The notes beneath the pieces are model-generated. The model saw only the letters and a program-made list of their open reading frames with translations. It did not search any database and was not told the origin of the DNA. A DNA stretch of 64,000 nt from Nostoc sp. LPT. GTDB lineage: Bacteria > Cyanobacteriota > Cyanobacteriia > Cyanobacteriales > Nostocaceae. Positions 1 through 64,000 of this stretch are shown one piece after another. Position 1 is the stretch's first letter. The number at the start of each line of letters is the position of its first letter. The stretch is from the NCBI RefSeq assembly GCF_017115165.1, contig NZ_JABXKF010000024.1, forward strand, positions 62,015 to 126,014, given 5' to 3'. A program made the position numbers and the translations under genes.

Positions 1-93
1 CTGAGCAGTGTTTCCAGTTGTGCTACCAATCAGGGGATCGGCGATCGCAAGACCCGAATTTCTCACACCTGTGAGATTAGCTGTGTTAGCCAT
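1..93 (-). CDS. hypothetical protein, N-terminal part only (runs off the left edge); MANTANLTGVRNSGLAIADPLIGSTTGNTAQ...
   Basis: Open frame on the minus strand from ATG at 93..91, with an AGGAGA-like RBS upstream (aaggagaataagATG). Confidence 0.55.
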   Translation of the reverse strand, partial: MANTANLTGVRNSGLAIADPLIGSTTGNTAQ

Positions 94-225
94 CTTATTC
101 TCCTTGCTTAAATGGTGTTTGATATCTATTGATGTTTTAATCTTAAAGGATGTCTGAAAAGTAAACCGCGTTTATCACCGCCCACCTCCAAACTTGCTGG
201 GCTATTTACCCAAGACAGATGAATC

Positions 226-255
226 AATTCAAAATTCAAAATTCAAAATTCAAAC
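226..255. repeat. heptameric STRR (AAAATTC)n
   Basis: caattcaaaattcaaaattcaaaattcaaac. Confidence 0.85.
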
Positions 256-389
256 ATTTTATACAGCCACGCCACTTGCGGGTGGGGTTTCTACCTGCCT
301 TGGGAAATAAGGATTTTTTTTGCCTACAAGGGGCAAGGTTTTGAACAAGTGCTTTTTTCATAAACAGCAAATTTTATCAGTCAAAATTT

Positions 390-986
390 ATGACTTCCAA
401 CGTTCCCTCTCTAACTCGAAAGCGACCCACTCAAGCAATAGGAGCCAAAATTTTCCACTCTTGTAACATCATTAGTCTATTTATCATGCTTACCAGTGGA
501 CTACAAATTTACAACGCTAACCCTGTTTTTGGTGGACGCGCAGGTTTGCACATTCCTTTGATATTTACTTTAGGAGGTTGGCTTGCAGGAGGTAGACACT
601 GGCATTTTGCAGCAATGTGGCTATTCTCGCTGAATCTGTTGTGGTATGGAATTTACATTTTAATTACCCGACGCTGGCGACATCGCTTTGTAGGTGCTAA
701 TGACTTCAAAGCATTACAAAAAACTCAAAATTCCCAACGCCTAATTTATGCTTGGCATCGGATTGCTTATACAGCAATTATTCCTATTTTGCTGCTGGCA
801 TTATTTACAGGAATAGGAATGTATAAACCTGCTCAATTTCCCTGGATTGTGGATTTCTTTGGCGATTGGCAAGCATTGCGAATTGTTCACTTTGCCTCAG
901 TGCCGATGGTTATCTTATTTGTAGTAATTCACTATCAATTAGGGAAAAAAGCTGGAGGTACTCAACTAACAGAATCAATGTTTTAG
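390..986 (+). CDS. cytochrome b561-like / thiosulfate reductase cytochrome b-type membrane protein
   Basis: 198 aa, several hydrophobic segments, conserved His in FHSCNIISL and HWHFAAMWLFSLNLLWYGIYI typical of di-haem membrane cytochrome b. Confidence 0.75.
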   Translation: MTSNVPSLTRKRPTQAIGAKIFHSCNIISLFIMLTSGLQIYNANPVFGGRAGLHIPLIFTLGGWLAGGRHWHFAAMWLFSLNLLWYGIYILITRRWRHRFVGANDFKALQKTQNSQRLIYAWHRIAYTAIIPILLLALFTGIGMYKPAQFPWIVDFFGDWQALRIVHFASVPMVILFVVIHYQLGKKAGGTQLTESMF

Positions 987-1027
987 TAAACAAACTATAG
1001 TCATGGAGATAGAGAGACGCAGGGAAT

Positions 1028-1070
1028 AATGACCAATGACCAATGACCAATGACCAATGACCAATGACTC
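1028..1070. repeat. heptameric STRR (TGACCAA)n
   Basis: Five consecutive TGACCAA units ending just before the pyrFE start. Confidence 0.9.
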
Positions 1071-1085
1071 TTTTTTAAAAAAAAA

Positions 1086-2519
1086 ATGAACTTTTTTGAT
1101 AAATTGAATCGTAATATCTTGGAAAATCAAAGCTTACTATTTGTCGGACTCGATCCAAATCCAGAGATGATGCCTGGGCGTTATGAATCTGAAGAACTGA
1201 TTGCTGGTTTGGAAAAGTGGTTACAATTCATTATTGCGGAAACTTCTGATTTCGTTTGTGCTTATAAACCGACATTTGGCTTTTATGAAGCGTTAGGTAT
1301 TCCTGGTTTAGAACTGCTGTACAAAACTTTAGCAGCTATTCCAGCCCACATTCCAGTGATTTTAGATGTCAAACACAGTGACTTAAATACTAGTACCATC
1401 TTTGCCCAGACTGTGTTTACAAAATGGCAGGTGGATGCAATCACTCTCAGTCCCTATACAGGACAAGATCACGTAGCACCTTTTTTAGTCTATCCTGATA
1501 AAGCGGTGTTTATTTTATGCTGTACTTCTAATCCAGGTGCAGAAACTTTACAGCAGTATCCTACAAACGAATCACCCCTTTATTTACAGGTAGTAAAAGA
1601 ATCCAAAACCTGGGGAACTCCAGAACAATTGGGTTTGGAAGTGGGAACTACAAATCCTGAAGTTTTAGCACTTATTCGAGCAGTTGCACCTGAACGAATT
1701 ATTATGGCGCGTAGTATCTGGGCGGAGGGTCAAAATCTGAAGCAAATTTTAGAAGCTGGCTTGAATAGTAATGGTGATGGTTTACTGATTCCTGTCCCTC
1801 AAGATATGTTGGGAAGCGCACAATTATCAGAGGAAGTCCAGTATCTACGTGCAGAAATTAATCAAATCAAAACTGAAATTATTCACGAAAATTCTACTTG
1901 TTCTGTGTGGTTTCCTGATGTTTGTTTTCTAAATCAGCACCCCCACCAAGATTTGATTTTACAACTTTATGATATTGACTGCATTATGTTTGGCAGCTTT
2001 GTCCAAGCATCAGGAGCTATATTTCCTTATTACATCGATTTACGCAAAATTATTTCCAATCCCCAAGTTTTTAATCAAGTTCTCACAGCTTATGAGGATA
2101 TTTTGAAGAACCTGAATTTTGATAGATTAGCAGGTATTCCTTATGGTTCATTACCTACTGCGACTGGTTTAGCTTTGCGCCTTCATTGTCCGATGATTTT
2201 CCCGCGTAAAGAGGTGAAAGCACACGGAACTAGAAGAGTAATTGAGGGTAACTTTCATACTGGTGAAACAGTTGTAGTGGTTGACGATATTCTCATTAGC
2301 GGCAAAAGTGTCATGGAAGGAGCAGGAAAGTTGGAATCAGCTGGATTAAAGGTTAATGATATTGTGGTATTTATCGATCATGAACAGGGGGTGAAAGATA
2401 GGTTACAGCAAAATGGTTATCGCAGTCATGCAGTTTTAACTATTTCGGAAATTACTAATACTCTCTATCAAGCAGGGCGAATAAATGAGGAGCAATTTTT
2501 AGCTTTCGCTGAAAGTTAG
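1086..2519 (+). CDS. pyrFE: bifunctional orotidine-5'-phosphate decarboxylase / orotate phosphoribosyltransferase (PyrF-PyrE fusion)
   Basis: N-terminal OMPDC (LFVGLDPNPEMMPG, DVKHSDLNTST); C-terminal PRTase motif VVVVDDILISGKSVMEGA. Confidence 0.9.
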   Translation: MNFFDKLNRNILENQSLLFVGLDPNPEMMPGRYESEELIAGLEKWLQFIIAETSDFVCAYKPTFGFYEALGIPGLELLYKTLAAIPAHIPVILDVKHSDLNTSTIFAQTVFTKWQVDAITLSPYTGQDHVAPFLVYPDKAVFILCCTSNPGAETLQQYPTNESPLYLQVVKESKTWGTPEQLGLEVGTTNPEVLALIRAVAPERIIMARSIWAEGQNLKQILEAGLNSNGDGLLIPVPQDMLGSAQLSEEVQYLRAEINQIKTEIIHENSTCSVWFPDVCFLNQHPHQDLILQLYDIDCIMFGSFVQASGAIFPYYIDLRKIISNPQVFNQVLTAYEDILKNLNFDRLAGIPYGSLPTATGLALRLHCPMIFPRKEVKAHGTRRVIEGNFHTGETVVVVDDILISGKSVMEGAGKLESAGLKVNDIVVFIDHEQGVKDRLQQNGYRSHAVLTISEITNTLYQAGRINEEQFLAFAES

Positions 2520-2699
2520 TAATTGGAACAATAGGGAGTAGGGAATGGAGAGTTGGGAGAAACGTGATTAATTGCGTCTGTACTAGGGGAAAATTTTTAT
2601 TAGACCTGTTGCAAAAATCCTTGAATCACCCTTCCCCAACCCTCCCCGATGTGTTGGGGAGGGGTCAAGATTTCAAGTTTCCCCCCAATATATCGGGGA

Positions 2700-2740
2700 G
2701 CCACTGCGTTGCGGAGGTTCCCTCCGTTGTAGCAAGTGGC
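2700..2740 (+). repeat. 41-bp hairpin repeat, copy 1 (GCCACTGCGTTGCGGAGGTTCCCTCCGTTGTAGCAAGTGGC)
   Basis: Near-palindrome; related to 10953..10993 and to the arms at 55223..55352; sits inside a larger ccccaaccc...ggattaaggggggt repeat. Confidence 0.8.
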
Positions 2741-2860
2741 GTGGGATTAAGGGGGGTATATTCGACTTATGCAAGAGGTCTATTGTCTACATCCTCTTGA
2801 GCAGATTTGATTATTCGGTTAAATCTAGTAAATAGAATAATTTTCGCTTTTAAATTAATT

Positions 2861-3952
2861 ATGAATTTTCCACTGAATCAATTACTTAGATGGTTAATTT
2901 TTACGCTGTTATTTCCTCTAGTCTTCCTCAATGGTTGGCTAGCATTTTTGCTGGTTAAAAACTTTCAACCTGTCGTCACAATTCTTGTCTTGGCTACCTT
3001 GCTTGCATTCGTTTTAAACTATCCTGTTTCAATTCTCCAACAGCGGAGAGTTAAACGCGGCTATGCAGTAGCATTAGTTTTTATATTAGCATTGGTAATT
3101 GTTGTGGCTCTAGGTATCACTTTAGTGCCCATTGTTTTAGAGCAATTTAATGATATGGTTAAAGTCTTTCCCCAATGGATTGATTCTAGCGAGGAAAAAC
3201 TTCAGATTGTCAATGATTGGTTTTTTAAACATAAATTAAATGTGAATTTAATTCAGCTATTAGCACAAATTACTGACCAATTACCTAATGAGTTAGAGTT
3301 TATTTCAGATAAACTTTTAAGTATTATCATAGATACAATTGATAGTATTTCTGAGGCATTAATCACAGTAGTTATAACTTTTTACTTGTTGTTAGATGGA
3401 CCAAGAATTTGGGAGGCAATTTTTAAGAAATTACCTGCAAATATTGCCCAGCAGGTAAGCCAGTCTATTCAGCAAAACTTCCAAAATTACTTAATTGGTC
3501 AGGGAACTTTGGCTTTGCTGATGGGTGTTTCAATAACATTATTGTTTTTAGGTTTTCAAGTCCAGTTTGGTTTACTCTTTGGTTTGGCAGTTGGGCTTTT
3601 GAGCTTAATTCCCTTTGGTGATGTCGTTAGTCTGGTTTTAATAACTTTAATAATAGCGTCACATGACTTTTGGCTAGCAGCTAAGGTTTTTGCGGTAGCT
3701 GTTGTCATCGATCAGTTAATCGATCAGGCGATCGCACCACGTTTATTAGGTAAGTTTACTGGTATTAGACCAATATGGGTATTAGTTGCTTTGCTTGTCG
3801 GAACCAATGTTGGGGGAGTGTTGGGTTTACTAGTTGCGGTACCTGTAGCTGGTTTTATCAAAGATGTAGCAGATGGTTTTTCCAAATCTGATAACGTGGG
3901 TGAGGGTGAAGCAGCATCAGAATTGTTGGTAGAAGAATCAATATCGCAATGA
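2861..3952 (+). CDS. AI-2E family transporter (PerM/YhhT-like) membrane protein
   Basis: Multiple TM segments; characteristic C-terminal half (LIPFGDVVSLVL, DQLIDQAIAPRLLGKFTGIRPIWVLVALLVG). Start taken at the internal ATG rather than the upstream TTG of the ORF track. Confidence 0.85.
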   Translation: MNFPLNQLLRWLIFTLLFPLVFLNGWLAFLLVKNFQPVVTILVLATLLAFVLNYPVSILQQRRVKRGYAVALVFILALVIVVALGITLVPIVLEQFNDMVKVFPQWIDSSEEKLQIVNDWFFKHKLNVNLIQLLAQITDQLPNELEFISDKLLSIIIDTIDSISEALITVVITFYLLLDGPRIWEAIFKKLPANIAQQVSQSIQQNFQNYLIGQGTLALLMGVSITLLFLGFQVQFGLLFGLAVGLLSLIPFGDVVSLVLITLIIASHDFWLAAKVFAVAVVIDQLIDQAIAPRLLGKFTGIRPIWVLVALLVGTNVGGVLGLLVAVPVAGFIKDVADGFSKSDNVGEGEAASELLVEESISQ

Positions 3953-4257
3953 GTTGTGGATAAAAATTGCCATCTCTACCGTAAACGGGAAGTTGCAATG
4001 GTGTCATTTAGGTCGTACTCACTCAAGTCAACAACATATTCACTAGTATTTTAGGTTTTATGGCAAGCGATCGCTATCTTTATTGTTGCTTGCGATCGCT
4101 GAATGTATCGAAGACAATTACCTGATTACCCAATCTAAATATTGTTTAAATAGGAATGCGATTATTTCTTTATTCTATGTAAAGGCGACTTGAGGCGAGT
4201 CACTTTCGACTGAGATTTAACAGACTATACAAGTTTACTAAATCCCCTTTTTAAGGA

Positions 4258-5421
4258 TTATTTATCTGTTAGTATTTTGGCGTATGATTTATCACTATCT
4301 CGATTATCCCATGATGCCTTAATATGATCTGCTAAAGCGGGAATATCTTGTTCTAAACTTGACCTCCATAGCCTTGGATTATAGTCGTAAACCCTGAGCA
4401 TGTGATCTACATCAAATATTGGTTTTGTACCTAATGCTCTAATCAGTGCAATAGGTTTATCTAAAGCCATCCTCCAACCAAGCTCAAACAAAACATTGGG
4501 ATTATGTTCAGTTAAATCTACAATCACCAGATCAGCCTTACTCAAGTCATTTATAATTGTTGATTGAATTACATCACTTCCTTTCTTTTTTGTAGTTTCA
4601 GCTTTAAAACCTGCTTGTATTGCAGCAGGAGTAATTAATTGAGTTAATACTTCATCAAAGAAACTTTCGGGATATTCTGCGGTATTTTCTGAAAATGGCA
4701 TTGCCACAAATGCTACTAAAGTAGTTTTTTCTTCCGGCTCTCCAAGTATAAAGGCATCAGCAGAGTGTTCTTTGTTCGTTGATATTTCTACCCTTTCTAC
4801 CCTTGAAGATTTATTTTGTGTAGTTTCCTCCAACTTTGACAGAAAATTTAAATTAGCTTGGTATACTTTATAAAAGTCATCATGAAACTCTTCATCAATG
4901 TTAAATTCAGTTATTAAAGTATTTTTAAGATATGTAATTTGTGGAAGTGTTCGTCCATCATAGTATTCATGTACTGTTTTAAATAAGGGAATCCTAAAAA
5001 ATGCTTGTCTGTAGCCATTTATTTCTTCTTCTGCCGATCTTGCATATACAATACTTTTCCCTATAGACGCAAGTGCAATTTTTTGAGTACTGCTAGTACC
5101 CTCAGTAAAACCATAATCACGAGATGAAGCTGTCAAGTAATAAAAATTATTACCTTTGCCCATTTCTAAAGCTTTTACAATATCATCAGGACTCCAAGCA
5201 TTACCACCATTAAACTGTCTTATTACTTGAGGAATTTTTATAGCATCCTCTAATAGATAAGTAGGGAATGGTCGTTTTGGTTTAGAATTTTTTCTTCTTT
5301 TCTTTTCGGCAGAATTTTGTTGTTCTTCCGATTCTTCTTGTTCTTCTTGTTCTTCTTGGTCTATCTCTTTCGGATTTTCATCTAAAATTCCTAGTTGTCT
5401 GTGCATATCTTCACGTTCCAT
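4258..5421 (-). CDS. protein with C-terminal TIR/nucleoside 2-deoxyribosyltransferase-like domain and uncharacterised N-terminal region
   Basis: VAFVAMPFSEN...YPESFFDEVLTQLITPAAIQAGF...VIQSTIINDLSKADLVIVDLTEHNPNVLFELGWRMAL; acidic low-complexity N-terminus (DQEEQEEQEESEEQQ). Confidence 0.65.
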   Translation of the reverse strand: MEREDMHRQLGILDENPKEIDQEEQEEQEESEEQQNSAEKKRRKNSKPKRPFPTYLLEDAIKIPQVIRQFNGGNAWSPDDIVKALEMGKGNNFYYLTASSRDYGFTEGTSSTQKIALASIGKSIVYARSAEEEINGYRQAFFRIPLFKTVHEYYDGRTLPQITYLKNTLITEFNIDEEFHDDFYKVYQANLNFLSKLEETTQNKSSRVERVEISTNKEHSADAFILGEPEEKTTLVAFVAMPFSENTAEYPESFFDEVLTQLITPAAIQAGFKAETTKKKGSDVIQSTIINDLSKADLVIVDLTEHNPNVLFELGWRMALDKPIALIRALGTKPIFDVDHMLRVYDYNPRLWRSSLEQDIPALADHIKASWDNRDSDKSYAKILTDK

Positions 5422-5639
5422 GAAAACTCCCCCTTAAGTAATTTTTGACAAAAATGTATAAGACAATGCAATAAAAGGCAATAGTAATTTATACACAGTC
5501 ATAACATCAGTTTCCTAAAAGTGTGAACACAAAATTAGAAAATTCAACAGATACCATCATCGGTAGTCAATTAGTTTTGCAAACTTTCTTTCATAGTTAC
5601 TATTTGTATAAGAAGGGTTATTAAAGCAGGTATGGGGTA

Positions 5640-7544
5640 ATGGTGCGATTAAAACTGTGGCAGTGGGTCGTCTTAGCAATTCCGATCGCGTTTATCATCA
5701 TTTTCTTACTGGTGTCTGCCGGTTCACAAATTCATGCGTGGGGCATTAATTGGATTTGGGGTGTATTCACCGTTTTATTCGTTGGTTGGCGTTGGCTGCT
5801 AGTCAAATGGACTCAACCAGCTGTTAACCAAGTAGAAGCTGTATTAACTCAAGTCCGTGAAGAACTGGAATCGACAGCAGAGGATACAGTAGCGCGACCT
5901 GTGGGAAGTGACACCACAAAGCTTGCAGAAGCCGCCTTTCAAGAAATTCTCCAAGCAGCACAAAGCGATCGCCCAATTTGGGAAGACTGGCAAACTTTTT
6001 GGACGCGATGCCAGGATTTAGTGGTAGCGATCGCTCATATCTACAATCCTCAGATTCAATATCCTCTGCTGAATATTTACGTTCCCCAAGCTTACGGGCT
6101 GATTCGCGGAACGGTGGATGATATGGATCAGTGGATGCAAAAGTTATCCCCGATCCTGAATCAGGTAACGGTTGGACAAGCATACCAAGGATATGAGGTC
6201 TACCGGAAGTTGGAACCATCGGCTCGGAAATTCTGGAAAGTTTGGAACTGGGCACAGTGGATCTTAAATCCGGTGGCGGCGGTGGCAAAACAAGCCAGTC
6301 AGGGTTTCAGTAACCAAGCAACTCAGCAATTATTGGGGAATTTGAGCCAGTTATTCCGGGAAGCTGCCCTGAGAAACTTATGCCGACAAGCGATCGCACT
6401 TTACGGACGTAGCCCAGTTCCAGCAACCGTAGTTTCCACACCAACTTTACTCAAGGCAAAAACTCAAACACTCCGAGAAATCTTGACTCAAGCCCAACCA
6501 GCCAAGGCGGTTGAGCAAAAACCTGTAAATATTCTGCTGGTGGGACGCACAGGATCGGGAAAAAGTAGCCTGATTAACACGCTATTTCAGGCGGATCTCG
6601 CAGCCGTTGATGTTTTACCCAGTACCGATCGCATTCAGAATTATCAATGGCAGACTCAAACTGGGGAAACCCTAACGCTTTTGGATACACCTGGTTACGA
6701 ACAAGTCAACCGTGCCGATCTCCGAAATCTAGTGCTTGATTATGCCATCAATTCAGATTTGCTGCTGTTAGCTACCCCTGCCCTCGATCCTGCCTTGCAA
6801 ATGGATGTGGACTTTTTGCAAGACATCAAAGCAGAAGTTGCAGATTTACCTGCGATCGCGATCGTCACCCAGGTAGATCGGCTGCGTCCCATCCGCGAAT
6901 GGCAACCACCTTATGATTGGGAATGGGGCGATCGCACCAAAGAAATTGCGATTCGCGAAGCCACTGAGTATCGCGCCAAACAGCTGGGAAACTTCTGTAA
7001 TCTAGTTTTACCCGTGGTTACAGATGACAGCAAAACAAGACGAACCGCTTGGGGAGTGGAGGCGCTATCGTTGGGATTAGTGGATGCGATCGCACCTACC
7101 AAGCAACTCCGTCTCGCCCGCTTTTTGCGTAATCTAGAAGCCCGCATCGTCGCCGCTGCCAAAATCATCGACCACTACACCTTCCAGATGACGACAACAC
7201 AAGGATTAACGGCATTGCTCAAAAGTCCCGTCCTTCAGTTTGTTTCTACCCTCTCAACCGGATCTCCAGCTTTAGCATATATGCTGGCGGAGCAAATTCC
7301 CGTCGAACAGTTGCCGATTGTGATTGGCAAACTGCAAATGGGATATGAACTTTTCTCGCTCTTGAACTCCAACTCACTCAACTTTGAATTGCTATCCCTT
7401 TGGCCGCTACTGCTGGAAAACTCCGCTGCACCCGATCGCAACGCCTGGGCATTTGGTCACGCTTTAGTGGAGTACTGGACTCAGAATCTAACAGTTAAAC
7501 AACTCGGGCAGCGATTTGAGTATTATTTAGCGATCGCCAAATAA
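5640..7544 (+). CDS. GTPase family protein with N-terminal membrane anchor (Era/YcjF-like P-loop GTPase)
   Basis: Two N-terminal TM segments; G1 GRTGSGKSSLIN, G3 DTPG (LLDTPGYEQ), G4-like TQVD. Confidence 0.8.
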   Translation: MVRLKLWQWVVLAIPIAFIIIFLLVSAGSQIHAWGINWIWGVFTVLFVGWRWLLVKWTQPAVNQVEAVLTQVREELESTAEDTVARPVGSDTTKLAEAAFQEILQAAQSDRPIWEDWQTFWTRCQDLVVAIAHIYNPQIQYPLLNIYVPQAYGLIRGTVDDMDQWMQKLSPILNQVTVGQAYQGYEVYRKLEPSARKFWKVWNWAQWILNPVAAVAKQASQGFSNQATQQLLGNLSQLFREAALRNLCRQAIALYGRSPVPATVVSTPTLLKAKTQTLREILTQAQPAKAVEQKPVNILLVGRTGSGKSSLINTLFQADLAAVDVLPSTDRIQNYQWQTQTGETLTLLDTPGYEQVNRADLRNLVLDYAINSDLLLLATPALDPALQMDVDFLQDIKAEVADLPAIAIVTQVDRLRPIREWQPPYDWEWGDRTKEIAIREATEYRAKQLGNFCNLVLPVVTDDSKTRRTAWGVEALSLGLVDAIAPTKQLRLARFLRNLEARIVAAAKIIDHYTFQMTTTQGLTALLKSPVLQFVSTLSTGSPALAYMLAEQIPVEQLPIVIGKLQMGYELFSLLNSNSLNFELLSLWPLLLENSAAPDRNAWAFGHALVEYWTQNLTVKQLGQRFEYYLAIAK

Positions 7545-7991
7545 TTTGCCTGCGATCAATGATGTCTATGAAGGATTGTTTGGTGACGCATCGTCGATTC
7601 TCTTGCAAATGCTACGCCTAATTGAAGAAGGCAGCTATGCTGAGGGCAGAAGGTTTTACCTCAGTTAGGGATTCAGACCCCTTTTGAATAAGAGCGTCTT
7701 AAACCCTTGTTCCCTCCTGCCCTCTGCCTTTCTTGATAACGAGTTTAAGCTGCTACGTAACCTCAGTAGATTAAACACCATAAGTTGCATTAGCAAATAT
7801 AGTTGCTTACTAATATTTACTCATAAATTTCAAAGAGATTTATACCATAATAGGAGAACCTAAAAGGCGCTAACATATTGTCGTCTCAAGATCAAAGTTA
7901 AGATTACGATTGAGAGTAGGTGTTTGCTGAACCTACGCGCTTTACGTGAGTTTTTATATAGAATAGACATCTTTTTTGTTCGGAGTTCTTT

Positions 7992-9671
7992 ATGAAAAAT
8001 ACATTAGACATCTCCATCTCTCAAGAACAGAATTCAGATCACAGCTATAGCATTTCGTCTTACAACAGGCTGCTTTCGGTCGTGAAGGATTTAGCTTGTG
8101 TACGGACTATTGAGGAAATTATTGAGATTGTGCGTTTGGCTGCTCGCGATCTGACAAATGCTGATGGAGTAACTTTTGTATTGCGGGATGGTGAATGTTG
8201 CCACTATGTAGATGAAAACGCCATTGGGCCACTTTGGAAAGGTATGCGTTTTCCGCTCAAGTCTTGCATCTCCGGTTGGGCAATGCTCAATAAAAAAGCA
8301 GCCGTAATTGAGGACATTTACCAGGATGCACGAATTCCTATTGAGACCTACAAAGTGACTTTTGTGAAAAGTTTAGTGATGGTTCCCATTCGGGTTTCCG
8401 ATCCACTGGGTGCGATCGGAGCCTACTGGAGTACACGACACCTAGCCACGCCTCAAGAGATCGGAATGCTTGAGATTTTGACTGACACTACAGCAGTTGC
8501 GATCGCAAACGTGCAACTTTTCCAGAAACTGACGAGCCAAAACGCCCTAAAAGACAAATTTATTGCGATGCTAGCTCACGAACTGAGGAATCCCGTTGCC
8601 CCCATTTCCAACAGCGTTCAGCTACTCAAGTTAAAGCTAGGCGAGACTGGCGCAGTTGGAGAAACAGTTTTAAGGATGCAACACCAGATTAAGCACCTCT
8701 CGAAATTGATCGATGAGTTACTTGACGTATCATCTATCACTTATGGGAAGGTTTCATTAAACCTTGAGAAGGTTAATCTGGTAGAATTAGTTCGCCAGAG
8801 TCTCAATGACCATGCACAAGTAATAAAGAAATGGAATCTTAACGTAGTACAAGACCTGCCAAACACGCCCGTGTGGGCTTATGTTGACTCCACCCGCTTC
8901 TTCCAAATCTTTGGGAATCTTCTTGATAATGCCTTAAAGTTTTCAAAGCCAGATGGGACGATCTGGGTGGATCTCTCAGTTATTCCAGGTGAGAATGGCT
9001 TAGGTAGTGTAGCGGTCTTATCTGTAAGAGACTTAGGCATCGGGATAGACCCGACAATATTACCAGAACTTTTCGAGCCGTTTACCCAGGCCGATCGCAG
9101 TTTAGATCGTTCGCGGGGCGGGCTAGGTTTGGGACTTTCGGTAGTAAAAAGTCTTGTGGAACTTCATGGTGGTAGTGTTGAAGCCTCAAGTAGAGGGATT
9201 AATCTGGGAGCAGAATTCAAAGTCACTCTCCCTATATGCGAAGAGATTACAGCCTTGGACAACGACCTAGAGATTACAGAGGCGGCTAAAAAATCGTTGA
9301 AGATTTTAGTCATTGAAGATAATGACGATTCAGCCGTATCATTACAAGCAGTACTTGAGTATTTTGGGCATGAAGTTTCCATTGCCAATAATGGAATTTT
9401 AGGGGTAGAAACTGCAAAGAAGCTTGAGCCTCATGTGATTATTTGTGACATCGGACTTCCCGAAATGGATGGGTTCGCCGTTGCACAGGAATTAAGTAAA
9501 GACTCCAAATTTACTCGCTCAATTCTGATTGCGCTTACCGGTTACGGTAGCCCAGAGGATCGGCAGCTTGCGCTTCAGGCTGGTTTCAAATGCCACTTAA
9601 CCAAGCCTGTAGACTTTGACATACTGGCAGCAGAAATTGATCGATACTTTGATGGAGTATTATCAACTTGA
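7992..9671 (+). CDS. hybrid sensor histidine kinase: GAF - HisKA - HATPase_c - REC
   Basis: GAF region; H-box MLAHELRNPVAPI; N-box NLLDNALKF; G-box GGLGLGLSVVKSLVELHGG; receiver ILVIEDNDDSA...VIICDIGLPEMDGF...LTKPVD. Confidence 0.92.
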   Translation: MKNTLDISISQEQNSDHSYSISSYNRLLSVVKDLACVRTIEEIIEIVRLAARDLTNADGVTFVLRDGECCHYVDENAIGPLWKGMRFPLKSCISGWAMLNKKAAVIEDIYQDARIPIETYKVTFVKSLVMVPIRVSDPLGAIGAYWSTRHLATPQEIGMLEILTDTTAVAIANVQLFQKLTSQNALKDKFIAMLAHELRNPVAPISNSVQLLKLKLGETGAVGETVLRMQHQIKHLSKLIDELLDVSSITYGKVSLNLEKVNLVELVRQSLNDHAQVIKKWNLNVVQDLPNTPVWAYVDSTRFFQIFGNLLDNALKFSKPDGTIWVDLSVIPGENGLGSVAVLSVRDLGIGIDPTILPELFEPFTQADRSLDRSRGGLGLGLSVVKSLVELHGGSVEASSRGINLGAEFKVTLPICEEITALDNDLEITEAAKKSLKILVIEDNDDSAVSLQAVLEYFGHEVSIANNGILGVETAKKLEPHVIICDIGLPEMDGFAVAQELSKDSKFTRSILIALTGYGSPEDRQLALQAGFKCHLTKPVDFDILAAEIDRYFDGVLST

Positions 9672-9755
9672 CAAATTTTGCTACTTTCTTATGCCAAATA
9701 GATACATATTAGGGAAACTTTTGAATTTTGAATTTTGAATTCAAAGCGAAGCAAC

Positions 9756-10628
9756 GTGAATGATAAAACTCAGTACTTGTTGAAATTAGTCAAACGCAAT
9801 GTCAGAGCGTATATTGCCAACCCGAAAACAAAAGCTGTAATGGTTGCAGGCTCAGTTGCAGAAAGGCTGTGCGATGAATACTCGGATTGCGATGTGATGA
9901 TTTATTACGATGAATTACCTTCTGAAGAAGAGTTGCACCTTGCGCGTCAGCAAAATCAGTGTTCAGAGTTGATCGGGATTTTAGGCGATCGACAAGAGGG
10001 TGCGTTTGGCGAGAGTTTCCTTGTGAACGGGGTTGAATGTCAGTTTGCTCATGCGACGATCGCACAATGGGAAAAGGAAATTTCAACCATTTTGGAGGAG
10101 TTTGATGTTCAATCTCCGATCATGAAAGCGATGTCAGGAACACTGGTCGGAATTCCGTTATACGGCAAAACGCTGATTCAGCACTGGAAAGCCAAGATTG
10201 CGAATTATCCCGATGGACTCGCGCAAACGATGGTCGAGCATTATCTCAAGTTTGTCCCAATTTGGGGAATGCAGTCCAAGCTTGCCAAACGGGATACAAC
10301 GCTCTGGTACTACCAAATCTTGGTTGAATCAGTCCAAAATCTTCTTGGTGTGTTGTCTGGATTAAACCACTTGTATTATTCAACATTTCAATTCAAGCGA
10401 ATGAGCAGATTTATTGAGCAAATGGATATTGCCCCTAACAATCTTGCCTCTCGTCTCGAAGACTTGTTTAGTCATGAAGCCCCTGTAGCTGTCAATGAAC
10501 TTGAAGCATTAGTTCGAGAAACCGTAGAGTTTGTGGAGATTCACATGCAAAGAGTGGATACTTCCGAAGTAAGACGGAGATTAGGGTGGAGACAGCAGCC
10601 GTGGAAACTGTGCGAATCAGATCGGTGA
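9756..10628 (+). CDS. nucleotidyltransferase-domain protein (MNT/aminoglycoside adenylyltransferase-like)
   Basis: VMVAGSVAERLCDEYSDCDVMIYYDE fits GS-x9-DxD. Start set to GTG 9756; the ORF-track TTG lies in a heptamer repeat. Confidence 0.7.
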   Translation: MNDKTQYLLKLVKRNVRAYIANPKTKAVMVAGSVAERLCDEYSDCDVMIYYDELPSEEELHLARQQNQCSELIGILGDRQEGAFGESFLVNGVECQFAHATIAQWEKEISTILEEFDVQSPIMKAMSGTLVGIPLYGKTLIQHWKAKIANYPDGLAQTMVEHYLKFVPIWGMQSKLAKRDTTLWYYQILVESVQNLLGVLSGLNHLYYSTFQFKRMSRFIEQMDIAPNNLASRLEDLFSHEAPVAVNELEALVRETVEFVEIHMQRVDTSEVRRRLGWRQQPWKLCESDR

Positions 10629-10699
10629 GAAATTCCAGCTAAAAAGCGTGTTGCAGCCCTTTTTCATTGCGTAAGCATAGCCCATCCTAAACATTGCTT

Positions 10700-11253
10700 T
10701 TATTCCATTAAATCATCTGTCGCAGCCTCACCCGGATAAAAGCGATCGCTCAGAATTTCCTCAAAAGGATATAAACATTGGTTGGGAAAAGTTGAGAGTG
10801 GCAGATTTGTTTCTCCTGATGCTAAATCCTTACCATTTTGATATGATTCCTGGAGTGCTTCTTCAATGTAAGGTTTCAGGCTAGGATTCTCGCTCAACAA
10901 ATTGAGAATTTCTCGTCGTTGTACTCTAATTGTTGCTAACCCTTCGGGTTCGCCAGTCGCTACAACGGGGGGAACCCCCGCAACGCGCTGGCTCACCAAC
11001 TACGGCTGCGTTGCTTTGGTTGATATTCCCATTTGAGTAAATGTCCAATTAACACACTCAGACGATTTCTTAATTCTTGGCGTTCCTTTCTTCCCAAAGA
11101 TTCAATTTCCTCAATTAAATTGGGCAGGTCAAGCTGGTTCCATTGGTGATGAGGCAGAAGGTTAGCCTGTTGTTGAGTCCAAGTGTAAAAGTCATTTTCG
11201 TAGAGGTTTGGCATCAGGTTTACCGCAGGTTGTCCGGTTTGTGGTATCTGCAT
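10700..11253 (-). pseudogene. DUF29 family gene split by insertion of a 57-bp repeat
   Basis: N-terminal half (MPNLYENDFYTWTQQQANLLPHHQWNQLDLPNLIEEIESLGRKERQELRNRLSVLIGHLLKWEYQPKQRSRSW) ends in TGA; the remainder (LATIRVQRREILNLLSENPSLKPYIEEAL...) resumes after the insert at about 10940..10996. Confidence 0.8.
10953..10993 (-). repeat. 41-bp hairpin repeat, copy 2, inside the DUF29 gene
   Basis: Minus strand GCCAGCGCGTTGCGGGGGTTCCCCCCGTTGTAGCGACTGGC; same length and layout as 2700..2740. Confidence 0.82.
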
Positions 11254-11477
11254 AGTGGGTTCAAAACCTGGTGAACTTTCCCTAATTATAGTAAAGGATC
11301 ATAAATGTGCATTGGTGTCAAACTTTTCTGGTTTCTCCTTCCCAGACTTTGGGTGGAAATGCCGATTGTGGGGGCTAACGATGCAAAGTTAAATTATTGC
11401 TAACTTTTAAAGATACCCCTTTAGAATCAACTAAAGAGGTATCTTAAGATTTGCTGTCACGAGTTTTTATCTATTAC

Positions 11478-11804
11478 TTAGCAAACAACAGTTGTCCGAG
11501 CTTGCTTGCGGTCTTCAGGTTTTCGTTTGATGACAATCTCTACATCATTATCTAAATCATTCAAAAATTGAAATAATCTATCAATTGAAAAGCCTGAAAG
11601 TCTGCCTCTCACCAATGCTGAAATTTTTGGTTGATCAATTCCTAAAAGTTCGGCAGCTTGGACTTGTGTTAATTTACGGAAAGTGATTGCTTCACTGATT
11701 TTGCGTGCTAGTTCAGCTTTCACTAATCTTTCTTCAGAATTAGGTAAACCTAAGTCAGCAAATACATTTCCACTGCTAGTATAAACGCTATTTTCTTTAG
11801 TCAC
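11478..11804 (-). CDS. XRE-family HTH antitoxin (HigA-like)
   Basis: LTQVQAAELLGIDQPKISALVRGRLSGFSIDRLFQFLNDLD; directly downstream of a HigB-like gene. Confidence 0.82.
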   Translation of the reverse strand: MTKENSVYTSSGNVFADLGLPNSEERLVKAELARKISEAITFRKLTQVQAAELLGIDQPKISALVRGRLSGFSIDRLFQFLNDLDNDVEIVIKRKPEDRKQARTTVVC

Positions 11805-11808
11805 TTAT

Positions 11809-12186
11809 TTACTCCTTTTCTTTAGCAGCTTGTTCCAAATAGTCTTCCTGGGCGGCTTTTAACCTCTTTTTTACTAAATCTATATCTTGTTGTGATGTAG
11901 CAATACCATGTTTTGACTTCTTTTGAAACGCGTGTAATAAGTAGACAAACTCTGCAAATTTTACAGTATACACTGCTCGGTATGTATCTCCATCAAAATC
12001 ATCTACAACCTCTAAAACCCCGCCTCCTTTAAAACCGTGCAGGGGTTTTGCATCGGGATGCTTACCCCCATGTTGTGCTATATCAAGGGCGTAACCCATT
12101 ACGTCTTGTACGTCTTCAGGGAACTCCTTTAAGTCATCTAAAGCGCTTCCAATCCATTTGAAAGCTTTTTGGTGCGTTTCGCTCAT
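11809..12186 (-). CDS. RelE/HigB-type (phage Gp49-like) toxin
   Basis: KPLHGFKGGGVLEVVDDFDGDTYRAVYTVKFAEFVYLLHAFQKKSKHGIATSQQDIDLVKKRL; 4-bp gap to the antitoxin gene. Confidence 0.85.
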   Translation of the reverse strand: MSETHQKAFKWIGSALDDLKEFPEDVQDVMGYALDIAQHGGKHPDAKPLHGFKGGGVLEVVDDFDGDTYRAVYTVKFAEFVYLLHAFQKKSKHGIATSQQDIDLVKKRLKAAQEDYLEQAAKEKE

Positions 12187-12397
12187 GTAATAGTTAGTAT
12201 GCTAAATCTAGCATACTATGTCAATAAGTAAATCAGTTGTATCGAAACTAGTACATTACTACCAGCTATTTCTGATTTAGGGGATTGTCTTAAATAACTT
12301 CCTGTACAATCCGCGAAGCCTTCATCCTGTTGACTGAAGACATTTACACAGCCAATGTCAGCCCCAAGCTGATTATTACTGGACTTTAAAAGGAGAG

Positions 12398-13507
12398 CTA
12401 AAAAGTCACCACACTGCGAATTGATTCACCTTTGTGCATCAATTCAAAAGCATCATTAATTTGCTCAATGGGCATCACATGGGTAATTAAATCATCAATA
12501 TTTATCTTACCTTCCATATACCAATCAACAATTTTTGGTACATCTGTACGTCCTCTAGCGCCACCGAATGCCGAACCTTTCCAAACGCGCCCAGTTACTA
12601 GTTGAAAAGGACGAGTACTGATTTCCTGTCCAGCACCAGCAACACCAATAATCACACTCACACCCCAACCTTTGTGGCAGCATTCTAATGCTTGACGCAT
12701 CAATTTAACATTACCGATACATTCAAAGCTGTAATCAGCACCGCCTTTTGTTAAATCAACCAGATAGGGAACTAAATCACCTTCTACTTCTTGGGGATTA
12801 ACAAAGTGTGTCATACCAAACTTTTGTGCCAAGGCGCGTTTGTTGGGATTAATATCTACCCCAACAATCATATTGGCCCCTACCATCCGCGCTCCTTGGA
12901 TGACATTTAAGCCTATGCCACCCAAACCAAAAACCACAACATTTGCTCCAGGTTCCACCTTGGCAGTATTGATAACTGCACCAATACCAGTAGTCACACC
13001 GCAGCCAATGTAACAAACCTTATCAAAGGGGGCATCTTCTCGAATTTTTGCCAAAGCGATTTCCGGCAACACCGTATAGTTAGCAAAAGTGGATGTACCC
13101 ATATAATGATGAATCATCTGCCCATCAATACTAAAGCGACTAGTGCCATCGGGCATAACACCGCGTCCTTGAGTTAGGCGAATGGCTTGACAGAGATTAG
13201 TTTTGAAACTCAAACAATATTCGCATTGGCGACATTCGGGAGTGTAAAGGGGAATCACGCGATCGCCTGGTTTGAGACTGGTGACACCAGCGCCTACTTC
13301 CACTACCACACCAGCACCTTCATGTCCCAAAATAACCGGAAATAAACCTTCTGGATCGTCACCCGATAAGGTAAAAGCGTCGGTATGACAAACTCCGCTT
13401 GCTTTCACTTCAACTAACACTTCGCCGGCTTGTGGCCCCGATAGTTGAACGGTTTCAATCGTCAACGGCTTACCTGCGCTGTGAGCTACTGCTGCTTTAA
13501 CTTCCAA
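12398..13507 (-). CDS. frmA: S-(hydroxymethyl)glutathione dehydrogenase / class III alcohol dehydrogenase
   Basis: Zn-ADH motifs [15 protein letters not shown] zinc lobe, [38 protein letters not shown]. Confidence 0.9.
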
Positions 13508-13890
13508 TGTCAGCGCTCCTGTATAGTTTTGTCATTTGTTATTTGTCATTTGTCATTTGTCCTTGGGCATGAAGAAGAGACAAGGTAGAGGAGGAAGACA
13601 AGGGAGAGATTTGTTCAATAATTCCCCCTCATCTCCCTCATCTCCCTTATCCCCTGCTCCCCTAGTCGCCTCATAAATATTGAACACATGATAAACTTTT
13701 GTATTACTTCATCATATTTACTAAGCACGATCGCCACTATAACGATAAATATTACTTTGTTAAAATACCATTCTCTAGCTAGATTGGTTAAAGGCGGCAA
13801 CAGCTGTTTTGACAACAATGTAAACTGGATGTCAGCAGCAACCCCCAAATAATTTGTCCACCCCTAAATTAATATATTTTGTCACAGCTT

Positions 13891-15174
13891 ATGAACCCTG
13901 CCCTAACTCAAATTGGCGCTCAAATGTCCAACCTGACTGGCGTCAGAGCAATTATGAAGGATATTATCGAGACATTACGAGCGGGTGCAGGGCAGCATTT
14001 TATTAATTTGAGTGCTGGTAATCCGTTGATTTTGCCAGAGGTAGAGCAATTATGGCGGGATTGTACTGCACAGCTTTTGGCTAGTCCAGAATATGGCGAG
14101 GTAGTTTGCCGTTATGGCTCAAGTCAGGGCTATGCACCATTTGTTGAAGCGATCGCCAATGACTTCAATAAACGCTACGGCTTAAACTTAAGCGATCGCA
14201 ATATCCTGATCACTCCCGGTAGTCAAACCCTCTACTTCTACGCTGCCAATACCTTCGGTGGCTACACACCTAGCGGCGAGTTAAAACAAATCGTTTTGCC
14301 CCTCAGCCCTGACTACACAGGTTACGGCGGTATCTGCTTAGTTCCAAAAGCCCTAATCGCCTATAAACCAACCCTTGATATCGATGCAGCTGCCCACCGA
14401 TTTAAATATCGCCCTGACTTCAGCCAACTGTCGATTACAGAAAATACTGGTTGTATCCTCTTCTCTCGCCCCTGTAATCCTACTGGTAACGTCCTCAGCG
14501 ATGATGAGGTGAAAAAGATTGCCGCCCTGGCTGCGCCTTACAATCTACCCGTGTTAATTGACTCAGCTTATGCGCCTCCCTTCCCAGCATTAAATTTTAC
14601 CGAAATGACACCAGTGTTTGGTGATAATATTCTCCACTGCATGAGTTTATCGAAAGCCGGATTACCAGGAGAAAGGATTGGTATAGCTATTGGGGATGAA
14701 AAGTGGATTGAAGTGCTGGAGTGTTTTCAGGCAAATATGAGTCTCCATTCTTCACGTTACGGCCAAGCGATCGCAGCTTATGCAATCAATTCTGGTGCTT
14801 TAGTGGAAATTTCTCACACTGTCATCCGTCCCTTTTACCAAAATAAATTTACCGTTTTAGAAACCAGCTTAGAACAAGCGATGCCGAAAGATTTACCTTG
14901 GTTCCTCCATCGCGGTGAAGGAGCAATTTTTGCTTGGTTGTGGTTACAGGATTTACCTATTAGCGACTGGGAATTTTACCAGCTAGTTAAGCAAGTAGGT
15001 GTGATTATTGTCCCAGGAAGTAGCTTCTTCCCCGGTTTAGAGGAAGAGTGGGCGCACAAACACCAATGCTTCCGCATCAGCCTTACAGGCAGCGATGAGG
15101 AGATTGTCACTGCCATGCAACGTTTAGCAAAAGTCGCTGAAGAAGCTTATAAAGGTGCTGCGGTGACTGCCTAA
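13891..15174 (+). CDS. avtA: valine--pyruvate transaminase
   Basis: Aminotransferase I/II fold; [25 protein letters not shown]..., [20 protein letters not shown]-lysine region. Confidence 0.85.
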
Positions 15175-15188
15175 TAGGGAAAATAGAA

Positions 15189-15917
15189 ATGAAACATCAA
15201 GAAAACAAAGAGATAGCGAGCAGAGGCGTAGAGACGCAGAGGGGCAGAGGGGCACAGAAGCAGAGGGGCAAGAGAGTAGGAGTAAATTCAAAAATTCAAA
15301 ATACCCAATCCCCAGCCCCTAGTTCCCAATCCCCAGCCCCCAATCTCGATGATTGGTTAGAAATTGGTAAGATTGTTTCCCCTCAAGGATTGTCTGGAGA
15401 ATTGAAGGTTTATCCTGTATCTGACTTTCCCGAAAGATTTGAGGTGCCAGGAAAACGTTGGTTGTTGCGTTTAGATGGCACAGAACCACAACCAATCGAA
15501 TTATTAACAGGACGTTATATCAGTAACAAAAACTTGTATGCGATCAAATTAGCTGGTGTGAAAAATTGCGATCAGGCGGAAGCTTTGCGTGGTTGTAAGT
15601 TAATGGTGCCAGCAAGCGATCGCCCCCAATTAGGCGAAGATGAATATCATGTCCTCGATTTGATTGGTTTGGAAGTTTTCATGCAAGCATCTGGCGAACT
15701 CGTGGGTACGGTGGTAGATATCATCCCCGCTGGCAATGATTTGTTAGAAGTCAAGTTGCATGAATCATTTACTACTGACAAAGGACAAATGACAAATGAC
15801 AAAAAGCAAAAGACTGTTTTGATTCCATTTGTACAAGCGATCGCACCAGTAGTAGACTTGAAATCTAATCGCATTGAAATTACACCACCGCCTGGGTTAT
15901 TGGAAATTAATAATTAG
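15189..15917 (+). CDS. rimM: 16S rRNA processing protein RimM, with repeat-derived N-terminal extension and internal insert
   Basis: [28 protein letters not shown] and C-terminal PRC barrel DLIGLEVF...[18 protein letters not shown]; first ~50 aa low complexity. Confidence 0.88.
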
Positions 15918-15935
15918 ATTATTACAAAATAACCT

Positions 15936-16562
15936 TCAAATCTTGCGATCGGCTATTAAACCATAGGCGTTACCGTCTTCGTTTGACTGAAGGATAACCT
16001 GATAGCATTTCCAAGTATTCCACTCACCCAGGAATTGTCCCCAGTAGCCTAAAAGTACGCATCTATCGGGGGTAATGATTGCGCCGATATACCGTAATCC
16101 CACCATCTCGTTGGCATTTATAGAAGAATCCGCTTTTATTATATGTTGTTGTCGTGTAATGGATGGAAAAGTATTAATAAATGCTAAAAATCTCTCCGCT
16201 TCTCCAATATCTTTTACGCTTAAACGGTTTTTCATCTCAGGGTCAATGCTATATGGACCTTCATTTGATGTGTGAATATAGGAACTAAACTTTTGAATTA
16301 AAGCTAGAGAATTCTTCACGTTAGTGTCTTCTATTATTACCGAATTTGAATTTATTGTATTTTCTGTGAAATCTATAGTTAAAGAATTGGAGTTAACTGA
16401 AGCTTTTGTACGAGTAGGAACCGAAAATATACCTGCTATTAAAGCCAGTCCGACAACCGCAGTAGTTAGGTGAGCGTGGTTCAAAAGCATAATTGATTTT
16501 CCTTCCTTGGATAACGATAAGCGTAGGAGTTCCAACGCTGTAACTTTGCTGACAATTAACAA
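15936..16562 (-). CDS. hypothetical secreted protein
   Basis: 208 aa ORF with an internal Met followed by hydrophobic signal-like segment (MLLNHAHLTTAVVGLALIAGIFSV). Confidence 0.45.
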   Translation of the reverse strand: MLIVSKVTALELLRLSLSKEGKSIMLLNHAHLTTAVVGLALIAGIFSVPTRTKASVNSNSLTIDFTENTINSNSVIIEDTNVKNSLALIQKFSSYIHTSNEGPYSIDPEMKNRLSVKDIGEAERFLAFINTFPSITRQQHIIKADSSINANEMVGLRYIGAIITPDRCVLLGYWGQFLGEWNTWKCYQVILQSNEDGNAYGLIADRKI

Positions 16563-16856
16563 TATATAAAATTCAGTAATATCTGGAAAAATTGTTGTGT
16601 CAGTACTTGAATCTAACTATTAAATAGTGGGTAATGCATATCTTATCAGTCTTATTAAAAAGTAATCAGAACTCTTGTTGTATATAAACTTATCATTTGA
16701 CAGGTAAGTATCGATTTTCATTATTTTGAGTATGACAGTTCTGAAATTGGACTAGTACCGCAAGGCGGAAGTCAAAAGTCAAAAATCAAAAGTCAAAAGT
16801 ATTATGGAATAAGCTATGCAGGAATTTTAGATGGTTACTCTATTTACGCTGTGGCG

Positions 16857-16960
16857 TACTAGTAGTCTGTCAATAAATAATTGATGGATAGGTTTCCTGT
16901 AGAGACGGCGATTTATCGCGTCTCTCTAACCGTCAAAATCAATTTTACAGACCACTAGTA
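16857..16960. mobile_element. MITE-like element with TACTAGTRGTCTGT terminal inverted repeats and an internal hairpin
   Basis: Left tactagtagtctgt, right acagaccactagta (13/14 inverted match); internal AGAGAC-g-GCGAT-tt-ATCGC-GTCTCT hairpin; TA at both outer ends. Confidence 0.7.
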
Positions 16961-17254
16961 TATGGTATTGAATTAGGAACTCTTCCTTCTAATTATTTAT
17001 TAATGTTAAAAGTGGCATTAGATTACACTTTATAACTAGAAAATTATGACGAAGAAAATCCCGATTAATAGCATTAATCAATAGCGTAGGTGTAGCCCAT
17101 CGTAGACATCGCTCTCTATCCTGTACCCAGAAGCAAGGAATTTAGTCACAAAGACTGAAAAAATTCATCATCGGTTAGATGGCCATCATCTTGAAAATAA
17201 GTAAAATTACATACTGGTGAATCCGTCAAAATCATTTTGTAATGGAGTGTCGAA

Positions 17255-19636
17255 ATGACATTAGCCAGTCCTCCACAAACAAAGCCTTTAACAGATGAAG
17301 AATTACATAAGATAAACGCCTACTGGCGTGCAGCTAACTATCTTTCGGTTGGGCAGATATATCTACTCGACAATCCGCTACTCAGAGAACCGCTAAAGCT
17401 GGAACACATCAAACCCAGACTCTTAGGGCATTGGGGAACAACACCAGGACTGAATTTTATCTATGCTCACCTAAATCGGGTGATCAAAAAATATGACTTA
17501 AACACAATCTACATTGCTGGCCCCGGTCATGGAGGCCCTGGACTGGTAGCTAACACCTATTTAGAAGGGACTTACACCGAGTATTATCACAACATCTCCC
17601 AAGATGCTGAAGGAATTCAGAAACTCTTCAAACAATTTTCTTTCCCTGGTGGTATTCCCAGCCATGTTGCACCGGAAACTCCTGGTTCGATCCACGAAGG
17701 CGGAGAATTAGGTTATGCCCTCGTCCACGCTTTTGGTGCTGCCTTTGATAATCCCGACTTAATTGTTGCTGCTGTTGTCGGTGACGGCGAAGCCGAAACA
17801 GGTGCTTTAGCGACTAGCTAGCATTCCAACAAGTTTCTGAACCCCGTGCATGATGGGGCTGTACTGCCGATTCTGCACTTGAATGGATATAAAATTGCCA
17901 ATCCAACAGTATTGGCACGGATCAGCCATGAGGAATTAGAAAGCTTATTTGTAGGCTACGGTTACAAGCCATACTTTGTTGAAGGTGACGATCCCGCAGA
18001 TGTCCACCAACAGATGGCGGCGACTCTAGATATAGCGATCGCCGAAATTCAAAATATCCAAAGAGAAGCCCGCGTACATGGTTTCACTGAACGTCCCCAG
18101 TGGCCAATGATTGTTATGAGAACTCCCAAAGGTTGGACAGGGCCCAAGGAAGTTGATGGCAAAAAAACTGAAGGTTATTGGCGATCGCACCAAGTTCCTT
18201 TTGGAAACATAGCCAAACAGCCAGAACACCTGAAACTCCTAGAAGATTGGATGAAGAGTTACAAACCAGAAGAACTCTTCGATAGCAACGGTAAGCTGAT
18301 TCCCGAACTAGCAGAACTGGCTCCCAAAGGTCATCGACGTATGGGTGACAATCCCCACGCTAACGGCGGTATCTTACTGTGTGACTTGAAAATGCCCGAC
18401 TTTCGAGACTATGGCGTTGATGTTCTCAAACCAGGGCAAGCGATCGCTGAAGCTACCCAAGTTGCCGGAACTTTCCTCCGGGATATCATGCAACTTAACC
18501 AAGAAAGGCGCAACTTCCGCATCCTCGGCCCAGACGAAACAGTATCGAATCGCTTAAGTTCTGTCTTAGAAGTCACAGACAGGGATTGGGTAGCCCAGAT
18601 CCTCCCCGAAGATGACCACCTTTCCCCCGACGGTCGGGTAATGGAAATTCTCAGTGAAACTTGTTGTCAAGGATGGTTAGAAGGCTACCTCCTTACAGGA
18701 CGCCACGGCTTTTTCTCTTGCTACGAGGCGTTCATCCACATCATTGACTCGATGTTCAATCAGCACGCCAAATGGTTGAAAACGACCAGACATATTCCCT
18801 GGCGTAAACCAATTGCTTCCCTCAATTACCTACTCACCTCTCACGTTTGGCGACAAGACCATAACGGTTTCTCTCACCAAGATCCCGGTTTTATTGACCA
18901 TGTAGTTAACAAAAAAGCAGAAATCGTTCGCGTATATTTGCCGCCCGATGCTAACACTTTGCTATCAGTAACCGATCACTGCCTGAGAAGCCGCAACTAT
19001 GTCAACGTCATAGTTGCTGGAAAGCAACCAGCATTGCAATACCTCGATATAGATGCTGCTATCAAGCACTGCACCAAAGGCATCGGCATTTGGGAATGGG
19101 CAAGCAACGATCAAGACGGCGATCCAGATGTAGTAATGGCTTGTGCTGGGGATATTCCCACCTTAGAAACCTTGGCGGCTGTGGATATTCTGCGCCAGCA
19201 CTTCCCTGATTTAAAGGTGCGGGTGGTGAATGTAGTCGATTTAATGACACTACAGCCAAAAAGCGAACATCCCCACGGTTTGAGCGAAAAAGACTTTGAC
19301 ACGATTTTCACCACCGATAAACACATCATCTTTGCCTTTCATGGCTATCCCTGGTTGATTCATCGCTTAACCTATCGTCATACTAACCACGATCAGATGC
19401 ATGTACGTGGCTACAAGGAAGAAGGAACTACCACCACCCCCTTTGATATGGTTGTTCTTAACGAACTTGATCGCTTCCATTTAGTGATGGACGTAATTGA
19501 GCGCGTACCAAAATTGGGATATAGGGCAGCTTATGTCAAGCAGCATCTGCAAGATAAGCTGATCGAACATAAGCAATACATTGATAAGTACGGCGACGAT
19601 ATGCCGGAAATTCGCGATTGGAAGTGGCCCTATTAA
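17255..19636 (+). pseudogene. xfp: phosphoketolase (Xfp) interrupted by one in-frame TAG at 17819-17821
   Basis: ORFs 17255..17821 and 17846..19636 are in the same frame; [36 protein letters not shown] replaces the expected [13 protein letters not shown]. Confidence 0.88.
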
Positions 19637-19679
19637 TCGGAAGACTTACGCAAACAATAACCGAAATCCTTATTTTCAG

Positions 19680-19709
19680 GTAGGGGCAATTCATGAATTA
19701 CCCCTACTA
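19680..19709. terminator. palindromic hairpin gtaggggcaattcatgaattacccctac downstream of phosphoketolase
   Basis: Near-perfect 28-nt palindrome; a variant is present near 38213..38241. Confidence 0.55.
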
Positions 19710-19761
19710 GCTCTACGGCTAACACCCGGAATCGAATACATGATAACTACAAATAAATTTA

Positions 19762-20631
19762 TTATTTTATTAACTCCATCCCTGCTGCTCTTGGGTCAAA
19801 ATTATCGGGAAAAATAGTGGGACATGGGTATTTTTCAAATTTAGATTTACACGTCTCTTGACTAGTACTATTATCTGTGTATTTTGCTTTTTGCAGATCA
19901 GCAACAAGGTTTACCCCCTGTAGATTGGCTCCTGGCAGGTATGCCCCCTGTAGATCAGCACCATACAGGTTTGCCCCCTGTAGATTGGCACCAGTCAAGA
20001 CTGCCTCCTGTAGATTGGCACCAGCCAAGACTGCCCCCTGTAGATTGGCACCATACAGGTTTGCGCTCTGTAGATTGGCTCCTGGCAGTTTTGCCCCTTG
20101 TAGATTGGCATCTCCCAAGAATGCCCCCTGTAGTTTGGCACCTTCCAGGAATGCCCTCTGTAGATTGGCTTTGAATAGTTCAGCCCCCTGTAGTCTGGCG
20201 TATTCTAGGTATGTCTCTTGTAGATTGGCATGTTTCAGGTTTGCCTCCCGTAGATTAGCATTGCTCAGGTATGCCCCCTGTAGATTGGCTTTTGTCATGT
20301 CTGCTTTAGAGAGTTGAATACCAAATTTTTCTCCAGTAAGAGAAGGGACTAAGTAAGCGTTTGGTGCTTCTAATCCTGATAAATTTTCCCTCTCCCAGTG
20401 CACCCAAAACCAAGGAATTCGTGTTGGTTCACTATTAAGAAACTCTAATGCCTGTATCCTTCCACCATTACCCGGTTGTCCGTGTGCAGTATTAATAACC
20501 TGCCATGCTTGGTATATTTGTTGATTGCGAAGCTGTTGCTCACCAGCAGTAAAGCTAGAGTAAAAGGTAAAGATAATTGCACTAAACAATAAGGTATTTA
20601 CTACTTCACTCAAAATATTATTTTTTTGCAT
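19762..20631 (-). CDS. pentapeptide repeat protein with N-terminal TM segment
   Basis: Repeated A(N/D)LQGA-type pentapeptides (ANLQGANLYGADLQGAYLPGANLQG); overlapping plus-strand ORFs are antisense readings of the repeat. Confidence 0.92.
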   Translation of the reverse strand: MQKNNILSEVVNTLLFSAIIFTFYSSFTAGEQQLRNQQIYQAWQVINTAHGQPGNGGRIQALEFLNSEPTRIPWFWVHWERENLSGLEAPNAYLVPSLTGEKFGIQLSKADMTKANLQGAYLSNANLREANLKHANLQETYLEYARLQGAELFKANLQRAFLEGAKLQGAFLGDANLQGAKLPGANLQSANLYGANLQGAVLAGANLQEAVLTGANLQGANLYGADLQGAYLPGANLQGVNLVADLQKAKYTDNSTSQETCKSKFEKYPCPTIFPDNFDPRAAGMELIK

Positions 20632-20716
20632 CTCTATGTCACACCCCCAAGCTTTTTGTGCCTACTACAAGTAGAATCACATAAATCACCAAGTTTTCCC
20701 AAACAACATCAGTAGA

Positions 20717-20982
20717 TCACAAACTTTCTCCAACAGGGCGATACCACAGACTCATTGCTATTATCAGACAAACTACCAGTTGCGCTGGTAACGAGCGTGT
20801 ACGTTCTTCTTCAACTTTGATTTTCGCGTAGACGCTCGCAAGCGACTTGCCGTTCGCGTAGCGTCTCGTAGAGAAGGCATCGCCTGTTCGATTGAAGTTG
20901 CGGGGATAGCTGTCTCTATCGCCTTGAATATCTCAGTACTTCGTATCTTAGAAGACACCAACGAGAATTCCTTGAGATGCAC
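20717..20982 (-). pseudogene. relic of IS4-type transposase N-terminal region, interrupted by a repeat
   Basis: SKIRSTEIFKAIETAIPATSIEQA ... [repeat] ... IKVEEERTRSLPAQLVVCLIIAMSLWYRP; the second part is in another frame, and no catalytic region follows. Confidence 0.7.
20825..20880. repeat. GCGTAGCGTCTCGTAGAGAAGGC-type dispersed repeat inside the IS4 relic
   Basis: Related to ttctctacgagaggctgcgccaacggaacgctacgcgaacg at about 21060..21103. Confidence 0.65.
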
Positions 20983-21240
20983 CTGACTGGATTTCCATTT
21001 TTGGAAATACCCAATTTACAACTATTTGAGCCTTAACTGAACCGTATTGCCGCCTTTCCTTCTCTACGAGAGGCTGCGCCAACGGAACGCTACGCGAACG
21101 CGCAGCGTCTCATAAAGAAGACTGCGACTCCCTCACCGATGCAGCGTCTACGCTTTGTATCAGTTCAATTCTTGCGTAGGCGTAGCCCGTCGTAGACATC
21201 GCTTTTGTGTTTAATAAAAGCAAGTTTGCTAAATTCCTAT

Positions 21241-21310
21241 ATTGAATTCGGGCAGTCGTTTATTGAATTCGGGCAGTCGTTTATTGAATTCGGGCAGTTG
21301 TTGATTGAAT
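21241..21310. repeat. 21-bp direct tandem repeat (ATTGAATTCGGGCAGTYGTTK), about 3 units
   Basis: attgaattcgggcagtcgttt x2, attgaattcgggcagttgttg, then a partial attgaattg. Confidence 0.85.
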
Positions 21311-21593
21311 TGTTCCTCAGATAAAACCACAAATAAGCTGTTATACCAATTCGCAATTCGCTTTTTCGCCCATTCGCAATTGAGAAATTTATATCAAGTC
21401 CGGCTAATTAGTTATAATTAGCGCATCTGTGCAAAAACCAGGAAACCCTCTTTCCCCCTGCTCCCTGCTCCCTGCCGTCTTAATGATAAGTCTTCAACCG
21501 GACATGATATTAGATGTAGCAAGGCAATCCCGGCTTATATCTGTTGCCTTATTTTAAAGAATTGGTATGAGTAATCAAAAGATTTCTGGTGAT

Positions 21594-22160
21594 TCAGCTA
21601 ATTTCACTTTCACCATGCCAATCTGCTCGACTCAGGCAATAAACAAAGCACTCATCGTCACCAAACCGTCGATACTCGATAAATTTGAAGCCAAAGCGTT
21701 CATAGAAACGGTGAACGCGGGTATTACTGGCTAGCGGATCAACGAGTATAGCCGTTACTTGCGGATCAGCAAAACATCGAGCAAGTGCAAGCCGCATCAT
21801 TTGTGTTCCATAGCCTTTACCCAAATCAGTTTCTTCCCCAATCCAGATATCAATGGCACGAAGATTCGCCGTAACATCACCCCAGTAATGGCTATCCTCA
21901 TGTGCTGGATCGATAATCTGAATAAATCCGAGGGGACGACCATCAATTTCAGCAATCAATTGCTCTCTCCATTCGGGAGCACGGTCAAGTTCTACTTCCC
22001 AGCCCCAGTCATCGTTAGGATCGGAGTTAACCACATGAGGTTGCTCATCCCAGTGGCGCAATAAATCCAAATCAGCAAAGCTAGCAGGGCGGAGATTTAT
22101 CCTTATTGCAGGTGGCGGGGCATAGTTCACACTGTTTCTCCTATGTTTTCGGCGATTCAC
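21594..22160 (-). CDS. GNAT family N-acetyltransferase (AAC(6')-like)
   Basis: INLRPASFADLDLLRHWDEQPHV...DIWIGEETDLGKGYGTQMMRLALARCF...NTRVHRFYERFGFKFIEYRRF. Confidence 0.82.
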   Translation of the reverse strand: MNRRKHRRNSVNYAPPPAIRINLRPASFADLDLLRHWDEQPHVVNSDPNDDWGWEVELDRAPEWREQLIAEIDGRPLGFIQIIDPAHEDSHYWGDVTANLRAIDIWIGEETDLGKGYGTQMMRLALARCFADPQVTAILVDPLASNTRVHRFYERFGFKFIEYRRFGDDECFVYCLSRADWHGESEIS

Positions 22161-22330
22161 TGGACGAGTTGAATCACGACACCGTTGGGGTTTGTGACTT
22201 GAAAGAACCTTTCACCCCAAGGTTCAGTCTCAATCTTCGTTGTAATTTTCACACCTTACTGATTGAATTTGCGCGTATTCCCGATCAATATCATCCACCA
22301 CAATCTCAAAGTAACTTTGCTCATATTGTT
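22157..22330 (-). pseudogene. VOC/glyoxalase-like C-terminal remnant with a frameshift
   Basis: Minus strand reads YFEIVVDDIDREYAQIQS, frame change, then GVKITTKIETEPWGERFFQVTNPNGVVIQLVQ*; its stop overlaps the GTG of the GNAT gene. Confidence 0.7.
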
Positions 22331-22340
22331 CTAGAGGATG

Positions 22341-22373
22341 TAGAAACCTCTAGTTTAGGCGAAGCCAACTAGA
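22341..22373. repeat. short inverted repeat cctctagtttaggcgaagccaactagagg
   Basis: CCTCTAGTT...AACTAGAGG arms upstream of the VOC remnant. Confidence 0.6.
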
Positions 22374-22529
22374 GGTAGTTCATTTAGTCGAGTACTAGTG
22401 AAACCCAAAAGCATTTACATAATTTTTTAACTTTGTAGTGAGAAGTACTTAAACTTACTTAATGCATCAACTGCTACCCACCTTCATGGTTGGCGTTAGG
22501 ATAGCTATGTATTTTATGAAAGTATAAAT

Positions 22530-24149
22530 ATGGCTCAAACTTTTTACGTAAATTCAGTATCAGGCAGCAATACCAACCCAGGTACTCAACAAGCCCCCTT
22601 CAAAACTATTACGCAAGCCCTCAAGGTAGCTACTGTTAATACCAAGATTCAACTAGCAAATGGTAATTACAATGCTGCTAGCGGTGAAGTCTTTCCGTTA
22701 ACGATTCCGTCTGGCGTAACAGTTGTGGGTAATGAAACCAATAAAGGTAATGGCATTTTGATTGAAGGAAGTGGTAGCTATCTGAGCCGTACTTTTGCTG
22801 GTCAGAATGTCACTTTCGTGCTGCTAGATAAAGCTGAACTGCGGGGAGTGACTGTAACAAATTTGGCTAGCCGTGGTAGTGGTGTCTGGATTGAATCAAC
22901 TGCCCCTACTGTTGCTAATAGCACCTTCATCAACAATAAGCGGGAGGGAGTATTTGCTACAGGCGATGCTAATCCAGTTGTTTTAGGTAATGTGTTCAGT
23001 GAGAATGCAGCCAATGGAATTGCGATCGCTAAAAATTCTAAAGGTCAAATTGAAAATAATACCTACTTCAAAACAGGTTTTGGCATTGCCATTAGTGATA
23101 CTGCATCACCCATCCTTCGAGATAACAGAATTTATGAAAACCGTTCTGGGATTGTCATCTCTGGTAGTGCGCGTCCCGTATTACGTAATAATGTTAGTGA
23201 AAATAATACTGATGATGGGATTACAGTAATTGGAACTGCTCTACCGGATATCGGCAGTACCAATAATCCAGGGGGCAATACTCTACGCAATAACGGTAAA
23301 TTTGATTTGCAAAATGTTAGTTCCAACAAGCTGATTTCTTTAGGAAATAAAATAGATGCGTCTAAAGTTACCGGAAACATAGAGTTTGCAGATAGTTCGG
23401 TTCCAACCCCAACCCCAACTCCAACTCCAACCCCAATTCCAACTCCAACACCAACACCAACCCCAACTCCAACCCCAACTCCAACACCAACACCAACCCC
23501 AACTCCAACTCCAACACCAACACCAACCCCAACTCCAACCCCAACACCAACCCCAACTCCAACACCCACTATTGAATTAACCGATATTGCGAATCATTGG
23601 GCAGGTGGGTTTATTCGGGAATTAGTCAAATTGGGAATAGTTAATGGTTTTCCCGATCGCACATTTAAACCCGATGCGACGATGACACGGGCACAATACG
23701 CGGCAATACTGGTAAAAGCTTTCAACCCACAACCAAGCCGTGCAGCGATCAAATTCAAAGATGTACCAGCAGATTTCTGGGCATCCAAGGTAATTCAGCA
23801 AGCATATCAAGGTTTATTTCTCTCTGGTTTTCCCGACAATACCTTTAGTCCCAACAAAAATATCCAGCGCGTACAAGTGATTGTTTCTTTAGTAAATGGA
23901 CTGGGGTTATCAAGTGATGGTACGGCAACTATCAAAGTTTTCGATGATCAAGCCAAGATTCCTGAATATGCCAAGGATGAGGTAGTAAAAGCTATAGACA
24001 AGGAAATTATCGTCAATTACCCAAACCTGAAACAACTCAATCCTACCCGCGATGCTACACGTGCTGAAGTAGCGGCGATCGTGTATCAAGCTTTGGTAGA
24101 TGCTGGTCGTGTAGCAGCGATCAATTCGTCTTATATAGTAACTGCTTGA
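22530..24149 (+). CDS. DUF1565/right-handed parallel beta-helix protein with Pro-Thr linker and C-terminal SLH domains
   Basis: [27 protein letters not shown]; (PT)n linker; [50 protein letters not shown]. Confidence 0.9.
23401..23571 (+). repeat. ccaac[ct] hexamer microsatellite coding the (PT)n linker
   Basis: Direct inspection; gives spurious long ORFs in other frames. Confidence 0.95.
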
Positions 24150-24337
24150 GGGAGGCAGGGCGCAGGAGGCAGGAGAGAGGAGGAGCAAATTATTTATATG
24201 ACAATACAGTTGAGTTAAGCATTTCTTCCTTCTCTTCCTTTGCGTTTGAATTTTTTGTTCACCCAAACCCCACTGCTGCACTAAGACTTGCGGGGGCTTT
24301 TGCTACCAAGAAGCTACGGGTGTTGGTGAAAAGTTAA

Positions 24338-24368
24338 AAGCGAACGCTGGGAAAATGAGCGTTCGCTT
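24338..24368. terminator. hairpin AAGCGAACGCT-gggaaaatg-AGCGTTCGCTT
   Basis: Perfect 11-bp inverted repeat with 9-nt loop in the intergenic space. Confidence 0.65.
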
Positions 24369-24639
24369 GACTATATTTGCCGACTATGATGGTTAGTTGC
24401 TTGTTATTAGCATACTATAAACTGGTGTTTTTACTTGCCCCACTTTCTTGGAAACCTAAATTAAATCAGGCTTTCTTAATTTTGAATTGGTATTATTACC
24501 ATAGAATTGATAGTTGAAGCCTTGGTAAAGTCTTCAACTATCAAAAGATAGAAGCTCTAGTAGCAGATTTTACCTGTAAAAAAACAAAAGTCTGTATTCA
24601 AAGTAAGCTTGTAGCATACAAAACGCTTGTAAGATTTTT

Positions 24640-26751
24640 ATGACTTCCCGGATTCGCTTTTTAATGTGCCCTCCTGACCACTACGACGTGGACTATGTGA
24701 TTAATCCTTGGATGGAAGGGAATATTCACAAATCATCGCGCGATCGCGCCGTGGAACAGTGGCAGGGACTACATCAAATCCTCAAACAACACGCCATTGT
24801 AGATTTAGTACCACCTGAAAAAGGCTGGCCTGATTTGGTTTTTACCGCCAACGCTGGCTTAGTTCTGGGCGATAATGTCGTCCTCAGTCGCTTTTTGCAC
24901 AAAGAACGTCAGGGAGAGGAACCTTTCTTCAAGCAATGGTTTGAGGCAAATGGTTATACAGTCAATGAACTTCCCAAAGATTTGCCCTTTGAGGGAGCAG
25001 GAGACGCACTGCTAGATCGGGAAGGACGCTGGTTATGGGCGGGATACGGTTTCCGCTCGGAATTAGATTCTCACCCTTATCTAGCTAAATGGCTGGATAT
25101 TGAGGTGCTATCTCTACGATTAATAGACGAACGTTTCTATCACCTAGATACCTGTTTTTGTCCCCTAGCAAATGGCTATTTGCTATACTATCCCGGCGCT
25201 TTTGATTCTTACTCCAACCGCTTAATTGAAATGCGAGTCGCATCAGAAAAGCGAATCGCAATTGAAGAGGCTGATGCAGTCAACTTCGCTTGTAATGCGG
25301 TGAATGTGGATAGCATCGTCATTATGAATAAGACGAGTGATGCTTTAAAAACCCGTCTTGCGGATGCAGGTTTCCAAGTTTTGGAAACACCACTTACGGA
25401 ATTTCTCAAAGCTGGTGGTGCAGCTAAATGCTTAACTTTGCGGGTGACAGAACCAGTTAGAGATGAAATTCATGCGAATGTCTCGGTAGAAAGCCGCGTC
25501 ATTCGCATGGAAGGACATTTGCTAGATGCTGGCTTAATTAACCGTGCTTTGGATTTGATTATAGATGCTGGGGGAAGTTTCAAAGTTCTAAATTTCAACT
25601 TGGGAGAACAACGGCAAAGTACCTCAGCCGCCGAAGTGAGGGTATCAGCACCATCCCATGAGGTGATGGAAGAAATCATCTCCCGGTTGATTGAATTGGG
25701 TGCAGTAGATTTACCCCATGATGAGCGAGATGCCAAACTAGAGCCAGTAATTCAAGATGGCGTTGCGCCTGATGATTTCTACGTCAGTACAATTTATCCC
25801 ACCGAAGTGCGAATTAATGCCCAGTGGGTGAAGGTAGAAAATCAGCGGATGGATGGCGCGATCGCCATTACTCAAACTTCCACAGGTTTAGTTGCTCGGT
25901 GTAAAATACTCCGCGATTTAAAAGTTGGCGAACAGGTAATTGTAGACGTTTTAGGTATCCGCACCATCCGCAAAACTGAATCGCGGGAACTCCGCAGCAC
26001 CCAAGAATTCAGCTTTATGTCGGCGGGAGTTTCCAGCGAACGGCGTGTAGAATTGGTGGTTGAGCAAGTGGCTTGGGAATTGCGTAAAATCCGCGATGCT
26101 GGTGGTAAAGTAGTTGTCACGGCTGGGCCTGTGGTAATTCACACTGGTGGCGGCGAACACTTGGCGCAACTGGTTCGGGAAGGATATGTACAGGCATTGC
26201 TGGCTGGTAATGCGATCGCAGTTCACGACATCGAGCAAAATATCATGGGCACTTCCTTGGGTGTAGATATGAAGCGGGGTATCGCCGTGCATGGTGGACA
26301 CCGCCATCACCTGAAGGTAATTAATAGTATCCGCCGTTATGGCAGCATTCCGAAAGCTGTGGAGGCGGGAGCAATTAAAAGTGGCGTGATGTATGAATGT
26401 GTCCACAATAATATACCTTTTGTGCTTGCGGGTTCGATTCGGGATGACGGCCCTTTACCTGATACCCAAATGGATTTGATTCAAGCACAGGAGCAATATG
26501 CCAAACACCTAGAAGGTGCAGAGATGATTTTGATGCTGTCATCGATGCTGCATTCCATTGGGGTGGGAAATATGACCCCGGCTGGTGTGAAAATGGTATG
26601 TGTAGATATTAATCCAGCTGTGGTTACTAAGTTAAGCGATCGCGGTTCTGTAGAATCGGTGGGTGTGGTGACAGATGTGGGATTATTCTTGAGTCTGTTG
26701 ATTCAGCAGTTGGATAAGTTGACAAGTCCTTATGTAAATAAGGTACGTTAA
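24640..26751 (+). CDS. agrE: bifunctional arginine dihydrolase / ornithine cyclodeaminase (AgrE/ArgZ-type)
   Basis: 703 aa; N-terminal amidinotransferase-like (MCPPDHYDVDYVINPWMEGN, FTANAGLVLGD) plus C-terminal LOR/SDH-like domain (GPVVIHTGGGEHLAQLVREGYVQALLAGNAIAVHDIEQ). Confidence 0.88.
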   Translation: MTSRIRFLMCPPDHYDVDYVINPWMEGNIHKSSRDRAVEQWQGLHQILKQHAIVDLVPPEKGWPDLVFTANAGLVLGDNVVLSRFLHKERQGEEPFFKQWFEANGYTVNELPKDLPFEGAGDALLDREGRWLWAGYGFRSELDSHPYLAKWLDIEVLSLRLIDERFYHLDTCFCPLANGYLLYYPGAFDSYSNRLIEMRVASEKRIAIEEADAVNFACNAVNVDSIVIMNKTSDALKTRLADAGFQVLETPLTEFLKAGGAAKCLTLRVTEPVRDEIHANVSVESRVIRMEGHLLDAGLINRALDLIIDAGGSFKVLNFNLGEQRQSTSAAEVRVSAPSHEVMEEIISRLIELGAVDLPHDERDAKLEPVIQDGVAPDDFYVSTIYPTEVRINAQWVKVENQRMDGAIAITQTSTGLVARCKILRDLKVGEQVIVDVLGIRTIRKTESRELRSTQEFSFMSAGVSSERRVELVVEQVAWELRKIRDAGGKVVVTAGPVVIHTGGGEHLAQLVREGYVQALLAGNAIAVHDIEQNIMGTSLGVDMKRGIAVHGGHRHHLKVINSIRRYGSIPKAVEAGAIKSGVMYECVHNNIPFVLAGSIRDDGPLPDTQMDLIQAQEQYAKHLEGAEMILMLSSMLHSIGVGNMTPAGVKMVCVDINPAVVTKLSDRGSVESVGVVTDVGLFLSLLIQQLDKLTSPYVNKVR

Positions 26752-26785
26752 GAAAACGTAGACGCAAAGGCGCAGACAAAGGGAA

Positions 26786-27310
26786 ATGACAAGAGTAGCT
26801 TTCAGTGATGAGTTGCAGATTAATTGGGTCAGTTTTATAGCTGATTTCTTGTTGGTAGGGATGGTTTTTGGCCCGCCTATCGCTCCCTTTTTGGCTGCGT
26901 CTGGGGTGTCTTTGCTTCCTGGGATTGCGGACATCATTTATTTCATGGGTAATCATGTCTGTCCGCAACCAGAGATGGGGTTAGATTTAGCACCACCGTT
27001 TATTATGGCTGTGTGTATGCGTTGCTATGGCACTGTCACGGGTTTGCTGATTACTCGTCTGCTGTATGGCGTAACTGGTGGTAAGGGATTTTACTGGTTA
27101 AGTCAGTATGGCGGGAGTGGTGTGGCGATCGCAAGTGTGCTGATGATGGCTTATCCTTTGGAATTGGCAGCACAGATTTTTGGTTTGTGGAGTTTTAATA
27201 ACTATCTGGTTACGCCTTTTGGGTTAATTACAGGTTTAGCGTGGGGATTGTTTACTATGCCAATCTTGCATGGATGGCATGGTGCTAAGACTAGCTTGAC
27301 CCAATTGTAG
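26786..27310 (+). CDS. DUF2085 family membrane protein
   Basis: MGNHVCPQPEMGLDLAPPFIMAVCMRCYGTVTGLL cysteine pattern. Confidence 0.75.
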   Translation: MTRVAFSDELQINWVSFIADFLLVGMVFGPPIAPFLAASGVSLLPGIADIIYFMGNHVCPQPEMGLDLAPPFIMAVCMRCYGTVTGLLITRLLYGVTGGKGFYWLSQYGGSGVAIASVLMMAYPLELAAQIFGLWSFNNYLVTPFGLITGLAWGLFTMPILHGWHGAKTSLTQL

Positions 27311-27351
27311 ATTTTATCGTGCAACTTTATAGAGTGGATTAATTTTTGTCG

Positions 27352-27474
27352 GTCAATGCAATGGCATTGTAAGCCAAAACAATCGCATTGTCAGTCGATG
27401 CAATGGCATTGTGAATCGAAACAATTGCATTGTAAGTTGATGCAATTGCATTGTGAACCGAAACAATCGCATTG
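27352..27474. repeat. 6 x 21-bp tandem array with palindromic CAATNGCATTG cores in alternating A/B subtypes
   Basis: gtcaatgcaatggcattgtaa / gccaaaacaatcgcattgtca / gtcgatgcaatggcattgtga / atcgaaacaattgcattgtaa / gttgatgcaattgcattgtga / accgaaacaatcgcattg. Confidence 0.93.
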
Positions 27475-27705
27475 CAGCAGGTTGCGTTTAAATAGCACAG
27501 CGATGCAAATACAAAAATGCAAGAGGATAATAAAAGCAGTCCACCTTGGTTTTAGCTTGCGTTAACCTTAGCTAAGGTGGTGAAGAAGATAAAAGCTGTT
27601 TACGGACGCGCTCGCTTGCGTTATGGATGGAAGAAAAAAGTCAAATCCTTTTCCCTTCTACCTTCTGCCTCTTGCCTCCTGCCTTGTTTCTTAAATAAGC
27701 GATCG

Positions 27706-27786
27706 CTACCAACCAATAATTGCTAAACCTGGTACTTTTGGAAATTCCCGATCCGCCGTTACTAAGTTCGCAGTTAGTTTAGATTT
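27706..27786 (-). pseudogene. C-terminal remnant of a PIN/VapC-like toxin
   Basis: Minus strand SKLTANLVTADREFPKVPGLAIIGW* resembles the C-terminus of PIN toxins (NLVTADREF). Confidence 0.5.
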
Positions 27787-27901
27787 ATCTCCAAATATAT
27801 ACAAGAAGCTGACTAACCTCGCTAACCGTACTGGTCGAAGGAAATCAGAAATTCTGATAATCCTTTTAGAGCAAGCATTTGAAGAGATTAATATTGAGTA
27901 A
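27767..27901 (+). pseudogene. CopG/RHH-like fragment (FAVSLDLSPNIYKKLTNLANRTGRRKSEILIILLEQAFEEINIE*)
   Basis: RHH-like pattern VSLDL...LANRTGRRKSEIL; no in-frame start codon seen at a usable distance. Confidence 0.5.
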
Positions 27902-27962
27902 TTAAGTAACTGAGTTACTTAATTCAAATAAATTGTGCTTCTACTATACCAGTATTAATTTC

Positions 27963-28271
27963 ATGGAAGCTTTACCCGATAATTGGGCAGATATTCAACC
28001 TGATACTGTATATCTTTCAACCAGTGGTCTGCTAGTTTCATTTGCCAGTGAACAAATCAAGCTGGGATTAAAATATGATCGGAAAGGGAAACATTTAAAA
28101 GCCATTGAGAAAGGGCAAGTGCCCCCTCGCGGTAATGTTGGGTTGGTGGCTTCCCAAGAATCAGGCTACGATTTGAAATCTAAAGTCTTAGGTAAAGGTG
28201 GCGACCGCCGATTTCATGCAAAATTCATTGATGGTAGATTACACTTCCCTGGTTTGGTAACAGAACATTAA
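27963..28271 (+). CDS. hypothetical protein
   Basis: ORF starting ATG GAA GCT; 102 aa, no recognised motif. Confidence 0.5.
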   Translation: MEALPDNWADIQPDTVYLSTSGLLVSFASEQIKLGLKYDRKGKHLKAIEKGQVPPRGNVGLVASQESGYDLKSKVLGKGGDRRFHAKFIDGRLHFPGLVTEH

Positions 28272-28283
28272 ACCCACATAACT

Positions 28284-28679
28284 ATGACAAGATTAGAATT
28301 AAAAAATCATCAAGTCTGGAGAGATTTAACTGAAATATTAGAAAATTTAGATGCCAATATTTTTGTTCAAGAACATCTTAACCAATGTGATTATAAAGTA
28401 TGCGGTTACTGGGATGAACAAGATGAATATTATGAAACAATTACGTTGCCTCGTACCCTAAAAGCCAAATTAGTTAGCAGTTCTATTGGTATTACTCACC
28501 AAGAACGTTTTTTACAACTAAAATTTTTCCTTATAGTTGATGTAGTTGATACCACAGGAATACCAAATAATAACACTCAAAAGATTGGTGAATTAGTTCT
28601 TATTTATGATGAAAATATAGAATTTGTTGATGAGAATTGGTTTTTAGATGTCGATTCTTCAATGCTTGAAATAAGTTGA
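28284..28679 (+). CDS. hypothetical protein
   Basis: 131 aa ORF closely following the previous one. Confidence 0.5.
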   Translation: MTRLELKNHQVWRDLTEILENLDANIFVQEHLNQCDYKVCGYWDEQDEYYETITLPRTLKAKLVSSSIGITHQERFLQLKFFLIVDVVDTTGIPNNNTQKIGELVLIYDENIEFVDENWFLDVDSSMLEIS

Positions 28680-28682
28680 ACT

Positions 28683-28949
28683 TCACTCATGACTTGCATC
28701 GATTTCTGGACAGAATTCGTTGTGTCGTAAGATTCGGATCATCTTTCGCCCAGGATGTTTGAACAACACATCAAACTCACTATTGGGCATTCTCAAGTTT
28801 TCAGGAATAAGATAGGTTTGGATTGGTTTTGTTAGGACTAACCCATGCCCAGGAAATAGAATAATGGTAATTTCACCAGCACATAGACATCCTAAAACTC
28901 GTGCAGGGACACGCACATAAAAATACGAACTGTCTTCTTTATGGTGCAT
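28683..28949 (-). CDS. hypothetical protein
   Basis: 88 aa ORF, convergent with the previous gene. Confidence 0.4.
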   Translation of the reverse strand: MHHKEDSSYFYVRVPARVLGCLCAGEITIILFPGHGLVLTKPIQTYLIPENLRMPNSEFDVLFKHPGRKMIRILRHNEFCPEIDASHE

Positions 28950-29036
28950 ATCACGATATTGTAAGCATCAGCTAGTAATGTGCTATAACTATTTAGCGAT
29001 CGCCAGTACTTAAGATACTAGCGATCGCCATATTTC

Positions 29037-30320
29037 TTATCGCTGTGGTCTTATACTGGTTGTACCTACTTCCACCTTCTGCGCTCCTTCAACGATTTGG
29101 TAAAGTTTGTGTTCAAATTTCTGCATACACGCTGACCAATCAAAGTCAAGTATGGAAGGGCGAGCGTGTCTAGTCATATCTGCTTTCAAACCGGGATTTT
29201 CCAGAATCGCAATTACCTTTTGGGCGAAATCTGTAGGATTGTTCGGTTGGGCGAGGAAACCGTTACGACCAGGAAATACCTGTTCTGAGGTTGACGGAGC
29301 AACAACCGCAACCAGAGGGGTTCCAGACGCTAATGCTTCGTTATTTGTCGTGCAGAAGTTCTCGGTAACGGAGGGATTGACAAAAATATCTGCTCTAGCA
29401 AACCAACCTAGAAGTTCAGTACCATGAGATTCACCCCATACAGTAATACCCGCTCCAAACTTTTTAGCACGCTCACGGATCTCTTCATCTAGCGGGCCAC
29501 TACCAACAATCACCAGATGGACATCAGGAATTTTGGCAGCTATGACTGGAAAGATATCAAGTAATTGGTTGACATTCTTTTCGGGGGTAATGCGTCCGAC
29601 AAACAAAAGAGTTGGTCGGTTATCATTGGGAATTGGATCGTAACAGATGTTTCGCGGGTGAAATTTTTCGCAATCGATGCCTTGATAAGCGACGTATTCA
29701 GCACGTTGGCATTTGAGTTCTTCGTATTTAGTCAGTTGTTCTTTAGAAGAGAAGTAATTGAAGTCATAAGACTCGCTAAATTGCTTGACTAAAACGGGAA
29801 CGATCGGACGAACAAAATTGAAGAACCGATCTCCAAAGTAATATTTGATATACGCAACGATATCTGTATGGAAGAGTGATATTATTGGTGTGCCTGTTCG
29901 TTTTGCGTATTGAGTGCCGATAGGGCGACCATAACCTTGCAAGAAAAATGAGTATAAACCTCTCATTTGTGCTGCTTCTTCAACCACGATAATATCAGGC
30001 TGGAATTTCTCCAGCAACTTGGTATCGCTCCAATGTCGATAGTTCAACGGTTGAGGAAGAGACTTGTAGAATACTAGTGGTTCTGTAGGGAATGCGTAAG
30101 CAGAAAAATTAGGGAAAGATTGAATTTCTTCTAAACCGGGCATGGGGCGATCGCCAACATTTTTGGGGTAGCGATCGTTGATTTGGGGATGGATTAGAAA
30201 AACCTCATGTCCCTGCTCTAGCAACCAACGAACTCGTTGGTGAACTGCAACGGAAACACCAGTCAAGAAAGGAGCGTACAACCCTGTAAACAGTGCAATG
30301 CGAAGTTTTTGCTTAGTCAT
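29037..30320 (-). CDS. glycosyltransferase family 4 (GT-B); candidate heterocyst glycolipid glycosyltransferase HglT by position
   Basis: LFTGLYAPFLTGVSVAVHQRVRWLLEQGHEV...LLFVGRITPEKNVNQLLDIF...ADIFVNPSVTENFCTTNNEALASGTPLVAV. Confidence 0.85.
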   Translation of the reverse strand: MTKQKLRIALFTGLYAPFLTGVSVAVHQRVRWLLEQGHEVFLIHPQINDRYPKNVGDRPMPGLEEIQSFPNFSAYAFPTEPLVFYKSLPQPLNYRHWSDTKLLEKFQPDIIVVEEAAQMRGLYSFFLQGYGRPIGTQYAKRTGTPIISLFHTDIVAYIKYYFGDRFFNFVRPIVPVLVKQFSESYDFNYFSSKEQLTKYEELKCQRAEYVAYQGIDCEKFHPRNICYDPIPNDNRPTLLFVGRITPEKNVNQLLDIFPVIAAKIPDVHLVIVGSGPLDEEIRERAKKFGAGITVWGESHGTELLGWFARADIFVNPSVTENFCTTNNEALASGTPLVAVVAPSTSEQVFPGRNGFLAQPNNPTDFAQKVIAILENPGLKADMTRHARPSILDFDWSACMQKFEHKLYQIVEGAQKVEVGTTSIRPQR

Positions 30321-30730
30321 AATAAAGGGGAATATTTCACAAAATTGCTGATTTTTAACTTAGGATTTACGCAGCAAATGTTTGATGAACATCCTGATTA
30401 TTTGGCTCAGAAATTCCCGTTAATACAGTTAGACTAAGGATTTACGCATTGTCAAATAGCTGAAATTGTCGATTTGAAAGCGGATGTTTATAAACTAGGA
30501 TTGAAATTATCAAAACATCCAAAATGCTAAGTCAAAATTCCCCTTAATACATTTGTCTAAACCCTTGCCATTAATGCAAATCCATTTTGGTATTCAACAA
30601 GTAAAAACGTATCTTTTTACAAGGGTTATAGCTAACATAGTTCTACTAAATATAAGATAATACAATTTGAAGACTAGGGAATGTTTAGTGTAATAACTTT
30701 CATGCCCTAGTTGATATTTAGCGATTTAAT

Positions 30731-31990
30731 TCAAAGAGAAACCTTGCTATTAATCGGCTGATCCAACCATTGATAAGGGCGATATTCCACCAGATGGACA
30801 TTCCAAGGCCCTTTAACCCGATAGCTGACACCGCGCCAGGAGACTGTTGATGTCCACAGGGATGATAGCATCGCTAACCCATAAACCCACTGTGTCAACG
30901 GAATCCCAATCAACATTTTGATGATTGTAGCAGCTGATAATTTGGCGATCGCTTGGTTATTAGAGCGAACCATTCGCTGTATCTCTAATTCCAACACCAG
31001 CATTATCAAGAGTAATCCGACAGTGTAGACTCCATAGCAGACTAACAACAGAGCCGCAGCTTCCCATTTTGCCTCTAACAACGATTCTAGAACTAAAATA
31101 ATCAGTAGAGTCGGAAACAAAATGCTAGAAACAGCTTCACTAACAAGAGCCAACCAACGGGGATGATACAGTCGAGAAAAAAGGATAAGGCGCTTGAGAT
31201 AGTCTATTAAGTTGAATAAATCAGTCTCTTCACGATTGACTATTAGCAGCGAAGGCACAAACTTTACCTGAAAACCATGTTTTTTCAGGATATTGTGCAT
31301 CATAAAATCTTCGCCTAAAGCTTGTCCCCACTTATCTAGCAGTTCTGTTTGGCGAAGTACTTCTGTTTTCACAGCCAAAGTTCCACCCCAAGGAATCTGG
31401 AAGATAAACATTTGCACTACTGTGGACACATTGCCGACGTACCGCACTAAAGAACCCCAATACCTGCCTGTCGGTACATACCAACGATTGCCAGTTGTTG
31501 CCCCGATTTTCGCATCGCCTAGAGGACTGACTAATTCTCGCAGCCAATTCAAATGAACTATAGTATCAGCATCTACTAAAGCAACTACCTTATAAGAATC
31601 GTCCAACTCACGGATAGCTTGGATTAAAGAACTGCATTTGAGACTACAATTGTTGCGTACTATTCTCAAAGGGCTGATTTGAACATTAGTCGCTTCTTGC
31701 TCAGTGATGGTTTCACTAGCAATTTTCCAAGCCGGATCTTCGTGACTATCAACAATTAATTTTAAATCATACTGTGGATAGTTTTGATTTAGGAGCGATC
31801 GCAAACATCTAGGCAAAAACGGATCGGCTCCGCGTAAGCAAAGAATTACTGCTGTTTTGGGCAACTGGTCATCTGGTAATAAGTTTTTTTTAGACGAGCG
31901 CAGATACCATATAAAGACAAGCGTGAAACACACCTGAATAACCAGCCAACCCATCAAAGACTTAGACAGAAATATTGCCAAATCTTCCAT
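30731..31990 (-). CDS. glycosyltransferase, GT2/GT21-like (ceramide glucosyltransferase-like), membrane associated
   Basis: ILCLRGADPFLPRCLRSLLNQNYPQYDLKLIVD...VALVDADTIVHLNWLRELV...GEDFMMHNILKKHGFQV plus C-terminal TM segments. Confidence 0.82.
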   Translation of the reverse strand: MEDLAIFLSKSLMGWLVIQVCFTLVFIWYLRSSKKNLLPDDQLPKTAVILCLRGADPFLPRCLRSLLNQNYPQYDLKLIVDSHEDPAWKIASETITEQEATNVQISPLRIVRNNCSLKCSSLIQAIRELDDSYKVVALVDADTIVHLNWLRELVSPLGDAKIGATTGNRWYVPTGRYWGSLVRYVGNVSTVVQMFIFQIPWGGTLAVKTEVLRQTELLDKWGQALGEDFMMHNILKKHGFQVKFVPSLLIVNREETDLFNLIDYLKRLILFSRLYHPRWLALVSEAVSSILFPTLLIILVLESLLEAKWEAAALLLVCYGVYTVGLLLIMLVLELEIQRMVRSNNQAIAKLSAATIIKMLIGIPLTQWVYGLAMLSSLWTSTVSWRGVSYRVKGPWNVHLVEYRPYQWLDQPINSKVSL

Positions 31991-32119
31991 TAAATTTTTA
32001 GTCTCCGACAGAATAAGGGATTGGGCATTAAAAAGTAAAAAGTAAAAAGTAAAAAGGCAAAAGATTCTTTTCTATTTACTTTTGCCTTTTACCTTTTAAC
32101 TTCCTCTCCCCAGTTGCCT

Positions 32120-32635
32120 TTACGAATCAAGCGAATATTTCATAATGATGTTAACTGTTGTATTTTTGTTTACAACAAAACTGGCATCGCGAAACTTTGG
32201 TGTACCTGTTTGTATGGATACAGTTGGATTTTTAGAAATCCCAAAACCTTCTTTGGGAATACCGAAAAAGTCTTTATTGAGTTTGCGATCGCCATTTTGA
32301 TCGTCAACCACAGCGACAGCATAAGTTCCAGGTTTCAAACCGGAGAATTCTTTTTTTACAGAACTGCCATTAATCTTAGCGCAGCCACTTTGAGCTTCAC
32401 TACTACTACTCATAGGAAATCCTTTTTCATTTGCATAAACTCGGAAGCAAATCTCACCTTTTTGGTGATGTATTCCATTTACCACAACACTTAGTGTTGC
32501 AGTTGGCTCTGCATTCACTGTTTTAGCAAAGCTGATGCTCACTAAAGTAGCAAGCAAAACATGAGATAGTTGAGATAGTTTCAGCATAATTTTGTAGTCA
32601 AAAGAGATGATTTTGGAGTTGATAGAAAGCTGCAT
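32120..32635 (-). CDS. DUF2141 family secreted protein
   Basis: Signal-like N-terminus; ATLSVVVNGIHHQKGEICFRVYANEKGFP...GLKPGTYAVAVVDDQNGDRKLNKDFFGIPKEGFGISKNP. Confidence 0.82.
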   Translation of the reverse strand: MQLSINSKIISFDYKIMLKLSQLSHVLLATLVSISFAKTVNAEPTATLSVVVNGIHHQKGEICFRVYANEKGFPMSSSSEAQSGCAKINGSSVKKEFSGLKPGTYAVAVVDDQNGDRKLNKDFFGIPKEGFGISKNPTVSIQTGTPKFRDASFVVNKNTTVNIIMKYSLDS

Positions 32636-32665
32636 TAGTCAGCTTTTATTTGTGACCTGATTCTT

Positions 32666-33658
32666 TCAAAAAATGACTTCCTCTTTTTTAATTGATACTG
32701 GTTTCCAAGCTTTCCAAAGTTTTTGCAACGCTATTAGCAAATCTTTCAGCAAAAGATGTTCTGTTCCTTTTAACTGCTGATATAGACTTATATGACAACA
32801 CAGCCGCTCATATAAACTCAGGGGACAACACCAGATGGAGAATATATACTCCCAAATCATTCTCCAATGTGGGAATAAAATTTTTCCTTTCTTTGCTGAA
32901 TCAAACCAGACTGTATACCCATAAAAATCAGGCAGCATACTCAAGAATGATTTTTGATTTTTATTTGTTAACAACAAATAATTGGGAAAAAACATACTCA
33001 TTGATTGTTGCGGATGACTTCTGAAGAAAAACAGGTATTCAGGGATTTCATAAAACCTACCGAGAATACCAAGTCTTAACAAGAGAATTCCATCTGCATT
33101 ACCATAACCACCCATAGGCGGTATCTTTTTCAAAGCACTAGCACGAATTACCCCGTAACATTGATAACATAAGTGCTTGGTCAGCAATTCGTGAAAACGC
33201 TCGTGTGGTTTTAGTGCATCTGCCTTGACTTTGATATCGTAATTTTGAAGAAAATTCCCCTGTTCATCAATGAAATATGCCTGGGAGTGACACAAGATTA
33301 TGGTAGGATCTTGGTCAAGTACGTCAACACACTTCTTGATAAAATCTGGAGAATGTAGATCGTCATAGGCTGCCCATTTAAAATACTCACCTGAAGACAG
33401 TTTCAAGACGCGATCAAAGTTACCAGCACAACCGATGTTCTTGTCATTGCGGTAGTAACAAATACGCTGGTCTTGCTCGGCATAAACTCTACAGATTTCC
33501 TCAGTTTTATCTGTAGACGCATTATCTGAAATAATTAGTTCAAAATCTTCAAAGGTCTGAGCCAAGAGTGAATCTATGGCTTCTTTGAGAAATTTTTCAC
33601 CATTATATACAGGTAGTCCGATGCTCAATCGTGGCTGATTGTTACTCATAGAAAACAA
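32666..33658 (-). CDS. glycosyltransferase family 2
   Basis: LSIGLPVYNGEKFLKEAIDSLLAQTFEDFELIISDNASTDKT. Confidence 0.88.
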   Translation of the reverse strand: MFSMSNNQPRLSIGLPVYNGEKFLKEAIDSLLAQTFEDFELIISDNASTDKTEEICRVYAEQDQRICYYRNDKNIGCAGNFDRVLKLSSGEYFKWAAYDDLHSPDFIKKCVDVLDQDPTIILCHSQAYFIDEQGNFLQNYDIKVKADALKPHERFHELLTKHLCYQCYGVIRASALKKIPPMGGYGNADGILLLRLGILGRFYEIPEYLFFFRSHPQQSMSMFFPNYLLLTNKNQKSFLSMLPDFYGYTVWFDSAKKGKILFPHWRMIWEYIFSIWCCPLSLYERLCCHISLYQQLKGTEHLLLKDLLIALQKLWKAWKPVSIKKEEVIF

Positions 33659-33738
33659 GTATTCGGAAAATCTGTGGATTATTTTTTGCTTAATCGTAGT
33701 TAGGTAAATGCAACATAAAAATTCAGAATTCAGAATCC

Positions 33739-33815
33739 AGTAGGTTGGGTTGAGGAACGAAACCCAACATCATCAAGGTTTTGTTGGATTTCGCTGTCAC
33801 TCAATCCAACCTACT
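33739..33815. repeat. long hairpin/MITE-like element agtaggttgggttgaggaacgaaacccaaca...ttgttggatttcgctgtcactcaatccaacctact
   Basis: Arms AGTAGGTTGGGTTGA...TCAATCCAACCTACT and AACCCAACA...TGTTGGATT. Confidence 0.75.
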
Positions 33816-33849
33816 ATTCTAATTTTTATAACTTCTTACTCCCAAAGAA

Positions 33850-34854
33850 CTATTTCATCAAGCTTTGAATATCTGTTTTTTGCAGCCATTCATGTGTTTG
33901 CTGCATACCTAATTCTAGGTCAACTGCTGGTTTGTAATTTAACAGATTTTGGGCTTTGACAATGGAACAAGCGTAAGGACGAGTCATAAAATCTATAGAC
34001 TCTGGTAGAATATCAACTTTTTTCCGAAAAAGTTTTTGTCCTTGAACGCGTAGCTTTAGAAACAATTTGATTTCATCTTTCGATAATGAAAGGGGTGCTT
34101 GTAAATCTTCCATTGCTGCTAAACGCATAAAATACTCTTTCCACGAAGTTTCTTGTCCATCAGTGATATTAAATATTTCACTGTAAATTTCTTTTTCTAT
34201 TCCAAGAAAGATGCCATCAATCAGGTTATCTATATATACATGATTGATTACTCCTTTAGCATCATTGGCGCAAGCAAATAATTTTTGTCGCATCATCAGA
34301 ATTGGTCTGACTATCCAGGAAATACTTCCTGGGCCGTAAACATCTCCAGCTCGAATAATGATGATGCCAAAATCTGGAGGATTATTCAGTTCTAAAATTG
34401 CGGTTTCAGCTTCTATTTTAGTTTGACAGTAGGGATTATTTTCGCCAGAGAGTGGCCCAGATTCTGTAACACCATCAGGATAATTGAAACCATAAACCAT
34501 TACACTGGATAGATGCACAAATGTTTTGACACCAGCCTGTTTAGCGGCTTTAGCCATATTAATAGTACCGCCAACATTCACATCACGAAAATGCTTAATT
34601 GCACCAGTTTCTTCGGCAATTTGCTCTGTATGTAAAACGATATCTACTCCCTGACAAGCCTTTTGAGCAATAGTAGAATCGGTGATACTACCAATAGTTA
34701 CCTCTACACCCAAATTTTGTAACTGTTTGTTCTGTGCTGTAGAAGTTTGTAGTCCGCGAACCTTCATCCCTTGCGCTATGGCTAACTCGGCTGTACGCAA
34801 ACCGACAAATTCATTAATCCCAGTAATTAGGAGAGTTTTGTCTTTGAGGTTCAT
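33850..34854 (-). CDS. hgdA: NAD-dependent epimerase/dehydratase (UDP-galactose 4-epimerase-like), HgdA-like
   Basis: TLLITGINEFVGLRTAELAIAQGMKVRGL (Rossmann), VHLSSVMVYGF..., YCQTKIEAE (YxxxK); adjacent to the DevC/B-like pair. Confidence 0.72.
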   Translation of the reverse strand: MNLKDKTLLITGINEFVGLRTAELAIAQGMKVRGLQTSTAQNKQLQNLGVEVTIGSITDSTIAQKACQGVDIVLHTEQIAEETGAIKHFRDVNVGGTINMAKAAKQAGVKTFVHLSSVMVYGFNYPDGVTESGPLSGENNPYCQTKIEAETAILELNNPPDFGIIIIRAGDVYGPGSISWIVRPILMMRQKLFACANDAKGVINHVYIDNLIDGIFLGIEKEIYSEIFNITDGQETSWKEYFMRLAAMEDLQAPLSLSKDEIKLFLKLRVQGQKLFRKKVDILPESIDFMTRPYACSIVKAQNLLNYKPAVDLELGMQQTHEWLQKTDIQSLMK

Positions 34855-35061
34855 AAAATCGAAATTATTGTTAAATAGGTGAATTTGAGTTTTTAGATAA
34901 AAGACTTGAAGTAACACCAAATTGGAGTTTTGGTAAATACTTTTAATCTAAAATCTAAAATTGGTATAAGAAGAAATTTTCTGTAGGGAGGCTGCACTAA
35001 TACCTAGCTATCAGTCTATATCGTGGCAAAATAAATTGATTACTTTACTGCTAGTCATCAT

Positions 35062-36240
35062 TTAGAAAATATCTCCTGGATCTGCAGAGCGGAGTTTGTT
35101 GATAGCAAGCGCTCCTGATGTTATACACATTAAAACTGTTGAAGTTAAAACAATTACCGCATTATTAGTGGTCATAATTATTGGCAGCTTAGTTGCTTCC
35201 GCTGCAAAACTATATAACAAGACAGAAGTAATAAATCCTGGGATATAACCTAAGATTGCCAAAATCAAAGCTTGCTGAAATACCACATTTAATAAATAGC
35301 TATTGGCATAACCTATGGCTTTTAAAGTGGCATAAGCAACGAACTGTGTAGCAATATTGCTGTAAAGAATTTGATAAACAATAACTACACCAACAACCGC
35401 AGCCATTGTTAACATCAAGTTAAGAATAAAACCAATGGGTGTTCTGACAGCCCAATATTTTTTTTCAAAATCAATGAAGCCTTGACGCGTAAAAACTTGG
35501 ACATCATTAGGCAAACTTGCTTGTAAATTTTTCAGTACTGTTTCTGCATTAGTACCAGGTTTGAGGGAAATCAAACCAATATCTATCATCTCTGCTGGAC
35601 GAGTATTAGGATTTATCCTCAAGAAAGTTGAGTCACTAACAAGTAAATTACCATCTACCCCAAAGGAAGGCCCTAACGTGAATAAGCCACCAATTCTCAC
35701 TCGATAACCAATTAATGAATTGAAGGGAAATATTTCAATTGTCTGTGCAGTATCTCCCGCATTAAATTTTTCAGCTATTGGGCCAAACTCTGGGCGAGAA
35801 CCCCGGTCAAAAAGCATAACATCGGGAGTTTTAAGTTTATCTAAATTTTTCTCAACTTCTGGGATGTTCATCACAGGTTTACCTGGATCGAAACCAATAA
35901 CATATATTGAATATTTCTCACTAGTTGCTGGATTTTTCAGTTTGGCAAATTGCAAATACATGGGGCTAACTGACTCTACGCCATCAAACCCCAAAGATTG
36001 GTACAAACGAGTCCGTGAAAAACTTTGATTTGAGGTCAAAGATTTATATTGCGAACTAACTAAAAATAAATCTCCTTTGAGATTCTGATGGACTGCGGTT
36101 GCACTAGAATAGAGGGCATCTTGAAAACCAAGTTGCACAAACATTAGCAGCACAATAAAACCAATACCGGCTACAGCTACTAATAAACGAACTTTTTGCT
36201 GGGCTAGCTGTAGCCATGCTAAAGGAATTTTGAAAATCAT
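35062..36240 (-). CDS. hgdC: DevC-like ABC transporter permease, HgdC-like
   Basis: IPLAWLQLAQQKVRLLVAVAGIGFIVLLMFVQLGFQDALYSSA; FtsX-like TM region at the C-terminus. Confidence 0.82.
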   Translation of the reverse strand: MIFKIPLAWLQLAQQKVRLLVAVAGIGFIVLLMFVQLGFQDALYSSATAVHQNLKGDLFLVSSQYKSLTSNQSFSRTRLYQSLGFDGVESVSPMYLQFAKLKNPATSEKYSIYVIGFDPGKPVMNIPEVEKNLDKLKTPDVMLFDRGSRPEFGPIAEKFNAGDTAQTIEIFPFNSLIGYRVRIGGLFTLGPSFGVDGNLLVSDSTFLRINPNTRPAEMIDIGLISLKPGTNAETVLKNLQASLPNDVQVFTRQGFIDFEKKYWAVRTPIGFILNLMLTMAAVVGVVIVYQILYSNIATQFVAYATLKAIGYANSYLLNVVFQQALILAILGYIPGFITSVLLYSFAAEATKLPIIMTTNNAVIVLTSTVLMCITSGALAINKLRSADPGDIF

Positions 36241-36307
36241 GGATTTATTTATTATTTGTCATTTGTCATTTGTCATTGGTCATTTGTGAATGACATATAT
36301 CCTATGA

Positions 36308-37516
36308 CTAAATATGAATGGCGACATCCACTTGTAAGTTAGTTAAACGAGCGACCTTTTGACTATCTGCGGGATTATCGATGGAGATTTTTACTTCAAC
36401 TATTCTGCGGTCTGTATCGGAACCAGGGTTTAGGCTAAAGATGTTTTGCTTGTCAACTTGCCAACCAATCTCTTTTACAGTTCCTTTTATTGTTCCAGTA
36501 AATGCAGTGCTGTTAATGGTGGCTTTTTGTCCTACACGCACTTTTTGAACATCGGTTTGATACACCTCTGCAATCACATACATTTGAGATGTTTTACCTA
36601 TCTCAGCAAATCCTTTGTTGGTACTGATGACTTCTCCGGTTTTGGCGTGAATTTTCAAAATTTTGCCATTTATGGGAGATTTGATGTAACTTAAATCCAA
36701 GTCGGCTTTTGCTTGTTGAACAGAAGTTGTTGCACTGTTAACTTCAGTTTGTGCTACCTGAACATCTACACTACGCACTTCACTAATACTGGTGAGTTGC
36801 GCTTGTGCTTGCTTGCGTTGTTCTTGAAATATATCTTGAGTCCGCTTGAGGGTGGCTTGAGCTTCTGTTAGTTGTTGTTGTGTAGTCTTTAGTTGCAAAG
36901 CTTTGGTATCTGCTACAGAAGCCGCGATCGCACCTCGTTTATATAATTGCTGATAGCGATCGTTCTCAGCTTCAGCGTTGTCTACTTCCGCCTGGATGCG
37001 GTCGATTGTCGCCTGTTGTGTCGCAACATCCCCTTTATATTGTGGCTCTAAACGGGCGATCGCAGCCTTTTGAGCATCGACATCACCCGTTTTAGCTCCA
37101 GATTTCACCTGCGCTAGTTTAGCTTTGGCAACTTGGAGTTGGTCTATAGCCTGTTGTAATGCCGTTCTAGAACGACCATAATTTTCGAGATAGGCCAATA
37201 ATTGCCCTGCTTTAACCGCATCTCCTTCTTTCACCAACAGTCTATCTACTCGCACCCCATTATTAGAAGCAGGAGCAGTTAAAGAAGTAATTTCGCCTTC
37301 TGGCTCCAAACGTCCCAAGGCAGTCACAGCAACTTTCGCAGGCGTGGCAGCTTTGGGAGGGTTTGCTGGCGCTGTCACAACTTTCGCTTTAGACCAATAG
37401 GGTGTCAAACTATAGAAAGCGATTAATCCAGCCGCTAAGGTGAGAGAAGCTGCTAAAATTACTTGCGAGCGGCCTACGGGTTTTGTGAGTAATCGACTTT
37501 CTTTATTTACTGCCAT
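36308..37516 (-). CDS. hgdB: DevB-like HlyD-family membrane fusion protein, HgdB-like
   Basis: ALGRLEPEGEITSLTAPASNNGVRVDRLLVKEGDAVKAGQLLAYLENY; coiled-coil centre; ADLDLSYIKSPINGKILKIHAKTGEVI. Confidence 0.84.
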   Translation of the reverse strand: MAVNKESRLLTKPVGRSQVILAASLTLAAGLIAFYSLTPYWSKAKVVTAPANPPKAATPAKVAVTALGRLEPEGEITSLTAPASNNGVRVDRLLVKEGDAVKAGQLLAYLENYGRSRTALQQAIDQLQVAKAKLAQVKSGAKTGDVDAQKAAIARLEPQYKGDVATQQATIDRIQAEVDNAEAENDRYQQLYKRGAIAASVADTKALQLKTTQQQLTEAQATLKRTQDIFQEQRKQAQAQLTSISEVRSVDVQVAQTEVNSATTSVQQAKADLDLSYIKSPINGKILKIHAKTGEVISTNKGFAEIGKTSQMYVIAEVYQTDVQKVRVGQKATINSTAFTGTIKGTVKEIGWQVDKQNIFSLNPGSDTDRRIVEVKISIDNPADSQKVARLTNLQVDVAIHI

Positions 37517-38962
37517 ATTTTCATTCCAATTCTGCTTTTTTAGGGAATATCCTGGTTATATTTAGTCGATTAGAATAGACTCATACCAATTCAAAATTCA
37601 CGCATTCAAAATTCACGCATTAAGAAAGCCAGACAGAACAAAGGTTTGGGAGTATGTATCTGTCGCATTCTTTTTTAAAATTGGTATCATCCGCAAATTA
37701 CCAAGAGGGCTTTTCCTCTGGGTTTTCTACCTTAAATCAAGTGGATGGGTCTAAATTGGTTTTATATGAATTGTTATACGCTTTTACCGCCCAAATTTAC
37801 TATTGTGGCGTGAAAATTAATGGCGTGTTACTTCAAAGCTTCCTAAGTTATATCCTATTTTGTCATCTAATCCCGTAGCGTAAAATACAATAGCGCTAGT
37901 CAGAAAATTTAATTTTTAAGAAGAACGAAGCGCTAATAAAAATGAGATCAAAATCTGGATAAACTTGTTTTCAAGTATGGACTAAAAGTTGATTCTTGTC
38001 AACCAACTTAATTTGCATAAGTCTTGATTCTCTCACTAAAATATTTCATCACAGTAAGATTAGGTGCTGAAAAAATGTACGCGATCGCTAATCTCTTATC
38101 TAGCAATTGAATACCTACCTATAAATAGTTCGTGATTAAGCAGATTTGATATTACTAACAGATTATTACGATCGAGGTTGTGTAATATAAGACATTCTTA
38201 TAGCGATTTTTAGTAGGGGTAATTGATGAATTGCCCTTACTTAAGCTATTAGCCCTGTAAGAAACTTGCAAAGCGGGTTAGTTGGTAGATGAGATGCAAA
38301 ATCTGAGCTTTGTTTCGGTTTACTTTTTACTGAAGATTCATTTAACCCATATTATGTTTATCAAGCAACATATTAAAAATTAATATTTGCTTTATAAATA
38401 ACCACTTTGTTTGTTAACTTGACTTATATTAAAAAATAACCAAAAACTTTGACTCAATTATGATGCTTCTCTGAGAAATAATACTTGTAATTATTGAATT
38501 TATCTATGTATTCATTGAATTGTTACTTACTAGACAACAGATTTGTAGTGTTAACCTAATCAAGAGAATATTTATGTTTAACCCGTAGATATCAAAATTT
38601 TTCACATATTTATCTAGTCATTAATTATACTTTTATGCTTAATTTTATTCAAAGTTTATATCAGTAAGAGTATATGGTTATTTATAAAATAACTTTAAAG
38701 GAATGATTTAGTTTCTGTAAAGTATGTTAGTGTTTTTATTAATTCAATGCTTTAAAGTGGTTAGACAAACTAGTTATTTAATTGATATTTTTAAATTAAA
38801 AATAACTAAAGATAACTGCGTTGTCATTACCTAGCGATCATTTAATTACTTTTTCAATTTGCATAAACTCGGATTAAAGGCGGTGTCTTTTCTGTAACGA
38901 ACTTGTCAACTTTACTGGGTCAAATCCCATAAAATATATTATCCCGGACGTTGAAACTAGCT

Positions 38963-39226
38963 ATGACATTAATTGAAACACAGAACATTGTTATTAACAC
39001 CAGCTCTGTTGCTGTGTTTAGGCTAGATAATCAAACGGGTTCGGGTGAAAAAAACATTTCTGTTTCCTTAGCTACTCCTCAGTTTTCCTCGCTCCAGTAG
39101 GATACCATTGCTCAAAATCTCTACTATTACAAATGGATTGAATTCACTGGTTAAGCAGCTATTACACTCCAAGACTATTTTACCAGTTTTAACAACGTCA
39201 TTGACCGTGCCGATTTTGGATTTTGA
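38963..39226 (+). pseudogene. decayed ORF with two internal in-frame stops upstream of hglE
   Basis: MTLIETQNIVINTSSVAVFRLDNQTGSGEKNISVSLATPQFSSLQ*DTIAQNLYYYKWIEFTG*AAITLQDYFTSFNNVIDRADFGF* in one frame. Confidence 0.45.
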
Positions 39227-39575
39227 TTTTTTTTGGTTCATCCTCCCCTTATTGTGGGTAAAACAAATCTAAAAGATGCTCGAAACTACGCCCGATTACT
39301 CACTAACGCAAATCTAAAATCCAAAATTGGTTCACCTATTGCCACAATATCAAGAGTCTAGCGTTGTATAACATTTTTTCGCGATCGCAGTGTGCCAAAA
39401 TCGCCTATAAATCTAAGGCTTTGTCAGGGCAGTATGTGTCGTGTGGTGTCGATTTGGAAAAAAGCATTTAGCACAGATAGGATAGCTAGCTGCTTTACAA
39501 GATGAGAGATTTTCATTATTTAGTAGGCAACAGAAATTACTGTAGCTACACAATCCACAGTACTAACTATGCCCT

Positions 39576-42500
39576 ATGTCTGCTTATTCAATTGATACTG
39601 CCTTAGCGGAGTTAGAGAGCCTTGTCAATAATTGTGAAAAGGCTGTAATGAGGTCTATAGAGGAAAAAAAAATGAAGTCAGATAAATCAGTGGCAATCAA
39701 CAAAATTAACAGACAATTACAACACAATCCTATAGCGATTGTTGGGATGGCTTCTCTATTGCCAAAAGCCAGAAATTTGCGGGAATATTGGCAAAATATA
39801 GTAAACAAAATTGACTGTATTACTGATGTTCCTTCTACTCACTGGAGCGTCGAAGATTATTACGATCCGAATCCTAGAACTACTGAAGATAAAACCTACT
39901 GTAAAAGAGGCGGGTTTCTTCCAGAGGTAGATTTTAACCCGATGGAATTCGGCATACCGCCCAGCATTTTGGAAGTCACAGATGTATCGCAACTATTAAG
40001 TTTAGTAGTTGCGAAAGAAGCGATGGAAGATGCAGGCTATGGTGAACAACGTGAATTTAGCCGCGAGACTGTTGGCGTAATTTTAGGCGTGGCGATGGCC
40101 AAGCAATTAGGAATGCCACTTTCTGCGAGGTTGGAATATCCGATTTGGGAAAAAGCACTCAAAAGCAGTGGTTTATCTGACGAGGATACACAAAAAATCG
40201 TTGATAAAATCAAAAGCGCTTATGTGAAATGGGATGAGAACGCTTTCCCTGGAATGTTAGCTAACGTAGTCGCCGGACGAATTGCCAATCGCCTGAATTT
40301 TGGCGGGATGAATTGTGTAGTTGATGCCGCTTGCGCTAGTTCCTTCGGTGCTTTAAAAATGGCGATTAGTGAACTAGTTGAGCATCGTTCTGACATGATG
40401 CTGACTGGTGGTGTTGATACCGATAACACCATCATGGCTTACATCTCGTTTAGCAAAACACCGGCGGTTTCTCCCAGTGAGAATGTCAAACCTTTCGATG
40501 CTAAGTCGGATGGGATGATGCTGGGTGAAGGTATCGGGATGATTGTCCTCAAACGTTTAGAAGATGCTCAACGGGACAACGATAAAATATATGCTGTAAT
40601 TAAAGGTATTGGTACTTCCAGCGATGGGCGTTACAAGAGCATTTATGCTCCCCGCAAAGAAGGTCAAGTCAAAGCTTTAGAACGTGCTTATGAAGATGCA
40701 GGCTTTTCTCCCGCTACCGTTGGCTTAATGGAAGCACATGGTACCGGTACAATGGCTGGAGATCCGACAGAGTTCGGTTCTTTAAAAGACTTCTTTGATG
40801 GACATGATGACAAAAAGCAGCACATCGCTTTGGGTAGTGTGAAATCACAAATCGGACACACAAAAGCGGCTGCGGGTGCGGCGAGTTTGATTAAAACTGC
40901 TTTGGCTTTACATCACAAAGTATTACCGCCCACAATTAATATCACCGAACCGAACCCCAAACTCAACATTAAAAATTCGGCCTTTTATTTGAATACCGAA
41001 ACTAGACCTTGGATTCGTGCAGAAGGGGAAGCACCCAGACGCGCAGGTGTGAGTTCTTTTGGCTTTGGTGGAACCAACTATCACGTCGTTTTGGAAGAAT
41101 ATGAAGCCGACCAGAACCACGCTTACCGCTTACACAGTGGTGCTAGTGAAGTGCTGTTGTTTGCTCCTACAGTAGAGCAATTGTTGAGCAAATCTGAAGA
41201 GATTTTAGGTAAATTGCGATCGCCCGATGCAATTACACACTATGCACAATTAGTCAAGGATTGCAAATCGCCACAGATTCCCCTCTCTGCTGCCAGATTT
41301 GGGTTTGTCGCTGAGAATCTCGAAGAAGCTTGCAAGTTGCTGCAAACTAGCATTGACTGGCTGAAACTTAAAGGTTCAGCAGCATCTTGGGAACATCCCC
41401 AAGGGATTTATTACCGTTCCTCTGGTATGGAGTTGGGCGGAAAAGTTGTCTCTCTATTTTCTGGTCAAGGTTCGCAATACTTGGAGATGGGACGCGAACT
41501 AGTGATGAATTTTCCTTTGATGCGCCGTCTTCATGGTTATATGGATAGCCTGTTGCTCAAAGATAATTTGCAGCCGTTGTCAGAAATCGTTTTTCCTCAT
41601 CCTGTGTTTGGAGAGGCAGAAAAAAATGTCCAAATTGCTGCCTTGCAACGCACAGAATACGCTCAACCAGCCATCGGGGTGTTGAGTGCAGGGATGTACA
41701 GCATATTGCAACAAGCTGGATTTAAGTCAGATTTTGTTGCCGGTCACAGCTTTGGTGAACTAACAGCGCTATGGGCTGCGGGGGTTTTGAGTACAGAAGA
41801 TTACTTGTTCCTGGTGAAAGCTAGGGGTCAAGCAATGGCTGCACCCGAAGATCCGGATCATGATGCGGGTAGTATGCTGGCTGTCAAAGAAGACATCAGC
41901 AAAGTGGAAGCAGTAATCAGACATTTTCCGCAAGTTGCGATCGCTAATCAAAATTCTCCGACTCAATTTGTCTTGGCTGGGCCTACCGCAGAAATAGCAA
42001 GAGTCAGAGACGCTTTACACGAGAAAGGATATACGGCTGTATTGTTACCTGTATCAGCAGCGTTCCATACACCGCTAATCGCCTTTGCTCAGAAATCCTT
42101 TGCGATCGCTACTAAGTCTGTCAAGTTCCAAAGTCCCAAAATTCCTGTTTACAGCAACGTCACCAGTAAGCAGTATCCCAAAGAACCCCAAGGTATTCAA
42201 AAAATCCTGGAAACGCACCTTTCTAATTCAGTGCTGTTTAAACAGGAAATTGAAAATATTTATGCAGCGGGTGGTACTTGTTTTGTGGAATTTGGGCCGA
42301 GGAAAATTCTCAGCAACTTGGTGAAAGAAATCCTTGGCGATCGCCCTCATATTACCGTATCTTTGAACCCCAGCACTCAAAAGAATAGCGATCGCTCCTT
42401 ACGAGAAGCAGTTGTGCAGTTGCGTGTGATTGGTTTGGCTTTGAATAACCTCGATCCTTACCAACTTCCCCAAACTATCCCCCCAATTGAGACGAAGAAG

Positions 42501-45065
42501 ACATTAAATGTACGTTTAAACGGCATAAACTACAGATCCGAAAAAACGAAAAATGCCTTTGCTCTAGCTTTGCAGGATGGGCACAAAGTCACATTACCCA
42601 CTCTTGAATATTCTGATGCGGCTCCTTTGTTTAGCAGCCCAGGTGTGACTCCACCTCTAGGAGTGATCGAGACTAACGGACATAAAAAATCCACCCCAGC
42701 AATGAACGGTGTGACTTCTAATATCATCAGCCAAACAGAGCAACAAATGAATCCTGTTACCCTGTCACAACCAGCCCAGGAATCTAAGATGCAACCAACA
42801 CCAGAAAAACTTACAAATTACGAACAACTTTTAGCAAGTTTAGAATACCTCCTGACACAGTTCCAGGAAAATCAAGCCGAGAATTTACAAGTTCACGGTA
42901 CTTATCTCAACCATCAAATGGAATACGCTAAAGCATTTTTCCAACTGATGCAGCAGCAGAATTCTTTGTTGAGTGAAAGTAAATCAACAGCCGAAACTGC
43001 CAAAATGAAGCTAGTTGTCATGGAAAGCTTAGAGCGCAGCATGATGCAGTTTCATTCCCAACAAGGTGAAACCCTACGCATCCATGAGCAATATCTCCAA
43101 GAGCAGCTGGAATATACCAAAAACTTTTTCCAACTCATACAGCAAGAGTATTCTCAAATCATCTCAGGTGATGGAGCGACTCAACTGGCAGAGAAACTCA
43201 GCAATGGGGTAAGCGATCATTTCATCCCATTCACCACAGAAACAACTGTTACTGATGCACCCGTACCCCCTACTACCAAGATAGTAGAAAGCCAGCCTTT
43301 GCCTGTAAATGAGCCAGTAGCTAAAAATGGCTCAACAGTTATTCAAGCACCTCTGCCTCCTGCTCCCCAGGTGGTACCTGTAGTTGAAACTCCTGTATCC
43401 CCGACTGCTAAGAAGGATGAAAATTCCTCTTCTTTGCTCCCTAATCTTTTCTCAACAGAGACAGTAGAGCTTGTAGCGGCATCACCAATTCCTCCAGTTG
43501 TAGAACCCCAAGCCGAGGTTGTAGTCAAAATTAGCTCACCTCCAGTCAATGAAGTTGTTGCATTCACCCCAGAACCAGCACCCACAACTGCTGCACCTGT
43601 ATCTGGCGCAACCATCGATATTGTTGACTTGGATAAAAACCTCTTAGCCATCACCAGCGACAAAACGGGCTACCCAGTAGAGATGCTGGAAATGGATATG
43701 GATATGGAGGCGGATTTAGGGATTGACTCTATCAAACGGGTAGAAATTTTAGGGGCGCTACAAGAAATGTACCCCAACCTACCCAAGCCCAATTTAGAAG
43801 AACTAGCAGAAAAACGCACCATTGGTCAAGTTGTAGAGTATCTGCAATCCCACGCTTCCAAAAGTATTACTGTAGAAATTGCAGTTCACGAAGTACAACA
43901 AGCAACTGAGATTCTAGTAGAGACTGCACCCGTAGTTGAGGTAGTCACTTCACCTGAGACAAGCGTAGTTGAGGTAGTCACTTCACCAGAACCAAGCCTA
44001 GTTGTCGCATTCACCCCAGAACCAGAAGCCGTTACAAGTGATGAATTTGCAAACTTAGGTGAAACCCTGTTAGCCATCACTAGTGATAAGACCGGCTATC
44101 CAGTTGAGATGCTGGAATTGGAAATGGACATGGAAGCCGACTTAGGAATTGACTCCATCAAACGGGTAGAAATCTTAGGGGCGATGCAAGAAATGTACCC
44201 CAACTTACCTAAGCCCAATATCGAAGAACTCGGAGACCTCCGCACCATCGGTCAAATAGTTGATTACCTACAGCAGTTAGCTGGAGGCGAAAAAAAAAAA
44301 TCTGAGCCTGAGTTTGTCCAACAACAGCCACCAGAATTAGAGCATAATATCCAGCGCCATCCTATCAAACTCAAAAGCCTACCACAGCCCGATTATTTGG
44401 ATTTCACGTTACCAGAGGGACACATCGCTTTAATTACCGATGATGGTTCCCTCACCACTTATAAATTAACTGAATCCCTAATGGCCAAAGGCTGGAAAGT
44501 AGTAGTTATCAGCTTCCCCCAATCGCTGATCGCCCAACAAGCGCCCTTACCCACAGAAGTAACCCGCGTTACCTTAGCAAACTTGAGTGAAGAACATCTC
44601 CAACAACAATTGCAAGCGATCGCATCTCACTGTGGAGCGATTGGGGCCTTCATCCATCTCCATCCGATCTTTGTAGCCAATCACACCGGGACAATTCCCT
44701 ATCACGAACAAGAAAAGGCGATCGTCAAGCACGTATTTTTGATGGCGAAACATCTTAAACCTTCCCTAAATGAAGCTGCGCGTCATGGACGTAGTTGTTT
44801 CTGCACAGTTGCTCACCTTGATGGAGCCTTCGGGTTAGAGTACAAAGTTAACTTCGGTGCGATCGGCGCTGGTTTGTTCGGATTAACCAAAACTCTGAGA
44901 TGGGAATGGCCAAAAGTATTTACTCGTGCGATCGACTTAAGTCCCAGACTTGACGCTAAACAGTCAGTACAAAACATCATTGCCGAGCTTCACGACCCCA
45001 ATCTTTATATTAGTGAAGTTGGCTACGGCTCACAAGGACGAGTCACTTTAATTGCTGAAGGTTAA
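39576..45065 (+). CDS. hglE: heterocyst glycolipid polyketide synthase: KS-AT-ACP-ACP-N-terminal (structural) KR subdomain
   Basis: KS VDAACASSFGALKMA, EAHGTGT; AT GHSFGEL; two ACPs with LGIDSIKRVEILGA; C-terminal Rossmann-like IALITDDGSLTTYKLTESLMAKGWKVVVIS. Confidence 0.9.
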   Translation: MSAYSIDTALAELESLVNNCEKAVMRSIEEKKMKSDKSVAINKINRQLQHNPIAIVGMASLLPKARNLREYWQNIVNKIDCITDVPSTHWSVEDYYDPNPRTTEDKTYCKRGGFLPEVDFNPMEFGIPPSILEVTDVSQLLSLVVAKEAMEDAGYGEQREFSRETVGVILGVAMAKQLGMPLSARLEYPIWEKALKSSGLSDEDTQKIVDKIKSAYVKWDENAFPGMLANVVAGRIANRLNFGGMNCVVDAACASSFGALKMAISELVEHRSDMMLTGGVDTDNTIMAYISFSKTPAVSPSENVKPFDAKSDGMMLGEGIGMIVLKRLEDAQRDNDKIYAVIKGIGTSSDGRYKSIYAPRKEGQVKALERAYEDAGFSPATVGLMEAHGTGTMAGDPTEFGSLKDFFDGHDDKKQHIALGSVKSQIGHTKAAAGAASLIKTALALHHKVLPPTINITEPNPKLNIKNSAFYLNTETRPWIRAEGEAPRRAGVSSFGFGGTNYHVVLEEYEADQNHAYRLHSGASEVLLFAPTVEQLLSKSEEILGKLRSPDAITHYAQLVKDCKSPQIPLSAARFGFVAENLEEACKLLQTSIDWLKLKGSAASWEHPQGIYYRSSGMELGGKVVSLFSGQGSQYLEMGRELVMNFPLMRRLHGYMDSLLLKDNLQPLSEIVFPHPVFGEAEKNVQIAALQRTEYAQPAIGVLSAGMYSILQQAGFKSDFVAGHSFGELTALWAAGVLSTEDYLFLVKARGQAMAAPEDPDHDAGSMLAVKEDISKVEAVIRHFPQVAIANQNSPTQFVLAGPTAEIARVRDALHEKGYTAVLLPVSAAFHTPLIAFAQKSFAIATKSVKFQSPKIPVYSNVTSKQYPKEPQGIQKILETHLSNSVLFKQEIENIYAAGGTCFVEFGPRKILSNLVKEILGDRPHITVSLNPSTQKNSDRSLREAVVQLRVIGLALNNLDPYQLPQTIPPIETKKTLNVRLNGINYRSEKTKNAFALALQDGHKVTLPTLEYSDAAPLFSSPGVTPPLGVIETNGHKKSTPAMNGVTSNIISQTEQQMNPVTLSQPAQESKMQPTPEKLTNYEQLLASLEYLLTQFQENQAENLQVHGTYLNHQMEYAKAFFQLMQQQNSLLSESKSTAETAKMKLVVMESLERSMMQFHSQQGETLRIHEQYLQEQLEYTKNFFQLIQQEYSQIISGDGATQLAEKLSNGVSDHFIPFTTETTVTDAPVPPTTKIVESQPLPVNEPVAKNGSTVIQAPLPPAPQVVPVVETPVSPTAKKDENSSSLLPNLFSTETVELVAASPIPPVVEPQAEVVVKISSPPVNEVVAFTPEPAPTTAAPVSGATIDIVDLDKNLLAITSDKTGYPVEMLEMDMDMEADLGIDSIKRVEILGALQEMYPNLPKPNLEELAEKRTIGQVVEYLQSHASKSITVEIAVHEVQQATEILVETAPVVEVVTSPETSVVEVVTSPEPSLVVAFTPEPEAVTSDEFANLGETLLAITSDKTGYPVEMLELEMDMEADLGIDSIKRVEILGAMQEMYPNLPKPNIEELGDLRTIGQIVDYLQQLAGGEKKKSEPEFVQQQPPELEHNIQRHPIKLKSLPQPDYLDFTLPEGHIALITDDGSLTTYKLTESLMAKGWKVVVISFPQSLIAQQAPLPTEVTRVTLANLSEEHLQQQLQAIASHCGAIGAFIHLHPIFVANHTGTIPYHEQEKAIVKHVFLMAKHLKPSLNEAARHGRSCFCTVAHLDGAFGLEYKVNFGAIGAGLFGLTKTLRWEWPKVFTRAIDLSPRLDAKQSVQNIIAELHDPNLYISEVGYGSQGRVTLIAEG

Positions 45066-45090
45066 TCACTTCATCTCTTGTCTCTGCGCT

Positions 45091-45136
45091 CTCTGCGTCT
45101 CTGTGGTTCGTTAAAAAAAACCGCAGAGGCGCAGAG
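45091..45136. repeat. hairpin of CTCTGCGNCTCTGYGG-type repeat in the hglE-hglD spacer
   Basis: ctctgcgtctctgtggtt - loop - aaccgcagaggcgcagag; about 18-bp stem with G:U-compatible mismatches. Confidence 0.75.
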
Positions 45137-45185
45137 GACACGGAGGAAGAAAAAAACAAATTTATGCAGGTATTTACGAGGATTT

Positions 45186-46913
45186 ATGACCCAAACAGCC
45201 CAGCTTAGTCCATCATCTGTCTTTGTCGTGAGCGGCGGTGCAAAAGGGATTACGGCTGAGTGTACTATCAGATTAGCCCAGCAGCAACCCTGCAAATTTA
45301 TCCTTCTCGGTCGCTCCGAACTTTTAGAAATCGAGCCAGATTTTGCTCAAGATTGTGATGAATCAGCATTGAAAAAACGCATCATGGAAAATCTTCTTTC
45401 CCAAGGAGAAAAGCCCACACCCATGAGCGTGCAAAAGATATATAACAAAATTACCTCCAGCCGCGAAATTAAAAAGACTTTAGCAGCAATTCAAAAAACA
45501 GGAGCTAAAGCAGAATATATCAGCGTTGATGTCACAGATACGCAAGCTTTACAGGAAAAACTTGCCACTTCTGTACAACGTATGGGCCCAATTACAGGAA
45601 TCATTCACGGAGCTGGGAATTTAGCCGATAAGTTAATTGAAAAAAAAACAGAACAAGATTTTGAAAAAGTTTACACTGCTAAAGTGCAAGGATTAGAAAA
45701 TCTACTTACTTGCATTAACCCTAGTCAACTTCAGCATTTAGTTTTATTTTCTTCTGTAACAGGTTTTCATGGAAATATTGGGCAGTCTGATTATGCGATC
45801 GCTAATGAAATTCTCAATAAATCAGCCCATCTAATCAAGCAAAACTATCCCTCATGCCATGTAGTTGCGATTAATTGGGGAGCTTGGGATAGTGGTATGG
45901 TGACACCGGAATTAAAAAAAGTTTTTCAAGAGCGTGGAATTGAAGTAATTCCGATCGCAGCTGGGGCACAAATGCTCGTTCAAGAAATAAATAGCGCTAC
46001 TGATGCAACTGCACAAGTTGTGATTGGTAGCACACTTGCTCCACTTGCTACAGAACTAGATTCTCAACTACGAACCCATCATATTCGTCGCCAAATCATA
46101 CTAGCAGATAATCCCTTTTTGCTGGATCATACTATCGCTGGTTCTCCAGTTTTACCAGCAACTTGTGCAATGTCATGGATGATCAACGCCTGTGAACAAC
46201 TTTATCCAGGTTACAGATTGTTTTATCACAAAAACTTTAAAATTTTGAAGGGAATTACTTTCAATGAATCTTTAGCAAAGGAACATATTTTAGAAATAGA
46301 AGAAATTTCCAAGGTGAGCTTTGAAAGCATCGAACTTAAAGCGAAAATCTGGAGTAAAAACGCAGAAGGAAAAATTCATTATCATTTTAGCGCTCAACTC
46401 AATCTCCGGCAAGAAATTCCTATTGGCCGCCCTTATGAATCAATTAATCTTGAACAGGATAACATCATCACTGCAACAGGAAAAGCTTTTTACCAAAATG
46501 GAGGAAGTACATTATTTCATGGCCCTGCTTTTCAAGAAGTCCAAAAAGTCTTAAACATTAGCCCTGAAAAAATCACTACAGAATGTTTTTGGCAAGAAAT
46601 CAGCGACAAGCAACAAGGACAATTTCCAGTGCAATGGATCAATCCTTATACGATTGACTTGAGTATGCACGGGTTATGGATTTGGACACAGCACTTTTAT
46701 CAAGAAGCTTGTTTACCTGGTAGGGTGGAAAAATATGAACAGTTTGTAGCTACACCACATAACAAACCTTTTTACGTTTCTTGTGAAGTGAAAGCGAAAA
46801 CAGCAACTAGTGCGATCGCTGACTTTATCATACATGACCGTCAAGGACAAATATATTCGCGTATGCTCGGTGCCCACGCAATTATTTGGTCGATGAAATC
46901 ACTCAGAAGCTAG
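45186..46913 (+). CDS. hglD: heterocyst glycolipid PKS subunit: catalytic ketoreductase + hotdog dehydratase (PS-DH)-like
   Basis: VFVVSGGAKGITAECTIRLAQ, VVAINWGAWDSGMVTPELK; HTIAGSPVLP fits the DH HxxxGxxxxP motif. ATG 45186 preferred to TTG 45078, which lies in the repeat. Confidence 0.8.
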   Translation: MTQTAQLSPSSVFVVSGGAKGITAECTIRLAQQQPCKFILLGRSELLEIEPDFAQDCDESALKKRIMENLLSQGEKPTPMSVQKIYNKITSSREIKKTLAAIQKTGAKAEYISVDVTDTQALQEKLATSVQRMGPITGIIHGAGNLADKLIEKKTEQDFEKVYTAKVQGLENLLTCINPSQLQHLVLFSSVTGFHGNIGQSDYAIANEILNKSAHLIKQNYPSCHVVAINWGAWDSGMVTPELKKVFQERGIEVIPIAAGAQMLVQEINSATDATAQVVIGSTLAPLATELDSQLRTHHIRRQIILADNPFLLDHTIAGSPVLPATCAMSWMINACEQLYPGYRLFYHKNFKILKGITFNESLAKEHILEIEEISKVSFESIELKAKIWSKNAEGKIHYHFSAQLNLRQEIPIGRPYESINLEQDNIITATGKAFYQNGGSTLFHGPAFQEVQKVLNISPEKITTECFWQEISDKQQGQFPVQWINPYTIDLSMHGLWIWTQHFYQEACLPGRVEKYEQFVATPHNKPFYVSCEVKAKTATSAIADFIIHDRQGQIYSRMLGAHAIIWSMKSLRS

Positions 46914-47060
46914 TAATCTTCAACTTCTTCTCTCTGCGCCTCTTTTGTCTCATACGTGAGCTATTTCTTCAGCAACCGCCTTTTTAAAGTTTGGGGAACA
47001 GCGTAAATCCTGCGTTTTAAATATCTCTTGCCTAATACCCAAACCTTAAGGATATAACTA

Positions 47061-50000
47061 GTGGAAAAAATAGCGATCATCGGATTATCATGTCTATTTC
47101 CCGATGCTAAAAACCCCGAAGAATTCTGGCAGAATATTGTTAATCAAAAAGATTCGACATCCTCTGCAACAGTCGAAGAAATCGGAGTAGATCCGACAAT
47201 CTTTCACAATCCAGTTAAAGGTACACCAGATAAAACCTATTCTCTCAAGGGAGGATACATCCGGAACTTTCAGTTTGACCCTGGTGAATACAATCTACCA
47301 TCAGAATTTGTTGCTGGTTTAGATAATACCTTTAAATGGTCGTTGTATGCTGCTAAACAAGCAATTGTACATAGTGGTTATTGGGGGAATCAAACTGTTC
47401 TCTCTAAATGTGGTGTAATTTTAGGTAATCTTTCGCTTCCTACGAAATTATCTAATCAATTATTTTCTCCCCTTTACCAAAAAGCGATCGCACCTGCTGT
47501 CAGAGAACTTTTGCAGTATGAAGACTTTGATTTAGCTGTCTCAACTGCAACTAAAGCATCTTTGTACAATGCCATGATATCTGGCTTACCAGCATCTATA
47601 ATTGCTCAAGCTCTATCTCTATCCCAGATTAATTTTTGTCTGGATGCTGCTTGTTCATCATCATTTTATGCTATTAAAGTAGCATCTCATTACTTATGGT
47701 CTGGGAAAGCTGACGCCATGTTAGCTGGAGCCATCAGTAGTGCAGATTCCCTATTTGTGCGGATGTTATTTTCCGGTGTTCAAGGGTATCCAGAAAACGA
47801 CATCAGCCGCCCCTTAGATAAGTCATCAAGAGGGCTAATTCCCGCCGATGGTGTTGGGATGGTGATGCTGAAAAGATATTCTGATGCCATCAGAGATGGT
47901 GATAATATTCTCGCCACTATCTGCGGTAATGGACTTTCCAATGATGGCAAGGGTAAGCACTTACTCAGTCCTAATTCTAAAGGACAAATCCTAGCTTTTG
48001 AGCGAGCCTATAATGAGGCAAAAATTAATCCCAAAATTCTCGATTATTTAGAGTGTCATGTTACTGGTACATTACTGGGAGATACAACTGAAGTCAACTC
48101 TATAGAAACATTTTTTGGTGAAAATAATGATGCTGCACCTCTAGTAGGTTCAGTCAAGGCAAATACTGGCCATTTGCTAACTGCTGCTGGCATGGTTGGC
48201 TTGACTAAAGTGGTTTTGAGTATGTCTCATGGCGTAATTCCACCAACCATTAATATTACTGAACCTTTAACTTCCGAAAGTAGTACAATTTCCACTGACA
48301 AAATTGTTAGAACAGCTACGGCATGGCCCAATACTAATGCACCAATTAAACGGGCAGCCATCAGCGCTTTTGGATTTGGTGGTACTAATTCTCATCTGAT
48401 TTTAGAACAAGGAACTACAACACAATCAGTTGATTCAATTGCACCTGTTCCACCTGTCAAAATTGCCATTGTCGGCATGGATGCCTTTTTCGGTAATTGC
48501 AATGGCTTGGATGCTTTTGAACGCAGTATTTATGATGGAACACAGCATTTTACTTCCCTACCGCCTCAAAGATGGCATGGTATAGAAAATCAAGAGAATG
48601 TCCTGAAAGAGTACGGTTTAACAGATGGAAAAGCACCAATAGGGGCATACATCAAAGATTTTGAAATCGATACTTTATCGTGCAAAATCCCACCGAATGA
48701 AATAGAGAAGTTAAACCCACAACAATTATTGCTCCTGAAAGTTAGCGATCGCGCCGTGAAAGATGCCAAACTACAGGAAGGCAGCAATGTGGCAGTGATT
48801 GTCGCCGCCGAGACAGAATTCTCTGTGCATCAGCTACAGCAAAGATGGAATCTATCTTGGCAAGTTAAGGATGGCTTACTCAACCAAGGAATATCTTTAC
48901 CTGATGAACAGCTGGCGCAACTGGAAACCATTGTCAAAGATAGCATTCACCAACCAGTAGAAATCGGCGAATATGTGAGTCACATCGCCAACATTATGGC
49001 GAGTCGGATTTCTGCTTTGTGGAATTTCACTGGCCCTGCATTCACGATGACGGCTGGCGAAAATTCTGCCCTCAAGGCGTTGGAAGTTGCACAAATGCTA
49101 CTCGCTACGGGAGAAGTTGATGCGGTGGTTGTTGGTGCAGTAGATTTAGCGGGTGGTGTGGAAAATGTCTTATTCCGCAGCCAATTTGCACCAATTAATA
49201 CGGGTGTCAACACGTTAGGTTATGACCAACAAGCCAATGGCTGGACGGTTGGCGAAGGTGCGGGTGCTGTCGTCCTCAAGCGCTACGAAGCTGCTAAAGA
49301 AGACAATGAACGCATCTATGCAGTAATTGATGCCATGAGTTTCGCACAAGGTAATTCTACTTTGAGTAACGCTCTGGTAAAACCTGATGCCTCAGCTATC
49401 AATAATGTCTGCAAACAAGCTTTCCAGATGGCAGAGATTCAACCTACAGAGGTTAACTATGTGGAAGTGTTCGGTAGTGGCATTCCCCAGGAGGATGAAG
49501 CCGAAATCACAGGTTTACTCCAGGCTTATCCGAAAGTGGGCAATAGTCTGCACTGTGCATTGGGCAGCGTCAAAGCCAATATCGGACACACCTATACAGC
49601 ATCGGGGATTGCTAGCTTAATCAAAACCGCTCTCTGTCTTTATTACAGGTATATTCCCGCCACACCCAAATGGTCTGGTGTCAAAACACCGCAAGTATGG
49701 GAAGGTAGTCCCTTCTATGTGGCAATGGAATCAAGACCTTGGTTTGTCGATAAAGGCGGCACACGCAGAATAGCAGCAATTAATAGCATGGGTATAGATG
49801 GCAGTTACGCCCATTTAATCTTATCGGAAGAACCCAGCCAAGAGGAGCGCGATAACAGATATTTGCAGCAAATGCCTTTTCATTTGTTTCCCATCGCAGT
49901 TAGCGATCGCTCCACTATACCCGATTTACTTAACAATCTCCAAAAATCCATTGAAGCTAGTTCTTCTTTATCAGCTACCGCCAGCGAAACATTCGCTACT

Positions 50001-51812
50001 TTTGAACAGCATTCTGATGCAAAATACGTCTTATCAATCACAGGACGTAACACAAAAGATTTACTCAAAGAAATTGAATCTGCCCGCAAAGGTGTAAACA
50101 ATGCTTTTGAAAACGGCACAGATTGGCAAACACCTTTAGGAAGTTATTTCACCGCAAAACCATTGGGTAAAACTGGAGCAGTTGCTTATGTTTACCCCGC
50201 AGCAGTCAATTCTTATATTGGCATTGGTCGCAGTGTATTCCGTTTATTTCCTAAAGTTTTTGAGGACTTAAAAAGTAACAATCTCTACAACCGTGCTGCC
50301 GATGTGGAAAAATTAGTTTATCCCAGAAGCTTGCCTAAATTGACAACCAGGCAACTAGAAACTCTCGAAAAGCAATTGTTAGATGATTCCCTGGCAATGT
50401 TTGAAAGTGAAATTGCCTTTGCTAGATACATGACGGCAATTTTTCGAGATGATTTTCAAGTCAAGCCGCAATGTGTTTTTGGGTATAGTTTGGGTGAAAC
50501 TAGTATGATGGTTGCCCAAGGAGTTTGGAGTGATTTTGAGGGCGGAAGTAACACCTTAAACTCATCACCTCTATTTGGGGATAAGTTATCTGGACCAAAA
50601 AATGCTGTGCGTGAATATTGGGGATTAACAGATTCACCAAACAACAATTTTTGGAATACCTATGTTCTCATGGCGACTCCATCCCAAGTTAAAGAATGTC
50701 TGAAACATGAGAATCATGTCTACTTAACTCAAATCAATACACCAGAAGAAGTATTAATTGCTGGTGATGATGCCGCCTGTAAGCGAGTAATTCAAACTTT
50801 AGGTTGTAATTCTTTCCCCGCTCCCTTCGACCATGTGATACATTGTGAAGCGATGCGATCGCAGTTCGAGGAAATCAAGAAGGTAAACACGTTACCATCG
50901 CAAACTCTTCCCGGTATTGTGTTTTATTCTGCCGCCGATTATCAACCAGTCGCACTTGAAAGTAATGCTATCGCTCACAATATCGCCAAAGGATTGTGCC
51001 AAGAACTTGATTTTCCGCAATTAGTTAATCGTGTCTACGGTGATGGTGTCAAAATATTTTTAGAAGCAGGCGCAGGTAATGTCTGTTCACGATGGATTGA
51101 TAAAATTCTTGGCAATCAAGAACATATCACAGTCTCTCTAAATCGTAGAGGAATGGATGACCATGCTGCAATGGTCAAAGCATTAGCAAAACTACTCAGT
51201 CATCAAGTGAACGTGGATTTATCACCACTGTACAACAAAGCTCAAGGAACTGATAATCAAAATAAAGCAACATTGAGAACAGTTACCTTGGGTGGAAAAG
51301 CAATTGCTGCTACAATTTTGAGCAACGAAAATCGCAAACTTGTTGAAAATTTGGGTGAGGATCTTAAGTGCGATCGCTTCAAAAAACAGCATCTAAATAT
51401 ACCTAATTTCCAACAATCTGAAATCACATATTCTCTTAACACTTCCAACCAAATAACCCCAGAAGAAAGTTATTCTTCTAACATCTTGCCTCAGCCAGAA
51501 GAAGTAAAACCGAAAAATATCATTGATAACGGTTTTGAAACAAGAGAACAATTACAATCTTCTGAGTCAAGTGTAATTAAACAGCCAATTCTTCCTTCTT
51601 ACCCACCTGTCATCACTCAAAAAATTAGTAGCATCATTAGTATGTTCGATTTAAATAAGACACAGTATCAAAAGCTCAATGCTAATAATTCAAAGATAAC
51701 TAAAGCGCATACTGCCTTTTTACAAGCTAGACAAGATTACAGTCAGCAAATGAATGAAATCATTCAATTGCAACTAGCTTGCGCCCAAAACTTGCTTAAC
51801 GACGAATCCTGA
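47061..51812 (+). CDS. hglC: heterocyst glycolipid PKS: KS - chain-length-factor-like KS - acyltransferase
   Basis: KS1 LDAACSSSFYAIKVA; KS2 FTMTAGENSALKAL (active-site Cys replaced by Glu); AT GYSLGETSMMV. Confidence 0.87.
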   Translation: MEKIAIIGLSCLFPDAKNPEEFWQNIVNQKDSTSSATVEEIGVDPTIFHNPVKGTPDKTYSLKGGYIRNFQFDPGEYNLPSEFVAGLDNTFKWSLYAAKQAIVHSGYWGNQTVLSKCGVILGNLSLPTKLSNQLFSPLYQKAIAPAVRELLQYEDFDLAVSTATKASLYNAMISGLPASIIAQALSLSQINFCLDAACSSSFYAIKVASHYLWSGKADAMLAGAISSADSLFVRMLFSGVQGYPENDISRPLDKSSRGLIPADGVGMVMLKRYSDAIRDGDNILATICGNGLSNDGKGKHLLSPNSKGQILAFERAYNEAKINPKILDYLECHVTGTLLGDTTEVNSIETFFGENNDAAPLVGSVKANTGHLLTAAGMVGLTKVVLSMSHGVIPPTINITEPLTSESSTISTDKIVRTATAWPNTNAPIKRAAISAFGFGGTNSHLILEQGTTTQSVDSIAPVPPVKIAIVGMDAFFGNCNGLDAFERSIYDGTQHFTSLPPQRWHGIENQENVLKEYGLTDGKAPIGAYIKDFEIDTLSCKIPPNEIEKLNPQQLLLLKVSDRAVKDAKLQEGSNVAVIVAAETEFSVHQLQQRWNLSWQVKDGLLNQGISLPDEQLAQLETIVKDSIHQPVEIGEYVSHIANIMASRISALWNFTGPAFTMTAGENSALKALEVAQMLLATGEVDAVVVGAVDLAGGVENVLFRSQFAPINTGVNTLGYDQQANGWTVGEGAGAVVLKRYEAAKEDNERIYAVIDAMSFAQGNSTLSNALVKPDASAINNVCKQAFQMAEIQPTEVNYVEVFGSGIPQEDEAEITGLLQAYPKVGNSLHCALGSVKANIGHTYTASGIASLIKTALCLYYRYIPATPKWSGVKTPQVWEGSPFYVAMESRPWFVDKGGTRRIAAINSMGIDGSYAHLILSEEPSQEERDNRYLQQMPFHLFPIAVSDRSTIPDLLNNLQKSIEASSSLSATASETFATFEQHSDAKYVLSITGRNTKDLLKEIESARKGVNNAFENGTDWQTPLGSYFTAKPLGKTGAVAYVYPAAVNSYIGIGRSVFRLFPKVFEDLKSNNLYNRAADVEKLVYPRSLPKLTTRQLETLEKQLLDDSLAMFESEIAFARYMTAIFRDDFQVKPQCVFGYSLGETSMMVAQGVWSDFEGGSNTLNSSPLFGDKLSGPKNAVREYWGLTDSPNNNFWNTYVLMATPSQVKECLKHENHVYLTQINTPEEVLIAGDDAACKRVIQTLGCNSFPAPFDHVIHCEAMRSQFEEIKKVNTLPSQTLPGIVFYSAADYQPVALESNAIAHNIAKGLCQELDFPQLVNRVYGDGVKIFLEAGAGNVCSRWIDKILGNQEHITVSLNRRGMDDHAAMVKALAKLLSHQVNVDLSPLYNKAQGTDNQNKATLRTVTLGGKAIAATILSNENRKLVENLGEDLKCDRFKKQHLNIPNFQQSEITYSLNTSNQITPEESYSSNILPQPEEVKPKNIIDNGFETREQLQSSESSVIKQPILPSYPPVITQKISSIISMFDLNKTQYQKLNANNSKITKAHTAFLQARQDYSQQMNEIIQLQLACAQNLLNDES

Positions 51813-51947
51813 CATAAGTCTACATACTTTAACCATCAATGACCTTTGGGAAGGGGAAAGGTTAACTGGTAAAAGGTAAACATTTCTTCCCCATTCCCTA
51901 TTCACCACTCCCCTTTTTTAGTAATCATAATCCGAGGGATAACTGCT

Positions 51948-53621
51948 GTGACAACCGTAGATACGGTACTAAGTAAACACGATAATGGCCTTAATTTCTC
52001 CGCCTGGTCTTATAACAAAAACCAGGTTTGGAAAGGTTCTTTAGAAACTGTATCTTTTGAGAAACAAACCATCAAAGATAAATTGATGGTGTTAAATAAA
52101 CCCTGCTACATCGTGAAAGTTGCCGGAAAAATCGGTGTCACGAATGAGGGGTATTTATCCCCTGGTGATAATGGCACAACAGCACAAGTAGAACTGCTAA
52201 CATTTGCAGCCCCAATCCGCATTCAACAGTTTGGAGATCCGAATTTTCTCTCCTTTCATGGAGTAAAATATGCCTACGTGACCGGCGCAATGGCTGGCGG
52301 GATTGCTTCTGAAGAAATGGTCATTGCACTCGGAAAAGAGCAAATTTTGAGTTCCTTTGGTGCAGGTGGTTTAACTCTAGAACGTTTAGAAGCAGCCATA
52401 AATCGCATTCAACAAGCTTTACCTCAAGGCCCTTATGCATTTAATTTAATTCACAGCCCTAATGAACCTGCGATTGAACGCCGGACTGTGGATTTATATC
52501 TCAAATATCAAGTGAGAACAGTAGAAGCATCTGCATTTCTCGACTTGACCCCCAACATTGTTTATTACCGTGTTGCTGGATTGGGTTTGAATAATGCCAA
52601 TCAAATTGAAATCAAAAATAAAGTCATTGCCAAAATTTCTCGCCGAGAAGTTGCTACTAAATTTCTGCAACCAGCACCAGCGAGAATACTCAAAGAACTT
52701 CTGGAACAAGGATTAATTACTGAGTTACAAGCAACCCTTGCAGCTAAAGTTCCAATGGCTGATGATATTACCGTCGAGGCTGATTCTGGGGGTCATACAG
52801 ATAATCGTCCCCTGGTTTGTGTGTTACCTTCTATTATTGCTTTGCGCGATGAAATTCAAGCACAATATCATTATCAAACACCCATTAGAATCGGAGTTGC
52901 AGGGGGAATTGGTACACCACAATCAGCATTAGCAGCCTTTATGATGGGTGCTGCTTATATAATGACTGGTTCCATTAATCAATCATGCATTGAATCTGGG
53001 GCTTGTGAACATACCAAAAAGTTATTAGCTCAAGCAGAAATGGCTGATATGATTATGGCCCCAGCAGCAGATATGTTTGAAATGGGAGTTAAATTACAAG
53101 TTCTCAAACGGGGTACAATGTTCCCCATGCGAGCGCAGAAGTTATTTGAACTCTATCGCGCTTATGATTCCATTGAAGAAATTCCTTTAGCAGAAAGAGA
53201 GAAATTAGAAAAACAAGTTTTCCGCAAAACTATTGCACAAGTGTGGGAAGGAACTGCTGCTTATTTGTCCCAAAAGAATCCTGAGAAACTTGGGAAAGCA
53301 GTTAATAATCCTAAACTGAAAATGGCGTTGATTTTTCGCTGGTATCTAGGATTATCTTCTCGCTGGTCTAGTTCTGGTGAAAAAGGTAGAGAAGTCGATT
53401 ATCAAATTTGGTGTGGCCCGGCAATGGGCGGTTTCAATGACTGGGTACGCGGTTCTTACCTTTCTGAACCAAATAATCGTGGTGTAGTTGATGTTGCTAA
53501 TCAAATTATGACTGGTGCAGCCTTTTTGTATCGTGTCCAAAATTTGAAAATTCAAGGACTGCAAACTTCCGATTATTACAGTCAGTATCACCCTGTTCGT
53601 TCTACATTAGTGGAGGTTTAA
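51948..53621 (+). CDS. PfaD-like FMN-dependent enoyl reductase (2-nitropropane dioxygenase fold)
   Basis: [91 protein letters not shown]. Confidence 0.9.
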
Positions 53622-53622
53622 A

Positions 53623-55137
53623 ATGGCTATAAAACAGTCTTTTACAGCAGAGGATATTCAAATATTTTTGATATCTAACTTAGCTAATTTGCTAGGAGTC
53701 GCAACTGATGAAATAGATGTCAAAGAACATTTAGAAAACTATGGTTTGGATTCAGCCCAAGCAATGATTCTAGTAAGTAAATTAGAAAAGTTACTAGGAT
53801 TTCAACCGTCTCCATTGCTCCTGTGGCATTACCCAAATATTGAAGCTCTTTCACAGCGTTTAGCTGAGGAAGTGCAAGAAGGTTCACCAGTTCAAGATAG
53901 AGGGGTGACAGCTTCTAATGCCAATGCTGCACCCTCTGTTCTAGATTTAAGTGCCGAGGCTGTTCTTGACCCTACCATCCATCCCGGCGCTGCATCTAAT
54001 GTGCTTGTGGGTGAACCCAAGAACATTTTTTTAACTGGAGGAACAGGCTTTTTAGGAGCTTTTATCATCCGGGAATTGCTACAAGAAACCAATGCCGATA
54101 TCTATTGTTTAGTGCGTGCTGCCAATACTGAAGAAGGCAAAAGCAAACTCCAAAATAATCTGCAACAGTATGCAATTTGGCAGGAGGAATTTAACTCCAG
54201 AATTATTCCTATTGTTGGCGATTTATCTCTGCCATTATTAGGTGTCGGCTCTGAACAGTTTCAAATTTTAGCTGCCAATATTGATACTATCTATCATAGT
54301 GGTGCTTTGTTGAATTATGTTTTTCCCTACTCAGCACTGAAGGCAGCCAATGTTTTAGGCACTCAAGAAGTTTTGAGATTGGCATGTCAAATTAAAGTCA
54401 AGCCTGTACATTATGTTTCTAGTGTGGCTGTTTTTGAATCCACTGCCTATGCTGGTAAGGTTGTCAAAGAACAAGATGAATTCAATCATTGGGAAGGTAT
54501 TTATCTTGGTTACTCACAAACTAAATGGGTAGCTGAAAAGTTAGTCAAAATTGCTCGTGACCGTGGACTTCCTGTAACTATCCATAGACCACCACTGATT
54601 TCCGGTGATAGTAAAACAGGTATTTGTAACACACATGACTTTATCAATCTGATGACCAAGGGTTGTCTACAAATGGGAAGTTTCCCTGATGTAGATTATA
54701 TGTTGGATATGTCCCCTGTAGACTATGTAAGTAAAGCAATTGTTTATCTATCACGTCAAAAAGAATCCATAGGTAAAGCTTTCAATTTACAACATCCGCA
54801 ACCTGCTGCTTTGAAAATGTTAGTTGAGTGGATACGCTCATTTGGTTATTCAGTTGAGATGATTCCCTATGAAAAATGGCAAGCAGAGTTAATCAATAAT
54901 GTGTCTTCTGTGGACAATCCTTTATACACTCTGCGACCATTTTTACTAGAACGCTGGTCTGATGAACAACTGACTATTCCTGATTTGTACTTGCAAGCTA
55001 GAAGACCTCATATTAGCTGCCAAGATACTCTAAATGCACTAGCAGGTAGTTCTATTGTTTGTCCCCCAATTAACTCTCAATTGTTTATGACTTACACCGC
55101 GTACTTGATTCAAAGTGGCTTCTTAAATATCGCTTAG
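53623..55137 (+). CDS. hglB: ACP + thioester reductase domain protein
   Basis: N-terminal [68 protein letters not shown]. Confidence 0.9.
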
Positions 55138-55222
55138 AAACTCAAAAATTGCGTAGAATGTGTTAGGAACTTAACGCACCGTCCCAGATATTTTCGGTGC
55201 GTTACAGAAGCTGTAACACAAC

Positions 55223-55352
55223 GCCAGTTGCGACAAGGGATAACGCAGCGTTAGCAAGTCAGACGTTCCTACGGACGCTCGATTACTCGCTACCGCTTCG
55301 CTAATGGTAACGCTACGCTATCGAGTGTGAGGAACCTTCACAACGCACTGGC
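55223..55352 (-). repeat. candidate third 41-bp-type hairpin repeat, arms separated by a nested insertion
   Basis: Left arm gccagttgcgacaaggg, right arm ggaaccttcacaacgcactggc match the family; about 90 bp of other repeat sequence lies between them. Confidence 0.55.
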
Positions 55353-55831
55353 TCCACTACAAAATAATTTTATTTAGTCCATTGTTTTAAACTCAGTACT
55401 ACTGAATAGCCAATTTTTCAGATGCCAGCAACAACTTATAGACTAACAGCGGCAATATAATTGCCCTGTTTTTTTATGCCCAATAATGTAAATTTTTAGA
55501 ATTCAACTCTTGACAGAAGCAATTGAGGATAGAATGGTTAGTATCGGGCATAAAAGTTTTATTTTACCTGCTGGCTTTTGTGAGTAATCAAAAGCCAGAC
55601 GCTAGTAGTTTGAAATAACTGAACTTCTTTAATGCCCAACTTATTCGATGCATAAATCCTAAATTTGCGTTCGGATTGCTACATCTATCCAAGGCATCAC
55701 ACAAGCATTTGAAAGGGTAATAACTCAAGACATTTCTCGTCAGTTGAGATATTACGCATACTTAATTGTAGAACGAGAACGACTGTAAATGCAACGCAGC
55801 TTCATCAAATTGAATTCATCAACATTCTTAC

Positions 55832-56635
55832 ATGAACACAACACATCAAGGACAGAGCAAACAAACTGCTCTTATTACTGGGTCAGCTGGTGGAATTGGC
55901 TACCAATTAGCGTGTATTTTTGCTGCTCATGATTATAATCTGGTCTTAGTAGACAGAAATGGGCCAAAGCTAGTAGAAATTGCTGTTAAATTCCAAGAAG
56001 AATTTGGAATTTTTGTCAAACCTATTGTTAAGGATTTATCTATATCGACGGCTCCTGAAGAAATTTTTACAGAGTTGCAAAAAGCCGATATAAATGTTGA
56101 TGTCCTGGTAAATAATGCCGGATTTGGGATTTATGGATTATTTCACCAAACAGACCTAGCTACTGAGCTGGAAATGCTACAGGTAAATTTGGTGTGCCTC
56201 ACCCATTTAACTAAGCTATTCGTGAAGGGCATGGTAAAGCAAGGTGAGGGTAAAATATTAAACGTTGCCTCAGCCGCTGCTTTTCAACCAGGACCTTTGA
56301 TGGCAGTTTATTTTGCGACTAAAGCTTATATCTTATCTTTTTCAGAAGCGATCGCTAATGAATTAGAAGGTACAGGTGTCACTGTGACAGTTCTTTGCCC
56401 AGGCTCAACTGCATCTGCCTTTCATGAAAGAACCGGAATGGCTGACTCTAAGTTGCTCAAGGGTAAGAGGATGATGGATGCACAAACAGTAGCCGAAATT
56501 GGTTTTCACGCCTTAATGAAGGGCAAAACCATTGCGATTCCTGGCTTTATGAATAAATTACTTGCAAAAAGTGTCAGATTTGTACCCAGAAAGCTGGTGA
56601 CAAAAATTGTACGAAATATGCAGGAAGATAAGTAA
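55832..56635 (+). CDS. hetN: short-chain dehydrogenase, HetN-like ketoacyl reductase
   Basis: TALITGSAGGIGYQLA, NNAGFGIYG, YFATKAY; located between hglB and hetI. Confidence 0.82.
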   Translation: MNTTHQGQSKQTALITGSAGGIGYQLACIFAAHDYNLVLVDRNGPKLVEIAVKFQEEFGIFVKPIVKDLSISTAPEEIFTELQKADINVDVLVNNAGFGIYGLFHQTDLATELEMLQVNLVCLTHLTKLFVKGMVKQGEGKILNVASAAAFQPGPLMAVYFATKAYILSFSEAIANELEGTGVTVTVLCPGSTASAFHERTGMADSKLLKGKRMMDAQTVAEIGFHALMKGKTIAIPGFMNKLLAKSVRFVPRKLVTKIVRNMQEDK

Positions 56636-56704
56636 GCTGGTTGTCATTTGTCATTTGTCCACAAAATGTCTCTTGTTTCACCCAGGAGATGACCTTAATC
56701 AACA

Positions 56705-57424
56705 TTAATATTGCCAGCATTTTAAGTTCCAGCCAAAATTCTCTACAGCAATAGCAGCAACATAATTGTTAGCAGGTACTAATTCAAAAAGACTCCAGTC
56801 TTCAGTTATCTGTAACTTGGCTGGTTCTGTGAGAGTCAGCGATACTTCAACTTGCTCTAACTGGGATAGTCCGTCTCCAGTTGCCTTTAAATAAGCTTCC
56901 TTACAAGTCCAGTAACGGAAAAATACTTCTTGCTGTTGGTTGGGAGATAGCGATCGCAACATCTCATATTCTCTCGGTAAAAAGAACCTTTTGGCAAGAG
57001 CTTCCAAATCAGACATCGGGCGAATATATTCTAGGTCTACACCAATTGGGCGGGTACAATTCACCGCACACAAACCCAACCCTTGGGAATGAGACAAGTT
57101 AAACGCCAGTCCACTATCGGCAAATGTATCTGCTAATACTGGTTTGCCACGGTGTTGATAATTAAACTGCACTTGTAACGGCTGGATATCCAAATAGCGA
57201 CCTAATATAGTTCGCAAAATACCACGACCAGCAATGAAACGCTGCCGATGTTCCTGAAAATAGAACCGTTCAGCACGAGCTGTTTCGTCACTGGAAAGAA
57301 TTGCTGCTAAATTTTGCAGTTGTGTTTCTGGTTGCTCAAGGTCTATGCGCCAGATATGAATCTCATCCGGTAGCAAAGTTAAATTTGTTGGTGTAGGTAG
57401 CCAGAGATGATGAATAGCAGTCAT
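56705..57424 (-). CDS. hetI: 4'-phosphopantetheinyl transferase
   Basis: FNLSHSQGLGLCAV, PIGVDLEYIRP, FRYWTCKEAYLKATGDGLS. Confidence 0.92.
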   Translation of the reverse strand: MTAIHHLWLPTPTNLTLLPDEIHIWRIDLEQPETQLQNLAAILSSDETARAERFYFQEHRQRFIAGRGILRTILGRYLDIQPLQVQFNYQHRGKPVLADTFADSGLAFNLSHSQGLGLCAVNCTRPIGVDLEYIRPMSDLEALAKRFFLPREYEMLRSLSPNQQQEVFFRYWTCKEAYLKATGDGLSQLEQVEVSLTLTEPAKLQITEDWSLFELVPANNYVAAIAVENFGWNLKCWQY

Positions 57425-57740
57425 AATAATTCGTAGTTTATAATTCGTAGTTCATAATTTATAATTAAATTTAAAATTTGGTTTGAGATTAACTTTGATT
57501 AGGTTTTTATTGGTGTTTACATTATAATTCGGAATTTTTGTATGTAATTCTTTTTCCTCATATAGTGCATCACTTTGAGTTAATAATTGTTTAAAATCTT
57601 TATCCTCACGCCAGATCAAAAACTTGCTGGATTTTGGATATTTTTCCATGTATTTAAATAATTTACTCATGTTCTAAAAACAATTTATTACTTAATTATA
57701 CTAAAATAACACTAGGTAATTTTATTTTTAGAGATGTCTA

Positions 57741-58706
57741 ATGGGAATCTATCGTTTTTTGTTATCAATCTTTGTTGCTATAAGTCATGCAGGAGTACTT
57801 ATAAACAGCTTAAACCCTGGAGTGATAGCAGTAATATCATTCTTACTTATAAGTGGATATGTAATGACAGCCTTGATATCTAAAAATTATTTGGATATTA
57901 AAAAAATTGTTTGGTTCTATCTCGATAGAATTTTGAGAATTTATCCACAGTATTTATTTAACATAATAGCAGTTTTAATTATTTATTCTATCTTTGGATT
58001 AAACTCACCTTTTCTTAGTAAACCTACAGAAATTGGATTATTACAAAATCTTTTGATAATACCTATGGGATTTTATATGACTCCTTGGGTAGGAGACAAA
58101 TTTATGATTATTCCACCTGCATGGTCGCTGGGTCTGGAAGGATGTTTTTATATCTTAATTCCATTTTTATTAATATATAAATTACAAAAAGTATTTTTTT
58201 TGTTATCATATATAATTTTCTTGATGGCTTATTTAGGAATTATTAACACAGATTATTTTGGTTATAGATTAATATTTGGAACAATATTTATATTTCTTTG
58301 TGGTAGTTTTTTACACAAGAATAACAATATTACTACAAATCAGCCAGTAAAGTATACATTAATTTTTTCATGTTTATTATTGGCAGCAACTTTTTTATTT
58401 CCTCGTTTGATATTGCCCTACAATCGAGAAGTATTAATAGGATTAATATTAGGAATTATAATTATACCTTTATTAATAAAAATCAAAAAAACATATTTAG
58501 ATGAGTTATTAGGAAATCTATCTTACGGATTATTTTTATCTCATTATTTGGTTGTTTTTGAGTTTGAGAAACTAGGGATACACTGGAACTTAAAATGTAT
58601 TTTGATAATGCTACTATTTTCTACATTTCTTTCAGCAATAGGTTTTTTCTGTTTTGAAAGCCCACTAATTGCTTGGCGTAAAAAAATTAGAAATAAACAT
58701 AATTAA
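57741..58706 (+). CDS. acyltransferase family 3 (OafA/YrhL-like) membrane protein
   Basis: RFLLSIFVAISHAG, FLLISGYVMTALISKNY, PPAWSLGLEGCFYILIPFLL; about 10 TM segments; very AT-rich. Confidence 0.85.
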   Translation: MGIYRFLLSIFVAISHAGVLINSLNPGVIAVISFLLISGYVMTALISKNYLDIKKIVWFYLDRILRIYPQYLFNIIAVLIIYSIFGLNSPFLSKPTEIGLLQNLLIIPMGFYMTPWVGDKFMIIPPAWSLGLEGCFYILIPFLLIYKLQKVFFLLSYIIFLMAYLGIINTDYFGYRLIFGTIFIFLCGSFLHKNNNITTNQPVKYTLIFSCLLLAATFLFPRLILPYNREVLIGLILGIIIIPLLIKIKKTYLDELLGNLSYGLFLSHYLVVFEFEKLGIHWNLKCILIMLLFSTFLSAIGFFCFESPLIAWRKKIRNKHN

Positions 58707-58887
58707 AAGATGTTGATAGACAGAATAACTAACAATTTGTATTATATAGTAATCCAATTTGATTCTGACTTTTCACGGTATCTGGAAAAGCTCTCTCTGA
58801 AAGTTATAATCTTAATTATTACCTTTTCTATGAAAAATTAGTAATTATGGACTGGCGACAATACATTCATTCTGAAACCAAAATAAA

Positions 58888-59895
58888 TTACGAATTACGC
58901 TGTTGCTCCAACCATTGTAAAACCCGATTCCATGCCCACCAAGGGTCAGGGTCTTGTAATTGGCGCTGGCAATTTTTGCTACTCATATAGCCAACATGAC
59001 CGCCGTAACGGGTGAGCAACAAATCTATTACGGGATTGCGATCGCAGGCATCTTGCAATTCAGGTATGATGGCTGGGTCAAAAAGTGGGTCATCGGCAGC
59101 GTAGATAATCAAAGTCGGTTTTGATATTTGCGGCAATATTTGTAGAGCGCTGCTAGCTTGGTAATATGCTTCCACAGAAGGAAAACCTAATCGGTTAATT
59201 ACCAGTTCATTATCAAAACCCCAGATACTATTTGCCCGTTCAATCGCTGCTGGGTCAATGCTTCCAGGATGGGCATCATGTATTCGCCATGCCAGTTTTT
59301 TTAAATTCCGGGCAATCTGGGTTTCCAAATATCTGCCGAAGGGCTTTGTGACTAGATAAGATAGCGATCGCTCAGAATCCAAACTGGGACAAATCACCAT
59401 ACCACCGCCAATGTCGCTATCTTCTAGTCCTAAATCCTCATGCTCTCTAATCACTTCACTAGCGACTTTCAGCGCCCATAGCACCAACTGCCCTCCTAAA
59501 GAAAATGCTGTAAACCAAAATTTTCCTGGACATCCCATTGCCTTAGCAGCGGCGGCGATGCGAATAAAATCTTCTCCCTCATACAGACCATCGGAAGTCA
59601 GAGTTGGAGACAAGTCGGCGGTTTTACCGTGGGCACGCCAATCAAATAACACTACAGCGTAGCCTTGAGCGTAGGCTTTACGTCCTAGCACTCGCAAAGA
59701 CCATTCTGTCTTTAACTCTCCAGTAATACCATAAGTAGCAATAATTGTGCTATGAGCATTTTCAGGAATGGCAACCAAGCCAAAAATTGGCACACCTTGC
59801 CCACCTATAAAGATTTTTTCCTGATAAGACGGTTCTGGGTTTTGATTAGTACTTTCCCAGTAACGGCTTCCCCACAAAGCGGTGTGTACAGTCAT
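58888..59895 (-). CDS. alpha/beta hydrolase (YheT-like esterase family)
   Basis: VVLFDWRAHGKTADLSPTLTSDGLYEGEDFIRIA, FTAFSLGGQLVLWAL, IYAADDPLFDP, GGHVGYM. Confidence 0.82.
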   Translation of the reverse strand: MTVHTALWGSRYWESTNQNPEPSYQEKIFIGGQGVPIFGLVAIPENAHSTIIATYGITGELKTEWSLRVLGRKAYAQGYAVVLFDWRAHGKTADLSPTLTSDGLYEGEDFIRIAAAAKAMGCPGKFWFTAFSLGGQLVLWALKVASEVIREHEDLGLEDSDIGGGMVICPSLDSERSLSYLVTKPFGRYLETQIARNLKKLAWRIHDAHPGSIDPAAIERANSIWGFDNELVINRLGFPSVEAYYQASSALQILPQISKPTLIIYAADDPLFDPAIIPELQDACDRNPVIDLLLTRYGGHVGYMSSKNCQRQLQDPDPWWAWNRVLQWLEQQRNS

Positions 59896-60109
59896 AATTA
59901 CACCGTTTTGTAAAAACCAAGACGGATTGTAGGCAGGAGTATAACACATCATAGACTATAAGATTTCGTTTAGTTGAGTCTTGATTTCACAGTCATTTAA
60001 TCTTAATATTTATGTAAGATTTAAAATCTTTTTTAGAATCGATTTAAAAATCTTTGTATCTATCAAAGGTTGTTAATTATCCTTAATAAGTAGTAATAAT
60101 TTTTTAAGA

Positions 60110-60853
60110 ATGCCGAGGATTCTTGTCATAGACGATGACCCAGCGATTTCAGAACTAGTTGCCGTCAACTTGGAAATGGCTGGCTACGATGTTAGTCAAG
60201 CTGAAGACGGCATCAAAGGTCAAGCACTGGCTCTCCAGCTACAACCAGACTTGATCATGCTCGATTTGATGTTGCCCAGGGTAGATGGGTTTACCGTTTG
60301 CCAACGCCTGCGCCGAGACGATCGCACCTCTGAGATTCCCGTGTTAATGTTGACAGCTTTGAGCCAAACTCAGGACAAGGTGGAAGGCTTCAATGCTGGC
60401 GCAGATGACTACCTCACCAAACCTTTTGAAGTTGAAGAACTGCTGGCGCGGGTGCGGGCACTTTTGCGGCGTACTGACCGGATTCCCCAAGCCGCAAAGC
60501 ATAGTGAGATTCTCAACTATGGCTCACTCACCCTGGTTCCCGAAAGATTTGAGGCGATATGGTTCAACGAGACGGTGAAATTGACTCACTTGGAATTTGA
60601 GCTACTTCACTGCTTATTGCAACGCCACGGTCAAACGGTTTCTCCTAGCGAAATCCTCAGAGAAGTTTGGGGCTATGATCCTGATGATGACATAGAAACG
60701 ATTCGAGTCCATATTCGCCACTTGCGAACCAAGCTAGAACCAGATCCTCGCCATCCCCGCTATATCAAGACAGTGTATGGTGCTGGATACTGTCTTGAAT
60801 TACCCGCTATACCTCCATCAAACGAAGGAGCTTCGATAACAGTCGTTGAATAA
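60110..60853 (+). CDS. rpaA: OmpR-family response regulator, RpaA-like
   Basis: Receiver [73 protein letters not shown]; w[33 protein letters not shown]. Confidence 0.82.
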
Positions 60854-60912
60854 AATCACGCTAAATTCCTTTATCTAAGCTATCACTTAGGCAAGAACTC
60901 TCTGTATAGCAA

Positions 60913-60970
60913 AGTGCTGAGTGCTGAGTGCTGAGTGCTGAGTGCTGAGTGCTGAGTGCTGAGTGCTGAG
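60913..60970. repeat. heptameric STRR (AGTGCTG)n, about 8 units
   Basis: agtgctgagtgctgagtgctg... uninterrupted. Confidence 0.95.
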
Positions 60971-61089
60971 TAAAAACCCAGTTTTATCAAGGCTTTGAGC
61001 GATAAACACTTTCCTAACATTAGTGACTACGGCTGTAACTCTTATTCCTTACTGCTTAGTTAAGGTATTGATGAGATTTACTAGTATGT

Positions 61090-61119
61090 AGAGATGTTGC
61101 AATACAACGTCTCTACAAG
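61090..61119. repeat. hairpin gtagagatgttgcaatacaacgtctctac
   Basis: About 12-bp stem with short loop. Confidence 0.65.
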
Positions 61120-61211
61120 TACATCCGTGTCATTAGCCGTCATTGAATTTCTTAAATTGTAGTGCGATCGCGCTGTAATAAAACAGCGCAGTCTTTTCCC
61201 AAAGAACGTTT

Positions 61212-62054
61212 CTACTTATTCCCGCACAATAAACCAAACCGAACTAACCCGCGCTCATAACCGCGACGCATCAACCCCAGTGATAACGCCCCTTGAATGG
61301 TAGTCCAACCGGCATTGAGTAAGCCCCAAAGCGCTTGAGGAGTGAACGCCGAATCAATGACTACATTCCAAAAGGGGGCGACGGCGGTTGACCAATCGGC
61401 GGTGCAAATATTGTTTAATGGAAGTTGACGGGCGATCGCTTTATACTCTGGTAAAGAAATTACATAAGGCAAACAATACACCCGATAAATATCCTGCAAA
61501 TGCTTTTCCTCATCTGCCGTCAGTGGTAAATTATCAGTCGCTCGATGACACCAAGTCACCATAATTAACTTGCCGCCAGGTTTCAATACCCGATAACATT
61601 CTTGGAGAAACTTAGTTTTATCTGGCATGTGTTCGCCACTTTCCAGCGACCAAACCAAATCAAAAGAATTATCAGCAAAGGGCATTGCTTGAGCATTGGC
61701 AACCTGAAACTGAGTTCTCAGACTCAAATTCGCTTCCGTTGCGCGTTCCGATGCTCTGGCAACTTGCACAGGACTTAAAGTAATTCCTGTAGCTTTAGCA
61801 TTAAACTTTTCTGCCAGATATAAAGAACTGCCACCAATACCACAACCCACATCGAGGATATTTTCTGCTGCTTGTACCCCCGCCCAATTGAGCAATTCCT
61901 CAATTAAATCAATTTGCGCTTGCCGACGGTCTTTTTTTTCACTACCAGCAGCCCCGTAGTAGCCGTGGTGCATGTGTTCTCCCCAAATCTGTTCCCACAG
62001 ACCAGAAGAAGCATCGTAGAACTGCTGAATTTGCTGGTAAAGTGTTGCACTCAT
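61212..62054 (-). CDS. gamma-tocopherol methyltransferase-like SAM methyltransferase
   Basis: ILDVGCGIGGSSLYLAEKFNAKATGITLSP; SLESGEHMPDKTKFLQECYRVLKPGGKLIMVTWCHR. Confidence 0.85.
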   Translation of the reverse strand: MSATLYQQIQQFYDASSGLWEQIWGEHMHHGYYGAAGSEKKDRRQAQIDLIEELLNWAGVQAAENILDVGCGIGGSSLYLAEKFNAKATGITLSPVQVARASERATEANLSLRTQFQVANAQAMPFADNSFDLVWSLESGEHMPDKTKFLQECYRVLKPGGKLIMVTWCHRATDNLPLTADEEKHLQDIYRVYCLPYVISLPEYKAIARQLPLNNICTADWSTAVAPFWNVVIDSAFTPQALWGLLNAGWTTIQGALSLGLMRRGYERGLVRFGLLCGNK

Positions 62055-62403
62055 GAAAAAAGTAGTATTGAGACGAAGTAGAATTCAAAAAAAACATATT
62101 GGTAGGCTACCATGTATGTTTTTAATTAAATAAGGGTATTTTTACTTCCAGGAAGGTAAACCGAGAGGGAGCATCTAGTTTTGGCAGATGGACTTTTTTA
62201 GACAACCTATATAGTGCAAGGTTGTTTCATTCTCCAAAGAGCTTTAAAAATCAAGGGTTCTAGTAATGAAAAATTGATTATTTTGTTGCCAGCGTGCCGA
62301 TAAAATGAACTATTTTTCTGATTTTTAAGTGCTTAAAAGTTCATTCCATTGTCGCCCTTACTGACAATTTTCTCGCTAACTATCTTGACATTTTGAATTA
62401 ATT

Positions 62404-63741
62404 ATGACTGTCGCTCGCACAATTTGTTTGGGATTTCTGACTGTCATTGCTGTTGGTACTATCCTGTTGATGATGCCTTTCTCAACTAGCTCTGGTACAT
62501 GGAATAACCTGATTGTGGCACTATTTACCTCGACATCCGCAGTTTGTGTCACCGGTTTATCAGTAGTCGATCCTGGTACTTATTTTTCCTTTTGGGGTCA
62601 GTTATTTATTGCACTTTTAGCTCAAATTGGCGGGTTGGGCTACATGACAACCACCACATTTCTGATTTTGCTCATTGGCCGTAAGTTTGATATGCGGCAA
62701 AAAATTGCCATTCAACAAGCTTTAGACCGACCAGGGATGAGTGGTAGCTCCCAAGTTATCCGTTCAATTATTGCCACGACTTTAATTTTTGAAATTACTG
62801 GAGTCTTCTTACTTTTACTAGCTTTTGTTCCAGAGTATGGGTGGAATCAAGGACTGTGGCTAGCAATTTTTCATAGTATCAATGCTTGGAATAATGCTGG
62901 TTTTAGTTTATTTAAAGATAACTTAATCGGTTATCAGTCATCCTTCTTAGTAGTTTTCACCATCACTATGTTAATTATCTTTGGAGGAATTGGCTATCAG
63001 GTAATTTTAGAAATGTATCTTTGGTTGCGCGATCGCATTTTCCAAAAATCTCTTAAAAAGCAATTGTTATCACTTGATTTTAAAGTTGCAACCAGCACAA
63101 CCATTATATTATTAGCAATCGGGACAATAGCGTTTTTCTGTATAGAAATTAGAAACGCTGAAACATTTGGTTCTCTAAATTTACGTGACCAGATATTAGT
63201 AGCTTGGTTTCAATCAGTTACTCCCAGAACTGCTGGTTTTAACACCATCGATATTAGCAAAATGACCACTGCTGGTCTATTTATTACAATTGCGCTAATG
63301 TTTATTGGTGCAAGTCCCGGTGGTACGGGAGGAGGCATGAAAACAACGACCTTGAGAGTTTTGACCAGTTGCACTCAAGCAATTCTCCAGGAAAAAGAAG
63401 AAGTTTTATTGTACGATCGCAAAATAGCAATAACTTTAATTTTGAAAGCTGTAGGTGTGTTGGTGGGTTCGGTAGCGACTGTGATTTTAGTCACCATTTT
63501 AATTAGCCTCACAGATCCAACATTAGATTTTATTCAAATTTTGTTTGAAGTAGTATCAGCCTTCGCCACGGTAGGGCTTTCTACAGGCATTACAGGAAGT
63601 ATCTCTACAGCAGCAAAGCTGCTCTTAATTGTCACTATGTACGTTGGAAGAGTAGGTATTTTACTGCTGATGTCTGCTGTACTAGGAGACCCCCGCCCTA
63701 GCAGAATTCACTATCCTGAAGAAAATTTACTAGTGGGATAG
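62404..63741 (+). CDS. ktrB: TrkH/KtrB family potassium uptake protein
   Basis: FTSTSAVCVTGLSVVDPGTYF, NAWNNAGFSLF, FQSVTPRTAGFNT, FIGASPGGTGGGMKTTT selectivity-loop motifs. Confidence 0.9.
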   Translation: MTVARTICLGFLTVIAVGTILLMMPFSTSSGTWNNLIVALFTSTSAVCVTGLSVVDPGTYFSFWGQLFIALLAQIGGLGYMTTTTFLILLIGRKFDMRQKIAIQQALDRPGMSGSSQVIRSIIATTLIFEITGVFLLLLAFVPEYGWNQGLWLAIFHSINAWNNAGFSLFKDNLIGYQSSFLVVFTITMLIIFGGIGYQVILEMYLWLRDRIFQKSLKKQLLSLDFKVATSTTIILLAIGTIAFFCIEIRNAETFGSLNLRDQILVAWFQSVTPRTAGFNTIDISKMTTAGLFITIALMFIGASPGGTGGGMKTTTLRVLTSCTQAILQEKEEVLLYDRKIAITLILKAVGVLVGSVATVILVTILISLTDPTLDFIQILFEVVSAFATVGLSTGITGSISTAAKLLLIVTMYVGRVGILLLMSAVLGDPRPSRIHYPEENLLVG

Positions 63742-63924
63742 TTAGGAAGAAGGAGTAGCGAGTAGAGAGTGTGAGGAGAATAATTATTGACAACTGACTA
63801 ATGACCAATGACGAATGACTAAACTGATAAAATATACATTTGAAGGCAAAAATAAAATTTTTAATTCAAGCGGTATAACCGTTTTTTGCCCTAAATACAG
63901 GGAACCATAATAAGGATAAAAAGG

Positions 63925-64000
63925 GTGAATCTGTCATCATTAAGTTTTTTTCGCAGTTTACGTAAAGATAACCAACAATTTGCTGTAATTGGGTTAGGTC
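63925..64000 (+). CDS. ktrA: KtrA/TrkA N-terminal start (partial, runs off right edge)
   Basis: GTG start, VNLSSLSFFRSLRKDNQQFAVIGLG... start of an RCK/Rossmann domain, immediately downstream of ktrB. Confidence 0.65.
   Translation, partial: MNLSSLSFFRSLRKDNQQFAVIGLG

What the first reader, a model, noticed from the sequence alone, without database searches (positions are those of the whole stretch)
2700..2740. 41-bp repeat family shows compensatory stem changes
Copies at 2700..2740 (GCCACTGCGTTGCGGAGGTTCCCTCCGTTGTAGCAAGTGGC) and 10953..10993 minus (GCCAGCGCGTTGCGGGGGTTCCCCCCGTTGTAGCGACTGGC) have equal length. They differ at paired positions: outer stem GCCAC/GTGGC versus GCCAG/CTGGC, inner GGAGG/CCTCC versus GGGGG/CCCCC. 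Paired substitutions suggest selection on, or a mobilisation mechanism using, the folded form. REP-like elements mobilised by RAYT/TnpA(REP) proteins would be a precedent.
Basis: partly seen in the sequence, partly recalled or inferred. Interest (0 to 1): 0.7.

Follow-up and report, generated by a model that had tools for sequence, protein, structure and literature searches.

The report
Tiny jumping hairpin in Nostoc
The two repeats are copies of a 45-letter hairpin that inserts itself cleanly all over the genomes of Nostoc-type cyanobacteria, even in frame inside genes, and keeps its fold while its letters change; it resembles small dispersed repeats described in 2008, and the enzyme that moves it is not the REP transposase that was suggested.

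Summary
Both copies (window 2698-2742 + and 10950-10994 -) are full 45-nt members of a large family: about 96 matches in this Nostoc-group genome, 12-113 in each of 22 relatives, almost confined to Nostocales. Covariation is strong. In 97 distinct ungapped units 96.2% of cells pair, and the six highest mutual-information column pairs are all predicted base pairs. In 114 units found with a pattern that left pair 18-26 free, that pair was GC 79, AT 35, mismatched 0.

It is mobile. Orthologous and paralogous empty sites show clean insertions of 45 nt (56 nt at DUF29) with no target-site duplication, after GG(G/T) or (A/G)AG. One epimerase gene occurs empty, +45 and +90 (nested), always in frame. 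The copy at 2700 sits in a MITE; the one at 10953 splits a DUF29 gene.

The RAYT part is not supported. RAYTs of this genus carry their own GTAG hairpins, units are not near them, and units are abundant in genomes without a RAYT above cut-off.

Closest known: small dispersed repeats of Nostoc (Elhai 2008, SDR4-6; paper not held, identity untested). Most likely a non-autonomous element whose folded single strand is the substrate of an unidentified enzyme.

The parts
2698..2742 (+). 45-nt hairpin unit, copy 1 (GAGCCACTGCGTTGCGGAGGTTCCCTCCGTTGTAGCAAGTGGCGT)
   Evidence: CM R1 75.6 bits, E 1.3e-18; empty versions of the same site, CGGG|GGGATTAAGGGGGG, occur 11 times in this genome
2601..2782 (.). 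miniature inverted-repeat transposon carrying copy 1 (terminal inverted repeats 2601-2619 and 2764-2782, 84% complementary)
   Evidence: a second copy with the same unit is L021
10950..10994 (-). 45-nt hairpin unit, copy 2 (GAGCCAGCGCGTTGCGGGGGTTCCCCCCGTTGTAGCGACTGGCGA)
   Evidence: CM R1 72.2 bits, E 1.2e-17
10939..10949 (-). 11-nt tail ACCCGAAGGGT; with the unit it makes the 56-nt insertion
   Evidence: absent with the unit from 17 of 20 aligned orthologous loci
10996..11214 (-). 5' half of the interrupted DUF29 gene (73 codons, then TGA from the insertion)
   Evidence: matches Pfam DUF29 positions 1-70 of 138
10700..10938 (-). 3' half of the interrupted DUF29 gene
   Evidence: matches Pfam DUF29 positions 72-138 of 138

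Best explanation
The repeats are copies of a non-autonomous, very small mobile element of Nostocales: a 44-47-nt (mostly 45-nt) hairpin with an outer stem, an asymmetric conserved internal loop and a GC-rich inner stem. Shown: it inserts as an exact unit, without target-site duplication, mostly 3' of GG(G/T) or (A/G)AG; it goes into heptad repeats, MITEs, GTAG-REPs, copies of itself and, in frame, protein genes; the fold is conserved while the sequence changes. Inferred: the folded single strand is the substrate of an enzyme acting in trans, so that only copies that fold are propagated, which creates the covariation. A single-stranded DNA hairpin joined to the target by a HUH-type nuclease is my first choice for the chemistry (about 0.4), an RNA intermediate second (about 0.3). 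The enzyme is not identified.
For: Covariation: 15 pairs, 96.2% of cells paired in 97 distinct units versus 79.9% in shuffles; score 0.388 versus a shuffle maximum of 0.138; the top six mutual-information pairs are all predicted pairs. Unbiased pair 18-26: 79 GC, 35 AT, 0 mismatched. Ten or more combinations of four covarying pairs, which fits recurrent paired changes. Exact insertions: DUF29 empty in 17 of 20 orthologous loci; epimerase empty, +45, +90; MITE with 11 empty copies in the genome; GTAG-REP sites. Nesting after unit position 25 (inverted) or 16 (same direction). Target bias at -3 to -1. Copy number varies 12-113 among relatives. A nested copy in G061 has lost much of its pairing while the reading frame stays (L318), which suggests that structure is kept in the moving pool and not at every site.
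Against: No mobilising enzyme and no intermediate were found. Wobble G.T and A.C mismatches are equally rare once pair 14-30 is left out (10 versus 11), so DNA and RNA cannot be separated. The DUF29 insertion is identical in three genomes whose flanks differ by 7-13%, which is more conservation than a freely decaying resident copy should show.
Confidence: 0.8

Rival explanations
1. A REP/REPIN mobilised by a RAYT (TnpA-REP).
For: RAYT-model hits in all 53 genus genomes, 35 above cut-off, including one intact gene in this genome at C15:147259-147678; hairpin architecture; no target duplication.
Against: RAYTs carry their own GTAG hairpins; one weak unit in 111 kb of RAYT/Y1 loci; copy number independent of RAYT presence; no GTAG/CGTC tag; the unit is inserted into the RAYT-linked GTAG-REP.
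Confidence: 0.06
2. The same element, but moved through an RNA intermediate (the proposal I recall for cyanobacterial SDRs): a folded RNA is inserted and reverse transcribed.
For: Conserved G.U pair 14-30 in 88 of 97 units on the written strand only; conserved asymmetric internal loop.
Against: No excess of G.T over A.C at the other pairs; no reverse transcriptase linked or tested.
Confidence: 0.27
3. A structural RNA or terminator-like element kept at each site by host selection; copies arise by ordinary duplication.
For: Strong fold; identical DUF29 unit in three genomes.
Against: Empty versus filled orthologous sites, nested copies, insertions inside genes in both orientations; no Rfam family at gathering threshold in the window.
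Confidence: 0.05
4. Mutational symmetrisation: template switching in quasi-palindromes makes both arms match without any selection or function.
For: Would give paired changes in hairpins.
Against: The internal loop GTT/TTGTA stays asymmetric in the GCGTTGC subfamily and pair 14-30 stays G.T; symmetrisation would remove both. It also does not explain exact 45-nt insertions.
Confidence: 0.05
5. Passive hitch-hiking: the unit is part of MITEs and spreads only with them.
For: Copy 1 and L021 lie in the same MITE at the same site.
Against: Most units are outside that MITE: heptads, genes, GTAG-REPs; exact 45-nt insertion in the epimerase with no MITE.
Confidence: 0.03

Closest known systems
Small dispersed repeats SDR4/SDR5/SDR6 of Nostoc punctiforme (Elhai et al. 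2008, Genome Res 18:1484, doi 10.1101/gr.074336.107)
   Same: Host group, dispersal in heptad repeats and minitransposons, nesting in copies of itself, common fold with compensatory mutations (recalled from the abstract; the paper is not held)
   Different: The insertion unit here is 44-47 nt, not 21-27 nt as recalled (positions 9-36 are 28 nt). SDR5 inserts in HIP1 (PMC4390886); none of 93 units here does.
REP/REPIN elements with RAYT transposases (PMC3116915; GTAG/CGTC families, PMC3733652)
   Same: Short hairpin, dispersed, non-autonomous
   Different: No GTAG/CGTC tag, no RAYT linkage or dependence
Rickettsia palindromic elements (RPE; reviewed in PMC10969869)
   Same: Palindromic, inserted in frame in unrelated protein genes
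   Different: About 150 bp, other hosts, no sequence relation tested
MITEs (Nezha and others)
   Same: Non-autonomous, small
   Different: No target duplication and no transposase-type terminal repeats of a parent element found; 45 nt

Membership tests
Cyanobacterial SDR (SDR4/SDR6 type) | compensatory mutations supporting a common fold | tested here: met
Cyanobacterial SDR (SDR4/SDR6 type) | confined to a subgroup of cyanobacteria | tested here: met
   24 of 194 phylum genomes, all listed hits in the same order
Cyanobacterial SDR (SDR4/SDR6 type) | embedded in heptad repeats, minitransposons and copies of itself | tested here: met
Cyanobacterial SDR (SDR4/SDR6 type) | published consensus sequence | not testable with these tools
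   paper not held; no held paper contains the core strings
Cyanobacterial SDR (SDR4/SDR6 type) | unit length 21-27 nt | tested here: not met
   44-47 nt insertions; the published length, recalled from memory, may refer to the core only
SDR5 | insertion within HIP1 (GCG|ATCGC) | tested here: not met
   0 of 93 joined flanks contain HIP1 at the site
REP/REPIN with RAYT | GTAG or CGTC tag at the 5' side of the hairpin | tested here: not met
   2 of 93 with GTAG in the last six flank bases
REP/REPIN with RAYT | copies flank the RAYT gene | tested here: not met
REP/REPIN with RAYT | depends on a RAYT in the genome | tested here: not met
   abundant without a RAYT above cut-off, e.g. G010 with 66 and G005 with 59
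DDE-transposase MITE | target-site duplication | tested here: not met
   epimerase, MITE and DUF29 empty sites

The most novel reading that the evidence does not exclude
A 45-nt mobile element, 15 codons long and open in five of six frames, that adds in-frame peptides to unrelated genes of Nostocales (epimerase, NRPS, PKS, histidine kinase, HflX-like GTPase, TnpB), can stack by inserting into itself, and moves without target duplication by an enzyme not yet known: a much smaller cyanobacterial parallel of Rickettsia palindromic elements.
Probability: 0.35. Interest if true: 0.65.

Novelty: new member of a known kind. Interest (0 to 1): 0.45.

Why it matters
It would be among the smallest mobile elements with clean orthologous empty, single and nested states, so its unit and target preference can now be tested directly. 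Its fold, not its sequence, is what persists, which points to the folded strand as substrate. In-frame insertion shows a route by which such elements add peptides to proteins. Ruling out the RAYT leaves open which enzyme moves it.

Tried and rejected
RAYT linkage, by model search, locus scan, flanking repeats and copy-number comparison: rejected. Rfam: no family at gathering threshold in the window. Phage carriage: no match. Plasmids: a few cyanobacterial ones only. SDR5/HIP1: rejected. Wobble asymmetry to tell RNA from DNA: inconclusive. In-frame bias inside ORFs: 10 of 11 places versus 49 of 82 elsewhere, p = 0.05, weak and biased by how ORFs were found. The Elhai paper and the published SDR consensus could not be obtained. 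R-scape was not available; shuffles, slid partners, an unbiased pattern and mutual information were used instead.

Full report
WHAT IS THERE. Both repeats exist as quoted and are far beyond chance: two core matches in the window against 0.04 expected. Alignment of genome copies and empty sites shows that the unit is 45 nt, GAG[C/G]CA..TG[G/C]CG[T/A], at 2698-2742 (+) and 10950-10994 (-). The structure has an outer stem (3-10 with 35-43, bulged A38 in most copies), an internal loop (GTT / TTGTA type) and an inner stem (14-20 with 24-30) closed by a TTY loop.

THE FAMILY. A covariance model from 11 copies finds 96 matches (E<=0.001) in the window's genome and 12-113 in each of 22 same-genus genomes, but only three each in 2 of 16 genomes from other families of the order. 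In 194 genomes of the phylum 24 have matches, all listed ones in the same order and most in the same family. Named hosts are Nostoc, Scytonema, Fischerella, Calothrix, Brasilonema, Rivularia and others, and one Chroococcidiopsidaceae MAG; plasmid copies include Gloeocapsa and Chroococcidiopsis. G066 shares a coordinate with Nostoc sp. UHCC 0926 plasmid NZ_CP117772, so the genus is most likely Nostoc. Within one genome there are several subfamilies with different inner parts (GCGTTGCGGRGG.., GCGGTCTTGGGG.., GCGTTGGGCGGG..) and the same architecture.

COVARIATION. In the first 11 copies six pairs change on both sides, 98.2% of cells pair and no shuffle reaches the score. In 97 distinct ungapped units from this genome and from public genomes, 96.2% of cells pair (shuffles 79.9%), the score is 0.388 (shuffle maximum 0.138; slid partners at most 0.093), and the six column pairs with the highest corrected mutual information are all predicted pairs: 4-42, 18-26, 7-39, 8-37, 17-27, 15-29. 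Part of this set was selected by sequence only: 114 units were found with a pattern in which positions 18 and 26 were both free, and these were GC 79, AT 35, nothing else; the outer stem, not part of the pattern, is 89-100% paired with CG/GC/AT/TA and TA/CG changes. Ten of the 16 simple combinations of four covarying pairs occur, plus rarer ones, which fits recurrent paired changes.

MOBILITY. (a) DUF29: copy 2 splits a DUF29 gene between model positions 70 and 72. Of 20 aligned orthologous loci, counting the window's own, 17 lack the insert and read AGTTGG|TTAGC; three are filled. The insertion is 56 nt: unit plus ACCCGAAGGGT. (b) MITE: copy 1 sits inside a 182-bp element with terminal inverted repeats. 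Eleven places in the genome have the same site unfilled (GGG|GGGATTAAGG) and filled ones have exactly 45 extra bases. (c) Epimerase: 18 aligned relatives are empty, others have +45, and four (this genome, G001, G012, G061) have +90 with a second unit inverted inside the first; all preserve the frame and none shows a target duplication. (d) Nesting after unit position 25 (inverted) or 16 (same direction). Flanks are biased at -3 to -1 towards GGG, GGT, GAG and AAG.

GENES. The 45-nt unit is open in five of six frames by inspection. Thirty-two spanning ORF cases of 200 codons or more were seen among 209 units, some counting nested units twice, among them NRPS, PKS, histidine kinase, HflX-like GTPase, TnpB and the epimerase. 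PDB homologues align on either side of the inserted residues in the histidine kinase and directly after them in the NRPS. The plasmid PKS and DUF3987 cases are annotated as single uninterrupted genes. Whether the peptides are tolerated or useful is not known.

MECHANISM. Shown: exact insertion, no duplication, short 5' target preference, fold conserved. Inferred: the folded single strand is recognised by a trans-acting enzyme. A HUH-type reaction would give insertion without duplication 3' of a short motif; an RNA route is also possible. The RAYT is not supported: RAYT-model hits are present, but those inspected are flanked by GTAG hairpins of their own, units are at background near them, and units are just as frequent in genomes without a RAYT above cut-off. 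The IS200/IS605 TnpA of this genome (L136) has no unit in its locus either.

KNOWN KIND. From memory, Elhai et al. 2008 described eight SDR families in Nostoc punctiforme and relatives, three of which share a fold supported by compensatory mutations, and some nested in themselves. The paper is not held; other papers cite it and mention SDR5 in HIP1. This family fits that description except for length and, for SDR5, target. I therefore treat it as a member of that kind without claiming identity with a named SDR.

Noticed in passing
window 10939-10994; L141, L142: The 56-nt insertion in DUF29 is identical in three genomes although the flanking gene differs by 7-13%: independent insertion at the same site, exchange, or constraint.
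   Followed up: partly
L137 1405-2181; L138 414-1295: Two RAYT-like genes of this genome are each cut by a heptad-repeat segment with an ORF of four-helix type; in L137 it is a 23S rRNA intervening-sequence protein (PF05635).
   Followed up: partly
L281, L287, L310 1000-2450: RAYT genes flanked by GTAG hairpins TGTAGGTTGGGTTGAGGAACGAAACCCAACA or GTTTGTAGTAAGGGCTTCAGCCC; the 45-nt unit often inserts into the first of these.
   Followed up: partly
L025, L200, L201, L207, L210, L260: Composite of a palindrome GACGCGATTAAT|CGCGTC with the unit in its centre, several times in frame in genes; 40 pattern matches to the unfilled palindrome (both strands counted) in fetched DNA.
   Followed up: no
window 10939-10949 and L059, L073, L090, L096: Units ending in CGA are followed by a small hairpin ACCCGAAGGG(G)T and preceded by GGT/AGT, as if unit and tail moved together.
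   Followed up: no
window 23367-23605: Array of CCAACNCCAAC-type repeats (proline/threonine codons if translated).
   Followed up: no

Follow-up and report, generated by a model that had tools for sequence, protein, structure and literature searches.

A hairpin-forming mobile repeat of 56 bp inserted cleanly into a DUF29 gene of Nostoc

The window, which is the whole stretch of 64,000 nucleotides of Nostoc DNA that was analysed, contains a DUF29 gene into which a hairpin-forming mobile repeat of 56 bp has been cleanly inserted. The best reading of the insert is a non-autonomous mobile hairpin repeat of the kind of the small dispersed repeats (SDR), an assignment made by description and not by a match to the SDR1-8 sequences. 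On balance we favor the view that the insert belongs to a mobile repeat of the Nostocales that is placed precisely 3' of a Y-N-G motif (mostly TGG or TTGG) without duplication, probably as a folded single strand and by an enzyme acting in trans, and that the TTGG of the DUF29 gene would be a preferred site that was hit independently about three times.

Insertion in the DUF29 gene

On the minus strand the DUF29 frame reads ...KQRSRSW and then TGA (ORF 10993..11253), with the last TGG codon at 10998..10996 and the stop at 10995..10993. On the 3' side of the insert the expected LATIRVQRREILNLL begins again at TTA (10939), now in another frame. The two halves match successive stretches of the Pfam DUF29 profile (positions 1-70 and 72-138), and after joining all 165 amino acids align to an uninterrupted orthologue (89%). 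A preliminary description had proposed the interruption after SRSW, the TGA at the left junction and the resumption of the DUF29 sequence, and all three are seen in the ORFs and the orthologue alignment. In intact Nostoc orthologues the empty site reads GTAGTTGG directly followed by TTAGC; exactly 56 bp is missing and a target duplication is absent. The length of 57 bp (10940-10996) given earlier should thus be 56 bp (10995..10940). The insert had also been taken as divisible by three, which is wrong: since 56 is not, it shifts the frame besides bringing a stop.

When only this copy is considered, GGT leaves a 3-bp ambiguity of the edges. The other copies settle it and place the junctions, marked by slashes, at GTAGTTGG/TGAGCC...GAAGGG/TTAGC. 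A 3-bp target duplication (GGT) was rejected because the other copies have none. The hairpin of the insert is more stable than those of shuffled sequences (z = -3.0). The proposal that the repeat has identifiable edges and moves or moved as a unit holds up well: the empty orthologues lack exactly these 56 bp, twelve further copies have the same kind of edges, and other genera have the exact 56-mer at unrelated loci.

Table 1. Features at the interrupted DUF29 gene (window coordinates).
Feature	Position	Strand	Description	Evidence
Mobile hairpin element TGAGCCAGCGCGTTGCGGGGGTTCCCCCCGTTGTAGCGACTGGCGAACCCGAAGGG	10940..10995	-	56 bp; starts with the TGA that stops the DUF29 frame	Block absent from empty orthologues; covariance-model hit of 76.6 bits; other copies with the same edges
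DUF29 gene, 5' part	10996..11253	-	86 codons, ending ...SRSW	ORF; Pfam DUF29 E = 5.7e-29
DUF29 gene, 3' part	10700..10939	-	LATIRV... to stop	ORF; Pfam DUF29 E = 5.9e-18; gapless join to orthologues
Target motif TTGG	10996..10999	-	Host sequence directly 5' of the element	Found in empty orthologues; site composition over 35 sites

The repeat family

A covariance model of the family was built from 23 copies. With this model at least 84 dispersed members were found in the genome of the window; as only 150 of the 2472 candidates were scored, this number is a lower bound. The identical unit occurs there only at the DUF29 gene. The family is present in nearly all Nostoc genomes searched. Full-length members have 54-61 bp and can be written as T-GARSCAG...CTGSY-GAACCCGNAGGG, or, in the comparison of twelve copies discussed below, as T-GARSCAG...CTGSY-GAACCC..GNAGGG. 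The 5' foot reads TGARSCAG in all copies.

The hairpin is kept by compensatory changes. Both the main and the inner stem covary among the 23 copies, with main-stem pairs GCCAG/CTGGC, GGCAG/CTGCC, ACCAG/CTGGT and AGCAG/CTGCT, and 39 double changes were counted against 12.7 in shuffles, none of 500 shuffles being as high; the count is also far above that of slid controls. Covariation is of little use for the small 3' hairpin (CCC..GGG), which is almost invariant. An Rfam search of the element gave no match to a known structured RNA.

Several copies lie within or beside other repeats. In the window the covariance model also detected a shorter second member (2697..2741, plus strand), which has no GAACCC tail and sits in an apparent larger repeat (2600-2785) with inverted ends AGACCT.TTGCA...TGCAAGAGGTCT. 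Several of the copies L091, L105 and L109-L112 of the window genome (G000) are nested in one larger repeat ending in TTTACGCCGTGCTGTACTAG. The same end also follows an IS630-type gene at locus L171, so this larger repeat may be an IS630 derivative. At another site (L098) genome G021 has one element, and the same element in G000 (L167, G000:C105:20450-20900) has two further short repeats nested inside; many relatives are empty at this site. On plasmids, annotated proteins read in frame through family members or partial copies (L188, L189, L193, L194; e.g. ...VAGVPPVVAT...), and these copies thus add peptide rather than stop a gene.

Target sites and orientation

When twelve other copies were compared with empty relatives, the insertions proved to be precise, to lie 3' of a short Y-N-G motif (mostly TGG) and to duplicate no target bases. 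The host motifs directly before these elements are CAG, TAG, CTG, CGG, TGG or TTG. Over 35 distinct sites, position -3 is T or C in 34, position -2 is G in 29, position -1 is G in 33, and position +1 is T in 27. The leading T is part of the element, because three empty sites (L097, L101, L092) show A, A or C beside the G. Copy L098 additionally requires a base change at the right edge.

The TGAGCC strand has the sense orientation in the majority of coding insertions, in a sample that is small, biased and not collected for orientation. This may point to a coding strand that is exposed, or to RNA as the target. A strict sense-only rule was rejected in view of antisense cases, which are L190 and a 54-bp member (L095, L099, L159) that lies in frame and antisense at the same place in one ORF of about 286 codons in three Nostoc species, with other species lacking it.

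Exact copies in other genera

Among about 85,000 species genomes the exact 56-mer was found at 12 loci, all in Nostocales and distributed over several genera and families. Most of these copies stand directly after TTGG or TGG, the exceptions being L170 and L175. At L169, L171 and L178 the exact element interrupts different DDE_3 transposase genes between Ser-Trp and Leu-Asn, and at L186, on a Nostoc plasmid, a sequence variant interrupts a further IS630 transposase at this same Ser-Trp/Leu-Asn codon. Without the element, the flanks of L186 and L171 gave ungapped alignments (400/400) to uninterrupted copies. Another transposase is interrupted between two Trp codons (L177, L179). When 293 genomes drawn from the order were scanned for the pattern, a close copy turned up in one further genome. 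Searches for a donor gave no sequence identical to the first 51 bases of the element on viral contigs, and only variants of 83-97% on plasmids.

The same nucleotide in three Nostoc species

Among 53 Nostoc genomes, three (G000, G003 and G070) have the same 56 bp, without any difference, at one and the same nucleotide of the DUF29 gene, which suggests that elements of this small size select their insertion sites with precision and more than once. With the length of the central run left free, each carrier genome holds the exact unit a single time, always at DUF29, and one further genome has it at a different locus. A second identical copy was not found in any of the three carriers, and hence no donor was seen inside the genome. 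The DUF29 sequences of the carriers are 90-92% identical to one another, and their nearest empty relatives differ, G003 grouping with G021 and G070 with G004. The DUF29 tree requires three changes, and a single carrier clade is rejected by the AU test (p-AU 0.00022). To the left of the site, G003 and the empty G021 are identical over at least 140 bp. The haplotype of G070 is its own outward from -10, with differences from G000 at -10, -13 and +27.

These gene comparisons make it probable that the element entered a preferred DUF29 site independently. A less likely course of events is one old insertion in an ancestral Nostoc DUF29 gene, which most lineages then lost precisely or which spread between species through short homologous recombination; the element would still be the same mobile repeat. 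The main point in favor of this is that the exact unit is single in each carrier genome and restricted to DUF29 in all three. In addition, the trees of neighboring genes disagree, which indicates that recombination is common in the DUF29 region, and site L098, with its nested repeats in G000 and its many empty relatives, would fit an old insertion as well. However, besides the rejected carrier clade, there are no differences in the 56 bp even though the carrier genes are 8-10% diverged; at 8% and without constraint this would be expected for about 1 in 100 pairs. Furthermore, the limits of a tract transferred into G070 would have to lie within about -10 and +27.

Mechanism of insertion

The short left motif, the absence of a duplication and the covarying hairpin would fit a folded single strand that is placed by an enzyme acting in trans. 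The element could move as a folded single strand, with the enzyme recognizing the shape of the hairpin together with the end sequence, and the TTGG in the DUF29 gene could be a preferred target that was used about three times independently. The most likely chemistry would be that of the Y1/HUH (IS200/IS605-like) mode, in which single strands are transposed and no target bases are duplicated. Among known systems a Y1/HUH enzyme is the most natural candidate. Y1 genes are present in all eleven genomes searched, i.e. that of the window and ten related ones. When 34 Y1 loci in these genomes (110 kb) were searched for the family beside Y1/RAYT transposase genes, three weak matches were found. Since neither linkage to Y1 genes nor a donor was found, this mechanism is deduced from anatomy alone.

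The Y1 genes examined are not flanked by the family. RNA-mediated mobility is a live rival, in which the hairpin would, as RNA, be placed in another RNA or in a single strand that is being transcribed, with reverse transcription afterwards. An RNA intermediate was reportedly proposed by the 2008 SDR authors. Such a route would agree with the sense orientation of the TGAGCC strand in most coding insertions, with the structure conserved by covariation and with precise insertion without duplication. The antisense coding insertions, both L190 and the 54-bp member that three species share in frame, speak against it, and the orientation sample is small and its collection biased; we regard this route as rather improbable.

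Comparison with known mobile repeats

The nearest known kind is the small dispersed repeats of Nostoc punctiforme, reported by Elhai et al. (2008, Genome Res.; cited in PMC4390886 and PMC3733652). SDR1-8 reportedly have a length of 21-27 nt. The present family shares with the SDR that it consists of short, non-coding, dispersed and hairpin-forming repeats of filamentous cyanobacteria which can be nested within other repeats, that there are many copies in Nostoc genomes (at least 84 in the own genome), and that the predicted structure is backed by compensatory change. It is longer, at 54-61 bp as compared to the reported 21-27 nt, has a small second hairpin on the 3' side, and has TTGG-like targets instead of HIP1, where the comparison with SDR1-8 is by description only. 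A further likeness is the precise insertion into host sequence, as given for SDR5, which is reported to be inserted precisely inside HIP1 (PMC4390886). Another report lists the cyanobacterial repeats of the 2008 study among REP-like sequences without conserved terminal motifs (PMC3733652).

REP and REPIN sequences with RAYT transposases are palindromic and non-autonomous, and their movement is thought to take place in the form of folded single strands; both RAYTs and REPINs have been reported in N. punctiforme (PMC3116915, PMC3733652). The present element resembles them in being a non-autonomous palindromic repeat for which movement as a folded single strand is proposed. However, it has TGARSCAG at the foot of the hairpin instead of a GTAG or CGTC tag (the GTAG before the TTGG in DUF29 is host sequence), is not an inverted doublet of one REP, and belongs to a family that does not adjoin the Y1/RAYT genes examined. 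The likeness to IS200/IS605 elements and their non-autonomous derivatives consists of insertion 3' of a short left motif, absence of a target duplication and hairpins near the ends. Yet no examined Y1 gene bears these ends, and the present unit is far shorter, with the left hairpin filling most of it. As a small non-autonomous mobile unit it is also comparable to the MITEs of DDE transposons, but its ends TGAGCC and GAAGGG are not terminal inverted repeats and a target duplication is absent.

Serine recombination of the IS607 type is reported to involve a GG core dinucleotide at every target. The present family does not show this, since the empty targets L092, L097, L098, L100 and L103 have AG or TG, not GG, at the junction.

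Fate of the DUF29 gene

The DUF29 gene appears to be inactivated by the insert and its loss to be tolerated, as judged from sequence. Both halves are otherwise open in all three carriers. Orthologues in G011 and G073 hold in-frame stops unrelated to the insert, which indicates that the gene is dispensable. That the gene is regulated rather than dead, with the element removed from RNA or read through so that full protein is still made, would agree with these open halves but is very improbable, since 56 bp shifts the frame and brings an immediate stop, Rfam gave no match, the gene is dispensable in G011 and G073, and recent insertion explains the intact halves.

Genes have been gained and lost around the DUF29 gene in a patchwork manner. 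Next to it lie a nucleotidyltransferase-like gene and a toxin-antitoxin-like pair (window 9735-10628 and 11478-12186), which several relatives lack at this place.

Implications

A bolder reading, which we consider possible but doubtful, is that a hairpin of 56 nt spreads unchanged between genera and repeatedly enters the same nucleotide of homologous genes (DUF29, and Ser-Trp/Leu-Asn of IS630-type transposases) by an undescribed single-strand or RNA-guided mechanism that leaves no target duplication. How minute cyanobacterial repeats move is not settled, and the exact pairs of filled and empty sites provide a clean rule for their targets. Recurrent insertions at the same nucleotide, together with exact copies common to several families, make the mechanism testable, and a hairpin of 56 nt would rank among the smallest mobile elements.
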